Of a stretch of DNA of 64,000 nt, positions 1 to 64,000 are shown one piece after another. This DNA is from Pseudorhodoplanes sp. Its GTDB lineage: Bacteria; Pseudomonadota; Alphaproteobacteria; Rhizobiales; Xanthobacteraceae. The stretch is taken from assembly GCA_019187085.1 (NCBI GenBank), contig JABARS010000004.1, positions 124,001 through 188,000 on the forward strand, given 5' to 3'. The notes below the pieces were generated by a model. It saw only the letters and a list, made by a program, of their open reading frames with translations, was not told where the DNA came from and made no database searches. The position numbers and the translations under genes are program-made. How positions within the stretch are numbered: the stretch's first letter is position 1; every line of letters starts with the position of its first letter.

Positions 1-1
1 C

Positions 2-238
2 CATTATCGCGAGGTGGTCAGCCGCGCACTCGCCGCGCTCGGCGCGCTGATGGCGCGGGCGGTGGAGCGCGGCGAGGTGCGCTCGTCGGCTTACGCGCGC
101 CATCCGCAGCTTCTCATCGCGCCCGGGCTCGTGGCCGCGCTCTGGAGCGGGCTGTTCGAGCGCTTCGCTCCGCTCGACGTCGCCGCGATGATGCGTGCGC
201 ATCTCGACATCGTCTTCGGCGAAAGGAGCGCGCGATGA
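2..238 (+). CDS. TetR-family transcriptional regulator, C-terminal part (5' end outside window)
   Basis: The frame is open from the window edge and gives 78 residues that look like the C-terminal ligand-binding and dimerisation helices of a TetR/AcrR regulator. The DNA-binding helix-turn-helix lies upstream and is not seen. The stop codon overlaps the ATG of the following HlyD gene (ATGA), so it is very likely the first gene of the exporter operon and its local regulator, as in ybh-type TetR/HlyD/ABC loci. The family call rests on context plus helical composition, so it is moderate. Confidence 0.65.
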   Translation, partial: HYREVVSRALAALGALMARAVERGEVRSSAYARHPQLLIAPGLVAALWSGLFERFAPLDVAAMMRAHLDIVFGERSAR

Positions 239-999
239 TGCGGCGTTTCACGATACTCGTTCTTGCCGCGGCGTTGCTGGCCGGCTGCGCGGAGAAGGAC
301 GGACACGAATATCAGGGCTGGGTCGAAGCCGACCTCGTCTTCGTCAGTCCCGACGAGCAGGGGCGGGTCGAGACCCTGTCCGTGCGCGAAGGCGACCAGG
401 TCGAGAGCGGGCGGCTGCTGATCACCCTCGATTCCGACCTGCAGCGCGCCGATCTCGCAGTCGCCGAGGCCGCCTTCATCAATGCGAAGATCGCCTTCGA
501 GCGCGCCCAGCAGCTCGCCCGGACCGGTGCCGGCACGCAGCGCGATTTCGACAATGCGCAGGCCGCGCTTCGCCAGGCGGAGGCGCAGGTCGCCGCCGCG
601 AAAACGCGCCTTGCCCGGCGCATGCTGGAAAGTCCTACAGCGGGCATCGTGCAGCAGGTCTATTTCCGGCCCGGCGAAACTGTCCCGGCGAGCCGCCCGA
701 TCGTGTCGCTCCTGCCGCCCGGCAACATCAAGGTCCGCTTCTTCGTGCCGGAGACCCTGCTCGCCCGCATCGCCATCGGGGATCAGGTGCGCGTGAGTTG
801 CGATGGTTGCGCAGAGGACGTGCTTGCGCCCGTGACCTTCATTTCGCGCAGCGCGGAATTCACCCCGCCGGTCATTTACAGCCGCGAGGAGCGTGCGAAG
901 CTCGTCTATCTCGTCGAAGCGCGGCCGGCGCGCACGGGAGCGCTGCGCGTCGGCCAGCCGGTGTCCGTCGCCGTCACCCCGCGCGAGGCGAAACAATGA
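235..999 (+). CDS. HlyD-family periplasmic adaptor (lipoprotein) of an ABC-type exporter
   Basis: 254 residues. The N-terminus is a lipoprotein signal with lipobox LAGC at about residues 15-18, so Cys18 should be acylated. It continues with a biotinyl-lipoyl-like barrel half, a coiled-coil hairpin rich in Ala/Gln/Arg at about 65-135, and the second barrel half. This is the layout of YbhG/HlyD membrane fusion proteins, which link an inner-membrane exporter to the outer membrane. An AAGGAG ribosome binding site precedes the ATG. The gene overlaps both the TetR gene and the ATPase gene by four bases, so the three should be translated together. Confidence 0.88.
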   Translation: MMRRFTILVLAAALLAGCAEKDGHEYQGWVEADLVFVSPDEQGRVETLSVREGDQVESGRLLITLDSDLQRADLAVAEAAFINAKIAFERAQQLARTGAGTQRDFDNAQAALRQAEAQVAAAKTRLARRMLESPTAGIVQQVYFRPGETVPASRPIVSLLPPGNIKVRFFVPETLLARIAIGDQVRVSCDGCAEDVLAPVTFISRSAEFTPPVIYSREERAKLVYLVEARPARTGALRVGQPVSVAVTPREAKQ

Positions 1000-1928
1000 G
1001 CGCGGCTGCCGATATCGCCATCGACGTGCGCGGCCTGACCAAGTCTTTTGACGGCCGCGTGGTGGTGCGCAACGTGTCGATGCAGGTTCCGCGCGGGGCG
1101 ATCTACGGGTTTCTCGGGCCGAACGGCTCCGGCAAGACCACGACCATCCGCATGCTGTGCGGCCTGCTGACGCCGGACGAGGGGGCCGGCACTTGTCTTG
1201 GCTATGACATCCGCACGCAGGCCGACCGCATCAAGCGCCACGTCGGCTACATGACGCAGCGCTTCAGCCTGTATCAGGACCTTTCGGTGCGCGAGAATCT
1301 CGAATTCGTCGCGCGCCTTTACGGCGTGCCGGAGCCGACGCAGGCCGCCGTTGCCATGATCCGCCGGCTCGGCCTTGCCGGACGCGAGGAGCAGATCGCG
1401 GGCTCGTTGTCGGGAGGCTGGAAGCAGCGGCTCGCGCTCGGCGCCTGCACGCTGCCGAACCCGCAGCTTCTCCTGCTCGACGAGCCGACCGCCGGCGTCG
1501 ATCCGCGCGCGCGCCGCGATTTCTGGAACGAGATTCACGAACTGGCGGCCGACGGGCTGACCGTGCTGGTCTCCACCCACTACATGGACGAGGCCGAGCG
1601 CTGCCACGCCATCGCCTATATCGCCTATGGCGAATTGCTGACGCAGGGCAGCGTCAGCGACGTGATCCGCCAGTCGGCGCTGCACACCTATACGGTCAGC
1701 GGCGGCGACATCAACGGCCTGCTGCACGAACTGAGCGGGCGACCGGGCATCGACATGGTCGCGCCCTTCGGCGCGAGCCTGCATGTCTGCGGCCGCGACG
1801 CCGATGCGCTGGAGAAGGCCATCGCGCCCTATCGCAAGCGCAAGGGCCTGCGCTGGGAGCGCGCGGAGCCCTCGCTCGAAGACGTTTTCATCGATCTGAT
1901 GGCCCGGGCGAAGGACAATTTCCAGTGA
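996..1928 (+). CDS. ABC transporter ATP-binding protein (YbhF-like)
   Basis: 310 residues from the ATG that overlaps the HlyD stop (ATGA). A complete ABC cassette is visible: Walker A GPNGSGKT at 41-48, signature LSGGW at 138-142, Walker B LLLLDEP at 158-164 and the switch histidine in STHYMDE at 195. The C-terminal 90 residues match the extension seen in exporters of the drug/polysaccharide type. It has one cassette, unlike E. coli YbhF, which carries two. It powers the adjacent ABC-2 permease; the substrate cannot be read from sequence. Longer upstream frames are only out-of-frame translation of the HlyD gene. Confidence 0.93.
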   Translation: MSAAADIAIDVRGLTKSFDGRVVVRNVSMQVPRGAIYGFLGPNGSGKTTTIRMLCGLLTPDEGAGTCLGYDIRTQADRIKRHVGYMTQRFSLYQDLSVRENLEFVARLYGVPEPTQAAVAMIRRLGLAGREEQIAGSLSGGWKQRLALGACTLPNPQLLLLDEPTAGVDPRARRDFWNEIHELAADGLTVLVSTHYMDEAERCHAIAYIAYGELLTQGSVSDVIRQSALHTYTVSGGDINGLLHELSGRPGIDMVAPFGASLHVCGRDADALEKAIAPYRKRKGLRWERAEPSLEDVFIDLMARAKDNFQ

Positions 1929-3067
1929 CCCCGTTGGCGCGTTTCATCGCTCCCGGATTCTGGCTGCGCACGCGCGCCATGCTGGTGAAGGAATTCATCC
2001 AGTTGCGGCGCGACCGCGTCTCCTTCGCCATGATCGTCATGATCCCGCTGATGCAGCTCGTGCTGTTCGGCTACGCGATCAACACGACCCCGCGCAACCT
2101 GCCGACGGCCGTGCTCATGCAGGAGAATTCCGATCTCGGCCGTTCCGTGCTCAAGGCGTTCGAAAATACGCGCTATTTCCGCATGGTGGCGCAGGTTCAT
2201 GACGAGGAGGCGTTTGACCGGCTGCTGGCGTCCGGCGAGGTCTTGTTCGCCATCGAAATCCCGCGCGGCTTCGAGCGCGCCGTGCGCCGCGGGGAGCGCC
2301 CCGCGCTCCTGGTCGCCGCTGACGCCACCGACCCGGTCGCTTCCGGCACCGCGCTCGGCGCGCTGTCGCAGATCGTGCAGACCGCGCTGCAAAACGAGCG
2401 CGCGCTGCCCGATGCCGGCAAGCCGTTGTTCGAGATCCGCCAGCACGCCCGCTACAACCCCGCGGCCGTAACCGCCTTCAATATCGTACCCGGTCTCGTC
2501 GGCACGATCCTGACCATGACCATGCTGGTCTTCACCGCGCTGTCGGTCACGCGCGAGGTCGAGCGCGGCACGATGGAAAGCCTCCTGGCGATGCCGATCA
2601 CGCCGCTGGAAATCATGCTGGGCAAGATCGTGCCCTATATCATCGTCGGCTTCCTGCAGGCTGCGCTCATCATCGCCACCGGAATGTTCCTGTTCGCGGT
2701 ACCGGTGCTCGGCAGCCTGTGGCTGCTGGCGGCATTGAGCACGCTCTTCATCGCGGCCAATCTGGCGATCGGCTACACCTTCTCCACGGTGGCGCAGAAC
2801 CAGTTGCAGGCCGTGCAGATGACGATGATGTTCTTCCTACCCAATATCCTGCTGTCGGGCTTCATGTTCCCGTTCGCGGGCATGCCGGCATGGGCGCAAT
2901 GGATCGGCGAATGCCTGCCGCTCACTCATTATGTCCGCATCGTGCGCGCCATCATGCTCAAGGGATCGACGCTCGCCGACGTCCATTATGACGCGCTCGC
3001 GCTTGCGGGCCTCATGCTGGTTGCAATGGCGATCGCGGTGAGCCGCTTCCGCCGCACGCTCGATTGA
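1925..3067 (+). CDS. ABC-2 type permease (YbhS/YbhR-like)
   Basis: 380 residues, starting at a GTG that overlaps the ATPase stop. One membrane helix at about 36-56 is followed by a large periplasmic loop to about 175 and then five C-terminal helices. The conserved segment EVERGTMESLLAMPIT between helices is typical of the ABC2_membrane family. With HlyD and the ATPase it would form a tripartite efflux complex. Only one permease gene is present, where E. coli has ybhS plus ybhR, so the transporter is probably a homodimer. Confidence 0.9.
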   Translation: MTPLARFIAPGFWLRTRAMLVKEFIQLRRDRVSFAMIVMIPLMQLVLFGYAINTTPRNLPTAVLMQENSDLGRSVLKAFENTRYFRMVAQVHDEEAFDRLLASGEVLFAIEIPRGFERAVRRGERPALLVAADATDPVASGTALGALSQIVQTALQNERALPDAGKPLFEIRQHARYNPAAVTAFNIVPGLVGTILTMTMLVFTALSVTREVERGTMESLLAMPITPLEIMLGKIVPYIIVGFLQAALIIATGMFLFAVPVLGSLWLLAALSTLFIAANLAIGYTFSTVAQNQLQAVQMTMMFFLPNILLSGFMFPFAGMPAWAQWIGECLPLTHYVRIVRAIMLKGSTLADVHYDALALAGLMLVAMAIAVSRFRRTLD

Positions 3068-3085
3068 GCGGACGCGGTGCGGCGA

Positions 3086-3823
3086 CTATTGGCGGATCAG
3101 CAGGCCGAAGCGTCCGTACAGGCTTTCGCGCTCGTCTGAGTCCCATGCCCAGCCGGCGGCGGCCGACCACTCATAGATGCCGGTGCGAAACGCGGTCACG
3201 TGCAGGCCCACGCGGAGCTGATTGTAGGAATCGTCGCCGGCGAAGCCGCCGATTTCAGGTCCGACATAGAAGCGCTCGGCGACGCGCCAGCCGAGCGCGG
3301 CGCGTGCGCCGTAGCTCGGGCCGACGGTGGAGAACGATGCGTCGACCGCGATCATGCCGCCGGGCGACGGCTCGATCCACACTTCCGTGCCGGCGCGAAA
3401 TCCGGAGACGGTGCCGCGCAGGCCGCTCGAGGGATCGTCGGGCGTGAGGCGATGGCGCTGGATGTCGAAGCCGGCAAAGACGGTCGCGGTCACCGCGCCG
3501 CTGCGAAACCGCCAGCCGGGCAGGGCGAAGAGCGCGTATTGTTCGCCGTCGACTTCGACGTCGCCGAGCGCGCCCGAGCGGTAGCGATAGCTGCCGCCGC
3601 CGACCAGAAGCTTGAAGGTGAAGCCCGTCTGATCAAGCCCGTCGGGCGACCATAATAGGCCCCCATGCGTGAACGAACCGTGGCGCCAAAGATCGAACCC
3701 GGAAAAAACAAGCATGCGATCGGGCGCCGTGTCATCCAGCTCCAACGCTGCGACGCGACCGGAACAAACAACCGACACGGCCGCGGACAGCGCAGCGGCT
3801 GCGGCAACTTTCCCAACGCCCAT
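3086..3823 (-). CDS. bcsS: Cellulose biosynthesis protein BcsS family, outer-membrane beta-barrel-like
   Basis: 245 residues from the ATG; a TTG four codons upstream is possible. An N-terminal signal peptide (Ala-rich, ending near AALE) is followed by repeated amphipathic beta strands with aromatic girdles and a terminal LLIRQ. The segments FSGFDLWRHGSF and GGFAGDDSYNQLRVG fit the BcsS family of Hyphomicrobiales, which usually sits near cellulose synthase genes. No other bcs gene is in this window, so it is either an orphan or a barrel of related fold. It converges on the ABC permease gene with an 18-base gap. Confidence 0.72.
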   Translation of the reverse strand: MGVGKVAAAAALSAAVSVVCSGRVAALELDDTAPDRMLVFSGFDLWRHGSFTHGGLLWSPDGLDQTGFTFKLLVGGGSYRYRSGALGDVEVDGEQYALFALPGWRFRSGAVTATVFAGFDIQRHRLTPDDPSSGLRGTVSGFRAGTEVWIEPSPGGMIAVDASFSTVGPSYGARAALGWRVAERFYVGPEIGGFAGDDSYNQLRVGLHVTAFRTGIYEWSAAAGWAWDSDERESLYGRFGLLIRQ

Positions 3824-3916
3824 GGGATGCCCCAATCTCGGCGGGTCGGCGGTTACGCAGCCACAGCCCCAAAAAATTCTAGGCGCTGACGCGTACGTGC
3901 GTAAACAGAATTGTAC

Positions 3917-4705
3917 TCAGTTGCGCGAAACGTCGCGGGCGACGAGGCGGCTCGGCGGCAAACCGAAATTGCGCCGCACCATCGCGGAGAATGCACTGGC
4001 GCTGGCATAACCGACCGATGCCGCGGTCGGTCCGACCGGCTGTCCGGCTGAAAGACGAGCGAGCCCGTCGATGGCGCGCAGGCGGGCGCGCCATTCCGCA
4101 AAGCTGAAGCCGGTTTGCGCGCGGAATAGCCGCGCCAGTGTGCGGCGGCTTGCGCCCGCACGTTCCGCCCAGCCGTCAAGGCCAAGATCGATCTGCGGCT
4201 CCATCAGCAGCGCATGGGCGACGCGCGCCGCCCGTTCGTCGCGCGGCATCGGCACGTCGAGTCTGCGCTGCTGGAGCCGCCCGAGTTCCACAAGGATCAT
4301 CTGGGCAATACGGCCGCCACGTGCATCGTCGTCGTAATCGAGCGGCTCTTCGAGCGCCGCAAGGATCAGTTCGCGCATCAGGCCGCCGACTTCGGTGAGG
4401 ATCGGCTGCTTCGGCAGGTTTTCACATTCGGCAGGCGCGATATAGACCGTGCGCATTTCGAGGCGTCCGCGCATGCTCATGCTGTGCGGATATTGCGGCG
4501 GCATCCACAGTGCGAGCGCCGGCGGCACGATCCAGGCCGCGTCCGCCGTCTCGATGCGCATCACCCCGCGCACGGCGTGGATGAGCTGTCCGCGGCGATG
4601 GATGTGGAGCGGGATTTCGTCGCCATCGTTCCAGGCGCGCGCCATGGCGGCCACTGGACGCGGCGCGTCGTCCATGTTGCGGCGATAGACGGGGTTCCTG
4701 CTCAT
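3917..4705 (-). CDS. AraC-family transcriptional regulator
   Basis: 262 residues. The N-terminal half is a cupin-like sensor domain with conserved HIHRRGQLIH; the C-terminal 100 residues hold two helix-turn-helix motifs (LDGWAERAGASRRTLARLFR and the VGYASASAFSAMVRRNFG segment). The start was placed at the ATG preceded by a GGAG six bases upstream rather than at an in-frame ATG twelve codons earlier. It is divergent from an MFS transporter gene with a shared 142-base region, so it probably controls that transporter in response to a small effector. Confidence 0.88.
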   Translation of the reverse strand: MSRNPVYRRNMDDAPRPVAAMARAWNDGDEIPLHIHRRGQLIHAVRGVMRIETADAAWIVPPALALWMPPQYPHSMSMRGRLEMRTVYIAPAECENLPKQPILTEVGGLMRELILAALEEPLDYDDDARGGRIAQMILVELGRLQQRRLDVPMPRDERAARVAHALLMEPQIDLGLDGWAERAGASRRTLARLFRAQTGFSFAEWRARLRAIDGLARLSAGQPVGPTAASVGYASASAFSAMVRRNFGLPPSRLVARDVSRN

Positions 4706-4847
4706 GCGTGCTCCGGTCGTGGAACCAGGGGGCCCGCGCACCGCCTGGCCCGATCGCGACGAAAATCGGCTGAACGTCGCAAATTGGCAAGGCTAAAATA
4801 GTGCGATTCCGCCCCCATTTCTGCGATTGAAAGCTCCGAAAGCGCCC

Positions 4848-6071
4848 ATGACCATGTCCCAGACGGCTCCGCACAGCCCCGAGACCCGCCGCGCCATCGG
4901 CTTCCTGAACTGGGCGCATGCGCTCGATCACTATGTGATGCTGATCTTTCCGACCGTCGTGATCGGGCTCGAGGGCGTCTATGGCCGGCCCTATGGCGAA
5001 CTGATCGCGCTGGGTACGGCCTCGTTCGTGGCGTTCGGCGTGTTCTCGCTGCCGGCCGGCTGGCTCGCCGACCGCTGGAGCCGCCGCAACATGATGGCGC
5101 TGTTCTATCTCGGCTGCGGCGTCTCGCTGATCGGGGCGGCGCTCGCGCCCAATCTCGTCATGCTGGCCGTCGCGCTGTTTGCGCTTGGCGTGTTCGCGGC
5201 GATCTATCATCCGGTCGGCATGGCGATGCTGATCGCGGCCTCCAACGCGCGCGGCCGTACGCTCGCCTTCAACGGCGTCTGCGGCAATCTCGGCGTTGCC
5301 TTCGCCGCCGGCATCACCGCCGTGATCGCATCCTATTTCGGCTGGCGCGCGGCCTTCTTTATCCCCGCTTTGGTCTGCATCGCGACCGGCATCGCCTATC
5401 TGTGGGTGATGGCGGACGACCGCCACGCTGCCGCCAAGCGCCAGTCGCGCCCCGAAGTGCAGGTCGGCCGCTCGCTCATGTTCGTCATATTCGGCCTGTT
5501 CGTCGTGATCGCGCTCGGTGCCGGCCTGACCTTCAACGTCATCACGGTCGCGCTACCCAAGCTCGTCGACGAGCGCGTGGGCAGCTCGGTCTCGCTGCTG
5601 GCGGTCGGCGGGCTTGCGACCGCCGTGCTCGTCGCCGGCGGGCTTGCGCAGCTTGCGGTTGGGCGTCTCGTCGAATGGATCGCCCCGCACATTCTCTTCA
5701 CGATCGTGACCGCGCTTCTGTTCGCGGGCGTCACTTGGTCGCTGTTCGTGAACGGTCCTGCGCTGCTCGTCGCGCTGACCGTTGCGGTTATCGGCGTCTA
5801 CGGGCAGGTGACCGTCAATGACATCGTGCTCGCGCGCTATACCGCCGATGCCTGGCGCGGGCGCGTCTATGCCGTGCGCTATTTCCTCGTCTTCATCACC
5901 GCGGGGGCCGCTGTCGCCTCCATCGCGCTGCTGCACGAACGCGGCGGCTTCGATCTCGTGCTGTGGGCGACGGCGGTGATCGCGTTCGCCTTTTTCATTG
6001 CGACCACCATTCTGGCCGTGCTCGTCTCCGCGCCCGAACGCAAGGCGACCGCGGCGCAGCCGGCGGAATAG
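4848..6071 (+). CDS. MFS transporter (fosmidomycin-resistance-like branch)
   Basis: 407 residues from the ATG at 4848; a TTG at 4827 would add seven residues. Twelve hydrophobic helices are evident. The signature GWLADRWSRRNM lies after helix 2 and the YHPVG motif in helix 4-5 resembles the Fsr/YfnC efflux group. It has a divergent AraC neighbour, so expression is likely inducible. The substrate is unknown; a drug or an organic acid are both possible. Confidence 0.85.
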   Translation: MTMSQTAPHSPETRRAIGFLNWAHALDHYVMLIFPTVVIGLEGVYGRPYGELIALGTASFVAFGVFSLPAGWLADRWSRRNMMALFYLGCGVSLIGAALAPNLVMLAVALFALGVFAAIYHPVGMAMLIAASNARGRTLAFNGVCGNLGVAFAAGITAVIASYFGWRAAFFIPALVCIATGIAYLWVMADDRHAAAKRQSRPEVQVGRSLMFVIFGLFVVIALGAGLTFNVITVALPKLVDERVGSSVSLLAVGGLATAVLVAGGLAQLAVGRLVEWIAPHILFTIVTALLFAGVTWSLFVNGPALLVALTVAVIGVYGQVTVNDIVLARYTADAWRGRVYAVRYFLVFITAGAAVASIALLHERGGFDLVLWATAVIAFAFFIATTILAVLVSAPERKATAAQPAE

Positions 6072-6153
6072 ACGCCGCGTTGCCGCGCAGGGCGCGCGCC
6101 TAAAGCGGGATGAGTTTTCCCTGAATCGTCATCCCTCTTTAGTGCTTTGTTCG

Positions 6154-6200
6154 AGCATGATCTTTTCCGAAAACCGCTTCGCACTTTTCGGGATCATGCT
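6154..6200. repeat. Interspersed palindrome (AGCATGATC / GATCATGCT)
   Basis: Arms AGCATGATC (6154-6162) and GATCATGCT (6192-6200) flank CCGAAAA ... TTTTCGG inner arms, giving a long cruciform. I know this sequence as a common intergenic repeat of Hyphomicrobiales genomes. It ends exactly at the stop codon of the cNMP-binding gene and lies between two convergent genes, so it may also act in transcript termination. Confidence 0.75.
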
Positions 6201-6842
6201 TTAAGCGGTCTGCGCGGCCGCGCGGCAGTGGGCGAGGTCGCGCTCCAGCCGTTCGTTGTTTTCAAACAGGCGACGGCTCGCCAGTTGCAGGAAGAAGAAT
6301 CCGAATTTCGGGTTCTGGAAATAAAGTTGCCTGACCTGGTCGTAGCTGATCTTGAGCACCTCGGCCGGCTCCGCACAGGCGACCGACTGGGTGCGCGCCT
6401 TGTTCGGCGACAGGAACCCGAGTTCGCCGACGATCTGCCCGGGCGCGATCGTCACGCCGATCTCCGGAATGCGCAGCGTGCCCGACATGACGAAAAAGAT
6501 CGCGTCTGCCTGATCGCCTTTGCGGAACAGCATGTCGCCGGCCGCCAGCGTCATCTTGGTCGTGAACGGTTTCAGCCAATCCATGTTCAGGTCGCCCTTG
6601 GCGGCGTCTTCGACCTGCCGCACCATGAGCAGCATTTGCCGAAGGCGCAGGATATTGAGCGGCAGCAGGAGGGCGTGCAGGACGAGCAGCGGGTAGGCGG
6701 GCTGCAGATAGCCATACGCGATAAAGAATACGTTGCTCGCAATGCCGACGAGGCGCAGCGGAACCATTGTCTTCATCGAGAAGGTCAGGAAGACGAGCAG
6801 GGCCGCGATGGTGGCGATGATATCGGTCAGTGCGAACGTCAT
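6201..6842 (-). CDS. Membrane-anchored cyclic-nucleotide-binding protein, Popeye-like architecture (paralogue 1)
   Basis: 213 residues. Three hydrophobic helices occupy about residues 5-70 (VFFIAYGYLQPAYPLLVLHA etc.), followed by a cNMP-binding domain at about 85-200. The phosphate-binding-cassette-like stretch GELGFLSPNKARTQS keeps the Gly-Glu and Arg used for ligand contact. Short N-terminal helices plus one CNB domain is the layout of Popeye-domain proteins. A clear paralogue lies at 8631-9413 and a soluble CNB protein at 7517-7882. There is no output domain, so signalling probably goes through a partner. Ligand cAMP or cGMP is unproven. Confidence 0.85.
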   Translation of the reverse strand: MTFALTDIIATIAALLVFLTFSMKTMVPLRLVGIASNVFFIAYGYLQPAYPLLVLHALLLPLNILRLRQMLLMVRQVEDAAKGDLNMDWLKPFTTKMTLAAGDMLFRKGDQADAIFFVMSGTLRIPEIGVTIAPGQIVGELGFLSPNKARTQSVACAEPAEVLKISYDQVRQLYFQNPKFGFFFLQLASRRLFENNERLERDLAHCRAAAQTA

Positions 6843-6916
6843 TACAGATTCCCCCGGTTTCTGTATTTCTGACCCTGAAGAGTATCAGGGCTGCCGCGTA
6901 ACGACGACCGGCGCGG

Positions 6917-7363
6917 TCAGGCGATGTCGGGCTCGATATTGCGGACCCTGATGCCGGTCCGCTCGTGAATCATTTCGGCGATCCGGCGCCGGTGGCAATG
7001 ATCGACGTCTCGCTCGAAGCACAGAAGGCAGATGCGGCGTCCGCCGGCCACAAGCGCCGCCAGTTCGTCCATCGCCTCGCGTGCATCGTGGGTCTTGAGA
7101 TGCTTTTCATAGACGCGCCACAGCGTCCTGGTGTCGCCGGCGCGTGCGGCTTGCCGGCCCTCGGCCGGCGTGCCGAGTTTCTGCAGATGCAGATATCCGA
7201 TACCGTTCTCGTCGAGGGCGGCGGCGAGCTGGCGCTTGGAGAAGCCGGGTTTGCGGGACGCCGAAATGGCGCGCACGTCGACGAGCAGGGCGATCTTGTT
7301 GCGCCGCAGCGCGTCGAGCAGGGCGGCCTGCGTCGCGCCTTCATAGCCGATCGTAAACAGCAT
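6917..7363 (-). CDS. DUF488 family protein
   Basis: 148 residues matching the DUF488 family from the first residues (MLFTIGYEG) through the central VDVRAISASRKPGFSK to the cysteine/histidine-rich CLLCFERDVDHCHRR near residue 115. The conserved Cys and His suggest a catalytic or metal site, but the biochemical role of the family is not established. An AGGATGA ribosome binding site precedes the start. A second, distant DUF488 member lies at 32144-32569 in a copper locus. Confidence 0.85.
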   Translation of the reverse strand: MLFTIGYEGATQAALLDALRRNKIALLVDVRAISASRKPGFSKRQLAAALDENGIGYLHLQKLGTPAEGRQAARAGDTRTLWRVYEKHLKTHDAREAMDELAALVAGGRRICLLCFERDVDHCHRRRIAEMIHERTGIRVRNIEPDIA

Positions 7364-7516
7364 GCTTCATCCTGTATTTGACACGGGGCCTTCGGCGGCG
7401 CTGCCGAACGGGAAGCTCGTCATAATAGTGTCATTCGCTGTCGTGTAAGGGTCATCTCCTCGTCATCGTTTTCGATTCCGGCGTCCGGTGGACGCCGCTA
7501 CCCGGAATGTCATGCC

Positions 7517-7882
7517 ATGACACCCATAGACTTTACCCTGCTCGCCAAAGCGGGTACGGCGCCGCGCACCTACAAGGCCGGCGAGGTGATCTTCAATGAA
7601 GGCGATCCCGCCGACAATCTCTACGTGATCCAGGAGGGCGCCGTGGACATCCGCCTCGGCAACCGCACCCTGGCCACCCTGCGCAAGAATGACATGTTTG
7701 GCGAAATGGCACTGATCGACAAGGCTCCGCGCAGCGCAACGGCGGTCGCCGTCGGCGACGCGAGCGTCGTGCCGGTTTCGGAAAAGCAGTTCCTGTTCCT
7801 GGTCAGTCACACGCCGTATTTCGCGCTCAACGTTATGCGCGTGCTTGCTGATCGGTTGCGGGCGATGAACCGGACACTTTGA
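7517..7882 (+). CDS. Soluble single-domain cyclic-nucleotide-binding protein
   Basis: 121 residues, essentially one CNB domain. It has a canonical phosphate-binding cassette FGEMALIDKAPRSATAVA (about 55-72), and the flanking beta-roll motifs GEVIFNEGDPADNLYVI fit the CRP/PKA family. There is no helix-turn-helix, so it is not a CRP-type transcription factor. It lies between two Popeye-like paralogues on the opposite strand and 111 bases upstream of sod. It could act as a cNMP-responsive adaptor or buffer. Confidence 0.88.
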   Translation: MTPIDFTLLAKAGTAPRTYKAGEVIFNEGDPADNLYVIQEGAVDIRLGNRTLATLRKNDMFGEMALIDKAPRSATAVAVGDASVVPVSEKQFLFLVSHTPYFALNVMRVLADRLRAMNRTL

Positions 7883-7993
7883 CGCATCCGTTGTTTATGC
7901 GGAATTTATCGCACGAATTCTTTTCGCCTCAATTCGAGCTGTGGTGCGGCGCATACTGAGCCTACCCCCGCATATCGCGGGAGGGAGGACAAG

Positions 7994-8713
7994 ATGTTGC
8001 TGATCGACCGACGGACTTTTGTGAGCGGCGCGGTTGTTCTGGCCGCGAATGCCAAGGTGCCGCGCGCGTTTGCGCAGGCCCCGAGCGGTCCCTTCACGCT
8101 CGACCCGTTGCCTTATGCGGCGAACAAGAACGAGCCGCATATCGACGCGCAGACGATGGAAATCCACCATGGCCGCCATCACGCGGCCTATGTGAACAAT
8201 CTCAATGCGGCGGCGTCGCAACACAGCGCCATCGCCAACATGCCGCTGCACCAGTTGCTCGGAAAGATCGCCGATCTGCCCGAGAATGCACGCACCGCCG
8301 TGCGCAACAATGGCGGCGGCCACGCCAACCACACGATGTTCTGGCAGATCATGGGCGGGGCGGGCGGCGAGCCGTCCGGCGATCTGAAGGCGGCGATCGA
8401 CCGCGACCTCGGCGGTTTTGCGAAATTCCAGGAGAATTTCAACGCCGCCGGCACGCGCGTGTTCGGCTCCGGCTGGGTGTTCGTCACCGTGACCCGCGAC
8501 GGGGCGCTCGCGCTCGTCACCAGGCCCAATCAGGACACGCCGCTGATGGAAGGAAAGCGGGTGCTGATGGGCAATGACGTTTGGGAGCATGCCTACTACC
8601 TCAAATACCAGAACCGCCGTGCCGAATATCTCAAGGCGTGGTGGAACGTGCTCGATTGGGACAAGATTGCCGGGCGCTATGCCGCTGCGAAGGCGGAGAC
8701 ACTGACGATCTGA
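7994..8713 (+). CDS. Superoxide dismutase, Fe/Mn family (Mn-type markers), Tat-exported
   Basis: 239 residues, about 40 longer than cytosolic SODs because of an N-terminal export signal with a twin-arginine motif (DRRTFVSG) and an Ala-rich core ending near AFAQA. Metal ligands are in place: His58, His113, Asp195 and His199, with gateway Tyr66. GGHANH around 110 and NQD at 179-181 are Mn-type rather than Fe-type signatures. The enzyme should dismutate superoxide in the periplasm after folding with its metal in the cytoplasm. Its 3' end overlaps the convergent CNB paralogue by 83 bases. Confidence 0.93.
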   Translation: MLLIDRRTFVSGAVVLAANAKVPRAFAQAPSGPFTLDPLPYAANKNEPHIDAQTMEIHHGRHHAAYVNNLNAAASQHSAIANMPLHQLLGKIADLPENARTAVRNNGGGHANHTMFWQIMGGAGGEPSGDLKAAIDRDLGGFAKFQENFNAAGTRVFGSGWVFVTVTRDGALALVTRPNQDTPLMEGKRVLMGNDVWEHAYYLKYQNRRAEYLKAWWNVLDWDKIAGRYAAAKAETLTI

Positions 8714-9413
8714 ATGCTATGCCGGGCGTGGCGTCCGCGTCCGGCATCCTCCTCAGGTCGGCGTGACCGCGCGGCGCGTTGAGCGGGTTGGCGATGCCCG
8801 CCGCCGCCAGCGCCTTTTCCAGCGCGGCGATGTTTTCGAACAGGCGGCCGGTGGTGAGCTGGAGGAAGTAAAATCCGAATTTCGGATTCTGATAATAGAT
8901 CTGGCGGAAGCGGTCGTAATCGAGCCGCAGCACCGTGCCGGCCTCTTTGCACACGAGCGACTGCGTGCGCACGCCGCCCGGCGCGAGCAGACCGAGTTCG
9001 CCGACCATGGCGCCCGCGCCAAGCTCAATGGCCGATTCCGGCAGCAGGAAGCGGCCGGACTCGATCAGGTACATCGCGTTCGCCAGCTCGTCCTTGCGGA
9101 ACAGCGTCTCCCCGGCTGCGATCCCTTGGCTCACCGTGTAGGGCCGCAGGATGCTTGTGTCGAATTCGGCATTGACCGCCGCCGCTTTCGTACCGCGCAC
9201 CAGCAGCATCATTTCCGCGAGGCGATAGGAGTTCAGCGGCAGCAGGATGCAGTTGAGCAGAAGTGTCGGATAGACGCCCGCCAGCAGGCCATAGCCGATG
9301 AACAGGACGTTGGTCGCTACGGCGAACATGCGCAGCGGGATCATCGTGCGCATCAGGTAGACACCGATATTCACCGCGACGGCGGCGTAGCCGATGAGTT
9401 CAACGGCGCTCAT
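8631..9413 (-). CDS. Membrane-anchored cyclic-nucleotide-binding protein, Popeye-like architecture (paralogue 2)
   Basis: 260 residues from the ATG at 9413. Three N-terminal helices (about 5-70) and a CNB domain with VGELGLLAPGGVRTQS parallel the gene at 6201-6842 almost block for block (MIPLRM/MVPLRL, FLQLTTGRLFEN/FLQLASRRLFEN). After the homologous end (LEKALAAAG) it runs on about 50 residues of low-complexity tail, part of it antisense to the last 83 bases of sod. That tail may come from loss of an earlier stop. The ATG was chosen because homology begins there; upstream frame has no family resemblance. Confidence 0.8.
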   Translation of the reverse strand: MSAVELIGYAAVAVNIGVYLMRTMIPLRMFAVATNVLFIGYGLLAGVYPTLLLNCILLPLNSYRLAEMMLLVRGTKAAAVNAEFDTSILRPYTVSQGIAAGETLFRKDELANAMYLIESGRFLLPESAIELGAGAMVGELGLLAPGGVRTQSLVCKEAGTVLRLDYDRFRQIYYQNPKFGFYFLQLTTGRLFENIAALEKALAAAGIANPLNAPRGHADLRRMPDADATPGIAFRSSVSPPSQRHSARQSCPNRARSTTP

Positions 9414-9591
9414 GTCATCCTCGGAAGCGGCTGATGGGCGATCGCATTGCGGCAGGAGGTGTATTGTTATCCGATCGCCGCGCGTCGGCAAAGGAGCCGA
9501 ACGCCGGCCGGGGGCATTGCCATGCAGCAATAGCGGACTTGGCTCCTTCGCGCTTGTTGCGCGCTCACGGGTCTCGCGGTTGAATGAGGAC

Positions 9592-10284
9592 ATGAAAGCG
9601 CCCCTGCACGTGCCCACGATCGCTGCCGGCATGATCGGTGCAGTGCTCGGGTTTCTCGCGGCCCTGATGCTGCTGGCGCTGGTCGGGTTCGGCAATCCGA
9701 TGGATCCGATCGCCTCCGGCATTCTGGCGCTGGCGGTGATCGCCCCGCTCGGCGCGCTGGCTGGTTTGATCGTTGCGGTGAAAGTCGCGACGGCGATGCG
9801 CGGCGAGGGCGCGGCCGGCGGGTTTACCCGCAACGCGGTTGCTGCGCTCGTCGCCGTCGTCGCCTCCACCGGCGTGATCGGCGGTCTCGTGACCTATTAT
9901 TACGTGGCGACCGCGACGCCCTGGCTCAATCCGAAGGGCGGCAATCCGCTGCTGCTGTTCGAGGTCCGGCTTCCTTCGGGCGCGCCGCCGCCCTCGTCGG
10001 CAGACGACATCCGGATCGACCTGCAGACCGACCTGAACGCCATGCCGGGCAAGGTAGACGCGCTTCGCCGCGACGATGACCGGGCACTGATCGCCGGCCA
10101 TGTCGAGCTTGCCTACCGCACGCCCTACCGGCAGGTGGAAATCAAGATCGCCGGTCAGCCGGAGCGGGTCTTTCCGCTCAGGCTCTCCGACCGGGCGCCG
10201 CATGCGCGCGCGTTCGGTGCCTGGCAGAAGGAAGCCGACGGCAGCGAAATCCGCTACCGGCCGAAATGGCCGGGGCAGGAGTGA
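9592..10284 (+). CDS. Hypothetical membrane protein
   Basis: 230 residues. Three membrane helices fall at about 8-35, 42-62 and 80-103, followed by an extracytoplasmic domain of about 125 residues rich in beta strands (LLLFEVRLPSGAPPP, HVELAYRTPYRQVEIKIAG). I do not recognise the family. The ATG was chosen because the hydrophobic helix follows immediately; the longer frame upstream overlaps the divergent CNB gene start and has Arg/Ser-rich non-protein-like composition. It stands alone between convergent and divergent neighbours. Confidence 0.7.
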   Translation: MKAPLHVPTIAAGMIGAVLGFLAALMLLALVGFGNPMDPIASGILALAVIAPLGALAGLIVAVKVATAMRGEGAAGGFTRNAVAALVAVVASTGVIGGLVTYYYVATATPWLNPKGGNPLLLFEVRLPSGAPPPSSADDIRIDLQTDLNAMPGKVDALRRDDDRALIAGHVELAYRTPYRQVEIKIAGQPERVFPLRLSDRAPHARAFGAWQKEADGSEIRYRPKWPGQE

Positions 10285-10344
10285 AGCACTCGTCCGACGA
10301 AGCCGCGTCCTTCATCTCTCGGGTTTGCGTCATTTCGGTTTGCA

Positions 10345-10671
10345 TCATCGGCCGCAATTCCACTGCAGGCCGATCGGCGTCGAGGTCCAGCACGGGCCGA
10401 AGCTGCCGCCGTTGTAGCGGCCGCGGAAGAAACCGGGCTCGCCGTAGCCGTAGAGCAGGCGGCCGTCCCAGGTGTAATAGCGCCATTCCGGCCGCTGCCT
10501 GTCGCGCAGGCGTTCGCGCGCGGTGCGCGGATAACCGGGCAGGAAGCCGTAGCCCTTCCCGACGTGCTTTTTCACCGTGATCTTCGCCGGCTTCTTTTTG
10601 GTCGCCGCCAGCGCGTCGTGCGCGGCGACGGGCATCAGCAGCGAGACAGCGAGGAGCATGCGGACGATCAT
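10345..10671 (-). CDS. Small exported protein of unknown function
   Basis: 108 residues with a signal peptide (MIVRMLLAVSLLMPVAAHDALAA). A Lys-rich linker is followed by a Tyr/Gly/Trp-rich C-terminal half (GYGFLPGY, WRYYTWDGRLLYGYGEPGF, GPCWTSTPIG). Two cysteines in the tail (GPC and WNC) could form a disulfide. I recall similar small proteins in Bradyrhizobium relatives but know no function. The start ATG at 10671 was chosen for the signal peptide; the longer frame runs through a repeat-like stretch. Confidence 0.65.
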   Translation of the reverse strand: MIVRMLLAVSLLMPVAAHDALAATKKKPAKITVKKHVGKGYGFLPGYPRTARERLRDRQRPEWRYYTWDGRLLYGYGEPGFFRGRYNGGSFGPCWTSTPIGLQWNCGR

Positions 10672-10821
10672 TGCGGGCCCCGGATTTCCTTTGACCGTCA
10701 TGCCTGCAGCCTGTGTTCGAAGCAAGGCGTGGTTTGCAGCCGGGGTCGTGCGAGAGTGAAATCCGGATGAAGGGATCCGGCTTTCGCTGCGCTCCAGCCG
10801 GGCGACGTTGATCGAGAAACA

Positions 10822-10847
10822 AAAGGGGCCGCACGGGCGGCCCCTTT
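10822..10847 (-). terminator. Intrinsic terminator of groESL
   Basis: Perfect 11-bp stem AAAGGGGCCGC / GCGGCCCCTTT with an ACGG loop; on the minus strand it is followed by TTGTTTC. It lies 25 bases after the groEL stop codon. Confidence 0.75.
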
Positions 10848-10871
10848 CGCAGTTCACACAGTGCGGCTGGA

Positions 10872-12636
<1,765 letters not shown>

Positions 12637-12648
12637 ATCGGCGCGCGC

Positions 12649-12963
12649 TTACGCGGCCTTCTTGCTGGCGACGCTGCCTTCCAGCACGCCCATGATGTCG
12701 CTCTCCTTCATGATGAGATATTCGACACCATCGATCTTCACTTCGGTTCCCGACCACTTGCCGAACAGGATGATGTCCTTCGGCTTCACATCGATCGGAA
12801 TGAGCTTGCCGTGCTCGTCACGGCCACCCGGTCCGACGGCGACCACTTCGCCCTGCTGCGGCTTCTCCTTGGCGGTATCGGGAATGATGATGCCACCAGC
12901 CGTCTTCTCGTCGGCTTCGATGCGCTTGACGACGACACGGTCGTGAAGCGGACGGAACTTCAT
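12649..12963 (-). CDS. groES: Co-chaperonin GroES
   Basis: 104 residues starting [34 protein letters not shown], the textbook GroES N-terminus with the mobile loop at about 17-34. The ribosome binding site AGGAGG lies seven bases upstream. First gene of groESL; a CIRCE element is about 120 bases upstream, so repression by HrcA is likely. Confidence 0.98.
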
Positions 12964-13083
12964 GGGGACCTCCTAAACATCTGATGATCTTGAGGTTTTG
13001 AAAAGAGAACCGGACATCGGATCTGGTTCCAGACCGCGATTTAAGAGCGGTCCTTTTCGGTGCAAGGGGTTTGCCCGAAATTT

Positions 13084-13110
13084 TTGGCACTCGTCAAGGG
13101 CGACTGCCAG
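13084..13110 (-). promoter_or_regulatory. CIRCE element (HrcA operator) of groESL
   Basis: TTGGCACTC (13084-13092), nine-base spacer, GACTGCCAG (13102-13110). The left arm matches the CIRCE consensus TTAGCACTC at 8 of 9 positions and the right arm matches GAGTGCTAA at 6 of 9. The two arms are complementary at 7 of 9. The minus-strand spacer contains CTTGAC, which could serve as the -35 box of the groESL promoter. Confidence 0.75.
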
Positions 13111-13130
13111 TGGCGAAGCGTCCAAGGTTA

Positions 13131-13540
13131 ACCGGCGCATGTCCGCGGAGGCGCGCGCCGGCGCCCGTATTCTTTGGACGGCGCCGGATACGCCGGATTT
13201 TCCTTTTCCCTCAATGTATTGAGGGAGGGGAGCGCCGCAAGGCGTCTCCATCGGGACCGCGCTCGGCGAGCGCGGCGCGCGCCTTGCGGGCACGCACGCC
13301 TTTCGGCGCTCCACCGCGGCGTTCTTATTCCGGCGTCGGGCCGCGCTTTCGTTTGGGTATTTCAGCCCGAACCGTCAGCCGGCTCCCGGCAGGGACTCCT
13401 AGTGGTCCCGGGCGGTGCCCCGACGCCGCCCGGGTGCGGACTTACGAGGTCCACCCGCGGGCGCCGCGCCCATTCCGCCATCAGCACGTCTCTAGATGAC
13501 GCCCCTTGGTGAATGGGCGATAGGAATATATTCAAGAGCG
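13131..13540. other. Hairpin-rich non-coding block between groESL and usg
   Basis: The 597 bases between CIRCE and usg hold no convincing gene; the reading frames present are Arg/Ser/Pro-rich and overlap one another. Several strong hairpins are visible: CCGGCGCC/GGCGCCGG near 13157-13186, CCCTCAA/TTGAGGG at 13207-13224, GCAA- and TTTC-loop hairpins around 13231-13310, and CCGGGCGG/CCGCCCGG near 13408-13433. I checked for tmRNA tag, RNase P and SRP motifs and found none. It could be an unannotated structured RNA; strand is undecided. Confidence 0.35.
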
Positions 13541-13764
13541 GCCAATATGTCAATCCGTACGTCAATTATTCTCGCTTTAGAATTTCCTGCGCGTCGCGTG
13601 ACAGACCAAACGAATATGCACGGAATTGGCTGATCGGCGCTCTGTCAGCACTCTTCTCGGAATGCTGATAATGCATTGATTTTAGGAACAAAATTTACTT
13701 TTTTGGCTTGTCATGGGACGTCCGGATCAGAAAACTGAAGCGGCAATCTGAACCGAGGGTTCGC

Positions 13765-14034
13765 ATGATCTCCAAGGACTTCAAGCGTCAGGTGGAAGGT
13801 TATGGGCTGACCACCGCGCAGATTTTGTACCGCCGCCCCGACCATCCCTGGCTGCTGCAAACCTATGTCTGGCAGGAATACGATCTGTGCCCGGACTTCC
13901 CCGAGCTGAACGGCTTCCTGCGCTTCTGGCAGAAATCCATCGAGGGGGCGCTGCATTCGATCATGGTCGCCCATTCCCGCCTGATCCGGCCCGCAGAGAT
14001 CAAGGCGGTGGACGGGGTCTTCCGCCTCCACTGA
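13765..14034 (+). CDS. usg: Usg family protein
   Basis: 89 residues with the family signature KDFKRQVEGYGLTTAQILYRRPDHPWLLQTYVWQEYDL. Usg proteins are small, cytosolic and restricted to alphaproteobacteria; function is unknown. The ATG at 13765 matches the usual family start; an upstream ATG in frame at 13708 would add 19 residues with no family resemblance. The upstream 80 bases are unusually AT-rich and probably contain the promoter. Confidence 0.88.
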   Translation: MISKDFKRQVEGYGLTTAQILYRRPDHPWLLQTYVWQEYDLCPDFPELNGFLRFWQKSIEGALHSIMVAHSRLIRPAEIKAVDGVFRLH

Positions 14035-14110
14035 GGCGGTTGCGGCGCGCGAGGTTTGCGGTTTGCGGGGCGGGCGTGAGGCGGCTACGGCGTTCAGGTT
14101 CATTCGGGAT

Positions 14111-14151
14111 CGTCATGCGCGGGCTTGACCCGCGCATCCATCGAAATGACG
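14111..14151. repeat. Interspersed palindrome (ATGCGCGGG / CCCGCGCAT)
   Basis: Arms ATGCGCGGG (14115-14123) and CCCGCGCAT (14129-14137) around CTTGA, with outer GTCAT/ATGAC pairing. It lies downstream of usg, before the convergent REC-EAL gene. A diverged relative with the core GCGCGGGCTTGACC is at 58223-58255 after folE. Confidence 0.65.
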
Positions 14152-14219
14152 AACTGATGATCCACTCGGCGCGCTGGGGCAGGCTGGCCTGCGCGCCTCT
14201 TTTGAACCGATGGCGTGCC

Positions 14220-15431
14220 TTACTGAGGCGGCAAGAGGCGGGAGCGGCGCTGCGCCTCGCGGGCGAATTTCTGTGCGGTCATCGGCTTTGCGAACAGCGG
14301 TCCCTGGACGTGATCGAAGCCGATCTCGCGGACGGCGTGGAAATCGTCCTGCGTCTCGATGCCCTGCGCCACGGCGCGCGCGCCGAAGCCGTCGGCGAGC
14401 TCGAATATCTGGCGGCAGACATAGCGCTTGAGCCGTTCGCCCGCGCAGCCGCAGACGAACTGCCGGTCGCACTGGATCTCCACGAACGGAAAATCGTTCT
14501 GCCCGACAAGGAGCGGCCATTCCTCGCCGAGGCCGGCGATCGACAGGCCGATATTGTGGGCGCGCAGCCGCCGCGCGATCGACTTGGCCTCCGCAAGGTC
14601 GTGCACGACGGCGTCCGCGTTGAGTTCGACGATCAGTCCGTCGAACGCCGGATGCTCCGGCAACAGCCGGGCCAGGCTGTCGAGCGCGGCCAGGTGGAGC
14701 ACCAGCGGCATCTGGAGATTGACGGCGATCTCGACCGGGCAATGCTCGGCCGCGAAATAATGCCAGTCCTCGCAGAGGCGCGCGAGGATGAATTCGCACA
14801 GGGCCCCGGCATGCACGCCGCCGTCGGCGGGCTTGAAGCCGGCCGGCGGCATGATGCCCCAGGAGGGATGGCGCAGGCGCATCAGCGCTTCGGCGCCGCT
14901 CAGACGCAGCGTTTCGGCGTCGATCCTGGGCTGGTAGCACAATTCGAGATAGCCGATGGCCAGCGCCTCGCGCACGTCGATCGCCGGATGCGGCGGCAAT
15001 TCGTGCGGGATGAAGGCGGCGACGGCGTTGCGCAGGCTCGCGTCGTTGAACGGCGCCGGCAGCACCGGAAGCATGTCGAGGCCGAGCGTCGTGCCGAGTT
15101 CGTGCAGGGCGTCGGTCAGCGGCGCGGTGGCGGTGCCGAACAGCAGGACCTGCCCGGCGAATTTCCGCATCGCCAGCAGCATCAGCATGTCGCGGCCCTG
15201 CGGATCGCCCGAGCGCGTTCCGACCAAAACGAGATCGGGAAGCAGTGTGTCGAGCGCGAGCTCAAGCTCGCCCGGCACGGCGCAGCCGCTGGCGATGAAA
15301 TGCAGTTCCTCGAGACAGTCGCACATGAACTGGCGCACGTGCGGCTTGTCGTCGACGATCAGCGCGCGCGGAACGATCTTGCGGCGTCCGAACGCCGAAG
15401 GCTGGATCGTGTCGAGAGCTTCCTCGTTCAT
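14220..15431 (-). CDS. REC-EAL protein with degenerate active sites
   Basis: 403 residues: a receiver-like domain at about 20-140 and an EAL domain at about 150-390. The receiver keeps VDD (26-28), but the expected phosphoacceptor after PDLVLV is Gly71 and the conserved Lys before PF is replaced by Ala126. The EAL domain keeps GAEALMR (179-185), Asn238, Glu269 and Gln376. However, the DDFG metal-binding pair is Ala299-Gly300, the KID lysine is replaced (IQCDRQF), and AEGVE reads AQGIE. It is therefore probably an inactive c-di-GMP receptor or protein scaffold rather than a phosphodiesterase. Confidence 0.87.
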   Translation of the reverse strand: MNEEALDTIQPSAFGRRKIVPRALIVDDKPHVRQFMCDCLEELHFIASGCAVPGELELALDTLLPDLVLVGTRSGDPQGRDMLMLLAMRKFAGQVLLFGTATAPLTDALHELGTTLGLDMLPVLPAPFNDASLRNAVAAFIPHELPPHPAIDVREALAIGYLELCYQPRIDAETLRLSGAEALMRLRHPSWGIMPPAGFKPADGGVHAGALCEFILARLCEDWHYFAAEHCPVEIAVNLQMPLVLHLAALDSLARLLPEHPAFDGLIVELNADAVVHDLAEAKSIARRLRAHNIGLSIAGLGEEWPLLVGQNDFPFVEIQCDRQFVCGCAGERLKRYVCRQIFELADGFGARAVAQGIETQDDFHAVREIGFDHVQGPLFAKPMTAQKFAREAQRRSRLLPPQ

Positions 15432-15744
15432 GGCGCCACCCTGCAGAATCCGGCAGGCGCTTGTCTATGGAGGAGGGGGCTCGAAAGTATGAAAGCGGGT
15501 GCCGCTGTTCACCGTCATCTGCGGACAGAGTTAACCTGCACAATGACGATAAAATTTGAGAAGTCGCGGAGGGCGCTTTTCACCGGCTGCGCGCATGCCC
15601 GCGCGCGAATCCGGCAACCAGCGCGATGGTGTTTCAAATTGCGCCAGCCGGCTTTCACGAGGACCGGCTGTGCATTTCATGGGCATTGCAGGTGGATGAG
15701 GCCGCCAGACGAGGCTGTGCGTCTGCACCGGCGCCGCAAACGTT
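15432..15744. other. Intergenic region without recognisable gene
   Basis: 313 bases between the REC-EAL start and the stop of the SDR gene. It must hold the REC-EAL promoter. I see no RNA gene, no strong terminator and no repeat; frames crossing it are short or shadow-like. Confidence 0.5.
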
Positions 15745-16500
15745 TCATCCGCGTCCGACGAACGGCATCTTGGTCGCCATCACGGTCATGAACAGGACGT
15801 TGGAATCGAGCGGCAGGCCCGCCATGTAGCTCACCGCGCGTCCGACATCCTCGGCCGGCATGCGCGGCTCGATCATCTTCTGGCCGTTGGGCTGCAGCAC
15901 GCCGTCGCCCTCGACCATGCGGTCGGTCATCGGCGTTGCGGCATTGCCGATGTCGATCTGCCCGCAGGCGATGTCGTAGGCGCGCCCGTCGAGCGCGGTG
16001 CATTTGGTCAGGCCGGTGATGGCGTGCTTGGTCGAGGTATAGGCGGCGGAGAAGGGGCGCGGCGCATGCGCGGAGATCGAGCCGTTATTGATGATGCGGC
16101 CGCCGCGCGGTGTCTGCGCCTTCATGATCTTGAAGGCTTCCTGGGTGGCCACGAAACAGGCGGTGAGGTTGGTGTCGACCACCTGCTGCCACTTGGCGAG
16201 GTCGAGGTCCTCGAGCGGCACCGGCGGCGCGCCCATGCCGGCATTGTTGAAAAGCACGTCGAGCCGCCCGAACGTCTCTTTGGTCTTTGCAAACAGCGCC
16301 CTGATCTGGGCCGGGTCCGACACGTCGGTCGGCGCGACGAGACTCCTGGCGGGCGCGCCTTCTTTCGCCACCGCCTCGAGCGGCTCCTTGCGACGCCCGG
16401 CGAGCACCACCGCGAAGCCGTCCTTCATCAGCGCCAGCGCCGCCGCGCGGCCGACGCCCGTGCCCGCTCCGGTGACGATCGCGATCTTCTGCATGGCCAT
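15745..16500 (-). CDS. SDR-family oxidoreductase
   Basis: 251 residues, classical short-chain dehydrogenase length. The cofactor motif [10 protein letters not shown] is at about 10-19 and LFNNAGMGA at about 86. The catalytic Ser/Tyr/Lys lie in [20 protein letters not shown] (YxxxK). The Arg after the glycine-rich loop (AGRRKEPL) favours NADP(H). Substrate not inferable. It stands alone between a REC-EAL and a GGDEF-EAL gene. Confidence 0.9.
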
Positions 16501-16654
16501 GCGGCTCCCCCGTTTGCGTGTTTTTCGGCGCGCATCCTGACCGGTGGGCAGACGAACGGCAACGGCTTTCGTTTGGGCCGTCCATGCGGCCCGCGCAGGG
16601 CTTGTGGGGAAGAAGCCTTGCAGAGAGAAGGCTTGCGGGAAGGAGGTTTGCCGA

Positions 16655-18949
16655 TCAGCCGACGACGGCGGCGGCGTCGCTCTCGATGCTGCGCCAGGCG
16701 GCGGGCGCGGCGATGCGCGCGCTGATCAAGGCCGGGGAGCCGGGCTTGCCGAACCGGTAGCCCTGCATGGAATGCACGCCGGCGGCGCGCAGGAACAGAT
16801 GCTGCTCGGCGGTCTCCACGCCCTCGGCGGTGACTTTCATGCCAAGGCCGCGGCCAAGGCCCACGATCGCGTGTACGATCGCGGCGGCGTCCGGCGCGCG
16901 CTCGATCGAGCGCACGAACGAGCGATCGATCTTGAGCTTGTCGAAGGGGAAGCGGCGCAGATAGGCGAGCGACGAATAGCCGGTGCCGAAATCGTCGAGC
17001 GCGAGCAGCACGCCGATCGCCTTGAGGCGGTGGATGGCGACCTCGGCGGTCTCGACATTGCCGAGCAGCGTGCTCTCGGTCAGTTCCAGCTCCAGCCGGC
17101 GCGGGTCGAGGTCGGTTTCGGTGAGGATACGCTCGACCACGTCGACGAAATCCAGGCGACGGAACTGCAGCGGCGAGACATTGACCGAGACCGTGATGTC
17201 CGGCCACATCTTGGCTTCCTCGCAGGCGCGGCGCAGCACCCATTCGCCGAGCTCGATGATCAGGCCGGAATGCTCGGCGATCGGGATGAACTTGGCCGGC
17301 TCGATATTGCCGCGCTCCGGATGTGGCCAGCGGCACAGCGCCTCGACGCCCACGATCCGCTCGCCGCTGGCATTGACGATCGGCTGGTAGTGCACCTGCA
17401 ATTCGCCGCACTCGATCGCGCGCCGCAGGTCGTTCTCCAGGAGCTTGCGGTTGGAGAGGTCGGCGTCCATCGCTGCATCGTAGATGCAGGCGCGGTTGCG
17501 GCCCTCGTTCTTGGCGCGGTAGAGCGCCATGTCGGCATAGCGCATGATGTCGGCGGCGCGGCCGTAGTCGGTGCGCTGGTCGATGACGGCGATGCCGATG
17601 CTGGCGCCGATCACGATGTTATGGCCGTTGATCGCGTAGGGCGCGCAGAGCGAGGCGATGATGCGGTCGGCGGTGCGCTGCAGCGTCAGCGTGTCGGTGC
17701 CGAGATTGGAGATGACCGCGAACTCGTCGCCGCCCAGGCGCGCCACGAGATCCTCCTCGCGCAGTGTGCCGCGCAGACGCAGCGTCACGTTGCGGATCAG
17801 CTCGTCGCCGACCGGATGGCCGAGCGTGTCGTTGACGTCCTTGAAATGGTCGAGATCGATATAGAACACCGCCGCCGGCGCGCCGCCGTTCTGGATGTCG
17901 CGGATCAGCGCCTCTAGCCGATCGCTGAAATAGTTGCGGTTCGGCAAGCCCGACAGCGAGTCGTGCATGGCCAGATAGCGCATGCTGCTCTCGTTGGCGG
18001 CGAGCGTGGCGGTGGTGCGGCGCATGTAGCCGAAGACGATGGCTGCCAGCAGCGCAAAGCCGGCCAGCGCGACCACGATGAAGGGGACGACACTTTGCGC
18101 GACCTCGGCGCCGGGCTGGCGCGGCGTCCAGGCCAGCCGCGCGAGCGAGTGGCCGTAGGCGTCGGTCAGGTCGAGCGAATTGTCCCCGTCGGGGACGGGT
18201 TCGGTGCTGCCGATCTTGCGCAGGTTGGCAAGCTGCAGCCGGCCGGCGATTTCGGAAAGCACCTCCTCGTCGATGAAGCGCACGGTGAGCGCGATCGGCG
18301 CGATCTTGTTGTCGCCGCCGTCGTTGAGCCGGTCGTTGGGTAATACGAGCACGGCGGCGACGACCGCGGGGCGGCCGAGGAATTGCTGGATGAGGGAGAC
18401 GCGGGTGCCGAATTTCGGATCGTCCTTCTGGCGCAGGCTCGCGACCCGCACCGCCTTTTCCGGCGTGTTGCCGGTGCGGCCGCGCACGAAATTCAGCGTC
18501 GGCGCCAGTTCCGGCAGGATCGAGTTGAACCAGCGCGGGTCGACGCTGGAATGGCCGAGCAGGGCATAGATCAGCTTGTCGGAGGAATTGGCGACAAAGA
18601 CGAAGTCGTGATCGAAAAACTGGTTGAGCCACAGGCCGAGACGGCGCTGGATCCATTCCTCGTCCGGCGTCAGCGTGATGCTGCGATAGGCCTGTGCGGT
18701 CGAGGCGACGCTTTCCAGTTCGCGCAGGATGCGCTCGCCATGGTCGGCGATCGAGCGGGTGAGCAGGTTACGTTCATGGTCGAGCGCGACCTCGTCGGCG
18801 CGGCGCGCGGAGGTGAGCACGGCGACGACGATGCACACGATGGCCACGACGACGACGATCGTGATGGGGGCGACAAGGCTCAGTCGGACACGATCCCAAT
18901 TGCGTGCCGGAACGGTCGTGTCGATTCGCGCGCGCGCTTCCGCGGTCAC
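16655..18949 (-). CDS. Membrane-bound diguanylate cyclase/phosphodiesterase (CHASE4-like, GGDEF, EAL)
   Basis: About 764 residues from a GTG preceded by AAGGGG; a TTG at 19006 would add 19 residues. A membrane helix near the N-terminus ([19 protein letters not shown]) precedes a periplasmic CHASE4-like sensor of about 200 residues and a second helix ([17 protein letters not shown]). The GGDEF domain carries an intact [11 protein letters not shown], and the EAL domain has [25 protein letters not shown] and AEGVET. Both catalytic halves look functional, so it can make and break c-di-GMP. The C-terminal 25 residues are low-complexity. Confidence 0.92.
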
Positions 18950-19093
18950 CTGCGGCCCCTTGAAGGTGAATTCTGGGGCCGGGAAAATAGGTAATAAAGC
19001 TTGCAAATGGCTTGAAGATGGCCGCGGTGTGGGCGCTCAAGGACACGCCGCAGCTATTTCGGACATCGTCGTTAATGGTCCGTAAAGGCCGGT

Positions 19094-19837
19094 TCAGCGG
19101 CCGGCATAGGGCGGACGCGGGATCGCCATGTGCGCGGCGCGCAGCGCCGCCGACCAGCGCTCGCGCAAATCGTGGAAATAGGGCTCGCCCGGCTCGATGC
19201 GGAACGTCAGGTCGGCGTCCCAGCAATCGCGGCGCGCCGTCATGATGTCGATCGGCATCCCGACGCCGAGATTGGAGCGCATGGTGGAGTCCATCGAGAT
19301 CAGGCCGATCTTGAGCGCGTCGTACAGCTCGGTGTCGAACGTCACCGCGCGGTCGAGCACCGGCTTGCCGTACTTGTGCTCGCCGATCTGCAGGTAGGGC
19401 GTGTCGGTCGTGCATTCAATGAAATTGCCGGCCGAATAGATGTTGAACAGGCGCAGCCGCCCGCCCTTGATCTGGCCGCCGAACAGGAAGGCGACGTCGA
19501 ACTTCACGTCCGAGGCTGCGAGCGCGATCGCCTCGGTGTCGTGGATGTGGCGGATCATCCGCCCGATGCGCAGCGCGGCCTGGAACATGGTCGGCGCGTT
19601 CATCAGCGTCTCGACTTCGCCGGTCTCCTTGTTCTCGAAGCCCTCGTTGAGCATGGAGACGACCGACTGGCTGATCGACAGATTGCCGGCGGAGGCGAGC
19701 GCCATGATCCGCTCGCCCGGCTGCTTGAAGACATGCAGCTTGCGGAACGTCGACACGTTGTCGAGGCCGGCATTGGTCCGTGTGTCCGCGATCATGACCA
19801 GACCTTCGCGCACCAGAATTCCGCAGCAATATGTCAT
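19094..19837 (-). CDS. Anbu proteasome-type peptidase
   Basis: 247 residues. After Met removal the chain begins with Thr (MTYCCGILV), the N-terminal nucleophile position of proteasome beta subunits. The segments LVMIADTRTNAGLDNVSTFRK and GNLSISQSVVSMLNE match the Anbu (ancestral beta-subunit, BPH) family. It is last in a four-gene minus-strand run with ATP-grasp, alpha-E and transglutaminase-like genes, the described Anbu gene set. The protein probably assembles in an open ring or spiral; substrate unknown. Confidence 0.92.
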   Translation of the reverse strand: MTYCCGILVREGLVMIADTRTNAGLDNVSTFRKLHVFKQPGERIMALASAGNLSISQSVVSMLNEGFENKETGEVETLMNAPTMFQAALRIGRMIRHIHDTEAIALAASDVKFDVAFLFGGQIKGGRLRLFNIYSAGNFIECTTDTPYLQIGEHKYGKPVLDRAVTFDTELYDALKIGLISMDSTMRSNLGVGMPIDIMTARRDCWDADLTFRIEPGEPYFHDLRERWSAALRAAHMAIPRPPYAGR

Positions 19838-19927
19838 GACGTCCCCGAATTCCTGCCGCGACGATCCGGCCGCGGCGGGAGACGTTATAGCGGTGCGGTC
19901 GCCGTCGCGGCAACGCCGGTATTGCTT

Positions 19928-20749
19928 TCAGTTCTGGATTTGTTGCTGCGCCTGCTGGAGGCGGACGCGCACGCAGAGGCTTTCCGCGCCGCCGCCGTAG
20001 CGCGTGCCGCGGATGGGCGCGGCGCCGAGATAATCGAGCCCGACCGCGACGCGCAGATGCGCGGGCGTGGCGGAAATGCCGTTGGCGGGATCGAAGGCGA
20101 CCCAGCCGAGATCGGGCACATGCGCTTCCACCCAGGCGTGGCCGGCATTCTGGTCGTTGACGCCGTCGGAGCGGAAGAAGTAGCCGCTCACATAGCGGGC
20201 CGGGATGCCGAGGCTGCGGGCGGCGGCAATGAAGATGTGGGCGAAGTCCTGGCAGACGCCGCGCCGGATCGCAAACGCCTCGGCGGCGGTGGTCGCCGCG
20301 TGGGTCGGATCGGCATCGAAGGTCATCTCGCCGTAGAGGCGCGTCAGCAGATTGTGCAGGAGGTCGAGCGTCGAACCGTCGCCTTTCAGCGCGGCGGCGA
20401 AATCGGCGATGTCCGGGCCGGGCACGGTCAGCGCCGTTTCGCGCAGGAACAAAGCGGGCGGGAAACGCTCGATCGTGCCGCGGATGACGCCGTGGGTGTC
20501 CTCGGTATCGACGTCGCCTTCGACATGGATGGTGAGCTCCTCGACCGGTCCGTCGACGCTGAACGCATGCGTGAGGTTGCCGAACGAATCCTCGTGCGCG
20601 TCGAGCCGGCAATCGGCCGAAATCTCGATCCGCCACGCGCCGACATATTGACCGTCGTGATTGCGCGGGGTGAGCCGCAGAACCTGGACGACGCTCGCCG
20701 GCGGATTGGCGTAGCGGTAGATCGTGTCGTGGGCGATCAGGATACGCAT
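19928..20749 (-). CDS. Transglutaminase-like protein of the Anbu operon
   Basis: 273 residues. The N-terminal beta domain (MRILIAHDTIYRY) and the core papain-like fold have the triad Cys166 (RRGVCQDF), His204 (AGHAW) and Asp220 (VAFDP). It is a bacterial transglutaminase/protease-like enzyme likely acting on a peptide or isopeptide bond. Start set at the ATG where family homology begins; the longer frame upstream is shadow of the alpha-E gene. The gaps to both neighbours are 77-90 bases, consistent with one operon. Confidence 0.92.
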   Translation of the reverse strand: MRILIAHDTIYRYANPPASVVQVLRLTPRNHDGQYVGAWRIEISADCRLDAHEDSFGNLTHAFSVDGPVEELTIHVEGDVDTEDTHGVIRGTIERFPPALFLRETALTVPGPDIADFAAALKGDGSTLDLLHNLLTRLYGEMTFDADPTHAATTAAEAFAIRRGVCQDFAHIFIAAARSLGIPARYVSGYFFRSDGVNDQNAGHAWVEAHVPDLGWVAFDPANGISATPAHLRVAVGLDYLGAAPIRGTRYGGGAESLCVRVRLQQAQQQIQN

Positions 20750-20826
20750 CGGGCAAGGACCGGTCGCGGTTCGGCCGACTTCATCCGGCGGCGGCGACCG
20801 CAGGATGGCGCGTCGGGACGGGGATG

Positions 20827-21768
20827 TCACGTCAGATATTGCTGCGTGATGGTCGCGCCGATCCGGTTGTTGTCGGCTATGAAGCTCTGGATGAATTCGT
20901 GCAAGCCGCGCTGGAAGATGTCGTCCATGCGGCTGTTCTGGAGGCGGGTGCGGATGCCGCGGGCGAGCCGCTGCGCGGGCCCCTGGCGGCCATAGGCAGT
21001 CGCGATGCGGTCGAGATTGGTGACGATGTTCTCGTAGCAGCTCGCCAGCGAGCGCGGCATTTCCTCCTTCAGGATCAGGAGATCGGCGACATGCCAGGGC
21101 CTGAGGCTTTCGCGATAGACCCAGTGATAGGAGGTGAGCGCCGACACCGAGCGCAGGATCGCCGCCCACTGGAAATAGTCGAGCGGGCCGCCGACATGCT
21201 CCTGCGCCGGCAGCAGCATGTGGTATTTCACGTCGAGGATGCGCGCGGTGTTGTCGGCGCGTTCGAGATAGACGCCGAGTCGCGTGAACCAGTAGGCGTC
21301 GTTGCGCAGCATGGTGCGGTAGGCGCAGCCGTCGAAGCGCAGCGAGGATTCCTGCACCCAGCGCAGGAAGCGCGACAATTCCTCGCGCGAGGTCGGCCCG
21401 TTGCCGTAGCGGCGCAGCTCGAGCCAGGTGCCGTTGATCGCGTCCCACATTTCCATGGTCAGCGCGGTGCGCACCGCGCGCGCGTTGGTGCGCGCGGCCT
21501 CGAAGCAGGAGCGGATGGAGGAGGGATTGTCGGAGGAGAAGGCGAGAAAGTCGGTGACGTTCTCCTCGTTGGCTTCGGAGAACACGGCATAGAAGGCGCC
21601 GGCGCAGCCGGCGGTGGCGACCGCCGATTCCCATTCGTTGCTTTCGCCGACATAGGCGAGCGGTAGCGCGGTGAGGCGCTGGGTGGCTTCGAGGATGCGC
21701 GCGAGATATTCGGCGCGTTCGACATAGCGCGCGAGCCAGTAGAGGTTGTCGGCGGTGCGTGAGAGCAT
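20827..21768 (-). CDS. Alpha-E domain protein (DUF403)
   Basis: 313 residues from MLSRTADNLYWLARYVERAEYLARIL, the standard start of alpha-E proteins; an ATG nine codons earlier is possible. All-helical, with repeated Arg/Glu pairs. The family is always found with circularly permuted ATP-grasp proteins and transglutaminases and is thought to act with the ATP-grasp in peptide-like bond formation, but no activity is established. Middle gene of the Anbu operon. Confidence 0.9.
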   Translation of the reverse strand: MLSRTADNLYWLARYVERAEYLARILEATQRLTALPLAYVGESNEWESAVATAGCAGAFYAVFSEANEENVTDFLAFSSDNPSSIRSCFEAARTNARAVRTALTMEMWDAINGTWLELRRYGNGPTSREELSRFLRWVQESSLRFDGCAYRTMLRNDAYWFTRLGVYLERADNTARILDVKYHMLLPAQEHVGGPLDYFQWAAILRSVSALTSYHWVYRESLRPWHVADLLILKEEMPRSLASCYENIVTNLDRIATAYGRQGPAQRLARGIRTRLQNSRMDDIFQRGLHEFIQSFIADNNRIGATITQQYLT

Positions 21769-21800
21769 GTTCAAAGCTGCTCCGCCAAACTGCATCGACC

Positions 21801-21910
21801 GTCCTCATGGTTCGAGACGCATCGCTGCGCGATGCTCCTCACCATGAGGACGTAAACAGAGTCCCTCATCCTGAGGAGCGCCTGAAAGGCGCGTCTCGAA
21901 GGATGAGGGA
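21801..21910. repeat. Pair of interspersed inverted repeats inside the Anbu operon
   Basis: Two palindromes in tandem: GTCCTCATGGT / ACCATGAGGAC (21801-21811, 21841-21851) and TCCCTCATCC / GGATGAGGGA (21862-21871, 21901-21910). Both enclose the core (T)CGAGACGC or CTGAGGAGCGCC...GCGTCTCGAA and belong to the family in the groESL spacer. They separate the ATP-grasp gene from the alpha-E gene and would form strong RNA hairpins in the operon transcript. Confidence 0.8.
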
Positions 21911-21937
21911 CATATGCAGCGCGTGGCTCGATCGCCT

Positions 21938-23356
21938 TCATCCGTCGAGCACCCATGTGTCCTTGGTGCCGCCGCCCTGGCTGGAATTGACCACGAGCGA
22001 TCCCGCCTTCATCGCCACCCGCGTCAGCCCGCCCGGCACGATGCGCACGCGGTCGCGGCCGGTGAGCACGAACGGGCGCAGGTCGACATGGCGCGGAGCG
22101 ATGCCGGAATCGACGCAGGTCGGGCAGGTGGAGAGCGCGAGCGTCGGCTGGGCGATGAAGTTCGCCGGCGCCGATTTCAGCTTGGCCTTGAAGACGGCGA
22201 TCGCGGCCTTGTCGGCGGCGGGCCCGATCAGCATGCCGTAGCCGCCGGAGCCGTGCACCTCCTTGACCACGAGCTTTTCAATATTGTCCAGAACATAGGC
22301 GAGGTGCTGTTCCTCGCGGCAGCGCCAGGTCGGCACGTTCTTGAGGATCGGTTCTTCGCCGAGGAAGAATTTCACGATCTCGGGCATGTAGCTGTAGACC
22401 GCCTTGTCGTCGGCGACGCCGGTGCCGACCGCGTTGGCCAGCGTCACGTTGCCGGCCTGATAGGCTGACATCAGGCCCGGCACGCCAAGCGCGGAGTCGG
22501 GACGGAAGGCGAGCGGATCGAGGAAATCGTCGTCGAGACGCCGGTAGATCACGTCGACGCGCTTGGGCCCCTGCGTCGTGCGCATGAAGACCTCCTCGCC
22601 CTTGATGAACAGGTCGCGGCCTTCGACCAGCTCGATGCCGAGCTTGTCGGCGAGGAAGGAATGTTCGTAATAGGCGGAATTGTAGACGCCGGGCGTGAGC
22701 AGCACGACGCTCGGCTCGACGGCGGCGGAGTTGGGCGCGATCGATTGCAGCGTGGCGAGCAGTTCGTCGGGATAATTGTCGACGGGCGCGATGCGGTGGC
22801 GGGAGAACAGTTCCGGGAACAGGCGCAGCATGATCTCCCGGTTCTCCAGCATGTAGGAGACGCCGGAGGGCGTGCGTGCATTGTCCTCGAGCACGTAGAA
22901 GGTCTGATCGTCGACGCGGACGATGTCTATTCCGGCGATGGCCACGTAAATGTCGTGCGGGACCTTCTGGCCGTTCATCTCCGGCCGGAACACCGGGTTC
23001 TGGTAGACGAGGTCCTCCGGCACGATACCCGCGCGCAAGGATTCGCGCTTGCCGTAGATGTCGCGGATATAGGCGTTGATCGCCTTCACCCGTTGCTCGA
23101 GGCCGCGGCTGAGCAGCGCCCATTCCGCCGCCGACAGGATGCGCGGGATGACGTCGAAGGGGATCAGCCGCTCCTGGGAATCGGCCTCGCCATAGACGGC
23201 GAAGGTGATGCCGATGCGCCGGAACAGAAGCTCCGCCTCGCGCCGCCGGTAGTCGAGCACGTCCGGGCGGATTTCGCCGAGCCAGGCGGACAGCTCGCGG
23301 TAGGCCGGGCGTACCGACCCGTCCTCACCCTTCATCTCGTCGAACGCAACCGCCAT
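21938..23356 (-). CDS. Circularly permuted ATP-grasp protein (COG2308 type)
   Basis: 472 residues from an ATG with GGAGGGG six bases upstream. The conserved segments YVLEDNARTPSGVSYMLENR, RVDVIYRRLDDDFLDP and LANAVGTGVADDKAVYSYMPEIVKFFLGEEPIL fit the COG2308 circularly permuted ATP-grasp family. The tail RVAMKAGSLVVNSSQGGGTKDTWVL is also diagnostic. Expected chemistry is ATP-dependent ligation of a carboxylate to an amine. First gene of the Anbu operon, so the set pairs a ligase with peptidase-like enzymes. Confidence 0.92.
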   Translation of the reverse strand: MAVAFDEMKGEDGSVRPAYRELSAWLGEIRPDVLDYRRREAELLFRRIGITFAVYGEADSQERLIPFDVIPRILSAAEWALLSRGLEQRVKAINAYIRDIYGKRESLRAGIVPEDLVYQNPVFRPEMNGQKVPHDIYVAIAGIDIVRVDDQTFYVLEDNARTPSGVSYMLENREIMLRLFPELFSRHRIAPVDNYPDELLATLQSIAPNSAAVEPSVVLLTPGVYNSAYYEHSFLADKLGIELVEGRDLFIKGEEVFMRTTQGPKRVDVIYRRLDDDFLDPLAFRPDSALGVPGLMSAYQAGNVTLANAVGTGVADDKAVYSYMPEIVKFFLGEEPILKNVPTWRCREEQHLAYVLDNIEKLVVKEVHGSGGYGMLIGPAADKAAIAVFKAKLKSAPANFIAQPTLALSTCPTCVDSGIAPRHVDLRPFVLTGRDRVRIVPGGLTRVAMKAGSLVVNSSQGGGTKDTWVLDG

Positions 23357-23547
23357 ACCGCGCCCCTCCGCCGGACGCCCGGAAATGGTAGCTGCAAGCT
23401 TCGCACCAACCAAATGGGCAGCCGTTTCACGTCCGATCATGCGGCATTTTCAGATGAATGATCGGTTTTTGTGCGCTCGCTGCCGAAGTGTACGGCAACC
23501 CGGGCGGGCTCGAATCCGGTAGATTGTGAGAACGGTGTGGCCGACAA

Positions 23548-24198
23548 TCAGTTGGCAGGGCGCCTGGCCAGGGCGAGGCCGATGCCTAGCGCGATCATCG
23601 CGGCTCCTGATGCCTCTCGCAGGCGGCGGACTACGGCGGGACGTGCCGCGGCGCCTTCCCGGATGCGCCCGGCCGCAAAGGCGACGATGATGTCGGCGAG
23701 GGTGTTGAAAGCAACCGATACGAAGCCAAGCACCATGAATTGCACTGCTACATGGCCGTCGGTCGGATCCACGAACTGCGGAACGAAAGCGAGGAAGAAG
23801 GCTGCCGTCTTCGGGTTGAGCGCTTCAACCAGAACGCCTTCACGAAATGCCCGCCGTAGCCCGATTGGCGGCAATGTGAATCCACCATTCAATCCTGCCG
23901 ATCCATCCCGGCGGGCAGACCGTACAGTGCGAAGGCCGAGCCAGACGAGATAGGCGGCACCGATCAGCTTGAGAGCGGTAAATAGCTCCGCACTTGCGAG
24001 CACGATGGCCGAAACGCCCAAGCTGCCCGCGACGACGTGGACCATGCCGCCCAGCCCGGTGCCCAGACTGGAGGTTACGCCTTCCGCGCGGCCGCCAGCG
24101 AGCGTTCGCGCGGCGACGTAGAAGATGCCCGGACCGGGTGTGACGGCGAGCACGAAGGCTGCCGCAAAGTACAGGGCGAGTTGGGTCAGGTCCGGCAT
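23548..24198 (-). CDS. LysE/RhtB-family amino acid exporter
   Basis: 216 residues with six hydrophobic helices and the family signature AVTPGPGIFYVAARTLAGGRAEGV near the N-terminus, plus EALNPKTAAFFLAFVPQFV in the middle. These inner-membrane proteins export amino acids or related metabolites. It stands alone; its substrate is not inferable. Confidence 0.9.
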   Translation of the reverse strand: MPDLTQLALYFAAAFVLAVTPGPGIFYVAARTLAGGRAEGVTSSLGTGLGGMVHVVAGSLGVSAIVLASAELFTALKLIGAAYLVWLGLRTVRSARRDGSAGLNGGFTLPPIGLRRAFREGVLVEALNPKTAAFFLAFVPQFVDPTDGHVAVQFMVLGFVSVAFNTLADIIVAFAAGRIREGAAARPAVVRRLREASGAAMIALGIGLALARRPAN

Positions 24199-24392
24199 TG
24201 CTGTGGGCCACTATAGGACGAATGGACGGCAGGTTTCGGCCCAGGACCGGCATCGGCTTCCGCAGGGCGCGATGCGATCATCATCTGCATCCGACCACCG
24301 CAACATGTTCGCCATGGCCGCGTCCGGGCTGCCAAAGGCGACAACGAACCACCAAACCAGAGACTCCACGATATCCTGATCGAGAGCAACCC

Positions 24393-26267
24393 CTACGGCA
24401 CCACGATGACATCGGGCCCCGGGGTTGTGGCAAAAAGCGCCTCTACCTGCTTGCGCCGGTGCTCGAGCGCGAGCCGCTGGTTGATATAGCCCTTGTCGGT
24501 GATCTCGTTGTGGTCGATCGAGGGCGCGTCGGGCAGAAGGATCACCCGCTCGATGCGCTGCGACGATCCCGTCTGCTGCGCGTTCCAGCGCGCAAGGCTG
24601 TCGCGCACATGCGTGCGCACGGCGGGATGGGCGGACAGTTCGGCAAGCGTCTTCGGCGCATCCGCCCCGGCGATCTGCTGGCAGCCGGCGAGATTGAGCC
24701 AGGCGAGCATGCCGATATATGGCTTGTTCTCGCCCGCGATCACCGCGTCCTGCAGCGCGGGCGAGGCGGCCGCCAGCACGCCGACGCGCAGCGCGCCGAC
24801 CGCGACCCAAGTCCCGGTGGTGAGCTTGAAATCCTCCGCGATCCGCCCGTCGAACATCACCCCCCTGGCCGGCTCGTGCGGATCGGCAAGCCGCACGGCG
24901 TCGCCGATCATGTAGAAGCCTTCCTCGTCGAAGGCGGCCTTGGTGAGGTCGTCGCGCTTCCAGTAGCCCGGCGTAATGTTGGGGCCGCGCACGCGCACTT
25001 CGGTCTTGGCGCCGACCGGCACGAGCTTGAGGTCGACGCCCGGGATCGGGACGCCGATCACGCCGGCGCGGTCGATCAGGAAATGGGCGGCGGTCGCAAG
25101 CGGGGCGGTCTCGGTCGAGCCCCAGGACGAGGTCATCGGGATGCGCTCGCCGATCGTGCGCAGCGACACCGCTTCCAGTCGCTCCCAGAGGTCCTGCGGC
25201 AGCCCTGCGCCGGCATAGAAGATCATGCGCAGGTTGCGGAAGAAGGAGCGCGCGAACGCCTCGTTCTTCTCCAGATGCGGCAGCAGCCCGGCATAGCCGG
25301 CGGGCACGTTGAAATAGATCGTCGGCGAAATCTCCGAAAGGTTTCGCACCGTCTCCCCGATCATCGCCGGCAGCGGCCGCCCGCCGTCGATATGGAGCGT
25401 GCCGGCATGGCGCAGCACGAGATTGAAATTGTGGTTGGCGCCGAACGTGTGGTTCCAGGGCAGCCAGTCGACCAGCACGAGCGGCGCATCGCCGACGAAC
25501 GGCCAGATCTGCGCAAGCTGCTGCTGGTTGGCGGTGAGCATGCCGTGGGTGTTGATCACGCCCTTGGGCAGTCCGGTCGAGCCGGAGGTGAACAGGATTT
25601 TCGCGATGGTGTCGGCGCCGACCGATTTCGCCGCCTGGTCGAGCGACGGCCCCGGCTTTGTGGCCGTCAGCGTGTCGAAGGCGACGACGCCGTCGAGATC
25701 GGCGCTGTTGCGGTTGGCGACGACGGTGCGTCCCTTGAGGTCGAGCGCGGCAAGCGCGGCCGCGAACGGTCCGGTATCGGCGACATAGATCAGGCCGGGA
25801 TCGAGCAGCTCGGCGATGTGCCTGACCTTGGCGTGGTCCTGGCTCTGCAGCGAATAGGCGACCGACACCGGCGCGACCGGAATGCCGGAGGTGAAGCCCG
25901 CCAGCATCAGCAGCGCATGGTCGATCGAGTTGCCGGACAGGATCATGACCGGCCGCTCGGCGGAGAGGCCGCGTTCGATCAGGGACGCCGCGAGTGCGTC
26001 GACCAGCGCGCGCGCCTGCGCGTAGGTCAGCGTGCGCCATTGCCCGCCGTTTCGCTCGGCGAGGAAAGTGCGGTCCGGCTGGCTCTCGGCGGCGGCGCGG
26101 AACAGTACTGCGAGACTCGGCTCATAGGCGTCGAGCGCCATGCGCGAGCGCAGGATCGTCGTGCCGTCGGCGCGCTTCTGCGCATCCACGGCGACGGGAG
26201 CGTAGGAGATGGCGCGGACGGGTGATTGCAAATCGCGGCCGACGGCGGCCTTGAGGGCTTCCTGCAT
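24393..26267 (-). CDS. Feruloyl-CoA synthase-like acyl-CoA ligase
   Basis: 624 residues, an ANL-superfamily adenylating enzyme. A3 motif ILFTSGSTGLPKGV lies at about 209-222, SSWGSTETAP at about 355, and the adenylate-binding IGDAVR after FDEEGFYM. The AMP-binding C-terminal Lys region (KGYINQRLALEHR) is present. Length and the N-terminal segment with VAVDAQKRADGTTILRSRMAL are typical of feruloyl-CoA synthases, which activate hydroxycinnamates for side-chain removal. No hydratase/aldolase for vanillin formation is next to it, so the substrate remains an inference. Confidence 0.85.
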   Translation of the reverse strand: MQEALKAAVGRDLQSPVRAISYAPVAVDAQKRADGTTILRSRMALDAYEPSLAVLFRAAAESQPDRTFLAERNGGQWRTLTYAQARALVDALAASLIERGLSAERPVMILSGNSIDHALLMLAGFTSGIPVAPVSVAYSLQSQDHAKVRHIAELLDPGLIYVADTGPFAAALAALDLKGRTVVANRNSADLDGVVAFDTLTATKPGPSLDQAAKSVGADTIAKILFTSGSTGLPKGVINTHGMLTANQQQLAQIWPFVGDAPLVLVDWLPWNHTFGANHNFNLVLRHAGTLHIDGGRPLPAMIGETVRNLSEISPTIYFNVPAGYAGLLPHLEKNEAFARSFFRNLRMIFYAGAGLPQDLWERLEAVSLRTIGERIPMTSSWGSTETAPLATAAHFLIDRAGVIGVPIPGVDLKLVPVGAKTEVRVRGPNITPGYWKRDDLTKAAFDEEGFYMIGDAVRLADPHEPARGVMFDGRIAEDFKLTTGTWVAVGALRVGVLAAASPALQDAVIAGENKPYIGMLAWLNLAGCQQIAGADAPKTLAELSAHPAVRTHVRDSLARWNAQQTGSSQRIERVILLPDAPSIDHNEITDKGYINQRLALEHRRKQVEALFATTPGPDVIVVP

Positions 26268-26393
26268 GAGCGCTCTACTCCCTGATCCCGGCTGTTGGAC
26301 GCCGGTTATTGATATGAACTATAGTGCATAAGATCGCGTTTTGTATAGGATTTTGTGGGCTTTCCGAAAGGACGCACGCATGAGGGCAAAGCC

Positions 26394-27164
26394 ATGAGCG
26401 CGAACGCGCCGGACGACAGGCTGGTGAGTGCGGCGATCCTCGTGATCGGCGACGAAATCCTGTCGGGGCGGACCAAGGACAAGAATATCGGCTACATCGC
26501 CGAATACCTGACCGCCATCGGCATCGACCTGCGCGAGGTGCGCATCGTGCCCGACATCGAGGAGGAGATCGTCGCTGCGCTCAACGCGCTGCGCCGCCGC
26601 TACACCTATGTCTTCACGACCGGCGGCATCGGGCCGACGCACGACGACATCACCGCCGACAGCGTCGCGAAGGCGTTCGGCGTGCCGATCGACTGCGATC
26701 CGCGCGCGGTCGCGATCCTGAAGGAGCGGTTCGACCGGCTCGGCACCGAGTTCAACGAGGCGCGCATGCGCATGACGCGCATTCCCGACGGCGCCGATCT
26801 TGTCGCCAACAAGGTCTCCGGCGCGCCCGGGTTCTGGATCGGCAATGTGATCGTGATGGCGGGGGTGCCCGCGATCATGCAGGCGATGCTGGACGAGGTC
26901 GCCCCGAAACTGAAGACCGGACAGCGCATGCTTTCGGAGACGATCCGTGCCGATGCGCGCGAGGGCGACATCGGCAGCGAGCTTGCGCAGGTGGCGCAGG
27001 CGCACGAGGGCGTGACCATCGGAAGCTATCCGTTCTTCGACGACCAGAACGGCCCCAACACCAATGTCGTCGTGCGCGCGCGCGATCCGCAGAAGCTTGC
27101 TGCGGCGAAGGCCGCGGTCGAGCGCATGCTGGGCGAGGTGAAGGCGAAGCTGCAGGCGACGTGA
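26394..27164 (+). CDS. CinA-like / molybdopterin-binding domain protein
   Basis: 256 residues: the MoCF/MoaB-like N-terminal domain of CinA (COG1058) only. Characteristic segments are LVIGDEILSGRTKDKN, VFTTGGIGPTHDDITADSVAKAFG and GAPGFWIGNVIVMAGVPAIM. The C-terminal nicotinamide-nucleotide amidohydrolase domain of full CinA is absent, which is common in this clade. ADP-ribose or nucleotide pyrophosphatase activity is known for some relatives. ATG chosen at MSANAPDD; an upstream in-frame start at 26355 is less likely. Divergent from the CoA ligase. Confidence 0.87.
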   Translation: MSANAPDDRLVSAAILVIGDEILSGRTKDKNIGYIAEYLTAIGIDLREVRIVPDIEEEIVAALNALRRRYTYVFTTGGIGPTHDDITADSVAKAFGVPIDCDPRAVAILKERFDRLGTEFNEARMRMTRIPDGADLVANKVSGAPGFWIGNVIVMAGVPAIMQAMLDEVAPKLKTGQRMLSETIRADAREGDIGSELAQVAQAHEGVTIGSYPFFDDQNGPNTNVVVRARDPQKLAAAKAAVERMLGEVKAKLQAT

Positions 27165-27284
27165 GACATCGCGTCGCGCACCGGCGCGCCGGCCTAACGC
27201 GCTCGTGAACCGGCGCGTCGCGCGCGCGTGCTAGCCTTTAATCCATCGCGACGCGTGGCTGTTCCGATACCCAAGGAGAACACG

Positions 27285-27896
27285 ATGGACGGTGACGACC
27301 AGACCCGCCGGCGATTTCTCGCCGCAAGCGTGGCCGCGGCCGCCGGCATGGGAACTGGCCTGGGCGTTGGCCTGCCGCAGGAGGTCTTCGGCCAGGCGCT
27401 CGCGCCGACGCCCGAATGCCGCGACGCCGACGAGCCGACGCCGCGTCAGACCGAGGGGCCGTTCTACAAGCCGCGCTCGCCGCAGCGCGCCGACCTGCGC
27501 GAGCCGGGCCTGAGCGGACCGGACGTCGAACTGGTCGGGCGCGTGCTCACGCGCGCCTGCAAGCCGGTGCCGGGTGCGCTGGTCGATCTGTGGCATTGCG
27601 ACGGCAACGGCGATTACGATCAGCGCGGCGACCGCTGCCGCGGCCATCTGTTCGCCGACGGCTCCGGCGGCTACCTGTTCCGGACCATCCGCCCGGCGCT
27701 CTATCCGGGCCGCACGCGCCATTTCCACGTCAAGGTGCAGGCGCCGCGCGGGCGGATCCTCACCACGCAGCTCTATTTTCCCGACGAGCCGCAGAATGCA
27801 CGCGACGGACTGTTTCGCCGCGACCTTCTCATGCGCGTTTCCGCCGCGGGCTCCGGCCATGCCGCGCGGTTCGACTTCGTCCTCGACATCGCCTGA
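27285..27896 (+). CDS. Tat-exported intradiol ring-cleavage dioxygenase family protein
   Basis: 203 residues starting after AAGGAGAA. A twin-arginine signal (TRRRFLAAS) occupies about the first 38 residues. Candidate Fe(III) ligands of the intradiol family are Tyr111, Tyr140, His146 and His148 ([21 protein letters not shown]). Shorter than catechol or protocatechuate dioxygenases and lacking their N-terminal dimer helices, so it may act on another exported aromatic compound. The unrelated downstream gene starts about 95 bases later. Confidence 0.87.
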
Positions 27897-27991
27897 AAAA
27901 GGCACGCATTTTTCTGTGGATCGGCGCTGCGGACGATTGGCAGCGGGCCTGCGCGGCTGAAAGGTGCTCGGGCCGTGCCGGGGGATCGACC

Positions 27992-28498
27992 ATGACGGAG
28001 CCGCAGACCCAGAAGCATTTCCCGGTGTCGTGGGACCAGTTCCACCGCGACGCCCGCGCGCTCGCCTGGCGGCTGGCGGAAGCCGGGCCGTTCTCGGCCA
28101 TCATCTGCGTGACGCGCGGCGGGCTCGTGCCGGCGGCGATCGTGGCGCGCGAACTCGACGTCCGCCTGATCGAGACGGTGTGCGTGGAGAGCTATACCGG
28201 CATCGGCCGCCAGGGCGAGCTGCGCGTGCTCAAGGACGTGGCGGAGAAGGTGATCAACGCCGCCGGCGGCGCCGGCAAGGGCGTGCTGATCGTCGACGAC
28301 CTCGTGGACACCGGCAAGACCGCGCGCGTGGTGCGCGACATCGTCCCGCGCGCGCATTTCGCAACCGTCTACGCAAAGCCGATGGGCCGGCCGATGGTCG
28401 ACACCTTCATCACCGAAGTGTCGCAGGACACCTGGATTTTCTTTCCCTGGGATACCGGGCTTGCCTTCGTGCCGCCGATCCGGCCGGGTGGCGTCTGA
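27992..28498 (+). CDS. gpt: Xanthine phosphoribosyltransferase
   Basis: 168 residues, a type I phosphoribosyltransferase. The PRPP-binding motif [13 protein letters not shown] is at about 91-103, preceded by [20 protein letters not shown]. The sequence and length match bacterial Gpt (xanthine-guanine PRT): it transfers the phosphoribosyl group from PRPP to xanthine or guanine in purine salvage. The upstream extension of this frame is shadow of the dioxygenase gene. Confidence 0.92.
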
Positions 28499-28631
28499 GC
28501 GGCCATCTTTGCGGCGCATCGCTGTGCGCTGTGGATGCCTGCGGCCGTCGGTCCCGACCGCCGGCGGGCGCGCCGGGCTTGCTCACCATGACAAGCGCGC
28601 AGCCCTGTAATAGACAGGCGCGGCCGGCCGC

Positions 28632-28717
28632 GCGGACGTGGCGGAATGGTAGACGCAAGGGACTTAAAATCCCTTGGGAGCAATCCCGTGTGGGTTCGAG
28701 TCCCACCGTCCGCACCA
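28632..28717 (+). tRNA. tRNA-Leu (anticodon TAA), CCA encoded
   Basis: Acceptor arms GCGGACG / CGTCCGC pair perfectly with discriminator A and an encoded CCA at 28715-28717. The anticodon stem AGGGA / TCCCT holds the loop CTTAAAA, anticodon TAA. The T-loop GGTTCGAGTCC is canonical, and the long variable arm gives 86 nt, as expected for a class II leucine tRNA. Confidence 0.98.
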
Positions 28718-28786
28718 GGACGCTGCAGCGCAAGGGCCGCCGGAAGCGGAAGGCCGCCGGGAGCAGGCGGCCGGGGAGAGTGTCTT

Positions 28787-29143
28787 TTGATCGCGTTCGC
28801 GCCTTGCCGTCTATGCGCATCGCTTGCGGCCGCAGCCCTGCTGCTCGCCGGCTGCACCCTGCCGGACGACAAGGCGCTGACCATGGTCAATCGCGGCAAA
28901 TACTCGCTCTTCAATTGCGACCAGCTCAAGTCGCAGGCGGTGCAGGCGCGGACGCGCGAGCGCGAATTGCGCGAGGCGATGGCCAAGGCTGCAGCCGGAC
29001 CGGGCGGCGAACTGGTCAACGCGGTCGCCTACCGCTCCGAATATCTGACCGTGAAGGGCGAGATCGAGGAGCTGGAAATCACCGCCAATGCCAAGAATTG
29101 CCGCCAGTCGGTCCGCGCCATCAGCGACGGGGTCATCCGCTGA
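28787..29143 (+). CDS. Small lipoprotein of unknown function
   Basis: 118 residues from a TTG with GGGGAGAG about eight bases upstream. The signal peptide ends in the lipobox LLAGC (Cys at about residue 20). The mature part is helical, with LFNCDQLKSQAVQARTRERELREAMAKAA and a C-terminal YLTVKGEIEELEITANAKNC. Two further cysteines could pair. Family resembles short twin-cysteine lipoproteins of Hyphomicrobiales; no function known. The TTG is inferred: the only ATG upstream would begin inside the tRNA gene. Confidence 0.7.
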   Translation: MIAFAPCRLCASLAAAALLLAGCTLPDDKALTMVNRGKYSLFNCDQLKSQAVQARTRERELREAMAKAAAGPGGELVNAVAYRSEYLTVKGEIEELEITANAKNCRQSVRAISDGVIR

Positions 29144-29244
29144 TGACCTCTCGCCGCCCGTGCGGCGCGGTTGGAACTTTCCTGGACTAATGCGATTGTC
29201 ATGGGGTCGCTCGGCCATTTCGGCCGACGGTTTGGGGGAAAGCC

Positions 29245-29406
29245 ATGGGGCTCCTGATTTCGATTCTGATCACGTTCCTCGTCGTTATTCTCATTCTCTA
29301 TCTGGTCGACCGGCTGCCGATCGACAGGCGCGCCAAGCAGATCGTGCGCATCATCGTCATCATCATCGGCATCCTCTACCTGTTGCGCGCACTCGCTATC
29401 TTCTGA
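29245..29406 (+). CDS. Small Thivi_2564-like membrane protein
   Basis: 53 residues with two hydrophobic helices (LLISILITFLVVILILYLV and IVRIIVIIIGILYLLRALAIF) separated by DRLPIDRRAKQ. GGGGGAAA precedes the ATG by three to four bases. This two-helix pattern matches the Thivi_2564 family of small inner-membrane proteins, which has no assigned role. Too short for most gene finders' length cut-offs, but the ribosome binding site and the family-like linker support it. Confidence 0.75.
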   Translation: MGLLISILITFLVVILILYLVDRLPIDRRAKQIVRIIVIIIGILYLLRALAIF

Positions 29407-29437
29407 CCGGGCGCGGCGCGCCCGCGGGCCTACGGAC

Positions 29438-31822
<2,385 letters not shown>

Positions 31823-31844
31823 GGTCGTTCTCTCGCTTGCCTCA

Positions 31845-31863
31845 TATACCCTAGGGGGGTATA
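31845..31863. promoter_or_regulatory. CsoR-type operator between the Cu-ATPase and csoR
   Basis: TATACCCTAGGGGGGTATA is a near-perfect palindrome with the G/C tract and AT-rich flanks typical of CsoR/RcnR-family operators. It sits 23 bases upstream of the ATPase start and 9 bases upstream of the repressor start, so one bound repressor would block both. Confidence 0.85.
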
Positions 31864-31871
31864 TAACGGGC

Positions 31872-32147
31872 ATGCAGAAGCAAGCCAAGGCCAGGGTGCA
31901 AAAAAGACTGCAGCGGATCGAAGGCCAGGTGCGCGGGCTCTCGCGCATGGTCGAGGATGACCGCTATTGCATCGACATCGTGACGCAGATCGCCGCCGTG
32001 CGCGCTGCCCTGCGCGGTGTCGAGGAGGAAATCCTGCACGACCATGTGGCGCATTGCGTCGAGCATGCCATTGCCTCCGGCAACAAGACCGACCAGCGCC
32101 GCAAGGTCGCCGAATTGATCGATGTGCTGTCGCGGGCGAAACGATGA
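31872..32147 (+). CDS. csoR: CsoR/FrmR-family metal-sensing repressor
   Basis: 91 residues, all-helical. The Cu(I) ligand set of CsoR is visible as Cys33 (DDRYCIDIV), His58 and Cys62 ([11 protein letters not shown]). When copper binds, the tetramer releases DNA. The ATG at 31872 was chosen because the longer frame would place the operator inside the gene. The gene shares a palindromic operator with the divergent copper ATPase and overlaps the DUF488 gene by four bases. Confidence 0.9.
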
Positions 32148-32569
32148 CCAAACAGCGGGTGAAGCGCGCTCCGGCGCGCGCAAAAGTGCGTAAAGCCAAA
32201 CGTCCCGCGCGGACAATGCTGCGCGTCAAGCGCGCTTACGATCCGCCGGCCGCCGCCGACGGCCTGCGCATCCTGATCGATCGCCTGTGGCCGCGCGGGA
32301 TCAGCAAGGAGGCGATGAAGCTCGATCTGTGGGCAAAGGAGATCTCGCCCTCGACCGCATTGCGGCAGTGGTACGGGCACAAGCCCGAGCGGCTCGCGGA
32401 GTTCCGGCGGCGCTATCGCGCCGAGCTTGCGGAGCAGAAGGATTCCCTCAAGGAGCTGCGCGCCAGACTGCGCGGGCACACCGCGACGCTCCTGACCGCC
32501 ACGCGCGAACTCGACCTCAGCCATGCCGGGGTGCTGTGCGAGGTGTTGCGCGGACGAAAGACGGGGTAG
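32144..32569 (+). CDS. DUF488 family protein in the copper locus
   Basis: 141 residues. A Lys/Arg-rich N-terminus of about 25 residues precedes the DUF488 core: VKRAYDPPAAADGLRILIDRLWPRGISKE and ALRQWYGHKPERLAEFRRRY. This is the YeaO-like subgroup, distinct from the protein at 6917-7363. It overlaps the csoR stop (ATGA), so it is co-transcribed and probably copper-responsive. No enzyme activity is known. Confidence 0.85.
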   Translation: MTKQRVKRAPARAKVRKAKRPARTMLRVKRAYDPPAAADGLRILIDRLWPRGISKEAMKLDLWAKEISPSTALRQWYGHKPERLAEFRRRYRAELAEQKDSLKELRARLRGHTATLLTATRELDLSHAGVLCEVLRGRKTG

Positions 32570-32615
32570 CCGTTCGTCTTCGCGAAAGCGAACGTAACGC
32601 CGCTGCGCCGGCCGG

Positions 32616-33638
32616 TCAGCCGAACAGTTTGCGCGCCAGCGCCGCGCCCTGGCCCAATGCGGCGAGCTTCGCCTCAGCGATGTCGCGGCGCATCGGGGCC
32701 ATGCCGCAATTGGTGCAGGCGACGATGCGCTCGCGCGGCACGTGGTTCATCGCTTCCTTGATGACGGCCGTGATGTCCTCCGGGGTCTCCACGGTGTCGG
32801 AGGCGACGTCGATGACGCCGACCAGGATGTCCTTGCCCTTGAGCAGCGCCAGCAGGCTCATCGGCACCTTCGAGTTGCGGCATTCGACCGAAACCTGGTC
32901 GATGCGGCTTGCGGCGAGCGCGGGAAATATCCGTTCGTATTGCCGCCATTCGCCGCCGAGCGTTTCCTTCCAGTCGACATTGGCCTTGATGCCGTAGCCG
33001 TAGCAGATGTGGACGGCGGTCTTGCAGGGCAGGCCCTGCGCGGCGCGCTCGAGCGCGGCGATGCCCCATTCCGGCACCTGGTCCATGAATACATTGAAGG
33101 CCGGCTCGTCGAACTGGATGACGTCGACGCCGTCGGCGGCGAGCGCGCGCGCCTCCTGATTGAGCAGCTCGGCGAAGGCGAACGCCATCTTCACTTGATC
33201 GCCGTAATGGCGGTCGGCGATGGTGTCGGAAATCGTCATCGGTCCGGGCAGGGTGAATTTCAGCTTGCGCTGCGTATGCGCGCGCGCGGCCTGCGCCTCC
33301 ATGGCATGGACGCGGCCCTTGAGGCGCAGCGCACCGGTCACCGTCGGCACCATCGCCTTGTAGCGGTCGCCGCGGATTCCCATCTCGACTTTGCTGTCGA
33401 AGTCGATGCCGTCGACGCATTCGAGAAAGCCGTGCACGAAATGCTGGCGCGCCTGCTCGCCGTCGGTGACGATGTCGATGCCGGCGTCCTCCTGGATCTT
33501 GAGTGCGAGCAGCGTCGCGTCGCGCTTTCCGGCGTCAAGCGCGCTGCCGCTCAAACGCCAGGGCGCCCACAGGCGATCGGGCTCGGCGAGCCATGCGGGT
33601 TTCGGCAGGCTTCCTGCGATACTTGTCTCGAACAGCAT
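32616..33638 (-). CDS. MetE-like (cobalamin-independent methionine synthase) C-terminal-domain protein
   Basis: 340 residues, corresponding to the catalytic C-terminal barrel of MetE only (COG0620, core-MetE). Zinc ligand candidates are His in HICYG and the Cys of CTNCGMAPM. The segments TLPGPMTISDTIADRHY and VIQFDEPAFNVF are typical. Lone C-terminal-type proteins use methyl donors other than methyltetrahydrofolate-triglutamate or act in related S-methyl transfers; which one applies here is unknown. ATG at MLFETSIAGSLPKP chosen by homology. Confidence 0.87.
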   Translation of the reverse strand: MLFETSIAGSLPKPAWLAEPDRLWAPWRLSGSALDAGKRDATLLALKIQEDAGIDIVTDGEQARQHFVHGFLECVDGIDFDSKVEMGIRGDRYKAMVPTVTGALRLKGRVHAMEAQAARAHTQRKLKFTLPGPMTISDTIADRHYGDQVKMAFAFAELLNQEARALAADGVDVIQFDEPAFNVFMDQVPEWGIAALERAAQGLPCKTAVHICYGYGIKANVDWKETLGGEWRQYERIFPALAASRIDQVSVECRNSKVPMSLLALLKGKDILVGVIDVASDTVETPEDITAVIKEAMNHVPRERIVACTNCGMAPMRRDIAEAKLAALGQGAALARKLFG

Positions 33639-33670
33639 TTTTCGATTCCAGCAATGATGATGGGGCGGTG

Positions 33671-34858
33671 TCAGACACGCCAATCATAGAGCCAATCGTA
33701 GCGTTCGCGCAGTTTTTCTCCGCCCAACGCCATCAAGGTCAGATTGCGGGCGAAGGCCAGTGGGCCGCCGAGATGATAGAGGTCGCCGGTCTTGCGGGCG
33801 GTGCGCTGCACGCGCGCCGTGCGCTTGCGGCGCCGGTGCTCGAAGCGGCGCAGCGCGGTCGCCACCGCCTCGTCCTTTTCGGAAAGGCATTTCGCAAGCG
33901 TCGCGCCGTCCTCGATCGCCATCGCCGCGCCCTGCGCGAGGAACGGCAGCATGGGATGGGCGGCGTCCCCGATCAGCGTCATGGCGCCGCGGCCCCAGGA
34001 AGGCAGCGGCGCGCAATCGAACAGCGACCATTTTAGCCATTCGTCCGGCACTTCGAGCAGCTCGCGCGCGGCGCGCGCCCAGCCGGTGGGCCCGAAAAGC
34101 CGCAACACCTCCTCGCGCCGGCCCGGCGTGCTCCAGCGCACGTGCTGCTCGCGGTCGACGACGATGGCGACGATGTTGATCCGGCGTCCGCCGCAGACCG
34201 GATAATGCACGAGATGCGCATCCTGCCCGAGCCACAGATGCACGATGGGCGCGCGGAACGCCTCGCGCACGCGCTCCGCGTCCACCAAAGCGCGCCAGGC
34301 AGTGCGGTTGCGGAATTGCGGGCGCGGCGTCTCGCCAAGGCGCGTGCGCAGCGTCGACCACACGCCGTCGGCGCCGACCAAAGCGATGCCGCGTTCGTTG
34401 CCGGCGGTGACGCCGTGACGCAGTTCGGCGGTGACGCCGTGGGCGTGCAGGGCGAAGTCGTGCACCTGCGTGCCCAGATGCAGCGCGATGTCGGGATTGG
34501 CTATTGCGGCCTCGTGCAGCACCGCCTGCAGGTCGCCGCGATGGATCACCCAATAGGGCGCGCCGTAGCGGAAGGAGACGTCGTCGAACGCGATGCGCGC
34601 GACCTCGCGGGCGCTCTGCGCAAGCCGGATCGAGACCGCCTGCGGCGCGACGATATGCGGCGCGAGCTTTTCGGTGAGTCCGAGTCCGGTGAGGACGCGG
34701 CTGGCATTGGGGGAAAGCTGGATGCCGGCGCCGACCTCCTCCAGCCGCTCGGCCTGCTCGCACAGGACGACGCGGAATTCATGGGCGGCAAGGGCGAGGG
34801 CGGCGGTCAGCCCGCCGATTCCGGCGCCGGCGACAATGATCGTTCGCGAGGCCGCCAC
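33671..34858 (-). CDS. FAD-dependent monooxygenase (salicylate hydroxylase-like)
   Basis: 395 residues from a GTG. Rossmann motif IIVAGAGIGGLTAALALAA is at 8-26, and the second FAD motif LIGDAAHPMLPFLAQGAAMAIEDGATLAKCL at about 280-310. It resembles single-component aromatic hydroxylases that use NAD(P)H and O2. It lies next to the MetE-like gene with a 32-base gap and upstream of a zinc-finger gene on the same strand. Substrate not inferable. Confidence 0.88.
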   Translation of the reverse strand: MAASRTIIVAGAGIGGLTAALALAAHEFRVVLCEQAERLEEVGAGIQLSPNASRVLTGLGLTEKLAPHIVAPQAVSIRLAQSAREVARIAFDDVSFRYGAPYWVIHRGDLQAVLHEAAIANPDIALHLGTQVHDFALHAHGVTAELRHGVTAGNERGIALVGADGVWSTLRTRLGETPRPQFRNRTAWRALVDAERVREAFRAPIVHLWLGQDAHLVHYPVCGGRRINIVAIVVDREQHVRWSTPGRREEVLRLFGPTGWARAARELLEVPDEWLKWSLFDCAPLPSWGRGAMTLIGDAAHPMLPFLAQGAAMAIEDGATLAKCLSEKDEAVATALRRFEHRRRKRTARVQRTARKTGDLYHLGGPLAFARNLTLMALGGEKLRERYDWLYDWRV

Positions 34859-34878
34859 CGCGCGCTATCGCGCTCTGC

Positions 34879-35127
34879 TCAGGCGCCGGCCGGTTCGCGC
34901 AGGGCGCATTCGGCCGGACGGGCATCGTGCGGGTCGAGGGCGGGATTGTAGCGGTACAGGGTCGAGCAATACGAGCAGATGATCTCGTTGTCGTCGCCCA
35001 TGTCGCAGAAGATGTGCGGATGGTCCATCGGCGGGGTCGCCCCCACGCACATGAACTCGCGGGCGCCGATTTCGATCACCGGAACGCCGGGATCGTTATG
35101 GAAATGCGGGACGACGTGATCGGCCAT
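34879..35127 (-). CDS. Zinc-finger (CHCC) domain protein, NDUFS6-like
   Basis: 82 residues with the zf-CHCC pattern Cys27, His38, Cys51 and Cys54 (REFMCVG...DHPHIFC...IICSYCSTLYRY). The family is homologous to mitochondrial complex I subunit NDUFS6 and common in alphaproteobacteria. Start fixed by homology at MADHVVPHFHND; the frame upstream is only shadow of the opposite-strand gene. Twenty bases separate it from the monooxygenase gene. Confidence 0.9.
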   Translation of the reverse strand: MADHVVPHFHNDPGVPVIEIGAREFMCVGATPPMDHPHIFCDMGDDNEIICSYCSTLYRYNPALDPHDARPAECALREPAGA

Positions 35128-35301
35128 GGCAGCATCCGCTAAGGGGTTTGGGGCGAGGTTCGCTCGCGGGCACCTTAACCAACGGCAGGAGTGAATCAAT
35201 CTCCCCCGGCGGATTTGTTGGCGAACCGTCTTCAGAATCCCCACATTCGGGGTCACAATGAACCGGATGCCGCCCGCGGCGCCTTGACCTTGGTCACAGC
35301 G

Positions 35302-36456
35302 ATGCCCCGTCTGAAACTGACCGTTTCCGGATTTCGCGCCTCCGGGGCCTCTGTCCGGCTCCTGATGATCGCGACCGGCATCTGCCTGATCGGGGCGCTG
35401 GCGCTCTTGCCGCATGCGCTCGATTCGGCGCGGCTGTTGGCGATCGAGGACGATCCGGCGGCGCTCGCCGACCGCAAGCTTGCGCAATCCTTCGACCGGC
35501 CGGCCGCCATCCGCGAGATCGACGCCGCGCTTGCCGCCGACGATCCCGAACTCGCCCGCTCCTTTGTGGACCTTGCGCGCGAGCGCGGGGTCGAACTGCC
35601 GAGCGACCTCGTCGAGAAGGCCGACGCCGCGGCCAAGGCCAGGAGCAGCCCGGCCGGCATGGCCACGCGCTTTGCGCACGGGCTGATCGTGGGCGAGCCG
35701 GACGACGTGGTGAGCCTTGCGGGAACCGCGCTCGGCGACCTGTTCGTCTTCGGCGACATCCGCGACGTGATCCGCGAGGGCGGGCGGATGGTGGCGGGGC
35801 AGAAGGCCGACCACCTGATCCTCGGCCTCGCGAGCGTCGGGATCGCGATCACCGCGGGGACCTATGCGACGCTCGGTGTCGGTGCGCCGGCGCGCATCGG
35901 CCTTTCGGTGATCAAGGCCGCGCGCAAGACCGGGCGGCTCGGCGCGCGCATGGGGGAAGCGGTGGCGCGCTCGCTGCGCGGAGTCGTCGACTGGCCGGTG
36001 ATGCGCAAGGGGCTTGCGTCGGCCTCCATCACCGAGCCCGCAATCGCCGTGCGCGCGGTGCGCGAGGCGGTCAAGGTCGAGAAGGCCGACAATCTGTTCC
36101 GTCTCACGCGCGACGTCGGGCGGGTGCAGACCAAGGCCGGCACGCGCGCGGCGCTCGACAGCCTCAAGGTCGCCGAAACTCCGCGCGACATGACGCGGGT
36201 GGCCAAGCTCGCCGAGAGCAAGGGCTCGCAGACGCGCGCGATCCTCAAGCTTCTCGGGCGCAGCGCGATCGCGCTGACGGTCGCGACCTTCGATCTCGTG
36301 CTGTGGATATTCTGGGCGGCGCTGCTGGTGCTCGGTTTCATCGTCTCCATGAAGCGCGCGGTCGAGCGCTCCACCGAGCGCCATCTGCTGCGCAGGAAGA
36401 CCCGCCGCCTCGCCGCGCAGGAGCGGCGCTTGGCAAGCGCGGGCGAGCGTGCTTAA
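35302..36456 (+). CDS. Hypothetical inner-membrane protein
   Basis: 384 residues. One helix at about 18-38, one or two weak helices around 170-195 (ILGLASVGIAITAGTYATLG), and a strong C-terminal helix (ALTVATFDLVLWIFWAALLVLGFIV) followed by a basic tail. The central part is charged and helical. I do not recognise the family; similar proteins occur as conserved hypotheticals in Bradyrhizobiaceae. The ATG at 35302 was chosen over longer starts because the upstream part has unnatural composition. Confidence 0.68.
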   Translation: MPRLKLTVSGFRASGASVRLLMIATGICLIGALALLPHALDSARLLAIEDDPAALADRKLAQSFDRPAAIREIDAALAADDPELARSFVDLARERGVELPSDLVEKADAAAKARSSPAGMATRFAHGLIVGEPDDVVSLAGTALGDLFVFGDIRDVIREGGRMVAGQKADHLILGLASVGIAITAGTYATLGVGAPARIGLSVIKAARKTGRLGARMGEAVARSLRGVVDWPVMRKGLASASITEPAIAVRAVREAVKVEKADNLFRLTRDVGRVQTKAGTRAALDSLKVAETPRDMTRVAKLAESKGSQTRAILKLLGRSAIALTVATFDLVLWIFWAALLVLGFIVSMKRAVERSTERHLLRRKTRRLAAQERRLASAGERA

Positions 36457-36489
36457 CGTCCGCCGCCGACAGTCTTCCATCGGACGCCA

Positions 36490-37242
36490 ATGCCGCATTT
36501 TCGCAACGACGACGTCGATATCGCCTATCTCGACGAGGGCGAAGGCGAACCCGTCGTGCTCGTGCACGGCTTCGCCTCGACCAAGGAGGTCAACTGGGTG
36601 CAGCCCGGCTGGGTATCGACGCTGACGCGCGCCGGCCGGCGCGCGATCGCGCTCGACAATCGCGGCCACGGCACGTCCGCCAAGCTCTACGAGCCCGCCG
36701 CCTATCACAGCGCGACCATGGCCGGGGACGTGCGCGCGCTGCTCGACCATCTTCGGATCGAGCGCGCCGACGTCATGGGCTATTCGATGGGCGCGCGCAT
36801 CACGGCGTTCCTGGCTTTCGCGCATCCGCAGCGCGTGCGCTCGGCGATCTTCGGCGGGCTCGGCATCAAGCTGGTCGACGGCGTCGGCCTGCCGGAGGAC
36901 ATCGCGCTCGCGCTCGAGGCGCCCGCGCTCGAAGACGTCGCCGATACGACCGGGCGCATGTTCCGCGCCTTCGCCGACCAGACGAAATCCGACCGCCGTG
37001 CGCTTGCCGCCTGCATCCGCGGCTCGCGCCAGACGCTGTCGCGCGAGCAGGTGGCGCGGATCGCCCCGCCGGTGCTGGTCGCGGTCGGCACCAACGACGC
37101 GATCGCGGGCTCCGCGCAGGCGCTGGCGGCGCTGATCCCCGGCGCCCGCGCGCTCGACATTCCCGGCCGCGACCACATGCTTGCCGTCGGCGACAAGGTC
37201 TATAAAGCCGGCGTCCTGGAATTCCTGCAACAGCGGCCCTGA
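36490..37242 (+). CDS. Alpha/beta hydrolase
   Basis: 250 residues with the alpha/beta hydrolase fold: oxyanion loop LVHGFAS at about 24-30, nucleophile Ser99 in GYSMGA, and the acid Asp in GTNDAI. The catalytic His lies in the GRDHML segment near residue 226. Substrate unknown. It is 4 bases upstream of a second hydrolase gene, but the two share little sequence beyond the fold. Confidence 0.88.
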   Translation: MPHFRNDDVDIAYLDEGEGEPVVLVHGFASTKEVNWVQPGWVSTLTRAGRRAIALDNRGHGTSAKLYEPAAYHSATMAGDVRALLDHLRIERADVMGYSMGARITAFLAFAHPQRVRSAIFGGLGIKLVDGVGLPEDIALALEAPALEDVADTTGRMFRAFADQTKSDRRALAACIRGSRQTLSREQVARIAPPVLVAVGTNDAIAGSAQALAALIPGARALDIPGRDHMLAVGDKVYKAGVLEFLQQRP

Positions 37243-37246
37243 ACCG

Positions 37247-38167
37247 ATGACCCGTCACGTTTCGCCTCAGACCACGACCTTCACCGGCGCATCCGGCAAC
37301 CGGCTGGTGGCCGACATTTTCGGCGATCGCGGGCCGCCGGTGCTGCTGGCGCATGGCGGCGGGCAGACCCGCTACGCCTGGGGCGCGACCGCGGCCGCCA
37401 TCGCGCGCACCGGCCATGTCGCCTATGCCATCGATCAGCGCGGACACGGCGATTCCGAATGGGTGGCCGACGGCGCTTATGCGTTCGAGAATTTCGCGGC
37501 CGATCTTACCGCGGTGGCCACGCGCCTGACGGCGGATTGCGGTCACGCGCCGGTCGCCATCGGCGCTTCGCTCGGCGGCATCGCCTCGCTATTGGCCGAA
37601 GGCGAGGCGGCGCGCGCCGGCCGCAGCCTGCTCGCCGCGCTCGTGCTCGTCGACATCGCCCCGCGCGTCGACGGCGCCGGCGTCGAGCGCATCCAGGACT
37701 TCATGCGCGCGCATGCCAGGGAAGGCTTCGCCACGATCGAGGACGCCGCCCAGGCTGTCGCCGACTATCTGCCCCACCGGCCGCGGCCCAAGAGCACGGC
37801 CGGCCTGAAGAAGAATTTGCGCCTGTCGCCGGACGGCCGCTGGCGCTGGCACTGGGATCCGCGCTTCATGGACGGGCCGGGCAGCGTGCGCGGCAATCGC
37901 GAGCGGACCGAGGCCATGCTGGTGGAGGCGGCACGCCGCCTGCGCATTCCGACTTTGCTCGTGCGCGGCGGCTCCTCCGAGCTGGTGCACGAGGCGCATG
38001 TGAAGGAATTTCTCGCGCTGGCGCCGCACGCCGAATACACCGACGTGAGCGGCGCCCGTCATATGGTCGCGGGCGACCAGAACGACGATTTCTCCGTCGC
38101 CGTGATCGATTTCCTGGGCCGCCTCGATCGCAGGGCGGCCATGCAGTCAGCGATATTTTCACAATAA
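37247..38167 (+). CDS. Alpha/beta hydrolase (second of a pair)
   Basis: 306 residues. Oxyanion loop LLAHGGGQTRYAW and nucleophile Ser in GASLGG (about 108) are present, as is the C-terminal His in SGARHMV. The segment VLVDIAPRVDGAGVERIQDFM and the cap domain resemble bromoperoxidase-like or epoxide-hydrolase-like members. Start placed at the ATG four bases after the previous stop, so the two hydrolases are translationally coupled. Confidence 0.87.
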   Translation: MTRHVSPQTTTFTGASGNRLVADIFGDRGPPVLLAHGGGQTRYAWGATAAAIARTGHVAYAIDQRGHGDSEWVADGAYAFENFAADLTAVATRLTADCGHAPVAIGASLGGIASLLAEGEAARAGRSLLAALVLVDIAPRVDGAGVERIQDFMRAHAREGFATIEDAAQAVADYLPHRPRPKSTAGLKKNLRLSPDGRWRWHWDPRFMDGPGSVRGNRERTEAMLVEAARRLRIPTLLVRGGSSELVHEAHVKEFLALAPHAEYTDVSGARHMVAGDQNDDFSVAVIDFLGRLDRRAAMQSAIFSQ

Positions 38168-38189
38168 GGGCAGAAAAATCACCCATCTT

Positions 38190-38204
38190 TAGAATATTAT
38201 TCTA
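38190..38204. promoter_or_regulatory. AT-rich palindrome upstream of cysE
   Basis: TAGAATATTATTCTA is a perfect 15-base palindrome in an otherwise GC-rich region, 82 bases before the cysE start. It resembles the Irr/Fur-type iron-control motif (TTTAGAA-N3-TTCTAAA) but its spacer is two bases longer, so the cognate regulator is unclear. It could overlap a promoter -10 box (TATTAT). Confidence 0.45.
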
Positions 38205-38219
38205 CGTAATCCCCATTTC

Positions 38220-38273
38220 AGGCTGGCGTTCGTCTCCCAACGGCTATATGTCTCGAACAAATCGCGCCAGCCT
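38220..38273 (+). promoter_or_regulatory. Long stem-loop in the cysE leader
   Basis: AGGCTGGCG (38220-38228) pairs exactly with CGCCAGCCT (38265-38273) across a 36-base loop with inner CGTT/AACG pairing. The right arm ends four bases before the GGAGG ribosome binding site of cysE, so it could control translation or RNA stability. I do not recognise a known riboswitch class in it. Confidence 0.4.
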
Positions 38274-38286
38274 CGTGGAGGTCTCA

Positions 38287-39108
38287 ATGGGCACGCAATC
38301 CATCAAGCCGAGCGGTTCGCTCGACAAGCTCGATCCGGTCTGGGCGCGCCTGCGCAGCGAAGCCGACGATGTCGTGCGCGCGGAGCCGGAACTCGCGACC
38401 TTCATCTATTCCACCATCCTGCACCACGACACGCTGGAGGCGGCGGTGGTGCATCGCGTGTCGGAGCGCCTCGATCATGCCGACGTCTCCGCCGAACTGA
38501 TCCGGCAGGCCTATGCCGACGCGCTGGAGGACGACCCGGCCATCGGCCACGCCTTCCGCGCCGACATCGTGGCGACTGTGGACCGCGATCCGGCCGCCGC
38601 GCGCTTCATCGAGCCGGTGCTCTATTTCAAAGGCTTCCACGCCATCGTCACCCATCGCCTGGCGTACTGGCTGCACCGGCGCGGGCGGCGCGACTTTGCG
38701 CTCTATCTGCAGAGCCGCTCCTCGGCGGTCTTCCAGTGTGACATCAACCCGGCGGCGCGGATCGGCCGTGGCATTTTCCTCGATCATGCGACCGGGCTCG
38801 TGGTCGGCGAGACCGCGGTGATCGACGACGACGTCTCCATCCTGCACGGCGTCACGCTCGGGGGGACCGGCAAGGCCGGCGGCGACCGCCATCCGAAAAT
38901 CCGCCGCGGCGTGCTGATCGGGGCCGGCGCCAAGATTCTCGGCAATATCGAGGTCGGCCATTGCGCCCGTGTCGCGGCGGGTTCCGTTGTGATCAAGCCT
39001 GTGCCAAATAACGTCACGGTTGCCGGCGTGCCGGCGCGCGTGGTCGGTACCGCGGGATGCCCGGAGCCCTCGCGCCACATGGACATGATGTTCGAAGCCG
39101 GATCGTGA
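38287..39108 (+). CDS. cysE: Serine O-acetyltransferase
   Basis: 273 residues. The helical N-terminal domain precedes a left-handed beta-helix built of hexapeptide repeats (about 155-245), with FLDHATGLVVGETAVI, LHGVTLGGTGKAGGDRHPKI and GAGAKILGNIEVG. These are CysE catalytic and CoA-binding signatures. It makes O-acetyl-serine from serine and acetyl-CoA in cysteine synthesis. TGGAGG precedes the ATG. The leader contains a long stem-loop and an AT-rich palindrome, suggesting regulation. Confidence 0.96.
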   Translation: MGTQSIKPSGSLDKLDPVWARLRSEADDVVRAEPELATFIYSTILHHDTLEAAVVHRVSERLDHADVSAELIRQAYADALEDDPAIGHAFRADIVATVDRDPAAARFIEPVLYFKGFHAIVTHRLAYWLHRRGRRDFALYLQSRSSAVFQCDINPAARIGRGIFLDHATGLVVGETAVIDDDVSILHGVTLGGTGKAGGDRHPKIRRGVLIGAGAKILGNIEVGHCARVAAGSVVIKPVPNNVTVAGVPARVVGTAGCPEPSRHMDMMFEAGS

Positions 39109-39132
39109 TGCGGCGCGGATTGGGAGAACGAC

Positions 39133-39342
39133 GTGGACGTACAGGAAATAAAGAAACTCGACGCCTATCTGAAACGCGTTTTCAACAATCCGCAGCTTCG
39201 CGTGGTGCCCCGGCCCAAGAAGGATGATTCCGCCGAGGTCTATATCGGCGAGGAATTCATCGGCGTGCTGTTCGTCGACGACGAGGACGGCGACAAGTCC
39301 TACAATTTCTCGATGGCGATCCTCGACACCGATCTCGACTGA
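39133..39342 (+). CDS. DUF3126 family protein
   Basis: 69 residues from a GTG with GGGAGAAC upstream. The sequence VQEIKKLDAYLKRVFNNPQLRVVPRPKKDDSAEVYIGEEFIGVLFVDDEDGDKSYNF matches the small alphaproteobacterial family DUF3126. No function is known. It follows cysE by 24 bases and is likely in the same transcript, an arrangement common in the order. Confidence 0.9.
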   Translation: MDVQEIKKLDAYLKRVFNNPQLRVVPRPKKDDSAEVYIGEEFIGVLFVDDEDGDKSYNFSMAILDTDLD

Positions 39343-39371
39343 GCCGGCGGCCGCAGCGGCGGTGCGGACGG

Positions 39372-40100
39372 TCAGGTCGCGCCGGCGCGCAGGCTCTTGA
39401 CGAGCTGGTTGAGGCCGTTGGCGACGCGGCGCCAGTCTTCGAGCCAGATGCGCGGGAAGCGCACGGTGATGTCGGCGGAGCCGACGCGCGCGTCGTACAG
39501 GCAGATGCCGAGCGTCGGGCCCGGGCCGTCGCTGGTGCAGCGGGTCACGAAGCCGTCGGCCGAAGCGGAATCATAGATCAGATCCTCGCCCTGATAGGGC
39601 GTGCCGTCGCGGAACGGCCGCGCCGCGAGCCCGCCGGGGCCCGTGCCGATACGGGTGTCGAGGTAGCGCGGATAGATCGTGCGCACCCGGTCGGCCGGCG
39701 ACATCGCGTTGTCGCTGGCGACGATGGTCATGAACACGCGGTCGAGCGCGTGCGCGGACGCGACCGGAGCAAGGCGCACCGCCGGATCCGGCGGCTGCAG
39801 CGACGGCCACAGGAAGGCGAGGTCGAGGCGCTCGTGCGTGCCGGCGCGACGCTGCACGCGCTGGCGGATGGCGGCCGGCGGCACGTTGAAGCTGACGCCG
39901 GCGACCACGACCGGGATCGACGGCGCATCGGGGGAGACCGGCGGGGCGGGCCAGCGCGGCCACAGCACATAGGCGATATAGGCGGTGACCGCGATCACCA
40001 TGCCGAGCAGCAAGGCGGCCGGCAGCGCGAGCAGGTGGCGCGCGGCGCGGCGGTCCGCCCGCGAGACGGGATGGCCATGAAAGCTGCGTGCGACCGCCAT
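39372..40100 (-). CDS. Conserved hypothetical membrane-anchored protein
   Basis: 242 residues with one N-terminal helix (LLALPAALLLGMVIAVTAYIAYVLWP, about 23-48) and a periplasmic domain of about 190 residues. The latter has PSIPVVVAGVSFNVPPAAIRQRVQRRAGTHERLDLAFLWPSL and a mid-region Cys pair (TRC, ICLYDARVG). Similar single-pass proteins are frequent in Bradyrhizobiaceae without known function. It converges on the DUF3126 gene. Confidence 0.75.
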   Translation of the reverse strand: MAVARSFHGHPVSRADRRAARHLLALPAALLLGMVIAVTAYIAYVLWPRWPAPPVSPDAPSIPVVVAGVSFNVPPAAIRQRVQRRAGTHERLDLAFLWPSLQPPDPAVRLAPVASAHALDRVFMTIVASDNAMSPADRVRTIYPRYLDTRIGTGPGGLAARPFRDGTPYQGEDLIYDSASADGFVTRCTSDGPGPTLGICLYDARVGSADITVRFPRIWLEDWRRVANGLNQLVKSLRAGAT

Positions 40101-40281
40101 GATGCGTCTTCCGTCACCGGGCGCTGCGAATCAACGCGACTATGACATGGGCGATTCCGCCGGAAAGCCGGTGCGGCGAAAAATATCCTCCGGGCGTCCT
40201 TAACCCTTTTTTTACGAAGCGCTGGCGGCCGCTTCGGCGCTTTGCCAAGGAAGAGCGTTGGTTGCGTGCCGGAGTTGCGTG

Positions 40282-40614
40282 ATGTCGCCCGAGGCGTTGA
40301 ATTCATTGCTGGTTCTGTCGTTCGGCTTCGCCTTCGCGGGCGTCCTGTCGACCGGCTATCAGCTCCTGACGGCGCAACCGCCGAGCTTCCTGATCCTGGG
40401 CGACGGCGCACGGCCCAAGGCGGTGGCGAGCGTCCTGTTCCTGGTCTTCGCCGCTCCCTTCATCATCATGCGCAACACCGTGCGCGGCCGGCGTCTGCAG
40501 GGCCGCGGTTTTTTCCCGGCCATGATCGCGACGCTGGTTGCCGGCTTCTGGGCGCTGATGTCGGGCACCGTGCTGCTGATGGCGCTGCAGGTGGTCGGGA
40601 TCGTCCACCTCTAG
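40282..40614 (+). CDS. Small membrane protein, DUF6949-like
   Basis: 110 residues with three hydrophobic helices (SLLVLSFGFAFAGVLSTGYQLL, VASVLFLVFAAPFIIMRNTVRG, MIATLVAGFWALMSGTVLLMALQ). The pattern LTAQPPSFLIL...RPKAVASV resembles the DUF6949 family as I remember it. The ATG at 40282 has a GGAG about eight bases upstream; a TTG eight codons earlier is also in frame. Function unknown. Confidence 0.75.
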   Translation: MSPEALNSLLVLSFGFAFAGVLSTGYQLLTAQPPSFLILGDGARPKAVASVLFLVFAAPFIIMRNTVRGRRLQGRGFFPAMIATLVAGFWALMSGTVLLMALQVVGIVHL

Positions 40615-40640
40615 TTTTTCCTGCCTGCGACAACCCGCCC

Positions 40641-40678
40641 AAAAAAGGTGCGGCCGGCCTTGGGGGAAGGCCGGCCGC
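40641..40678 (-). terminator. Intrinsic terminator of the transglutaminase-like peptidase gene
   Basis: Twelve-bp stem GCGGCCGGCCTT / AAGGCCGGCCGC (40650-40661, 40667-40678) with a five-base loop. Plus-strand AAAAAA at 40641-40646 makes the U-tract on the minus strand. It lies about 80 bases beyond the stop codon at 40757, giving a long 3' UTR. Confidence 0.85.
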
Positions 40679-40756
40679 GCGCAAACCCGGTCGGGGACGG
40701 GGAGGGGTGGGGACGTGACCGGGGTTGCGTGACCGATGGAGTCCTTTCGCTTGCGC

Positions 40757-41389
40757 TCAGCGGCGCGGCGAGGTCGCGGTGGCGATGTTGCCGCGCGGAT
40801 CGCCGAGCGACACCCACATATTCGGATCGTTCTGCGACTGACGCTTGACGAAACGGTAGGTGGTGTCGGTCCAGAGCAGGATGTCGGGATGCTGGTTGTC
40901 GAGCACGAACTCGCCCTTGTCGGTTTTCACCGTCAGCACCGCGTGGCCGTCGCCCGAGCGCTCGCGCACGACCGTGATCAGCAGCGCCTCGCGCGGCCAG
41001 CCGGCCTGCATCAGGAGCTTGCGCTTGAGCAGCACATAGTCCTCGCAGTCGCCGATGCCGTCGTCGGGATACGACCACTTCTCGACCACGCCCCAGTGTT
41101 CGAGGTCGGTCATCGGCTTGATCTTTTCGTTGACCCACTTGTTGATGCGGGTCAGGTCCTTCCAGGCCTTGGCGGTGAGCACGACGTCGCGCGGGCTCGA
41201 CGTGCGTCCCTCGCATTCGCGCGGCTGGTTCGAGCAGAATTCCACCCAGCCGATCGGCGGGCGCGAGGTGTCGCCGAGCGAGGCGAACAGAAGGCGTTCG
41301 CTCGCCGCAAGCACGCCGGACAGGCCAAGCGCCATGAAGACTGCGGCGGCGGTCGCGACGGCCGGTATGCCTTTCGGATACCGTTTCAT
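40757..41389 (-). CDS. Bacterial transglutaminase-like cysteine peptidase (BTLCP family)
   Basis: 210 residues with a signal peptide (GIPAVATAAAVFMALGLSGVLAAS). Triad residues are Cys115 in GDCEDY, His149 in DGHAVL and Asp164 in VLDNQ. The family includes LapG, a periplasmic protease controlled by c-di-GMP through LapD; here no lapD is adjacent, though a PilZ gene lies upstream. Its 3' UTR carries the exact complement of a 17-base motif in a candidate sRNA at 43303-43319. Confidence 0.9.
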   Translation of the reverse strand: MKRYPKGIPAVATAAAVFMALGLSGVLAASERLLFASLGDTSRPPIGWVEFCSNQPRECEGRTSSPRDVVLTAKAWKDLTRINKWVNEKIKPMTDLEHWGVVEKWSYPDDGIGDCEDYVLLKRKLLMQAGWPREALLITVVRERSGDGHAVLTVKTDKGEFVLDNQHPDILLWTDTTYRFVKRQSQNDPNMWVSLGDPRGNIATATSPRR

Positions 41390-41724
41390 GATGGAGCCCC
41401 TCCCTTGTCGTTGGGGCCATCATTTCCACAAAGCTTTTGAACCGCCGCTAATCTGCTTCAGTCGATTTGAAGACAAAGCAAGTAAAGAACGCTACGAATA
41501 CAATATAAAACCTGCGGATAAATCGAATAGAATTTTCGAATACTGCATTTGATTCAAATTGTCCGCATTAACGCCGCTGCGCGCGCTGAGCGCGCCTGTT
41601 CGCGGCGTTCGGGCGGCGACGTTTACCATCGCGGAGGGAGCAAACGGCGGCACCGCAGGCGCGTTGCGGCGCGCGCGGGACGCGTGCAGAGAGCCGGGAT
41701 TGTATGCAAATGTCGCGACGGCGT
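41390..41724. other. AT-rich intergenic region upstream of the cysteine peptidase gene
   Basis: 335 bases with a marked drop in GC content between about 41440 and 41570, then a GCGCGC/GCGCGC hairpin near 41578-41595. No open frame of quality crosses it. It must contain the promoter of the peptidase gene; the AT-rich part is a plausible site for nucleoid-associated regulators. I see no RNA family. Confidence 0.45.
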
Positions 41725-42345
41725 TTACACGCCGGTCACGCTCTCTTCGACAAAGTCGGGATGCTGCAGGCGCAGGAACTCGACTGCGAAGCCGTCGTCG
41801 AGATGGCGCACGACGCGGCCCTGCACCTTGCCGAGCGTGACGAGCGCGCCCATGGGCGGACGCTGGTCGGTCGCCACCGCCGCGCCGGAGAGCGACAGGT
41901 CGATCAGGCGGCAGCCGATATTGACGCCGTTCGGCAGGATCAACATGGTCATCGGCCGCTTGGGCACGAAGCGACCGTGACGCCGGTCTTCCGGCGAGTC
42001 GAGCAGGTGGCGGTTGGCGAGCCAGGTCAGTTGCGCGGCGATGCGGTCGCGCTTGCGTAGGGTCGCCGCGATCGTCATCGCAAATCCGTTGTCGAAATGG
42101 CGCGTGATCACGCCTTCGAGCCGTCCGACATGATCGATATAGGCGACCACGCGCTCGCCCTGCCGGCCGGTGACCGGGGCGATCAGCGCCATGCCGCCGG
42201 GCGACATGTTGATCACCTGGCACGGATATTCGTGCCGGTCGCTCAGCATGTAGCGGCCAAGCAGGTTGACTTTGACGCGCTGGAACCTGCGCCGCTCCTG
42301 CGCGTGCGGGAGGATCCGTGCAGCCGTCAGGCTCGAATGCAGCAT
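41725..42345 (-). CDS. Tandem PilZ domain protein
   Basis: 206 residues with two PilZ-like halves. The first has ERRRFQRVKV (about 17-26) and INMSPGGMAL (about 45-54), the classical RxxxR and NxSxxG c-di-GMP contacts. The second has RRHGRFVP and IDLSLSGAAV. It should bind c-di-GMP and may form a receptor for the GGDEF/EAL proteins elsewhere in the window. No membrane segment. Confidence 0.88.
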   Translation of the reverse strand: MLHSSLTAARILPHAQERRRFQRVKVNLLGRYMLSDRHEYPCQVINMSPGGMALIAPVTGRQGERVVAYIDHVGRLEGVITRHFDNGFAMTIAATLRKRDRIAAQLTWLANRHLLDSPEDRRHGRFVPKRPMTMLILPNGVNIGCRLIDLSLSGAAVATDQRPPMGALVTLGKVQGRVVRHLDDGFAVEFLRLQHPDFVEESVTGV

Positions 42346-42452
42346 GGAAGCCCGGAATTAGCGGCGCCCGGCCGCCCGTTGAATGTCAATTCAAAACCTA
42401 GACAACCAGTGTTAACGGCGCGTTTATCCGGGGACTGCGCCGTGTTCGCCGA

Positions 42453-43040
42453 TCAGTCGCTGCGTCCGCCTTCCAGCACGACAAACCGGCGGCGCGGACT
42501 TTCCCCGGTCGGCACGGCCGCAAAGCGCGGCGGCAGCACGACGTCGAGGGCGGGGCCGATATGACGGTAGACGCCGAGCGTCAGCGCGCCCAGCGGCTTG
42601 ACGCCGGCCCAGTAGGGCCGCTGCACGGCCGACAGCGCGCCGAGCAGACGGGCCGGCATGCCGCGCCGGTAACCGAGCGGCAGCAGCAGCAATTCCAGCT
42701 CGAGCCGCTGCCGGTCCGCGGTCTCGCCATGGGCGGCGGCGACCACGCCGTTTTTCTCGGCCGCGATGATCGTCACGAGATCGTCGAGTGCGCCCGCGCT
42801 GCCCTCTGCCCACAGGCCGCGGAACGGCCGCTCCTTCAGCTCGCGGCCGAACAGCGCGCACAGGCGCGTGCCGGCGATGCGGAACGGATGCCCGCGCAAG
42901 GGATCGAAGCCGAGGATGAAGGTATCGCCCAGAATGCGGCGGATCGCGCCCGGCTCGATATCGGTACGGTCGGGCGCGGCGCGCGCGCCGCGGCAGGTGT
43001 CCCAATATGCGAACAGTTCGCGCGTCGTTTCGTTTTTCAT
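42453..43040 (-). CDS. PAS-domain protein (PAS_5 family)
   Basis: 195 residues. The segment ELFAYWDTCRGARAAPDRTDIEPGAIRRILGDTFILGFDPLRGHPFRIAGTRLCALFGRELKERPFRGLW is the hallmark of PAS_5 proteins, a PAS-like fold common in Hyphomicrobiales. There is no attached output domain. AGGGG precedes the ATG. Same strand as PilZ but 107 bases apart. Role unknown; probably a sensor or regulator. Confidence 0.85.
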   Translation of the reverse strand: MKNETTRELFAYWDTCRGARAAPDRTDIEPGAIRRILGDTFILGFDPLRGHPFRIAGTRLCALFGRELKERPFRGLWAEGSAGALDDLVTIIAAEKNGVVAAAHGETADRQRLELELLLLPLGYRRGMPARLLGALSAVQRPYWAGVKPLGALTLGVYRHIGPALDVVLPPRFAAVPTGESPRRRFVVLEGGRSD

Positions 43041-43213
43041 GCCGCCCCTGTCCTGTCGTTGCGCAGACGGTGTGCCAGGCTGTGCCCCGATGGCACAGCG
43101 CGGCGCGTATCCGCGATGGCGCGGCTTGAGGGAGCAGGACGCGTGCCGCGGACGGCATTGGCGGGGTCGCTCGCGCCGCCAGGTCGCGCGTTATTCTTAA
43201 TTCGCGGATCGGA

Positions 43214-43242
43214 TTGGCAGCCGCGTCCGACGCGCTTATGGT
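43214..43242 (+). promoter_or_regulatory. Candidate sigma-70-type promoter of an sRNA
   Basis: TTGGCA (43214-43219), 17-base spacer, TATGGT (43237-43242). Five of six and four of six matches to consensus with ideal spacing. No protein gene begins downstream before a strong terminator at 43357-43387. Confidence 0.5.
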
Positions 43243-43248
43243 GGCCGC

Positions 43249-43387
43249 GATCCACACGACCTGCCGGTTGCAACGACCGGTAGCGAAACGAGCAACGGGA
43301 GTGGTGGGGACGTGACCGGCGCATGATTGCGCGGTATTCCCGATGGGGCTCCGCAGGAGGGAGAGCTGATGCTCTCCCTCTTTTTTT
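43249..43387 (+). ncRNA. Candidate trans-acting small RNA (about 140 nt)
   Basis: Bounded by a promoter-like element and a perfect terminator in a 439-base gap whose left neighbour is on the opposite strand, so the transcript is unlinked to any upstream gene. Predicted hairpins: CCGGT/ACCGG around 43264-43280, GCGCA/TGCGC near 43320-43333, then the terminator. Between them an unpaired stretch holds GGTGGGGACGTGACCGG (43303-43319). That motif recurs at 40706-40722. Resemblance to the multi-copy suhB/mmgR RNA family of Hyphomicrobiales is possible but unchecked. It might instead be a leader of the rhomboid gene. Confidence 0.5.
43357..43387 (+). terminator. Strong intrinsic terminator with no upstream plus-strand gene
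   Basis: Perfect 10-bp stem GAGGGAGAGC / GCTCTCCCTC with a TGAT loop, followed by seven T. It lies 93 bases before the rhomboid start. Confidence 0.88.
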
Positions 43388-43479
43388 GCGTGGCGGCGCC
43401 GGTTTTTGTGAAGTGATGCCGGCAAGCTTTCGCTTGCATCGGCGGGGCCGGTCGGGCGAGGTAAGGGCGCAAACCGGTC

Positions 43480-44241
43480 ATGGTCTCCTTGAATCCGCCC
43501 CGACAGCCGATCTTCAACGTTCCCACAGTCGTGGTGGCGACCCTCGTCGTCCTGCTGGCTGTCCATCTTGTGCGCCTGTTCGCGCTGACCGCGCGCGGCG
43601 AGCTGGAATTCCTGTTGCTGTTTGCCTTCATCCCGGCCCGCTACGACAGCGCAATGCTGGTGTCGGGCACGATGCCCGGCGGCATGTTTGCCGACGCCTG
43701 GACGTTCGTCACCTACAGCCTGATCCATGCCGATTTCATGCATCTGGGTTTCAATGCGATCTGGCTCTTGGCGTTCGGCACGCCGCTGGCGCGTCGCTTC
43801 GGCGCGGCGCGGTTTGTCGCGTTCGTGGCGGCGGCGGCGGCGGCCGGCGCGCTTGCGCATCTTGTGACGCATCCCGGCGAGATCATTCCGATGGTCGGCG
43901 CCTCGGGGGCGATTTCGGGCGCGATGGCGGCCTCCATGCGCTTTGCGTTTCAGCGCGGCGGTCCGCTGTGGACCGGACGCGCGGACACGGCCTCGTACCG
44001 GCAGCCGGCCTTGCCGCTGCGCGCCGCGCTGCGGGAACCGCGCGTCCTCATTTTCATTCTGCTCTGGTTCGCGCTGAATTTCCTGTTCGGCGTCGGCTCG
44101 ATCTCGATCGGTGGCGACCAGCAGTCGGTCGCCTGGGAGGCGCATGTCGGCGGGTTCATGGCCGGGCTGCTGCTGTTCGGATTTTTCGACCCGGTGCGCG
44201 GCGCGCCGGAAGCGGAACCGCCATCGGCGTCGGTGTGGTAG
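43480..44241 (+). CDS. Rhomboid-family intramembrane serine protease
   Basis: 253 residues with six membrane helices. Catalytic Ser142 lies in GASGA and His222 in AWEAHVGG; HADFMHLGFNAIWLLAFG matches the rhomboid N-terminal His/Asn motif. The protein cleaves transmembrane substrates within the bilayer. A loop of about 30 residues after helix 4 (GGPLWTGRADTASYRQPALPL) is typical of alphaproteobacterial members. It follows the candidate sRNA by 93 bases. Confidence 0.9.
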   Translation: MVSLNPPRQPIFNVPTVVVATLVVLLAVHLVRLFALTARGELEFLLLFAFIPARYDSAMLVSGTMPGGMFADAWTFVTYSLIHADFMHLGFNAIWLLAFGTPLARRFGAARFVAFVAAAAAAGALAHLVTHPGEIIPMVGASGAISGAMAASMRFAFQRGGPLWTGRADTASYRQPALPLRAALREPRVLIFILLWFALNFLFGVGSISIGGDQQSVAWEAHVGGFMAGLLLFGFFDPVRGAPEAEPPSASVW

Positions 44242-44371
44242 CGCGGTGTGCATGCTGCGGCGCAGTGACGCTGCCGCAATCGAACCAAATTCGCGGTGAT
44301 ACATTGATGGCGTGGGCGCAGGTTCGGCCCGCCCGGTCGCATCGTGCGCCCTCCATCAGGGAGGCGATGCC

Positions 44372-44803
44372 ATGATCGTGAAAGACATTCTCACGGCGAA
44401 AGGCCGCGAGGTCGCAACGATTTCCCCCACGGCCACTCTGGCCGATGCCGCCAAAACGCTGGCGGAGCGGCGCATCGGCGCGCTTGTCGTCACCGGCGCC
44501 GGCAAGCGCGTGATCGGGATCGTATCCGAACGCGACATCGTTCGCATTCTGGCGGCGCGCGGTAAGGCGGCGCTCGGACTGTCCTTGACCGAGGTGATGA
44601 CGCGCAAGGTGGTGAGCTGCGTTGAAACCGACACCGTCAGCGCGATCATGGAGCACATGACGTCCGGCAAGTTCCGTCACATCCCGGTGCTCGACGGCGA
44701 GCGGCTCGCCGGCATCATCTCGATCGGCGACGTGGTCAAGCTGCGGCTGCACGAGATGGAGACCGAGCAGTCGGCTCTGCGCGATTATATCCAGACCGCC
44801 TGA
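44372..44803 (+). CDS. CBS-domain pair protein
   Basis: 143 residues forming a Bateman module: CBS1 at about 7-60 (LADAAKTLAERRIGALVVTG) and CBS2 at about 75-130 (MEHMTSGKFRHIPVLDGERLAGIISIGDVVKLRL). Such pairs bind adenine nucleotides (AMP, ATP, SAM) as regulators. No attached catalytic domain. ATG chosen where the CBS1 helix begins. Converges with the patatin gene nine bases away. Confidence 0.92.
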   Translation: MIVKDILTAKGREVATISPTATLADAAKTLAERRIGALVVTGAGKRVIGIVSERDIVRILAARGKAALGLSLTEVMTRKVVSCVETDTVSAIMEHMTSGKFRHIPVLDGERLAGIISIGDVVKLRLHEMETEQSALRDYIQTA

Positions 44804-44812
44804 CCGCTGCCG

Positions 44813-45826
44813 TCAGGTGAGAACCGACAGCGCCTCGAGGATATCGGGGACGGCCTTGCGCGCGGCCTGATCGCCGATCGCGATCGCCTCCTTGGCGCGG
44901 TGGAAGTCGAACAGGCCGACCTTGCCGAGGCGCGGGCTGATCATGACGTCGGGCGGGTCGCCCGCCAGACGTGCGCGCGTCACCCGGTCCTGGATGATGT
45001 TGAAGGCGTCGATCATCACATGGGCGATGTTGGGGCGCCCGGCGGTGCCGATGAACTGGCGCTTGAGCAGGTTCTCCAGATTGAACAGGTTGCGCAGCCC
45101 GCTCGGGCGCTCGCGCATGCTCTGCAGTTCGAGCGCGTCGCTCTCGTCGGAGCCGTGGCTGGAGATGGTGACGCCGTGGCCGAGCAGATCGGCATTGAGA
45201 TTGACTGCGATCACGAGGCGGGCGCCGAGCGCGCGCGCCGCGGAGACCGGAACCGGATTGACCAGCGCGCCGTCGACCAGCCAGCGTCCGCCGACCCGGA
45301 TCGGATTGAAGATGCCCGGCAGCGCATAGGAGGCGCGCAGCGCGTGAATGAGCCGCCCGCGCGTCAGCCAGATTTCGTGGCCGGTGCCAAGCTCGGTCGC
45401 AATGGCCGCGAAGTGGCGCGGCAGGTTTTCGATCGTCACGTCGCCGAGCGCGACTTCGAGCCGTTTGGCGAGGCGGTCGCCGCGGATCAGGCCGGAGCCG
45501 CCGAGGCTGACATCGAGATAGCCGAGCACGCCGCGCGCATTGAGGCCGCGCGCCCATTCCTCGAACGCATCGAGCTGATTGTAGGCATAGCAGCCGCCGG
45601 CGACGGCGCCGATCGAGGTGCCGACGATCACGTCGGGAACGATGCCGTTCTCCTCCAGCACCCGCAGCACGCCGACATGGGCGAAGCCGCGCGCGGCGCC
45701 GCCGCCGAGCGCAAGCCCGATACTGGGACGCGGAGGGACTGGCCGCTCGCTCGACGCGTCGGCCGCGCGGTCGTCGTTTCCGTTGCGCAGGAGCCTGTGC
45801 AGCACGCGTCCCTCCCCAGTGCCCAT
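44813..45826 (-). CDS. Patatin-like phospholipase
   Basis: 337 residues. Oxyanion loop GGGAARG is at 41-47, nucleophile Ser71 in GTSIG, and the dyad Asp185 in VDGALVNPV. This RssA-like patatin should hydrolyse acyl esters of phospholipids or lysophospholipids. The C-terminal 120 residues include a helical extension (NLENLLKRQFIGTAGRPNIAHVMIDAFNIIQDRVTRARLAG) found in the bacterial group. No signal peptide. Confidence 0.92.
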   Translation of the reverse strand: MGTGEGRVLHRLLRNGNDDRAADASSERPVPPRPSIGLALGGGAARGFAHVGVLRVLEENGIVPDVIVGTSIGAVAGGCYAYNQLDAFEEWARGLNARGVLGYLDVSLGGSGLIRGDRLAKRLEVALGDVTIENLPRHFAAIATELGTGHEIWLTRGRLIHALRASYALPGIFNPIRVGGRWLVDGALVNPVPVSAARALGARLVIAVNLNADLLGHGVTISSHGSDESDALELQSMRERPSGLRNLFNLENLLKRQFIGTAGRPNIAHVMIDAFNIIQDRVTRARLAGDPPDVMISPRLGKVGLFDFHRAKEAIAIGDQAARKAVPDILEALSVLT

Positions 45827-45912
45827 TTTCGGCCCCCGGATCCTGCGCCGGCAAGCGCATCACACGATCATGGTGAAGCTTACAGGCGGGTGACTAACAA
45901 ACCGGCAACGCG

Positions 45913-46515
45913 TCAGCGTTGCGGGCGAACCATCGTGAACTGGCGCTCGACGACGGCATAGTTGTGATAGCCGCCGCGCGCGATCGGCCGCATCGCGGCG
46001 GTGTCGAGCAGGCCGTCTTTGATGAAGCGCTCGTCGATATGCACGCCGATCACCTGGCCGAACACGACATGGCAATCGACCGGGCGGCTCTCGATGTCCT
46101 CCATCGGCACGATCTTGAGCAGCAGGCATTCGAGCGCCGCGGGCGAAGCCTTCACGCGCGGCGGCTTGACGAGATGGCAGGGCGCGGCCTCGAGGCCCGC
46201 ATGCTCCATTTCGTTAACGCCGCGCGGCAGCGGCGCGGAGGTGGCGTTCATCGCCTCGCGCAGATCCCAGGTGGCGAGATTGCAGACGAACTCTCCGGTT
46301 TCCTCGATGAAGTTGACGGAGTCCTTGCGGCCCTCGCTGCCGAACATCACGATGGGCGGGCGGCTGTTGACGCCGTTGAAGAATGAATAGGGCGCGAGGT
46401 TGATTTCGCCCTTCTGGCTCATCGACGTGATCCAGCCGATCGGGCGGGGCGCGACGATCGCCTTGAAGGGATCGTGCGGCAGTCCGTGGTCGTTCTTGCG
46501 GGTGTCGTAGAACAT
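45913..46515 (-). CDS. Flavin reductase-like protein (FMN-binding split barrel)
   Basis: 200 residues with the flavin-reductase-like signature KAIVAPRPIGWITSMSQKGEINLAPYSFFNGVNSRPPIVMFGSEG. It binds FMN and either reduces it with NAD(P)H or uses it directly. No partner oxygenase is adjacent; a nitroreductase gene lies 39 bases upstream on the same strand, so the two flavoproteins may be co-transcribed. Confidence 0.92.
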   Translation of the reverse strand: MFYDTRKNDHGLPHDPFKAIVAPRPIGWITSMSQKGEINLAPYSFFNGVNSRPPIVMFGSEGRKDSVNFIEETGEFVCNLATWDLREAMNATSAPLPRGVNEMEHAGLEAAPCHLVKPPRVKASPAALECLLLKIVPMEDIESRPVDCHVVFGQVIGVHIDERFIKDGLLDTAAMRPIARGGYHNYAVVERQFTMVRPQR

Positions 46516-46554
46516 GGAACCTGCGCAGCGGATTTCCTTGCGGCCCCGACCGGC

Positions 46555-47124
46555 TTACGACCCGGGCCGCGTGACGATCTCCGAAAGCGCCGGGCGCGGC
46601 CGGTCTTCGGGCGAGTGCGTCAGGCGGCCGATATGGACGAATCCGGCGATGCGCTCGTGCGCGGCGAGCCCGAGCGCATCGAGCACGCGACGATCGTAAG
46701 CATACCATTCGGTGAGCCAGCTTGCTCCATAGCCGAGGGCATGGGCGGCGTGCAGAAGGTTCATTGCCGCCGCGCCCGCGGACAGGAGCTGTTCCCATTC
46801 CGGGATTTTGACGTGCGGGGCGGGACGGCTGACCACGCCGATGACGAGCGGGGCACGCGCAAGGCGTTCGGTCTCGAACGCGATCTGGTCGGCGGTGGCC
46901 TCGGGATGGTCGGCGCGGAACGCGGCGGCGATCTTTTCCCCGATTCGCCGGCGCGCCTCGCTCTCGATCACGATGAAGCGCCAGGGAACGAGCTTGCCGT
47001 GATCGGGTACGCGAGAGGCGACCGTGAGCAGGGTGTCGATATCGGCGGCATCGGGGCCGGGGCCGGACAGCTCCATCGGCTTGACCGAGCGGCGGGTTTT
47101 CAGGAGTTCGAGGGCGTCGGGCAT
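46555..47124 (-). CDS. Nitroreductase family protein
   Basis: 189 residues, the standard size. The N-terminal LLKTRRSVKPMELSGPGPDAADIDTLLTVASRVPDHGKLVPWRFIVI carries the RRS/FMN-binding residues, and the GYGASWLTEWYAYDRRV segment is near the C-terminus. It resembles the YdjA-like nitroreductases, FMN enzymes of unclear physiological substrate. ATG at 47124 set by homology; the upstream frame is shadow of the opposite gene. Confidence 0.93.
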   Translation of the reverse strand: MPDALELLKTRRSVKPMELSGPGPDAADIDTLLTVASRVPDHGKLVPWRFIVIESEARRRIGEKIAAAFRADHPEATADQIAFETERLARAPLVIGVVSRPAPHVKIPEWEQLLSAGAAAMNLLHAAHALGYGASWLTEWYAYDRRVLDALGLAAHERIAGFVHIGRLTHSPEDRPRPALSEIVTRPGS

Positions 47125-47215
47125 GATCGGATAAGCGGCTATCACAGGGGGCCGGCGCTGACAAACCGCCGGCCGGCGGCTTGAATTCGCCGCCTTTTGG
47201 GTCGAAAAGGGCCGC

Positions 47216-48262
47216 ATGCGGGGGAAGCCGACCGACCGTTTCCGTAAAGCGCTGTGTGGATTGTGCGCGGGACTCTGTGCCGGCCTTGCCGTCGCAGCCA
47301 CCCCCGCGGCAGGCCAGGCGCTCATTTCCGGACCGGGCTTCGGCGGCGCGGCGCCCGGCGGGCCCTCGACCAATCCGGGAGCGAGCCTTGTCGCGCCGGG
47401 CGGCGGCGTCGCTCCGCCCGCGACCATCCAGTCGCCGCTCAATATCCCGCCCTCCGCAGCCCCTCCGCCGCAGGCCGCGCCCTCGCTGCCGGCGGTTCCG
47501 GGCGCGCAGGTCGCGCTCTATCTCGCCGCCCGGTTCGGTTCCGATCTCGGCTACATCCAGAACGGGCTGATCTGGCGCATCTATTCCGACCGGCCCGACG
47601 TGCATGGCGCCTACCGCATGATCCGCGAGGAGCGCACCTCCGCGCCTGCTTTCGTGCTGCCGCCCGGCGGCTATGTCGTGCACGTCACGTTCGGTCAGGC
47701 GAGCGCCAGCAAGCACATCGCGCTGCGCGCGGATACGGTGCGCGAAATCTTCACCATCCCCGCCGGCGGCCTGCGGTTCGAAGGCAAGGTGGGCGACGTG
47801 CGCATTCCGGCCGGGCAGATTTCCTTCGACGTGTTCAAGGGCAGCCAGTTCGAGGTCGGCGACAAGCGTCCGATGGTGCAGGGCGCGATGACGGGCGACG
47901 TCGTGCTCGTGCCGGAAGGCACCTACACGATCGTGTCGAATTACGGCGACGGCAATGCGGTGGTGCGTTCCGACATCCGCGTGCAGCCGGGCAAGCTCAC
48001 CGACGTCACGGTGGTGCATCGCGCCGCCGTCATCACACTCAAGCTCGTCGCCACCCAGAACGGCGAGGCGCTGGCGAATACCGCCTGGTCGGTGCTCACG
48101 CCCGGCGGCGACGTGATCAAGGAATCGATCGGCGCGTTTCCGCGCGTCATCCTGGCCGAGGGCGAATATCGCGCCATCGCCCGCAACGACGGCAAAGTCT
48201 TTGAGCGCGACTTCCGTGTCGTGACCGGCGTGGACAGCGAAATCGCCGTGCTGGCGCGATGA
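47216..48262 (+). CDS. Exported conserved hypothetical protein
   Basis: 348 residues. A signal peptide (ALCGLCAGLCAGLAVAATPAAG) is followed by a Gly/Pro/Ala-rich linker of about 60 residues and a beta-rich domain of about 240 residues. Repeating ...IPAGGLRFEGKVGDVRIPAGQISFDVF... and ...VPEGTYTIVSNYGDGNAVVRSDIRVQPGKL units suggest several tandem Ig- or prealbumin-like domains. I know similar conserved hypotheticals in Hyphomicrobiales but no function. Probably periplasmic. Confidence 0.78.
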   Translation: MRGKPTDRFRKALCGLCAGLCAGLAVAATPAAGQALISGPGFGGAAPGGPSTNPGASLVAPGGGVAPPATIQSPLNIPPSAAPPPQAAPSLPAVPGAQVALYLAARFGSDLGYIQNGLIWRIYSDRPDVHGAYRMIREERTSAPAFVLPPGGYVVHVTFGQASASKHIALRADTVREIFTIPAGGLRFEGKVGDVRIPAGQISFDVFKGSQFEVGDKRPMVQGAMTGDVVLVPEGTYTIVSNYGDGNAVVRSDIRVQPGKLTDVTVVHRAAVITLKLVATQNGEALANTAWSVLTPGGDVIKESIGAFPRVILAEGEYRAIARNDGKVFERDFRVVTGVDSEIAVLAR

Positions 48263-48357
48263 CGGCCCGCTCGCGCCAGGTTCTCGCCGCCGCGCTTCTG
48301 GTCGCATTGCTGGTGCTTCTGGCCTCGGCCGCCATGCGCAGCCTGTCGTTCGGCTGA
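48259..48357 (+). CDS. Putative 32-residue single-pass membrane peptide
   Basis: ATG overlaps the stop of the exported protein gene (ATGA). The product MTARSRQVLAAALLVALLVLLASAAMRSLSFG is one hydrophobic helix with a basic start. Translational coupling and codon use like its neighbours favour expression, but the length is small and there is no homology I can name. Confidence 0.4.
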   Translation: MTARSRQVLAAALLVALLVLLASAAMRSLSFG

Positions 48358-48396
48358 CGGCGGAGCACGTTCCCGTGCGGGGGATGCGGAACGCTG

Positions 48397-50016
48397 ATGC
48401 CCGAACGTGATGCGGTCCATGATGTCGTCATTGTCGGCGGCGGCCATAACGGGCTGACCTGCGCGGCCTATCTCGCCAAAGCCGGCTGGCGCGTGAAGGT
48501 GCTGGAGCGCCGCGCGATCGTCGGCGGCGCGGCGGTAACGGAAGAATTCCATCCCGGTTTCCGCAACTCGACGGCCTCCTACACGGTGGGCCTGCTGGCG
48601 CCGCAGGTGATCCGCGATCTCGACCTGCGCCGGCACGGGCTCGCCATCGTCGAGCGCCGCGCGATGAATTTCCTGCCGCTGCCCGACGGGCGGCATCTTT
48701 TGACCGGAGAGGGACGCACGCAGGACGCGGTCGCGGCGTTCAGCGCCCGCGATGCGCAGCGCTATGCGCACTACGGCGAGGAGCTTGCGCGCATCGCCGA
48801 CCTCTTGCGCGAAATCGCCGCCCGCCGACCGCCGAACCTCGTCGAAGGCGCGGGGCTGCGCGGCCTTGCGGAGCTTGTGCGGCTCGGCGCGCTCGGCAAC
48901 CGGCTGCGCGGTCTTTCGATGCGCGGGCGGCGCGCGCTGCTCGACCTGTTCACGCTGTCGGCCGCCGACTATCTCGACCGCTGGTTCGAGAGCGAGCCGG
49001 TCAGGGCGTTGCTCGCCTTCGATTCCATCGTCGGCCATTACGCGAGCCCGATGACGCCGGGCACGGCCTATGTCCTGCTGCACCATGCCTTCGGCGAGGT
49101 GAACGGCAAGCGTGGTATCTGGGGCCATGCGCTCGGCGGCATGGGCGCGATCACGCAGGCGATGGCGAAAGCCGCGCGTGAGGCAGGTGCGAATATCGAG
49201 ACCGGCGCGCCTGTGCACCGGATCGAGATCGAGAAGGGACGCGCGGCCGCGGTAGTGCTCGAGGACGGGCGCGTCGTGCGTGCGCGGGCGGTCGCGGCGA
49301 ACGTCAATCCGAAGCTTCTCTACGGGACGATGGTCGCGCCGGCCGACCTGCCGGGCGAATTCCGCGAGCGCATGGCGCACTGGAAATGCGGGTCGGGGAC
49401 GTTCCGCATGAATGTCGCGCTCTCCGAGTTGCCGGACTTCTCGGCGCTGCCGGGGCGCGCGCCGGCGGACCATCACACCGCCGGCATCATCATCGGCCCG
49501 AGCATCGGCTACATGGACCGCGCCTATCACGATGCGCGCACGCACGGCTGGAGCCGCGAACCGGTGATCGAGATGCTGATCCCCTCGACGCTCGATCCCT
49601 CGCTCGCGCCGCCGGGCGCGCATGTGGCGAGCCTGTTCTGCCAGCACGTCGCGCCGCAATTGCCGGACGGCGCCTCATGGGACGCGCACCGCGAGGAGGT
49701 CGCCGACCTGATGATCGCTACTGTCGAGCGCTATGCGCCGGGCTTCGCGCGCAGCGTGATCGCACGCCAGATTTTCAGCCCGCTCGACCTCGAACGCACC
49801 TTCGGTCTCGTCGGCGGCGACATCTTCCACGGCGCGCTCACCCTCGACCAGCTTTTCTCCGCGCGCCCGATGCTCGGCCACGCCGATTATCGCGGGCCCG
49901 TACGCGGCCTCTATCATTGCGGCGCGGGCGCGCATCCGGGCGGCGGGGTGACCGGCTATCCCGGCCGCAACGCCGCGCGCGTGATTGCGCAGGATTTGCG
50001 GTGGCGGGTGGTGTAA
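48397..50016 (+). CDS. FAD-dependent oxidoreductase (phytoene desaturase-like, PYROXD2-type)
   Basis: 539 residues. Rossmann motif DVVIVGGGHNGLTCAAYLAKAGWRVKVLERR is at about 9-39, and the C-terminal FAD contact YHCGAGAHPGGGVTGYPGRNAAR near 507-529. The fold belongs to the amine-oxidase/phytoene-desaturase superfamily and the tail is like the PYROXD2 branch. Not linked to carotenoid genes here. Substrate unknown. Confidence 0.88.
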   Translation: MPERDAVHDVVIVGGGHNGLTCAAYLAKAGWRVKVLERRAIVGGAAVTEEFHPGFRNSTASYTVGLLAPQVIRDLDLRRHGLAIVERRAMNFLPLPDGRHLLTGEGRTQDAVAAFSARDAQRYAHYGEELARIADLLREIAARRPPNLVEGAGLRGLAELVRLGALGNRLRGLSMRGRRALLDLFTLSAADYLDRWFESEPVRALLAFDSIVGHYASPMTPGTAYVLLHHAFGEVNGKRGIWGHALGGMGAITQAMAKAAREAGANIETGAPVHRIEIEKGRAAAVVLEDGRVVRARAVAANVNPKLLYGTMVAPADLPGEFRERMAHWKCGSGTFRMNVALSELPDFSALPGRAPADHHTAGIIIGPSIGYMDRAYHDARTHGWSREPVIEMLIPSTLDPSLAPPGAHVASLFCQHVAPQLPDGASWDAHREEVADLMIATVERYAPGFARSVIARQIFSPLDLERTFGLVGGDIFHGALTLDQLFSARPMLGHADYRGPVRGLYHCGAGAHPGGGVTGYPGRNAARVIAQDLRWRVV

Positions 50017-50027
50017 AAACTGGCTTG

Positions 50028-50042
50028 GTCCCAAATTGGGAC
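50028..50042. promoter_or_regulatory. Palindromic operator of higBA
   Basis: GTCCCAAATTGGGAC is a perfect odd palindrome, followed by a TATGCT -10-like box at 50044 and the higB GTG at 50060. Autoregulation by HigA or the HigBA complex at this site is the usual pattern. Confidence 0.65.
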
Positions 50043-50059
50043 TATGCTATTGTGCAACA

Positions 50060-50362
50060 GTGAGGATTATCGCCGTCAGCACGCTCAAGACCTTCCTGAG
50101 GCGCAGTCCATCCTATGCCGATGCCAGCGAGCCGCTGATGGCTTGGTATCGGCAGGTGAAGGCGGCGGACTGGTCGGGACCCGCCGACGTCAAGCGGCAG
50201 ATTCGCAGTGCAAGCGTGTTGAAGGGCGGTCGTGTTGTATTCAACATCGCCGGAAACAAATATCGAATTGTGGTCTGGATTAATTATGCCTATCGGGTGG
50301 TCTATATCAGGTTCGTGGGAACACACCGCCAATATGATGCGATCGATGCGCAAACGATCTAG
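50060..50362 (+). CDS. higB: HigB-type mRNA interferase toxin
   Basis: 100 residues from a GTG. The segments GPADVKRQIRSASVLKGGRVVFNIAGNKYRIVVWINYAYRVVYIRFVGTHRQYDAID match the HigB family of ribosome-dependent RNases (RelE superfold). The toxin gene comes first, antitoxin second, as usual for higBA. An operator-like palindrome overlaps the promoter. GC content around 50280-50350 is lower than in neighbours, consistent with mobility of such modules. Confidence 0.88.
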   Translation: MRIIAVSTLKTFLRRSPSYADASEPLMAWYRQVKAADWSGPADVKRQIRSASVLKGGRVVFNIAGNKYRIVVWINYAYRVVYIRFVGTHRQYDAIDAQTI

Positions 50363-50369
50363 AGGCTCC

Positions 50370-50738
50370 ATGGAAATCGCTCCAATCAAGACCCGTCGCG
50401 ACTATCGGCGCACTTTGAAAGAAATCGAGACGCTGATGGGCGCGCGGCGCAATACACCGCAGGGAGATCGGCTCGACATTCTCGTTACTCTGGTGGAGGC
50501 GTGGGAGGCAAAAAATTTTCCTCTCGACTTCCCGGACCCGGTCGAGGCGATCAAATATCATATGGACCAGCGCGGCCTGGAGCCGCGCGATCTGATCCGC
50601 TTCATCGGAAGCCGCAATCGCGTTCACGAAATTCTGAATCGGCGCCGGCCGCTGACGCTCACCATGATCCGGCGTCTGCACGAAGGTCTGGGCATCCCGG
50701 CGGAGTCGCTGATCAAGGCGACAGACCGGGCGGCGTAG
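50370..50738 (+). CDS. higA: HigA-type antitoxin
   Basis: 122 residues. An N-terminal helical part (YRRTLKEIETLMG) binds the toxin; the C-terminal HTH_XRE-like domain includes YHMDQRGLEPRDLIRFIGSRNRVHEILNRRRPLTLTMIRRL. It starts eight bases after higB and should neutralise HigB and repress the operon. ATG chosen after an AGAGG site. Confidence 0.88.
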   Translation: MEIAPIKTRRDYRRTLKEIETLMGARRNTPQGDRLDILVTLVEAWEAKNFPLDFPDPVEAIKYHMDQRGLEPRDLIRFIGSRNRVHEILNRRRPLTLTMIRRLHEGLGIPAESLIKATDRAA

Positions 50739-50747
50739 TCCGATACG

Positions 50748-52724
50748 TCAGGCCGCGGCCTGCTTCAGCCGCCGCAGGTCGGGCGGCGTCGCCTCGTCGG
50801 TGAGCATCGCGAGCGCCTCCTCGAGCGGCACCACCTGCTGGCCCTCGCGGCCGAGACGGCGGATGGAAACCGTGCGCTCGGCGGCTTCCTTCTTGCCGAC
50901 CACGAGCAGGACCGGGACCTTGGCGAGCGAATGCTCGCGCACCTTGTAGTTGATCTTCTCGTTGCGCAGGTCGCCTTCGGCGCGCAGGCCGGCGCGGCGG
51001 GCGAGCGCGACTGTCTCCTGCGCATAGCCGTCGGCATCGGAGGTGATGGTGGCGATGACCGCCTGCACCGGCGACAGCCACAGCGGCAGGTGACCGGCAT
51101 AATGCTCGAGCACGACGCCAAGGAAACGCTCCATCGAACCGCAGATCGCGCGGTGGATCATCACCGGCGGCGTCTTGGAGCCGTCGGCCGCGATATAGAA
51201 GGCCTGGAAGCGCTCCGGCAGGTTGAAGTCCACCTGCGTGGTGCCGCATTGCCAGTCGCGTCCGATCGCGTCGCGCAGCACATATTCGAACTTCGGTCCG
51301 TAGAACGCGCCTTCGCCCGGATTGATCGCGGTCTTGATGCGGTTGCCGCCGCGCGCCTCGATCTGCTTGAGCACGTCCCGCATGATGTTCTCGGCGTGAT
51401 CCCACGCCGCGTCCGAGCCGACGCGCTTCTCGGGTCGGGTGGAGAGCTTGACCGTCAGGTCGCCGGTGAAGCCGAAATCGTCGTAGGTCGACAGGATCAG
51501 GTCGTTGATCTTCAGGCATTCGTCGGCCATCTGCTCCTGGGTGCAGAACACGTGCGCGTCGTCCTGCGTGAAGGCGCGCACGCGCAGAAGCCCGTGCAGC
51601 GCGCCCGAGGGCTCGTAGCGATGCACCACGCCGAACTCGGCGAGCCGCAGCGGCAGTTCGCGGTAGCTGCGCAGCCCGTGCTTGAAAATCTGGATGTGGC
51701 CGGGGCAGTTCATCGGCTTGATGGCGTAGGTGCGCTCGTTGTCCTCGACGCCGTCGCCGGCGGGCTTGGCCGCGAACATGTTCTCGCGGAACCAGCCCCA
51801 GTGGCCGGACGTCTCCCACAGCGACTTGTCGAGCATCTGCGGCGCGTTGACTTCCTGATAGTCGCCCTTCAGGCGCCGGCGCATATAGGCGACGATCTCC
51901 TGGAAGATGGTCCAGCCCTTGGCGTGCCAGAACACGGTGCCCGGACCTTCCTCCTGGAAATGGAACAGGTCCATCTCGCGGCCGAGCTTGCGGTGGTCGC
52001 GCTTCTCGGCTTCCTCGATCTGCTTCAGATAGGCATCGAGGTCTTCCTGCTTTGCGAAAGCTGTGCCGTAGATGCGCGACAGCATCTCGCGGTTCGAATC
52101 GCCGCGCCAATAGGCGCCCGCGACCTTCATCAGCTTGAAGGCGTTGCCGACCTTTCCGGTCGAGGTCATGTGCGGGCCGCGGCACAGGTCGAACCATTCG
52201 CCCTGCTTGTAGATCTTGATCTGCTGGTCGGCCGGGATGGCGTCGACCAGTTCGACCTTGAACAGCTCGCCCTTGTCGCGGAAGACTTTCTTGGCCTCGT
52301 CGCGCGACCACACCTCCTTGGTGAAGGCTTTGTCGCGCGCGATGATCTCGCGCATCTTCTTCTCGATGAGCGGCAGGTCCTCGGGCGTGAACGGCTCGTT
52401 GCGGAAGAAGTCGTAATAGAAGCCGTTCTCGATCACCGGGCCGATCGTGACCTGGGTGCTCGGCCACAATTCCTGCACCGCTTCGGCGAGCACGTGCGCG
52501 GCGTCATGGCGGATCAGCTCCAGCGCGCGCGTGTCCTCGCGGCTGACGAACTCGATCTTGGCGTCCTGCGCGATCGGGTCGGCGAGATCGGCAAGCGCGC
52601 CGTCGAGCGCCATCGCCACGGTGCGCTTGGCCAGCGAGGGCGAGATGCCCTTGGCGATGTCGAGACCGGTTGTGCCTTCGGGAAATTCACGGCGTGCGCC
52701 GTCGGGGAAGGTCAGCGCGACCAT
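50748..52724 (-). CDS. thrS: Threonyl-tRNA synthetase
   Basis: 658 residues. Order: TGS domain (about 1-62), editing domain with HxxxH at about 74-78 (HDAAHVLA), then class II core with motif 2 ([26 protein letters not shown]), Zn ligand Cys in NCPGH and motif 3 ([24 protein letters not shown]). The anticodon-binding domain (about 550-650) closes it. It charges tRNA-Thr with threonine and edits Ser-tRNA. Confidence 0.98.
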
Positions 52725-52915
52725 CTTTCACTCCTGATTGCTCACTCGCTGCCTACGAATGCAGGTAAGCGGAAACGTGACGGGGATATAGCAAAGGTTG
52801 CGGCTTGTGCAACTCTTTGCGCAACGCCTTGCGCGGCACCCCGCGCGGCGCGGGCGAGCCGGCCGCGGCGGCTGTGACGTTTGCCGCGCCGGCCGCCGTC
52901 CTCTAGCCTGACCGC

Positions 52916-54109
52916 GTGCAGGGACTTTCTCAGAATCGCCATGCGGTCGTCACCGCCTTGGGCGTCACCCAGATATTCGGCTGGGGGTGCTCGTACTATT
53001 TCCCCGCGGTGCTGGCCGAACCGGTCGTGCGGGACACCGGCTGGCCGTTCGAGGCGGTGATTGCCGGGGTCTCCGCCGGGCTGATGACGGCGGGCCTCGT
53101 CTCGCCGCTGGTCGGCCGCCTGATCGCCCGGCGCGGCGGGCGGCCGGCGCTGGCGGCAAGCTCGCTGTTGTTTGCGGCCGGGCTCGGCGTGCTCGCACTG
53201 TCGCCCAATCTTGTCGTGTTCATTGCCGGCTGGATCCTGATCGGCACCGCGATGGGGGCGGGCCTCTATGACGCGGCCTTTGCCGCGCTCGGGCGCGTCT
53301 ACGGCCAATCCGCGCGCGGGGCGATCGCGACGCTGACGCTGTTCGGCGGATTTGCCAGCACCGTGTGCTGGCCGCTCAGTGCTTTCCTCGAAGCGCATCT
53401 GGGCTGGCGCGGGGCGTGCCTGGCCTATGCGGCGATCCACCTGTGCCTGTGTTTCCCGCTGCAATTCGTGCTGCCGGTGACGGCGGCCGAAAAGGCCGAC
53501 CGCGCCGCCGATGCTGCCGTCACCGCGACGGAGCCGCTGCCCCCGCACGACGGCCGGCTGTCCTTCCTCGTCCTGGCCGCGGTCCTGACGCTGACGGCCG
53601 CGATCGGCTCGATCCTTCTGGCGCATCTGATGACGCTGCTCGCCGCGCGCGGCGTCGAGCCCGCGCATGCGATTGCGCTCGGCACGCTGTTCGGGCCGGC
53701 GCAGGTGCTGGCGCGCGTGGTCGAGCGGCTGTTCGGTGTGCATTATCATCCGATCTGGACCATGGTCGCGGCGGTGCTCGCGATCGCTGTCGCGCTCTTT
53801 CTGTTTGCGGGCGGCCTTGCGTTGCCGGCTTTCGTGATCGTGCTGTTTGCCGCGGGCTTCGGGATCAGCTGGATCGCGCGCGGCACCGTGCCGCTCGCGC
53901 TGTTCGGGGCGCGCCGTTATCCGCTGATCATGGGCCGGCTGGCGCTGCCGAGCCTGATCGGACAGGCGCTGGCGCCGACGCTGGGCGCCGTCATCCTCAC
54001 GCGCGCCAGCGCCGAGGTCGCGATCGCGACGCTTGCGGTGGCCGCCGCGCTCAATCTCGTGCTCGTCGCCGTGCTGTTCGCGCTGACCCGCCCGCGCGCG
54101 GGCGCGTGA
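52916..54109 (+). CDS. MFS transporter
   Basis: 397 residues from a GTG, 12 hydrophobic helices. GRLIARRGGRPAL after helix 2 is the MFS loop signature, and GWGCSYYFPAVLAEPVVRDTGW in helix 1 resembles the monocarboxylate/oxalate-formate-like subgroup. Substrate unknown. No regulator or enzyme gene is adjacent. Confidence 0.85.
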   Translation: MQGLSQNRHAVVTALGVTQIFGWGCSYYFPAVLAEPVVRDTGWPFEAVIAGVSAGLMTAGLVSPLVGRLIARRGGRPALAASSLLFAAGLGVLALSPNLVVFIAGWILIGTAMGAGLYDAAFAALGRVYGQSARGAIATLTLFGGFASTVCWPLSAFLEAHLGWRGACLAYAAIHLCLCFPLQFVLPVTAAEKADRAADAAVTATEPLPPHDGRLSFLVLAAVLTLTAAIGSILLAHLMTLLAARGVEPAHAIALGTLFGPAQVLARVVERLFGVHYHPIWTMVAAVLAIAVALFLFAGGLALPAFVIVLFAAGFGISWIARGTVPLALFGARRYPLIMGRLALPSLIGQALAPTLGAVILTRASAEVAIATLAVAAALNLVLVAVLFALTRPRAGA

Positions 54110-54192
54110 GCGGGGCGGCCCGCGCCTTCACATCCGCGTCAGCCGGGGGAGAACGGCTTCGCCGTGCCCGGCCTGCGTGCTATCGGGCTTAC

Positions 54193-55110
54193 GTGAGAAA
54201 GCCCTACCAGATCTGGCGTGACCGGCGCGGGCGTCTGTCGCCGCTGCGTATCACAACGCTCGCGGCGCTGCTGGTGCCGGTCGCGATCGCCGTTCACGCC
54301 TATGCCACGACCGGGTTCGGCGCGCGCCCGCTCAATGATCTCATCCATCGCACCGGCTATTGGTGCCTGATCTTCCTGGCGGCGAGCCTTGCGGTGACGC
54401 CGCTGCGCGCGATCGCGCGCTACGGCGCGCTGATCGACGTGCGCCGCATGCTCGGCGTCGGTGCGTTTGCCTATGCGGCCGCGCACCTTGCGCTCTATGT
54501 CGCCGATCAGCGCTACGACCTGGGGAAGGTCGCAAGTGAGATCGCGCTGCGGCTTTATCTCACCATCGGCTTTACCGCCTGGCTCGGCATGGCGGCGCTG
54601 GCCGTCACCTCGACCGACGCAATGGTGCGCCGCCTCGGCGCCGTGCGCTGGCGGCGCCTGCACCAGATCGTGTATGTGGTGTCGCTGCTCGCGCTCATCC
54701 ATTTTTTCCAGCAGACCAAGGCCGACGTGAGCGTGCCGGTGTTCGTGGCGGGGCTGTTCGTTTGGCTCGCCGGCTACCGGCTGATCGCGGCGCGCCGCCA
54801 CGCGCGCGGACCGCTGCCGACGGCGCTCATCGCGGCGCTGACATTCGGCGCGGCGCTGCTTACCTTCGCGGGCGAGGCGATCGGTATCGCCATCGCCTAT
54901 CGCGTGTCGCCGCTCACCGTGCTGCGTTCGGCGTTCGACTTCTCGTTCGACATCCGTCCGGGCTGGTATGTGCTGGCGGCGGGTCTTGCGGTCACGCTCA
55001 TCGATCTCCTGCGTGCGGCGTTCGCCGCGCAGCCGCGCGCGACCGCCGCCGATCAGGCAGGTTCCGCGTCGTCGGGCGGCCGCTCGTTTGTTCCCCGCCA
55101 GCGTCCGTAG
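54193..55110 (+). CDS. msrQ: MsrQ heme-binding subunit of periplasmic methionine-sulfoxide reductase
   Basis: 305 residues from a GTG. Six or more helices include the heme-ligating histidines in AYAAAHLALYVAD and RRLHQIVYVVSLLALIHFFQQTKAD, a strong match to MsrQ/YedZ. It normally passes electrons from quinones to the molybdoenzyme MsrP, whose gene is usually adjacent. No msrP is in this window, so MsrP may be elsewhere or MsrQ may serve another partner. An additional helix pair follows the core. The 3' end overlaps yidD on the other strand by 58 bases. Confidence 0.88.
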   Translation: MRKPYQIWRDRRGRLSPLRITTLAALLVPVAIAVHAYATTGFGARPLNDLIHRTGYWCLIFLAASLAVTPLRAIARYGALIDVRRMLGVGAFAYAAAHLALYVADQRYDLGKVASEIALRLYLTIGFTAWLGMAALAVTSTDAMVRRLGAVRWRRLHQIVYVVSLLALIHFFQQTKADVSVPVFVAGLFVWLAGYRLIAARRHARGPLPTALIAALTFGAALLTFAGEAIGIAIAYRVSPLTVLRSAFDFSFDIRPGWYVLAAGLAVTLIDLLRAAFAAQPRATAADQAGSASSGGRSFVPRQRP

Positions 55111-55421
55111 CGCCAGGGCAGATACCAGCGCGCCCGCGGCGGCAGCCGGCGCGGTACGAAATCGAGTCCCGACGTCCCGAACGGATGACAGCGGCACATC
55201 CGCGCCAGCGTCATCCAGCCGCCCCCCCACAGGCCGTGCCGGTCGAGCGCTTCGTCGGCATAGGCCGAGCAGGTCGGCAGGTGGCGGCAATGGAACCCGA
55301 CCAGCGCCGACAATGTGTAGCGATAGACCGCCACCAGTCCGCGCGCGGCCAGTCGCGGCAGCCGGCGAACGGTCGCGAGGATGCGTGCGGCGGAGAGACG
55401 GGTTCCGGCGGGTGAGCTCAT
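55053..55421 (-). CDS. yidD: Membrane protein insertion efficiency factor YidD
   Basis: 122 residues, a little longer than usual. The conserved core LVAVYRYTLSALVGFHCRHLPTCSAYADEALDRHGLWGGGWMTLARMCRCHPFGTSGLDFVP contains the three invariant Cys (PTC, RCRC) and the FGTSG motif. It assists membrane protein insertion by YidC. Convergent overlap of 58 bases with msrQ. Confidence 0.95.
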   Translation of the reverse strand: MSSPAGTRLSAARILATVRRLPRLAARGLVAVYRYTLSALVGFHCRHLPTCSAYADEALDRHGLWGGGWMTLARMCRCHPFGTSGLDFVPRRLPPRARWYLPWRYGRWRGTNERPPDDAEPA

Positions 55422-55608
55422 CGAAGTTCCATGCGCCGGCGGCGGCGCGAGACGATAGTTGTATCCAACTCCGGATAACTCCGCACTGGACCGGAATCGA
55501 GAGCGCGACTAGAAGACATGCACGGGGTGACTGCCGTCTCCAGTCCAATCGGCGGATACAAGCCGAACAGCCCAGCGGGCCTCGGGACGGATTTCGGGGG
55601 AGTTGCTG

Positions 55609-56883
55609 ATGCGACTGCTGTCTTGTGCCGTCGCGTGCACATCTGTCTTGATCGCTCTGACCCTGCCGGCGGCGGCCGAGGCGCTGCGTCCGCCCGCGAT
55701 GCAGTTTACGCTGTCTATCGAAGGTCCGGAATCCGCCTGCGCGGATGCCTGCCGCCGTCTCGTCTCGGCGAGCGGCATGATCCGCGCGGACACCGCCACC
55801 GAATTCGAATCCTTTGCCGCGCGTAACGACGTGCGCGGCGCGACCATCGTGCTCGAATCTGAGGGCGGTTCGGTTCTGGGCGCGATCGCGCTCGGCCGCA
55901 GCATCCGCCGGCTCGGCATGACGACGACCGTCGGCCGCGTGGTCGAACTGCCGGGTGCCAGGAGCGGGGCTGCGCGCGCAGGCATCCTGCCGCGCGCCGA
56001 TTGCGAATCGATGTGCGCGTTCGTGCTGCTCGGCGGCGTGGCGCGTCATGTGCCGGACGAGGCGCACGTGCGCGTCCACCAGATCTGGCTCGGCGACCGC
56101 CGCGAGGACGCGGTGGCGGCGAGCTATTCGGCCGAGGATCTCTCACTCGTCCAGCGCGATATCGGCAAGCTCGTTCAATACACGCACGAGATGGGCGGCG
56201 GCGCCGACTTGATCGACGTTTCGCTGCGCATTCCGCCCTGGGAGCCGATGCGCACGCTCACGCCCGCCGAATTGCGGCGCATGCGGCTCGATATCGGGGA
56301 TCGCCCCGAACCAGTGACGGTCGCCTCGTCCGACGCGAGCGCGACGCCGGTGTCCGGCGGAGCCGCGCGCATCGTTGCGGGCCGCGACCGCGGATGGCTG
56401 CTCGGCGAGCGCGACGGCGCGCCGGCGCTGACACGCCGGCATCCGCTGACCGTCGAGGGCGAGGAGATCGGCTACTTCGATCTTGCCATTGTCTGCGGGC
56501 CGGCCGGCGAATACAGGCTCACCTATACCGAGACGCGGCGCAGCCGCGCCGGGCGCACCGATGCGCCGGCTTCGAAAGCGGTGCGTGGCGTGCAGATCCG
56601 GATCGGAACGCGCACGGCCATGCTCGCGGTCCAGTCGTCGGAATGGCGCGCGGACGCCACCGAGCTCGACACGCTCGCGCGCGGCTCGGTGCCGGCAACG
56701 TTCGTGCGGCCGCTCACCGACCATGCCAACCGCTCGCTGACGGTGACGACGGCGGGCGCCCCCGAAGGGGAGACCGCGATCCGCATCGGCAATGCCGGTC
56801 TCGCCGGACATTACCGCCAGTTCGCGTCGGGCTGCGGCCTGCGCGCGGAAGCGGGCCGCGTCAGGCTCTCGCGCAGCGACTAA
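55609..56883 (+). CDS. Exported ClpP/crotonase-like protein
   Basis: 424 residues with a signal peptide (LLSCAVACTSVLIALTLPAAAEA) and ATG after GGGGGAG. The first domain resembles the ClpP/crotonase-like proteins of COG3904. It has SEGGSVLGAIALGRSIRR with a Gly-Gly-Ser turn at 86-88, a likely nucleophile Ser134 in ADCESMCAF, and His157 in VHQIW. A second domain of about 200 residues has no motif I recognise. Cysteines 44, 48, 132 and 136 may form disulfides. Likely a periplasmic serine hydrolase; activity unproven. Confidence 0.75.
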   Translation: MRLLSCAVACTSVLIALTLPAAAEALRPPAMQFTLSIEGPESACADACRRLVSASGMIRADTATEFESFAARNDVRGATIVLESEGGSVLGAIALGRSIRRLGMTTTVGRVVELPGARSGAARAGILPRADCESMCAFVLLGGVARHVPDEAHVRVHQIWLGDRREDAVAASYSAEDLSLVQRDIGKLVQYTHEMGGGADLIDVSLRIPPWEPMRTLTPAELRRMRLDIGDRPEPVTVASSDASATPVSGGAARIVAGRDRGWLLGERDGAPALTRRHPLTVEGEEIGYFDLAIVCGPAGEYRLTYTETRRSRAGRTDAPASKAVRGVQIRIGTRTAMLAVQSSEWRADATELDTLARGSVPATFVRPLTDHANRSLTVTTAGAPEGETAIRIGNAGLAGHYRQFASGCGLRAEAGRVRLSRSD

Positions 56884-56911
56884 CGCGCAACGCATCTGCT
56901 CGGCAATCGCC

Positions 56912-57364
56912 TTATTCGGCGGCCAGCACCTTGCGGCGCTCGTTCTCGATCTTGTCGATGGCGGCGACAACGGCATCGAATGTCAGCAGGGTCGAGGCGT
57001 GACGCGCCTTGTAGTCGCGCACCGGCTCGAGCACGGCGATGTCGGCCCATTTGCCGGCTGGCGGCGCGCCGTTCTCCTTGAGCATGCGGCGCACGGTTTC
57101 GCGCAGCTCGCGCAATTCCTGCGCATGCGCGCCGATCACGTGGCGCGCCATGATCGAGGAGGAGGCCTGGCCGAGCGCGCACGCCTTGACGTCATGGGCG
57201 AAGTCGGTGACGACATCCCGCTCCATCTTCAGGTCCACGGTGACGGTCGAGCCGCACAGCTTGGAATGGGCGGTCGCCGAGCCGTCCGGCTGCGCGAGCC
57301 GGCCGATGCGGGGAATATTTCCCGCCAGTTCCAGGATCCGGTTGTTGTAGACGTCATTGAGCAT
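56912..57364 (-). CDS. IscU/NifU-like iron-sulfur scaffold-related protein
   Basis: 150 residues with the IscU/SufU N-terminal fold: LNDVYNNRILELAGNIPRIG, Cys37 (SKLCGST) and Cys62 (KACALGQASSSIM). The third ligand of scaffold proteins (an R-x-K-C segment) is replaced by YKARHAS, so only two canonical Cys remain. This variant is typical of alphaproteobacteria next to folE/hisI and may act as a carrier or in sulfur relay rather than as a full scaffold. Confidence 0.87.
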   Translation of the reverse strand: MLNDVYNNRILELAGNIPRIGRLAQPDGSATAHSKLCGSTVTVDLKMERDVVTDFAHDVKACALGQASSSIMARHVIGAHAQELRELRETVRRMLKENGAPPAGKWADIAVLEPVRDYKARHASTLLTFDAVVAAIDKIENERRKVLAAE

Positions 57365-57566
57365 GTCTGACGAAAGCCACCTGCATGGCTGACACGGAGC
57401 CGATTGTGTCCGGCCGGCAATCGATTATATAGGAACCTTGCGGGGCGGAGAAAAGCGCCCCGAACGATGGGAATACAGCGTCCACGCCCCGGAATCGGGC
57501 GCGACGCGGCCCACCCGGTGACACCCCCGGCGCAGGATTTGCTGCCGGTCGAACGGAGAGACCGTC

Positions 57567-58217
57567 ATGGACGCCATTCTCAAGCCCTGGCCCAAGCCCG
57601 TCCTGTCCGATCATGTGCGTGCCGCGCCCAAGGGCGTGGAGAACCGCCCGACGCGCGAGGAGGCCGAAGCCGCCGTCCGCACCCTGATCGCCTATGCTGG
57701 CGACGATCCCGCCCGCGAGGGCGTGCTCGACACGCCCAAGCGCGTGATCGGCGCCTACGACGAAATCTATCGCGGCTATCGCGAATGCCCGGCCGAGGTG
57801 CTGGACCGCACCTTCTCGGAAATCGCCGCCTATGACGATTTCGTGCTGGTGCGCGATATCGCCTTCAACTCGCATTGCGAGCATCACATGATGCCGTTCA
57901 TCGGCAAGGCGCATGTCGCCTATCGCCCGGTCGACCGGGTGGTCGGCCTGTCCAAGCTCGCGCGCCTGATCGACGTCTATGCCCGCCGCCTGCAGACGCA
58001 GGAGAAGCTCACCTCGCAGATCGCGAGCGCCATCGACGAGATTCTCGCGCCGAAGGGCGTGGCGGTGATGCTGGAAGCCGAGCACATGTGCATGTCGCTG
58101 CGCGGCGTCGAGAAGCACGGCGCTTCGACCGTGACCACGCTGTTCCTCGGTTCGTTCCGCGAGGATGCGAACGAGCAGGTGCGCTTCATCAGCGCGGTGC
58201 GCGGTCCGTCCCGCTAG
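57567..58217 (+). CDS. folE: GTP cyclohydrolase I
   Basis: 216 residues. Zinc and catalytic motif [17 protein letters not shown] lies at about 109-125, and [19 protein letters not shown] near 175-193, as in FolE. It converts GTP to 7,8-dihydroneopterin triphosphate, the entry to folate (and pterin) synthesis. It is followed by hisI on the same strand, about 100 bases away. Confidence 0.97.
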
Positions 58218-58222
58218 TGCGG

Positions 58223-58255
58223 ATACCGGCGCGGGCTTGACCGGCGCATCCGCCG
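58223..58255. repeat. Diverged interspersed palindrome after folE
   Basis: GGATACCGG ... GGCGCATCC around GCGCGGGCTTGACC, the same core as the repeat at 14111-14151 but with imperfect arms. Confidence 0.45.
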
Positions 58256-58321
58256 CATTACTGAAAGACCACGGTCGCCGGCTCGAATCCGGCCGCGATC
58301 CCTTGCCAATGGGAGCCTGCC

Positions 58322-58780
58322 ATGCCGCCCGCGGAATCCGGCGCGCGTCCGTCGACGCAGCAGATCGAGGAAGGCACGGCGTTTGCGCCGGCCTTCGACG
58401 CGCGCGGCCTCGTTACCGCGGTCGCGACCGACGCCGCGACCGGCGAGGTGCTGATGGTCGCCCACATGAACGACGAGGCGCTGCGCCGGACGATCGAGAC
58501 CGGCGAGGCGCATTATTACAGCCGCTCGCGCCAGAAACTGTGGCGCAAGGGCGAGAGCTCCGGCCACGTGCAGCGCGTCGTGGAGATGCGCGTGGACTGC
58601 GATCAGGACTGCGTCTGGATCAGGGTCGAGCAGGTGGGCCTGGGCGCCTGCCATACCGGCCGCCGCTCCTGTTTCTACCGGCGCGTGACGCACGGGGCGG
58701 ACGGCGCGCCGGCCCTTGCCTTCGACGGCGCGGACAAGGCGTTCGACCCCGCCGCGGTCTATGGCGGGGCCGGGCGCTAA
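58322..58780 (+). CDS. hisI: Phosphoribosyl-AMP cyclohydrolase
   Basis: 152 residues. [58 protein letters not shown] contains the Mg-binding Asp cluster and two Zn cysteines; the third Cys is in [10 protein letters not shown]. It opens the adenine ring of PR-AMP in histidine synthesis. No fused HisE domain, as in most alphaproteobacteria. Confidence 0.96.
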
Positions 58781-58810
58781 CGCACGCGATTTTACGGACT
58801 CGGCTTTATC

Positions 58811-58846
58811 GACTCGACTTTGCGAAGTGACTCGACTTGGTGAAGT
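58811..58846. repeat. Tandem 18-bp direct repeat upstream of the glycine riboswitch
   Basis: GACTCGACTTTGCGAAGT (58811-58828) is followed directly by GACTCGACTTGGTGAAGT (58829-58846), 16 of 18 identical, and by a partial third unit GAATCGATT. It ends about 20 bases before the riboswitch, so it overlaps the likely promoter region and could bind a regulator. Confidence 0.55.
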
Positions 58847-58866
58847 GAATCGATTACCTGCGCTGC

Positions 58867-59058
58867 GAGCGGGAGAGACTGGTACGCATTAAGCGATGCG
58901 CGCCGGCGCCGAAGGAGCAACCACCCCGGAATCTCTCAGGCAAAAGAACCGCTCACGACCGACTGGACTCTGGAAAGCGGAGCCGCATGCTCCCGCCGAC
59001 GGTGTAAGTCGAAGGCCCGCGAGGGGCTTTCGGCGAAACTCTCAGGCCGATGACAGAG
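58867..59058 (+). promoter_or_regulatory. Tandem glycine riboswitch
   Basis: Aptamer 1 (58867-58954) is closed by GAGCGG/CCGCTC and contains GGGAGAGAC, GCCGAAGGAGCAACC and CTCTCAGGCAAAAG. Aptamer 2 (58968-59058) is closed by CTCTG/CAGAG and contains GCCGACGG, the GTAAGTCGAAGG arm and AACTCTCAGGC. These are the conserved blocks of the gcvT motif in correct order with a short linker. A GCGCGC hairpin and the GGAGG of the next gene follow, forming a likely expression platform. Confidence 0.93.
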
Positions 59059-59106
59059 GGGGCGCGCGCCAGATTAAAGAGCGCGCACCAGCTCTGGAGG
59101 CCTGTC

Positions 59107-60372
59107 GTGACCACCCCTGCACGCGATTTCGACGTCATCGTTCTCGGCGGAGGCGTCGTTGGTATCAGCACCGCCTACTGGAACCTGCGCAACGGCCGCT
59201 CGGTCTGCGTGATCGACCGCCAGCCGGCTTCGGGCCTCGAGACGAGCTTCGCCAATGGCGGACAGGTCTCGGTCAGCCATGCCGAGCCTTGGGCCAACCC
59301 GTCGGCCCCGTTCAAGGTGCTCAAATGGCTGCTCGACCCGGAAGCGCCGCTTCTGTTCCGGCCGCGCTTCGATATCCACCAATGGCTGTGGATCGCCAAA
59401 TTCCTGGTCGACTGCCTGCCGCACCGCACGAGCCGCCACACGACCGAGATCGTGCGGCTCGGCACGCAGAGCCGCGAGCTGATCCGCCGGATCCGCAAGG
59501 ACGAGAACCTGCATTACGACGAGCGCTGCAACGGCATCCTGCATTTCTACCGCGACCCGCGCGAGTTCGCGGCGGCAGTGCCGGTCGCCGAGCTGATGCG
59601 CCGGTACGGCTGCAACCGCACCGTCATCGACGCCGACAAGGTGATCGAGATCGAGCCGGCTTTCGCCGGCCAGCGCCACCTCATCGCCGGGGCGACCTAT
59701 ACGGCGGAGGACGAGAGCGGGGATGCGTTCAAGTTCACGCAAGGGCTGGCGCGCATCTGCGAATCGAAGGGCGCCGTCTTCCATTACAGCAGCGAAGTGA
59801 CCGCGCTCGACGCCGACCGCGGCGCCGGCCGCGTCAACGCGGTGGAGGTGTGCGGGCCGTCCGGCTTCGCCACGTTGCGCGCGCGCGACATCGTTGTCAG
59901 CCTTGGCTCCTGGTCGGCGCCGTTCCTGCGCCGCTACGGCGTGCGGCTGAACATCTATCCGGCCAAGGGCTATTCGGTGACGATCCCGATCGCCGGATCC
60001 AACACCGCCCCGGTCACAAGCCTGACTGACGACGAGTACAAGCTCGTTTATTCGAACCTCGGCGACCGGTTGCGGATCGCCGGCACGGCGGAATTGTCCG
60101 GCTATTCGCGCCATCTCGATCACCGGCGCTGCATGGCGATCCTCAAGAACGTGCGCAACCTGTTTCCGCGCGCCGGCGATTTCGAGCGGCCTTCGTTCTG
60201 GACCGGGCTGCGGCCGGCGACGCCTTCGAACGTCCCCTATGTCGGGCGCACGCGCTACCGCAACCTGTGGCTCAATACCGGACACGGCACGCTCGGCTGG
60301 ACGCTCGGGGCGGGCTCGGGCTTTCGCGTGGCCGACATGATCGCGGCGGGCGAGGGGCCGGTGCTGGCGTAA
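59107..60372 (+). CDS. D-amino acid dehydrogenase-like FAD oxidoreductase (DadA/glycine oxidase family)
   Basis: 421 residues from a GTG after GGAGG. N-terminal FAD motif FDVIVLGGGVVGISTAYWNLRNGRSVCVIDRQ is at about 8-39, and ETSFANGGQVSVSHAEPWANP fits DadA; the tail WLNTGHGTLGWTLGAGSGFRVADMI carries the second FAD contact. DadA oxidises D-amino acids to 2-oxo acids. A tandem glycine riboswitch directly upstream implies that the physiological substrate or regulator is glycine or a close relative. Confidence 0.9.
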   Translation: MTTPARDFDVIVLGGGVVGISTAYWNLRNGRSVCVIDRQPASGLETSFANGGQVSVSHAEPWANPSAPFKVLKWLLDPEAPLLFRPRFDIHQWLWIAKFLVDCLPHRTSRHTTEIVRLGTQSRELIRRIRKDENLHYDERCNGILHFYRDPREFAAAVPVAELMRRYGCNRTVIDADKVIEIEPAFAGQRHLIAGATYTAEDESGDAFKFTQGLARICESKGAVFHYSSEVTALDADRGAGRVNAVEVCGPSGFATLRARDIVVSLGSWSAPFLRRYGVRLNIYPAKGYSVTIPIAGSNTAPVTSLTDDEYKLVYSNLGDRLRIAGTAELSGYSRHLDHRRCMAILKNVRNLFPRAGDFERPSFWTGLRPATPSNVPYVGRTRYRNLWLNTGHGTLGWTLGAGSGFRVADMIAAGEGPVLA

Positions 60373-60384
60373 CGCTTGCCTGTT

Positions 60385-60431
60385 GTCCCGGGTCTGCAGC
60401 GCAACGCGAAGCGGTGCGCTGCGTCCGGGAC
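60385..60431. repeat. Palindromic repeat between convergent genes, terminator-like
   Basis: GTCCCGG / CCGGGAC (60385-60391, 60425-60431) with inner GCAGCGCA / TGCGCTGC (60396-60403, 60415-60422) makes a two-step stem. It sits 12 bases after the DadA-like stop and just before the stop of the convergent lyase gene, so it may block read-through in both directions. The sequence resembles common repeats of this bacterial group. Confidence 0.65.
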
Positions 60432-60436
60432 GACAT

Positions 60437-61324
60437 CTATTGGCCGATCAGTCCCGCCGCTTTGGCGCGCGCGAGCAGCGCCTGCGCGCGCATGAGATGC
60501 GGGCGGTCGTACATGACGCCCTCGATGCCGACGACGCCCGCGCCCGGCGTTGCCGCGAAGGCATCGACCACGCGCTGCGCATGCGCGATCGCCTCCGGCG
60601 CGGGCGTGAACACCGCGTTGATGGCGGCGACCTGCGCGGGGTGGATCGCCATCTTGCCGGTGAAGCCGTCGCGGCGCGCTTCCTCGCATTCGCGGCGCAA
60701 TCCGTCCTCGTTGCGGAAATCGACATAGACCGTGTCGATCGCCGGCACGCCCGCCGAGGCCGCACCCGTGATGCACAGCGCGCGCGCAAGGCGGTAGGGA
60801 TCGAGGAAGCGGCCGTCGCGGTCGCGGTTGGCTTCCGCGCCGAGATCGGCCGACAAATCTTCGGCGCCCCAGGTGAGCCCCTGCAGGCGGCGGCTCGCGC
60901 CGCGATAGGTGCCGGCGAGGAACAGCGACGCCGCGGTCTCGGTCGCGATCGCGACGATGCCGACGGAGTTCTCGGGCAGGTCGTGGACCGCTTCATGCAC
61001 CGCGAGCTTGGCGTCCGCATGCATGACCAAGGCGCCGCCTTCCGCCTTCGGCAGCATGATGGCGTCCGGCCGGCCGGCGACGACGGCGTCGAGGTCGTCG
61101 TCGGTGAGGCCGGTGTCGAGGCTGTTGACGCGCACCAGCAGGCGCGGCCGCGCGCGCGCGGTCGCTGCTTCCTTCAGGAAGGCGAGAGTGGTCTGGCGGG
61201 CGCCGGCCTTGCCGGCGGCGGCGACCGAATCCTCGAGGTCGACGATCAGCGCGTCGGCGCCGCTCGCCATGCCCTTGTCGAGCTTTTTGGGGCTGTCGCC
61301 CGGTACGAACAGGAGGGAACGCAA
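60437..61324 (-). CDS. CitE-like CoA-ester lyase (HpcH/HpaI family)
   Basis: 295 residues starting at TTG (MRSLLFVPGDSPKKLDK, the family start). Conserved VDLEDSVAAAGK, LLVRVNSLDT, MLPKAEGG, and LTWGAEDLSADLG are CitE/malyl-CoA-lyase-type motifs for CoA thioester and Mg binding. It cleaves or forms 3-hydroxyacyl-CoA such as malyl- or citramalyl-CoA. It begins four bases after the MaoC stop, so both are one operon. Confidence 0.92.
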   Translation of the reverse strand: MRSLLFVPGDSPKKLDKGMASGADALIVDLEDSVAAAGKAGARQTTLAFLKEAATARARPRLLVRVNSLDTGLTDDDLDAVVAGRPDAIMLPKAEGGALVMHADAKLAVHEAVHDLPENSVGIVAIATETAASLFLAGTYRGASRRLQGLTWGAEDLSADLGAEANRDRDGRFLDPYRLARALCITGAASAGVPAIDTVYVDFRNEDGLRRECEEARRDGFTGKMAIHPAQVAAINAVFTPAPEAIAHAQRVVDAFAATPGAGVVGIEGVMYDRPHLMRAQALLARAKAAGLIGQ

Positions 61325-61328
61325 GGGA

Positions 61329-61814
61329 TCAGGCCGGTCGCTTGATCATGAAGGCCTGACGCCGGCATTCGGCCACGAGCTTGTTGTCCTGGTTGTAGGC
61401 GCGGTGGTGGAATTCGACGATGCCGGCGTTCGGGCGCGAGCTCGATTCGCGCTTGCCCAGCACCTCGGTCGTGCAATGCACGGTGTCGCCTTCGAACAGG
61501 GGATGGGGGAAGCGCGTGTCGGTCATGCCGAGATTGGCGATGGTGGTGCCGACCGTCAGGTCGTTCACGGAAATGCCGATCATCAGGCCGAGCGTGAACA
61601 GGGAGTTCATCAGCGGCTTGCCCCAGTCCGTCTCCTGCTCGCAGAAATGCCGGTCGATATGCAGCGGCTGCGGATTGAGGGTCATGTTGGAGAACAACAT
61701 GTTGTCCATCTGGGTCACGGTGCGGGTCAGGCGGTGCTCGAACACGTGGCCGACCGGGAAATCCTCAAAATAGATGCCGCCGCGTTTGTGGCGGGTGAAT
61801 TGGTCTGCGACCAT
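61329..61814 (-). CDS. MaoC-family enoyl-CoA hydratase-like protein
   Basis: 161 residues, single hot-dog domain. Hydratase-2 motif NPQPLHIDRHFCEQ near 47-60 has the Asp/His dyad, and LGMTDTRFPHPLFEGDTVHCTTEVLGKRES follows. Paired with a CitE-like lyase it may act in a mesaconyl/malyl-CoA or beta-hydroxyacyl-CoA pathway, but it is half the length of the two-domain mesaconyl-CoA hydratase of the ethylmalonyl-CoA route. Confidence 0.9.
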   Translation of the reverse strand: MVADQFTRHKRGGIYFEDFPVGHVFEHRLTRTVTQMDNMLFSNMTLNPQPLHIDRHFCEQETDWGKPLMNSLFTLGLMIGISVNDLTVGTTIANLGMTDTRFPHPLFEGDTVHCTTEVLGKRESSSRPNAGIVEFHHRAYNQDNKLVAECRRQAFMIKRPA

Positions 61815-61917
61815 GGCCGAGATCCTCCCGCGCCCCGTCGGGCGCCCATTTCGTTAATGATCCGTTTACCATAATTGCCCAAGCTGTGTGCGCCGCCAAG
61901 CCGCGACCGGGCCCCCG

Positions 61918-63129
61918 ATGCGGCAAGCTCCGAAGGCCGCACAGATGCTGGTCGACGCCTCTGCCGCAGTCTCCCCAACAAGCGTCACCGGTGCGATCCG
62001 CAAGGCGGCACAGCTCACCGGCACGAGCTTCCGTTATCTGCTGGCGACCGCGAAGGTCGAGTCAAATCTCGACCCGCGGGCCGCCGCGAAAACGTCGTCG
62101 GCCGGCGGCTTGTTCCAGTTCATCGACCAGACCTGGCTCGGCACGCTCAAGGAGCAGGGTGCAGCGCTTGGCTATGCCCGCCAGGCGGACGCCATCACCC
62201 GCAATGCGTCCGGCCAGTATGTCGTGAGCGATCCGCGCCTGCGCGCGGAAATCATGAACCTGCGCCAGGACCCGACCGCCAACGCGGTCATGGCGGGCGC
62301 CTTCACGCGCTCCAATGCCGCGATCCTGTCCGAGAAGCTCGGCCGCGCGGCGTCCGAGAACGAACTTTACATCGCGCATTTTCTGGGCGCGAACGGCGCG
62401 GCCAAGCTGATCGGGCAGGCCGAGCAGAATCCGAACGTCCGTGCCTCCGATTCATTCCCGCTCGCGGCGCGCGCGAACCGCTCGATCTTCTTCGACAGGA
62501 ACGGCCGTGCGCGCAACGCCGCCGAGGTGCGCGCGGCGCTGGCCGGCCGTTTCGAGGTCGCCGCCGCGAGACAAAACCCGGCGCAGGAGACGGCGCAAAT
62601 CCCCGCGCAGGCGCCGGCACAGGTTGCTGCAGCCCCGACAGGCTTTGCCTTCGCGCCGCTGACGCCGCCGTCTTCCGCCGCCCAGGCCGGGCGCACGGTC
62701 GCGGGCGTGGCGTCGGTGCCCGAGGCCGCCAATGCGCGAGTCGCGCGCGCCTACGAGGCGCTTGCACCTGCGGCCGGCAGGGCGCTGCCGCGCGTGCCGG
62801 CTGTGGCCGCCGACCCGCAAAGCGCGGAGCCGACCTATCACAATCCCTATCGCGCGTCGGAACGCCGGGCGGCGGTGTCGCCGGCGGTCACCGATCTGTG
62901 GGCGCAGGCGGCGGCCAATGTCGCGCGCGTACGTACCCTGCAGGCCGGCCGCACGGTCGAGGTGAAACGTCCGCCCGTTGCCGCCGCCGATACAGCGGCG
63001 GCGAAGGTGCCGGTCGCGCCGCCGCCCGCCGAGCGCGTGGCGAACGTGCAGCCGCCGTCCGCAGGCTCCGAACCGCTCGGTCTGTTCCAGGACCACAAGC
63101 CCAACGTGCGGGCGCTGTTCGGGAGCTGA
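61918..63129 (+). CDS. Lytic transglycosylase (SLT-like) with Pro/Ala-rich C-terminus
   Basis: About 403 residues from the ATG at 61918; a GTG at 61888 or an ATG at 61945 are alternatives. The catalytic Glu lies in LLATAKVESNLDPRA (about 45) and SSAGGLFQFIDQTWLGTLKEQG follows, as in SLT enzymes that cleave peptidoglycan strands. The C-terminal 200 residues are Ala/Pro-rich and charged without a recognised domain. No clear signal peptide was found, so export route is unclear. Confidence 0.85.
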   Translation: MRQAPKAAQMLVDASAAVSPTSVTGAIRKAAQLTGTSFRYLLATAKVESNLDPRAAAKTSSAGGLFQFIDQTWLGTLKEQGAALGYARQADAITRNASGQYVVSDPRLRAEIMNLRQDPTANAVMAGAFTRSNAAILSEKLGRAASENELYIAHFLGANGAAKLIGQAEQNPNVRASDSFPLAARANRSIFFDRNGRARNAAEVRAALAGRFEVAAARQNPAQETAQIPAQAPAQVAAAPTGFAFAPLTPPSSAAQAGRTVAGVASVPEAANARVARAYEALAPAAGRALPRVPAVAADPQSAEPTYHNPYRASERRAAVSPAVTDLWAQAAANVARVRTLQAGRTVEVKRPPVAAADTAAAKVPVAPPPAERVANVQPPSAGSEPLGLFQDHKPNVRALFGS

Positions 63130-63270
63130 CGGCCGGCGCGCCGGCACCGGCTCGCGCCGTTAATAATTCGGCAATTATTCCAAAGATTTATGGTGAACTC
63201 TTTATTAAGCCGGCTCGCTTAGCCTGCATTCTCGAACGCGGTCGGGTCCGCGTCGCGTGGGTGTGAGGCA

Positions 63271-64000
63271 ATGATCGTACGTCAGTTTCTTCAATGGGTG
63301 CGCACCGCTCCGGCCGCCGAACGCGCCGATGCGACATCGGCCCTGGCGCGGGCCTATCTTTATTCGGACATGAGCGACGACGATCGCGCCGCCTGCGAGG
63401 GCGCGATGATCATGCTGCTCGACGATCCGTCGCCGCTCGTGCGCCAGGGGCTGGCCGAGACGCTGGCCGGCAGCGAGTTCGCGCCGCCTGCCATCATTCA
63501 CGCGCTCGCCACCGACCAGAGCGAGATCGCCTGCATCGTGCTCGAACGCTCGCCGCTCCTGCTCGACAGCGACTTCGTCGACCATGTCGCCACCGGCCCC
63601 GCCGCCGTGCAGTCGGCGATCGCGCGCCGCCCGCAATTACCGCGCTCGGTGGCGGCCGCCATCGCCGAGGTCGGCACCGCGGAAGCCTGCCTGACGCTGA
63701 TCGAAAACGACTATGCCGATTTCGCGGTGTTCTCCATCGAGCGCATCGTCGAGCGCTTCGGCCATCTCGCGGCGATCCGCGAGGCGCTGCTCGACTTCGA
63801 GGACCTGCCGGCCCATGTCCGCCAGGCGCTGGTGGCCAAACTGTCCGAGGCGCTTGCCGGCTTCGTCGTGGCGCGCAACTGGCTCGCCGAGGACCGTGCG
63901 CTGCGCGTCACCAAGGAAGCCTGCGAGAAGGCGACGGTGACGCTTGCCTCCGAGACGCCGGAGGAGGAGGTGCGTCCGCTCATCCGCCACCTGTGCAAGA
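63271..64000 (+). CDS. DUF2336 family protein (3' end outside window)
   Basis: 243 residues are visible and the frame stays open to the window edge. Sequence is Ala/Leu-rich and helical with segments LLDDPSPLVRQGLAETLAGSEFAPPAIIHALATDQSEIACIVLERSPLL, matching the alphaproteobacterial DUF2336 family (HEAT-like repeats). No function is known. It follows the lytic transglycosylase by 141 bases. Confidence 0.88.
   Translation, partial: MIVRQFLQWVRTAPAAERADATSALARAYLYSDMSDDDRAACEGAMIMLLDDPSPLVRQGLAETLAGSEFAPPAIIHALATDQSEIACIVLERSPLLLDSDFVDHVATGPAAVQSAIARRPQLPRSVAAAIAEVGTAEACLTLIENDYADFAVFSIERIVERFGHLAAIREALLDFEDLPAHVRQALVAKLSEALAGFVVARNWLAEDRALRVTKEACEKATVTLASETPEEEVRPLIRHLCK

Follow-up and report, generated by a model that had tools for sequence, protein, structure and literature searches.

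Two conserved RNA elements were computed in a 64,000-nucleotide stretch of the Pseudorhodoplanes sp. genome (the window) and in its relatives, together with the structure of one of them, U, and a complementarity to the other, S, that is kept by compensated changes. Our analysis suggests that S and U are two undescribed RNAs which act as a pair, and that S is most likely the antagonist (sponge) of U, a reading that we consider probable. Since S and U change together letter for letter, one of them most likely works by capturing the other.

A 17-mer shared by two sites of a conserved gene cluster

The sequence GGTGGGGACGTGACCGG is found exactly at 40706-40722 and at 43303-43319 of the window, on the + strand at both sites. 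As the copy at 40706 is located between the stop codon of the minus-strand Peptidase_C93 gene and a minus-strand terminator (40678-40650), it is antisense to S. The 17-nt antisense match to the 3' UTR of the peptidase gene, which the original prediction had reported, is thus exact, and the widened match comprises 22 of 23 positions (43297-43319 versus 40700-40722). A scan for further copies had been proposed as well, and it revealed none beyond S and the U site: in the whole 3.7-Mb genome the 17-mer has two exact copies, both within the window (0 in the reversed control), and the 22-mer of the 3' UTR site, with up to 3 mismatches allowed, matched the same two places only. The genes around the two sites are:

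40757-41389, - strand: Peptidase_C93 (BTLCP) gene, upstream of U (PF06035, E 1.1e-69; weak LapG match, below cut-off)
41725-42345, - strand: PilZ-domain gene, conserved neighbour (domain match; synteny)
42453-43040, - strand: PAS_5 gene bordering the S spacer, conserved neighbour (domain match; synteny)
43480-44241, + strand: rhomboid gene, downstream of S (domain match; synteny)

Across much of Hyphomicrobiales the gene order is U, peptidase, PilZ, PAS_5, spacer, rhomboid and CBS. S had been called unlinked, a description that does not hold: its partner is only 2.6 kb away, in a gene cluster that is kept across the order.

U, a structured RNA behind the peptidase gene

U is predicted on the minus strand, with the following parts:

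about 40644-40734, - strand: U RNA at the 3' end of the peptidase transcript, made up of a stem, the C-rich loop and a terminator (models R1 and R2; covariation)
40681-40729, - strand: U stem-loop with the C-rich loop (fold; helix 1, 7 of 7 pairs changed on both sides)
40700-40722, - strand: site complementary to S, consisting of the 5' stem arm and the first part of the loop (match, fold)
40650-40678, - strand: U terminator hairpin (terminator call; helix 2, 9 of 9 pairs changed on both sides)

The element comprises a stem CCGGUC...GACCGG, a loop ACGUCCCCACCCCUCCCCGUCCCCA and then a G+C-rich terminator. Among the matches listed for the reference genomes, the same element was found at at least 70 loci that match the 17-mer exactly, and all of these belong to Hyphomicrobiales where the record gives the order or a lower rank. 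A first covariance model, built from 60 of these loci, matched in 52 of 140 genomes of Hyphomicrobiales. With a second model based on 36 diverse sequences, U was detected in 167 of 396 genomes and 59 of 135 genera of the order, and in none of about 113 genomes from the rest of the class; counts over 40-genome sets were made with strict filters, which miss weak U copies. In the genome of the window itself, U scored E 1.6e-13 with model R1 and 6e-11 with R2.

Among 99 aligned matches, all 16 pairs of the structure changed on both sides and 98.1% of the cells pair, in an alignment that was fitted to the model and is biased towards it. None of 500 shuffles reached a covariation as high as observed, and the covariation score, 0.43 with the partners in place, fell to about 0.1 or less when these were slid by 1-3 columns. 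The start of U lies a median of 19.5 nt past the peptidase stop codon (92 of 97 loci). At these 92 loci U is placed as 3' UTR-derived sRNAs are, at an mRNA 3' end and with a shared terminator. Five genomes of one family (L205, L211, L253, L254 and L255) keep U with no peptidase gene within 1.6 kb, and because of these five loci an own promoter of U is possible. A single genome carries a tandem pair of U (L219, 167-251 and 259-344, with 7 nt between the copies).

S, a predicted small RNA of the PAS-rhomboid spacer

On the opposite strand, the spacer between the PAS_5 and rhomboid genes is predicted to encode S:

43214-43242, + strand: predicted S promoter TTGGCA-17-TATGGT (matches the consensus at 9 of 12 positions)
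43249-43387, + strand: S RNA, predicted sRNA and putative antagonist (sponge) of U (terminator call, fold, homologues in PAS-rhomboid spacers order-wide)
43261-43283, + strand: S hairpin 1, 10 bp (fold; sequence unconserved outside the genus)
43297-43319, + strand: S pairing stretch (22 of 23 positions match; perfect 17-mer at 43303-43319; compensatory changes in relatives)
43355-43387, + strand: S intrinsic terminator with seven-T tail (hairpin 43355-43382; terminators also in homologues)

An independent sRNA gene had been proposed here on the grounds of a promoter, three hairpins and a perfect 10-bp terminator with seven T. We located the predicted promoter at 43214-43242 and the terminator hairpin, with its perfect 10-bp core and the seven T at 43381-43387, and folding (MFE -64.8 kcal/mol; z -4.2 versus shuffles) recovered the three hairpin units. 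Further backing for the gene comes from homologues found throughout the order, with their terminators and compensatory changes. The motif of S had been described as exposed, which applies only partly, since the predicted fold places most of GGGG and of a part of CCGG in pairs. The promoter arrangement TTGGCA-N-GT..GCGATCCACAC also occurs in the genomes G001, G003 and G019 (0 in the reversed control), and the strict pattern, with matches in only four genomes of the family, is too narrow for a census. With this predicted promoter and the predicted terminators, S may be made as a separate transcript.

In the genus of the window and its near relatives, the spacer keeps the pairing stretch, a GATCCA where S is predicted to begin, and the terminator, whose stem shows changes compatible with pairing. 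An intrinsic terminator follows within 130 nt in 36 of 51 spacers with a confident S site, versus 1 of 51 in each of two controls. The rest of S, beyond pairing stretch and terminator, is variable. S is missing or unrecognisable in many U-bearing genera and in several lineages with an exact U (L026, L037, L040, L057, L071 and L083). Such absence is provisional in any genome because S is short and the pairing register shifts. In genus g25, a search with the stem-type motif suggested loss and a loop-type search found S, which makes absence elsewhere provisional too.

The predicted 5' end of S, GATCCACAC (43249-43257), is nearly invariant within the genus. Its pairing with GTGGGGA of the pairing stretch of S itself is a possible self-mask suggested by the sequence; these pairs are invariant and therefore prove nothing. 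A short ORF from the GTG of GGGGAYGTGACC, which has the look of a ribosome-binding site with a start codon, appears unlikely, as the frames downstream differ among relatives; this RBS-like stretch may be the reason for a mimicry of a U target by S. In genome G005 (L148), where S lies about 2.6 kb from U, the stretch GGGGACGTGACC of S is directly followed by its own complement GGTCACGTC, so that S could fold on itself there and hide the pairing stretch.

Upstream of S, three further features are kept in the spacer (43041-43213 and homologues): a GGGACA-type palindrome, TGTCCCCGATCGGGACA in relatives, a GAGCAGG-N-CGCGTGCCG block and TTAA-type half sites GTTAGGGTTAA that are reminiscent of CtrA boxes. 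The PAS_5 protein (42453-43040) has a weak match, below the curated cut-off, to MopJ, a motility and cell-cycle regulator.

Compensatory changes between U and S

Changes in the U loop are mirrored in S: the U sequences GGUCGAGUCCCC, GGUCGCAUCCCA and GUAUCCCCACCCCUC are matched in S by GGGGACUCGACC, UGGGAUGCGACC and GAGGGGUGGGGAUAC, respectively. The variable part is the entrance of the U loop, which differs between families and is tracked by S. GAG in U is accompanied by CUC in S (L215, L229, L230 and L231), GCA by UGC (L220), GCG by CGC (L207, L208, L239, L241 and L255), GUG by CAC (L199 and L200) and GUA by UAC (L234). Within the family of the window, genera g25, g26, g27 and g69 have the register of the duplex shifted into the loop; S carries GGGGAGGGGTGGGGAT there, and a 13-mer is present at U and S, with one extra copy in one genome. 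The S and U genes of three g25 genomes are about 12-13 kb apart. Some Bosea loci (L017 and L101) combine S GACGCGACC with a U that has ACG, which leaves one mismatch.

Using one genome per genus, we scored the U-S pairing in 42 genera by ungapped duplexes, a gapped duplex-energy scan being too permissive. Own pairs reached a mean of 1057 versus 952 for permuted ones (sd 23; maximum 1040 of 9000), which is no formal probability because genera may share ancestry. The reverse-strand control showed little gain (827 versus 811, sd 16), and about half of the 42 genera did not score above background. A preference of S changes for G.U-compatible ones (p 0.035) is weak; it leans towards RNA pairing and was not relied on. 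Folding S and U jointly gained about 30 kcal/mol over the separate RNAs, in model energies only. The compensatory changes and the one-per-genus permutation point to a selected complementarity of S to the conserved surface of another ncRNA, as in sRNA sponges, and this comparative evidence across Hyphomicrobiales supports S as a predicted sRNA.

Proposed mechanism and alternative explanations

U would either arise from the 3' end of the peptidase transcript or have its own promoter, and would consist of the covarying stem, the terminator and, between them in function, a C-rich loop of about 25 nt that the stem closes. Judging from the loop sequence and from the analogy to EcpR1 and alphaR8, the loop may bind G-rich ribosome-binding regions of mRNAs. 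S, presumably transcribed in the PAS-rhomboid spacer with its own promoter and terminator, would pair through its G-rich stretch with the U loop and, in the majority of lineages, with the 5' arm of the U stem as well. An open U loop and a partly closed S stretch fit a first contact at the loop and a subsequent invasion of the U stem, in which S would displace the 3' stem arm. The predicted duplex has about 12 to 23 bp, with 17 perfect pairs in the window, and may either mask the targeting surface of U or trigger joint decay.

Both sites lie on the same DNA strand, and a cause at the level of DNA was considered because they form a direct repeat there: the copies might be bound by one protein, interconverted, or form G-quadruplex DNA. 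A perfect G4 motif, GGGGACGGGGAGGGGTGGGG, is indeed found on the + strand of U opposite its loop (window 40690-40713). However, only 49 of 99 U loops retain four C runs, for which reason we rejected a DNA G-quadruplex as the cause of loop conservation. Furthermore, one arm of a covarying RNA stem falls within the repeat in U, a terminator usually follows the repeat in S, and its register varies by lineage (stem plus loop, or loop only). For gene conversion, 12-17 bp would be a short segment. We regard such a cause as very improbable. It is unlikely, although somewhat less so, that the roles of the two RNAs are reversed, with S regulating mRNA targets of its own and U acting at the peptidase 3' end as a sponge that captures S. 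Pairing itself is directionless and sponges derived from 3' UTRs exist, for example SroC and SkatA (PMC9438474), but U surpasses S in both conservation and spread and is retained by lineages that lack S, whereas S is variable beyond the pairing stretch and the terminator.

The linkage of S and the peptidase gene in one cluster, and the start of U right behind the peptidase stop codon, would also suit a control of the peptidase mRNA by S, acting in trans on the 3' UTR (stability or 3'-end processing), with U as a mere binding site. This direct control leaves U without a peptidase gene unexplained: of the five genomes concerned, L255 keeps a matching S. In addition, U has a covarying stem of its own and remains exact where S is lost, and we consider control of the peptidase mRNA rather unlikely, if the best of the alternatives. 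What the original prediction had said of S and the peptidase mRNA thus needs to be divided. S can pair with the 3' end of the transcript, as the compensatory changes indicate, but the survival of U without the peptidase gene speaks against the mRNA as the regulated object, and this mRNA is probably the carrier of U and not the true target of S.

We therefore favour S as the antagonist of U, which we call a sponge by analogy. Since the hairpin RNA survives without the peptidase gene in one family, S most likely regulates U, and since U is kept where S is missing, U seems to be primary and useful without S, which would make S an accessory partner. More tentatively, and with a chance that we put somewhat below even, a C-rich-loop sRNA and a dedicated anti-sRNA, usually in one conserved cluster, may have co-evolved across Hyphomicrobiales, the anti-sRNA invading the stem of the sRNA and the pair forming a post-transcriptional switch that predates the families in which it occurs.

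Relation to known RNAs

Neither in the window nor in 47 related loci did any Rfam family reach its gathering score for S or U. The original prediction had raised a kinship of S with suhB/mmgR (alphaR8), for which the Rfam search around S returned no match at gathering score or at E 10. The alphaR8 core is single-stranded and C/U-rich, UUUCCUCCCU, and usually lies beside an FGase gene (PMC12559287); the S stretch is G-rich and its locus lies between the PAS_5 and rhomboid genes, so that we abandoned this assignment. SorY for S (RF02651, 25.3 bits versus a gathering score of 111) and ar14 for U (RF02344, 11.7 bits versus 58.8) were likewise rejected as weak structural resemblances.

The closest known system is CrfA of Caulobacter crescentus, a sponge of the alphaR8 sRNAs SisA-D, whose interaction with SisA was proven in vivo (PMC12559287). 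Like CrfA and SisA, S and U would combine a G-rich sponge RNA with the conserved C-rich core of another sRNA in an alphaproteobacterium, in our case by computation only. However, the SisA core UUUCCUCCCU is found beside an FGase gene, whereas U lies behind Peptidase_C93 and has a long stem-closed C-rich loop. Moreover, one conserved cluster usually encodes both S and U, and Rfam contains no match to either. The resemblance of S to CrfA is functional only. EcpR1 (SmelC291) of Sinorhizobium meliloti may serve as a model for the action of U, and differs from it in loop (UCCGCCGCAUCU) and locus (divK-pleD/rpmG); unlike what is proposed for U, the accessible text of that report describes no sponge (PMC4414408). 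SroC is a 3' UTR-derived RNA (PMC9438474), and U is similar to it in lying at an mRNA 3' end, in ending in the intrinsic terminator of the mRNA and in a possible role independent of the gene. In contrast to SroC, the 3' element here appears to take the part of the sponged RNA instead of the sponge, and in one family it has survived the loss of its gene.

Our literature search, with supplement catalogues outside its scope so that either RNA may have a catalogue number, found no paper that names the S-U pair or prints the loop sequences. An sRNA with a sponge is a known kind of system; what appears new are the two RNA families described here and the co-evolution that links them across the order. 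Bacterial sponge RNAs have mostly been described one species at a time. The S-U pair can be traced over many genera, with compensatory changes that predict the pairing base by base in each, and it is testable in culturable relatives, Bosea being among the named loci with both RNAs. It thereby offers a natural series for the co-evolution of an sRNA and its antagonist, and for the question why some lineages lose the antagonist but keep the sRNA.

Elsewhere in the window, a glycine riboswitch aptamer was detected on the + strand at 58860-58961 (RF00504, 66.6 bits).
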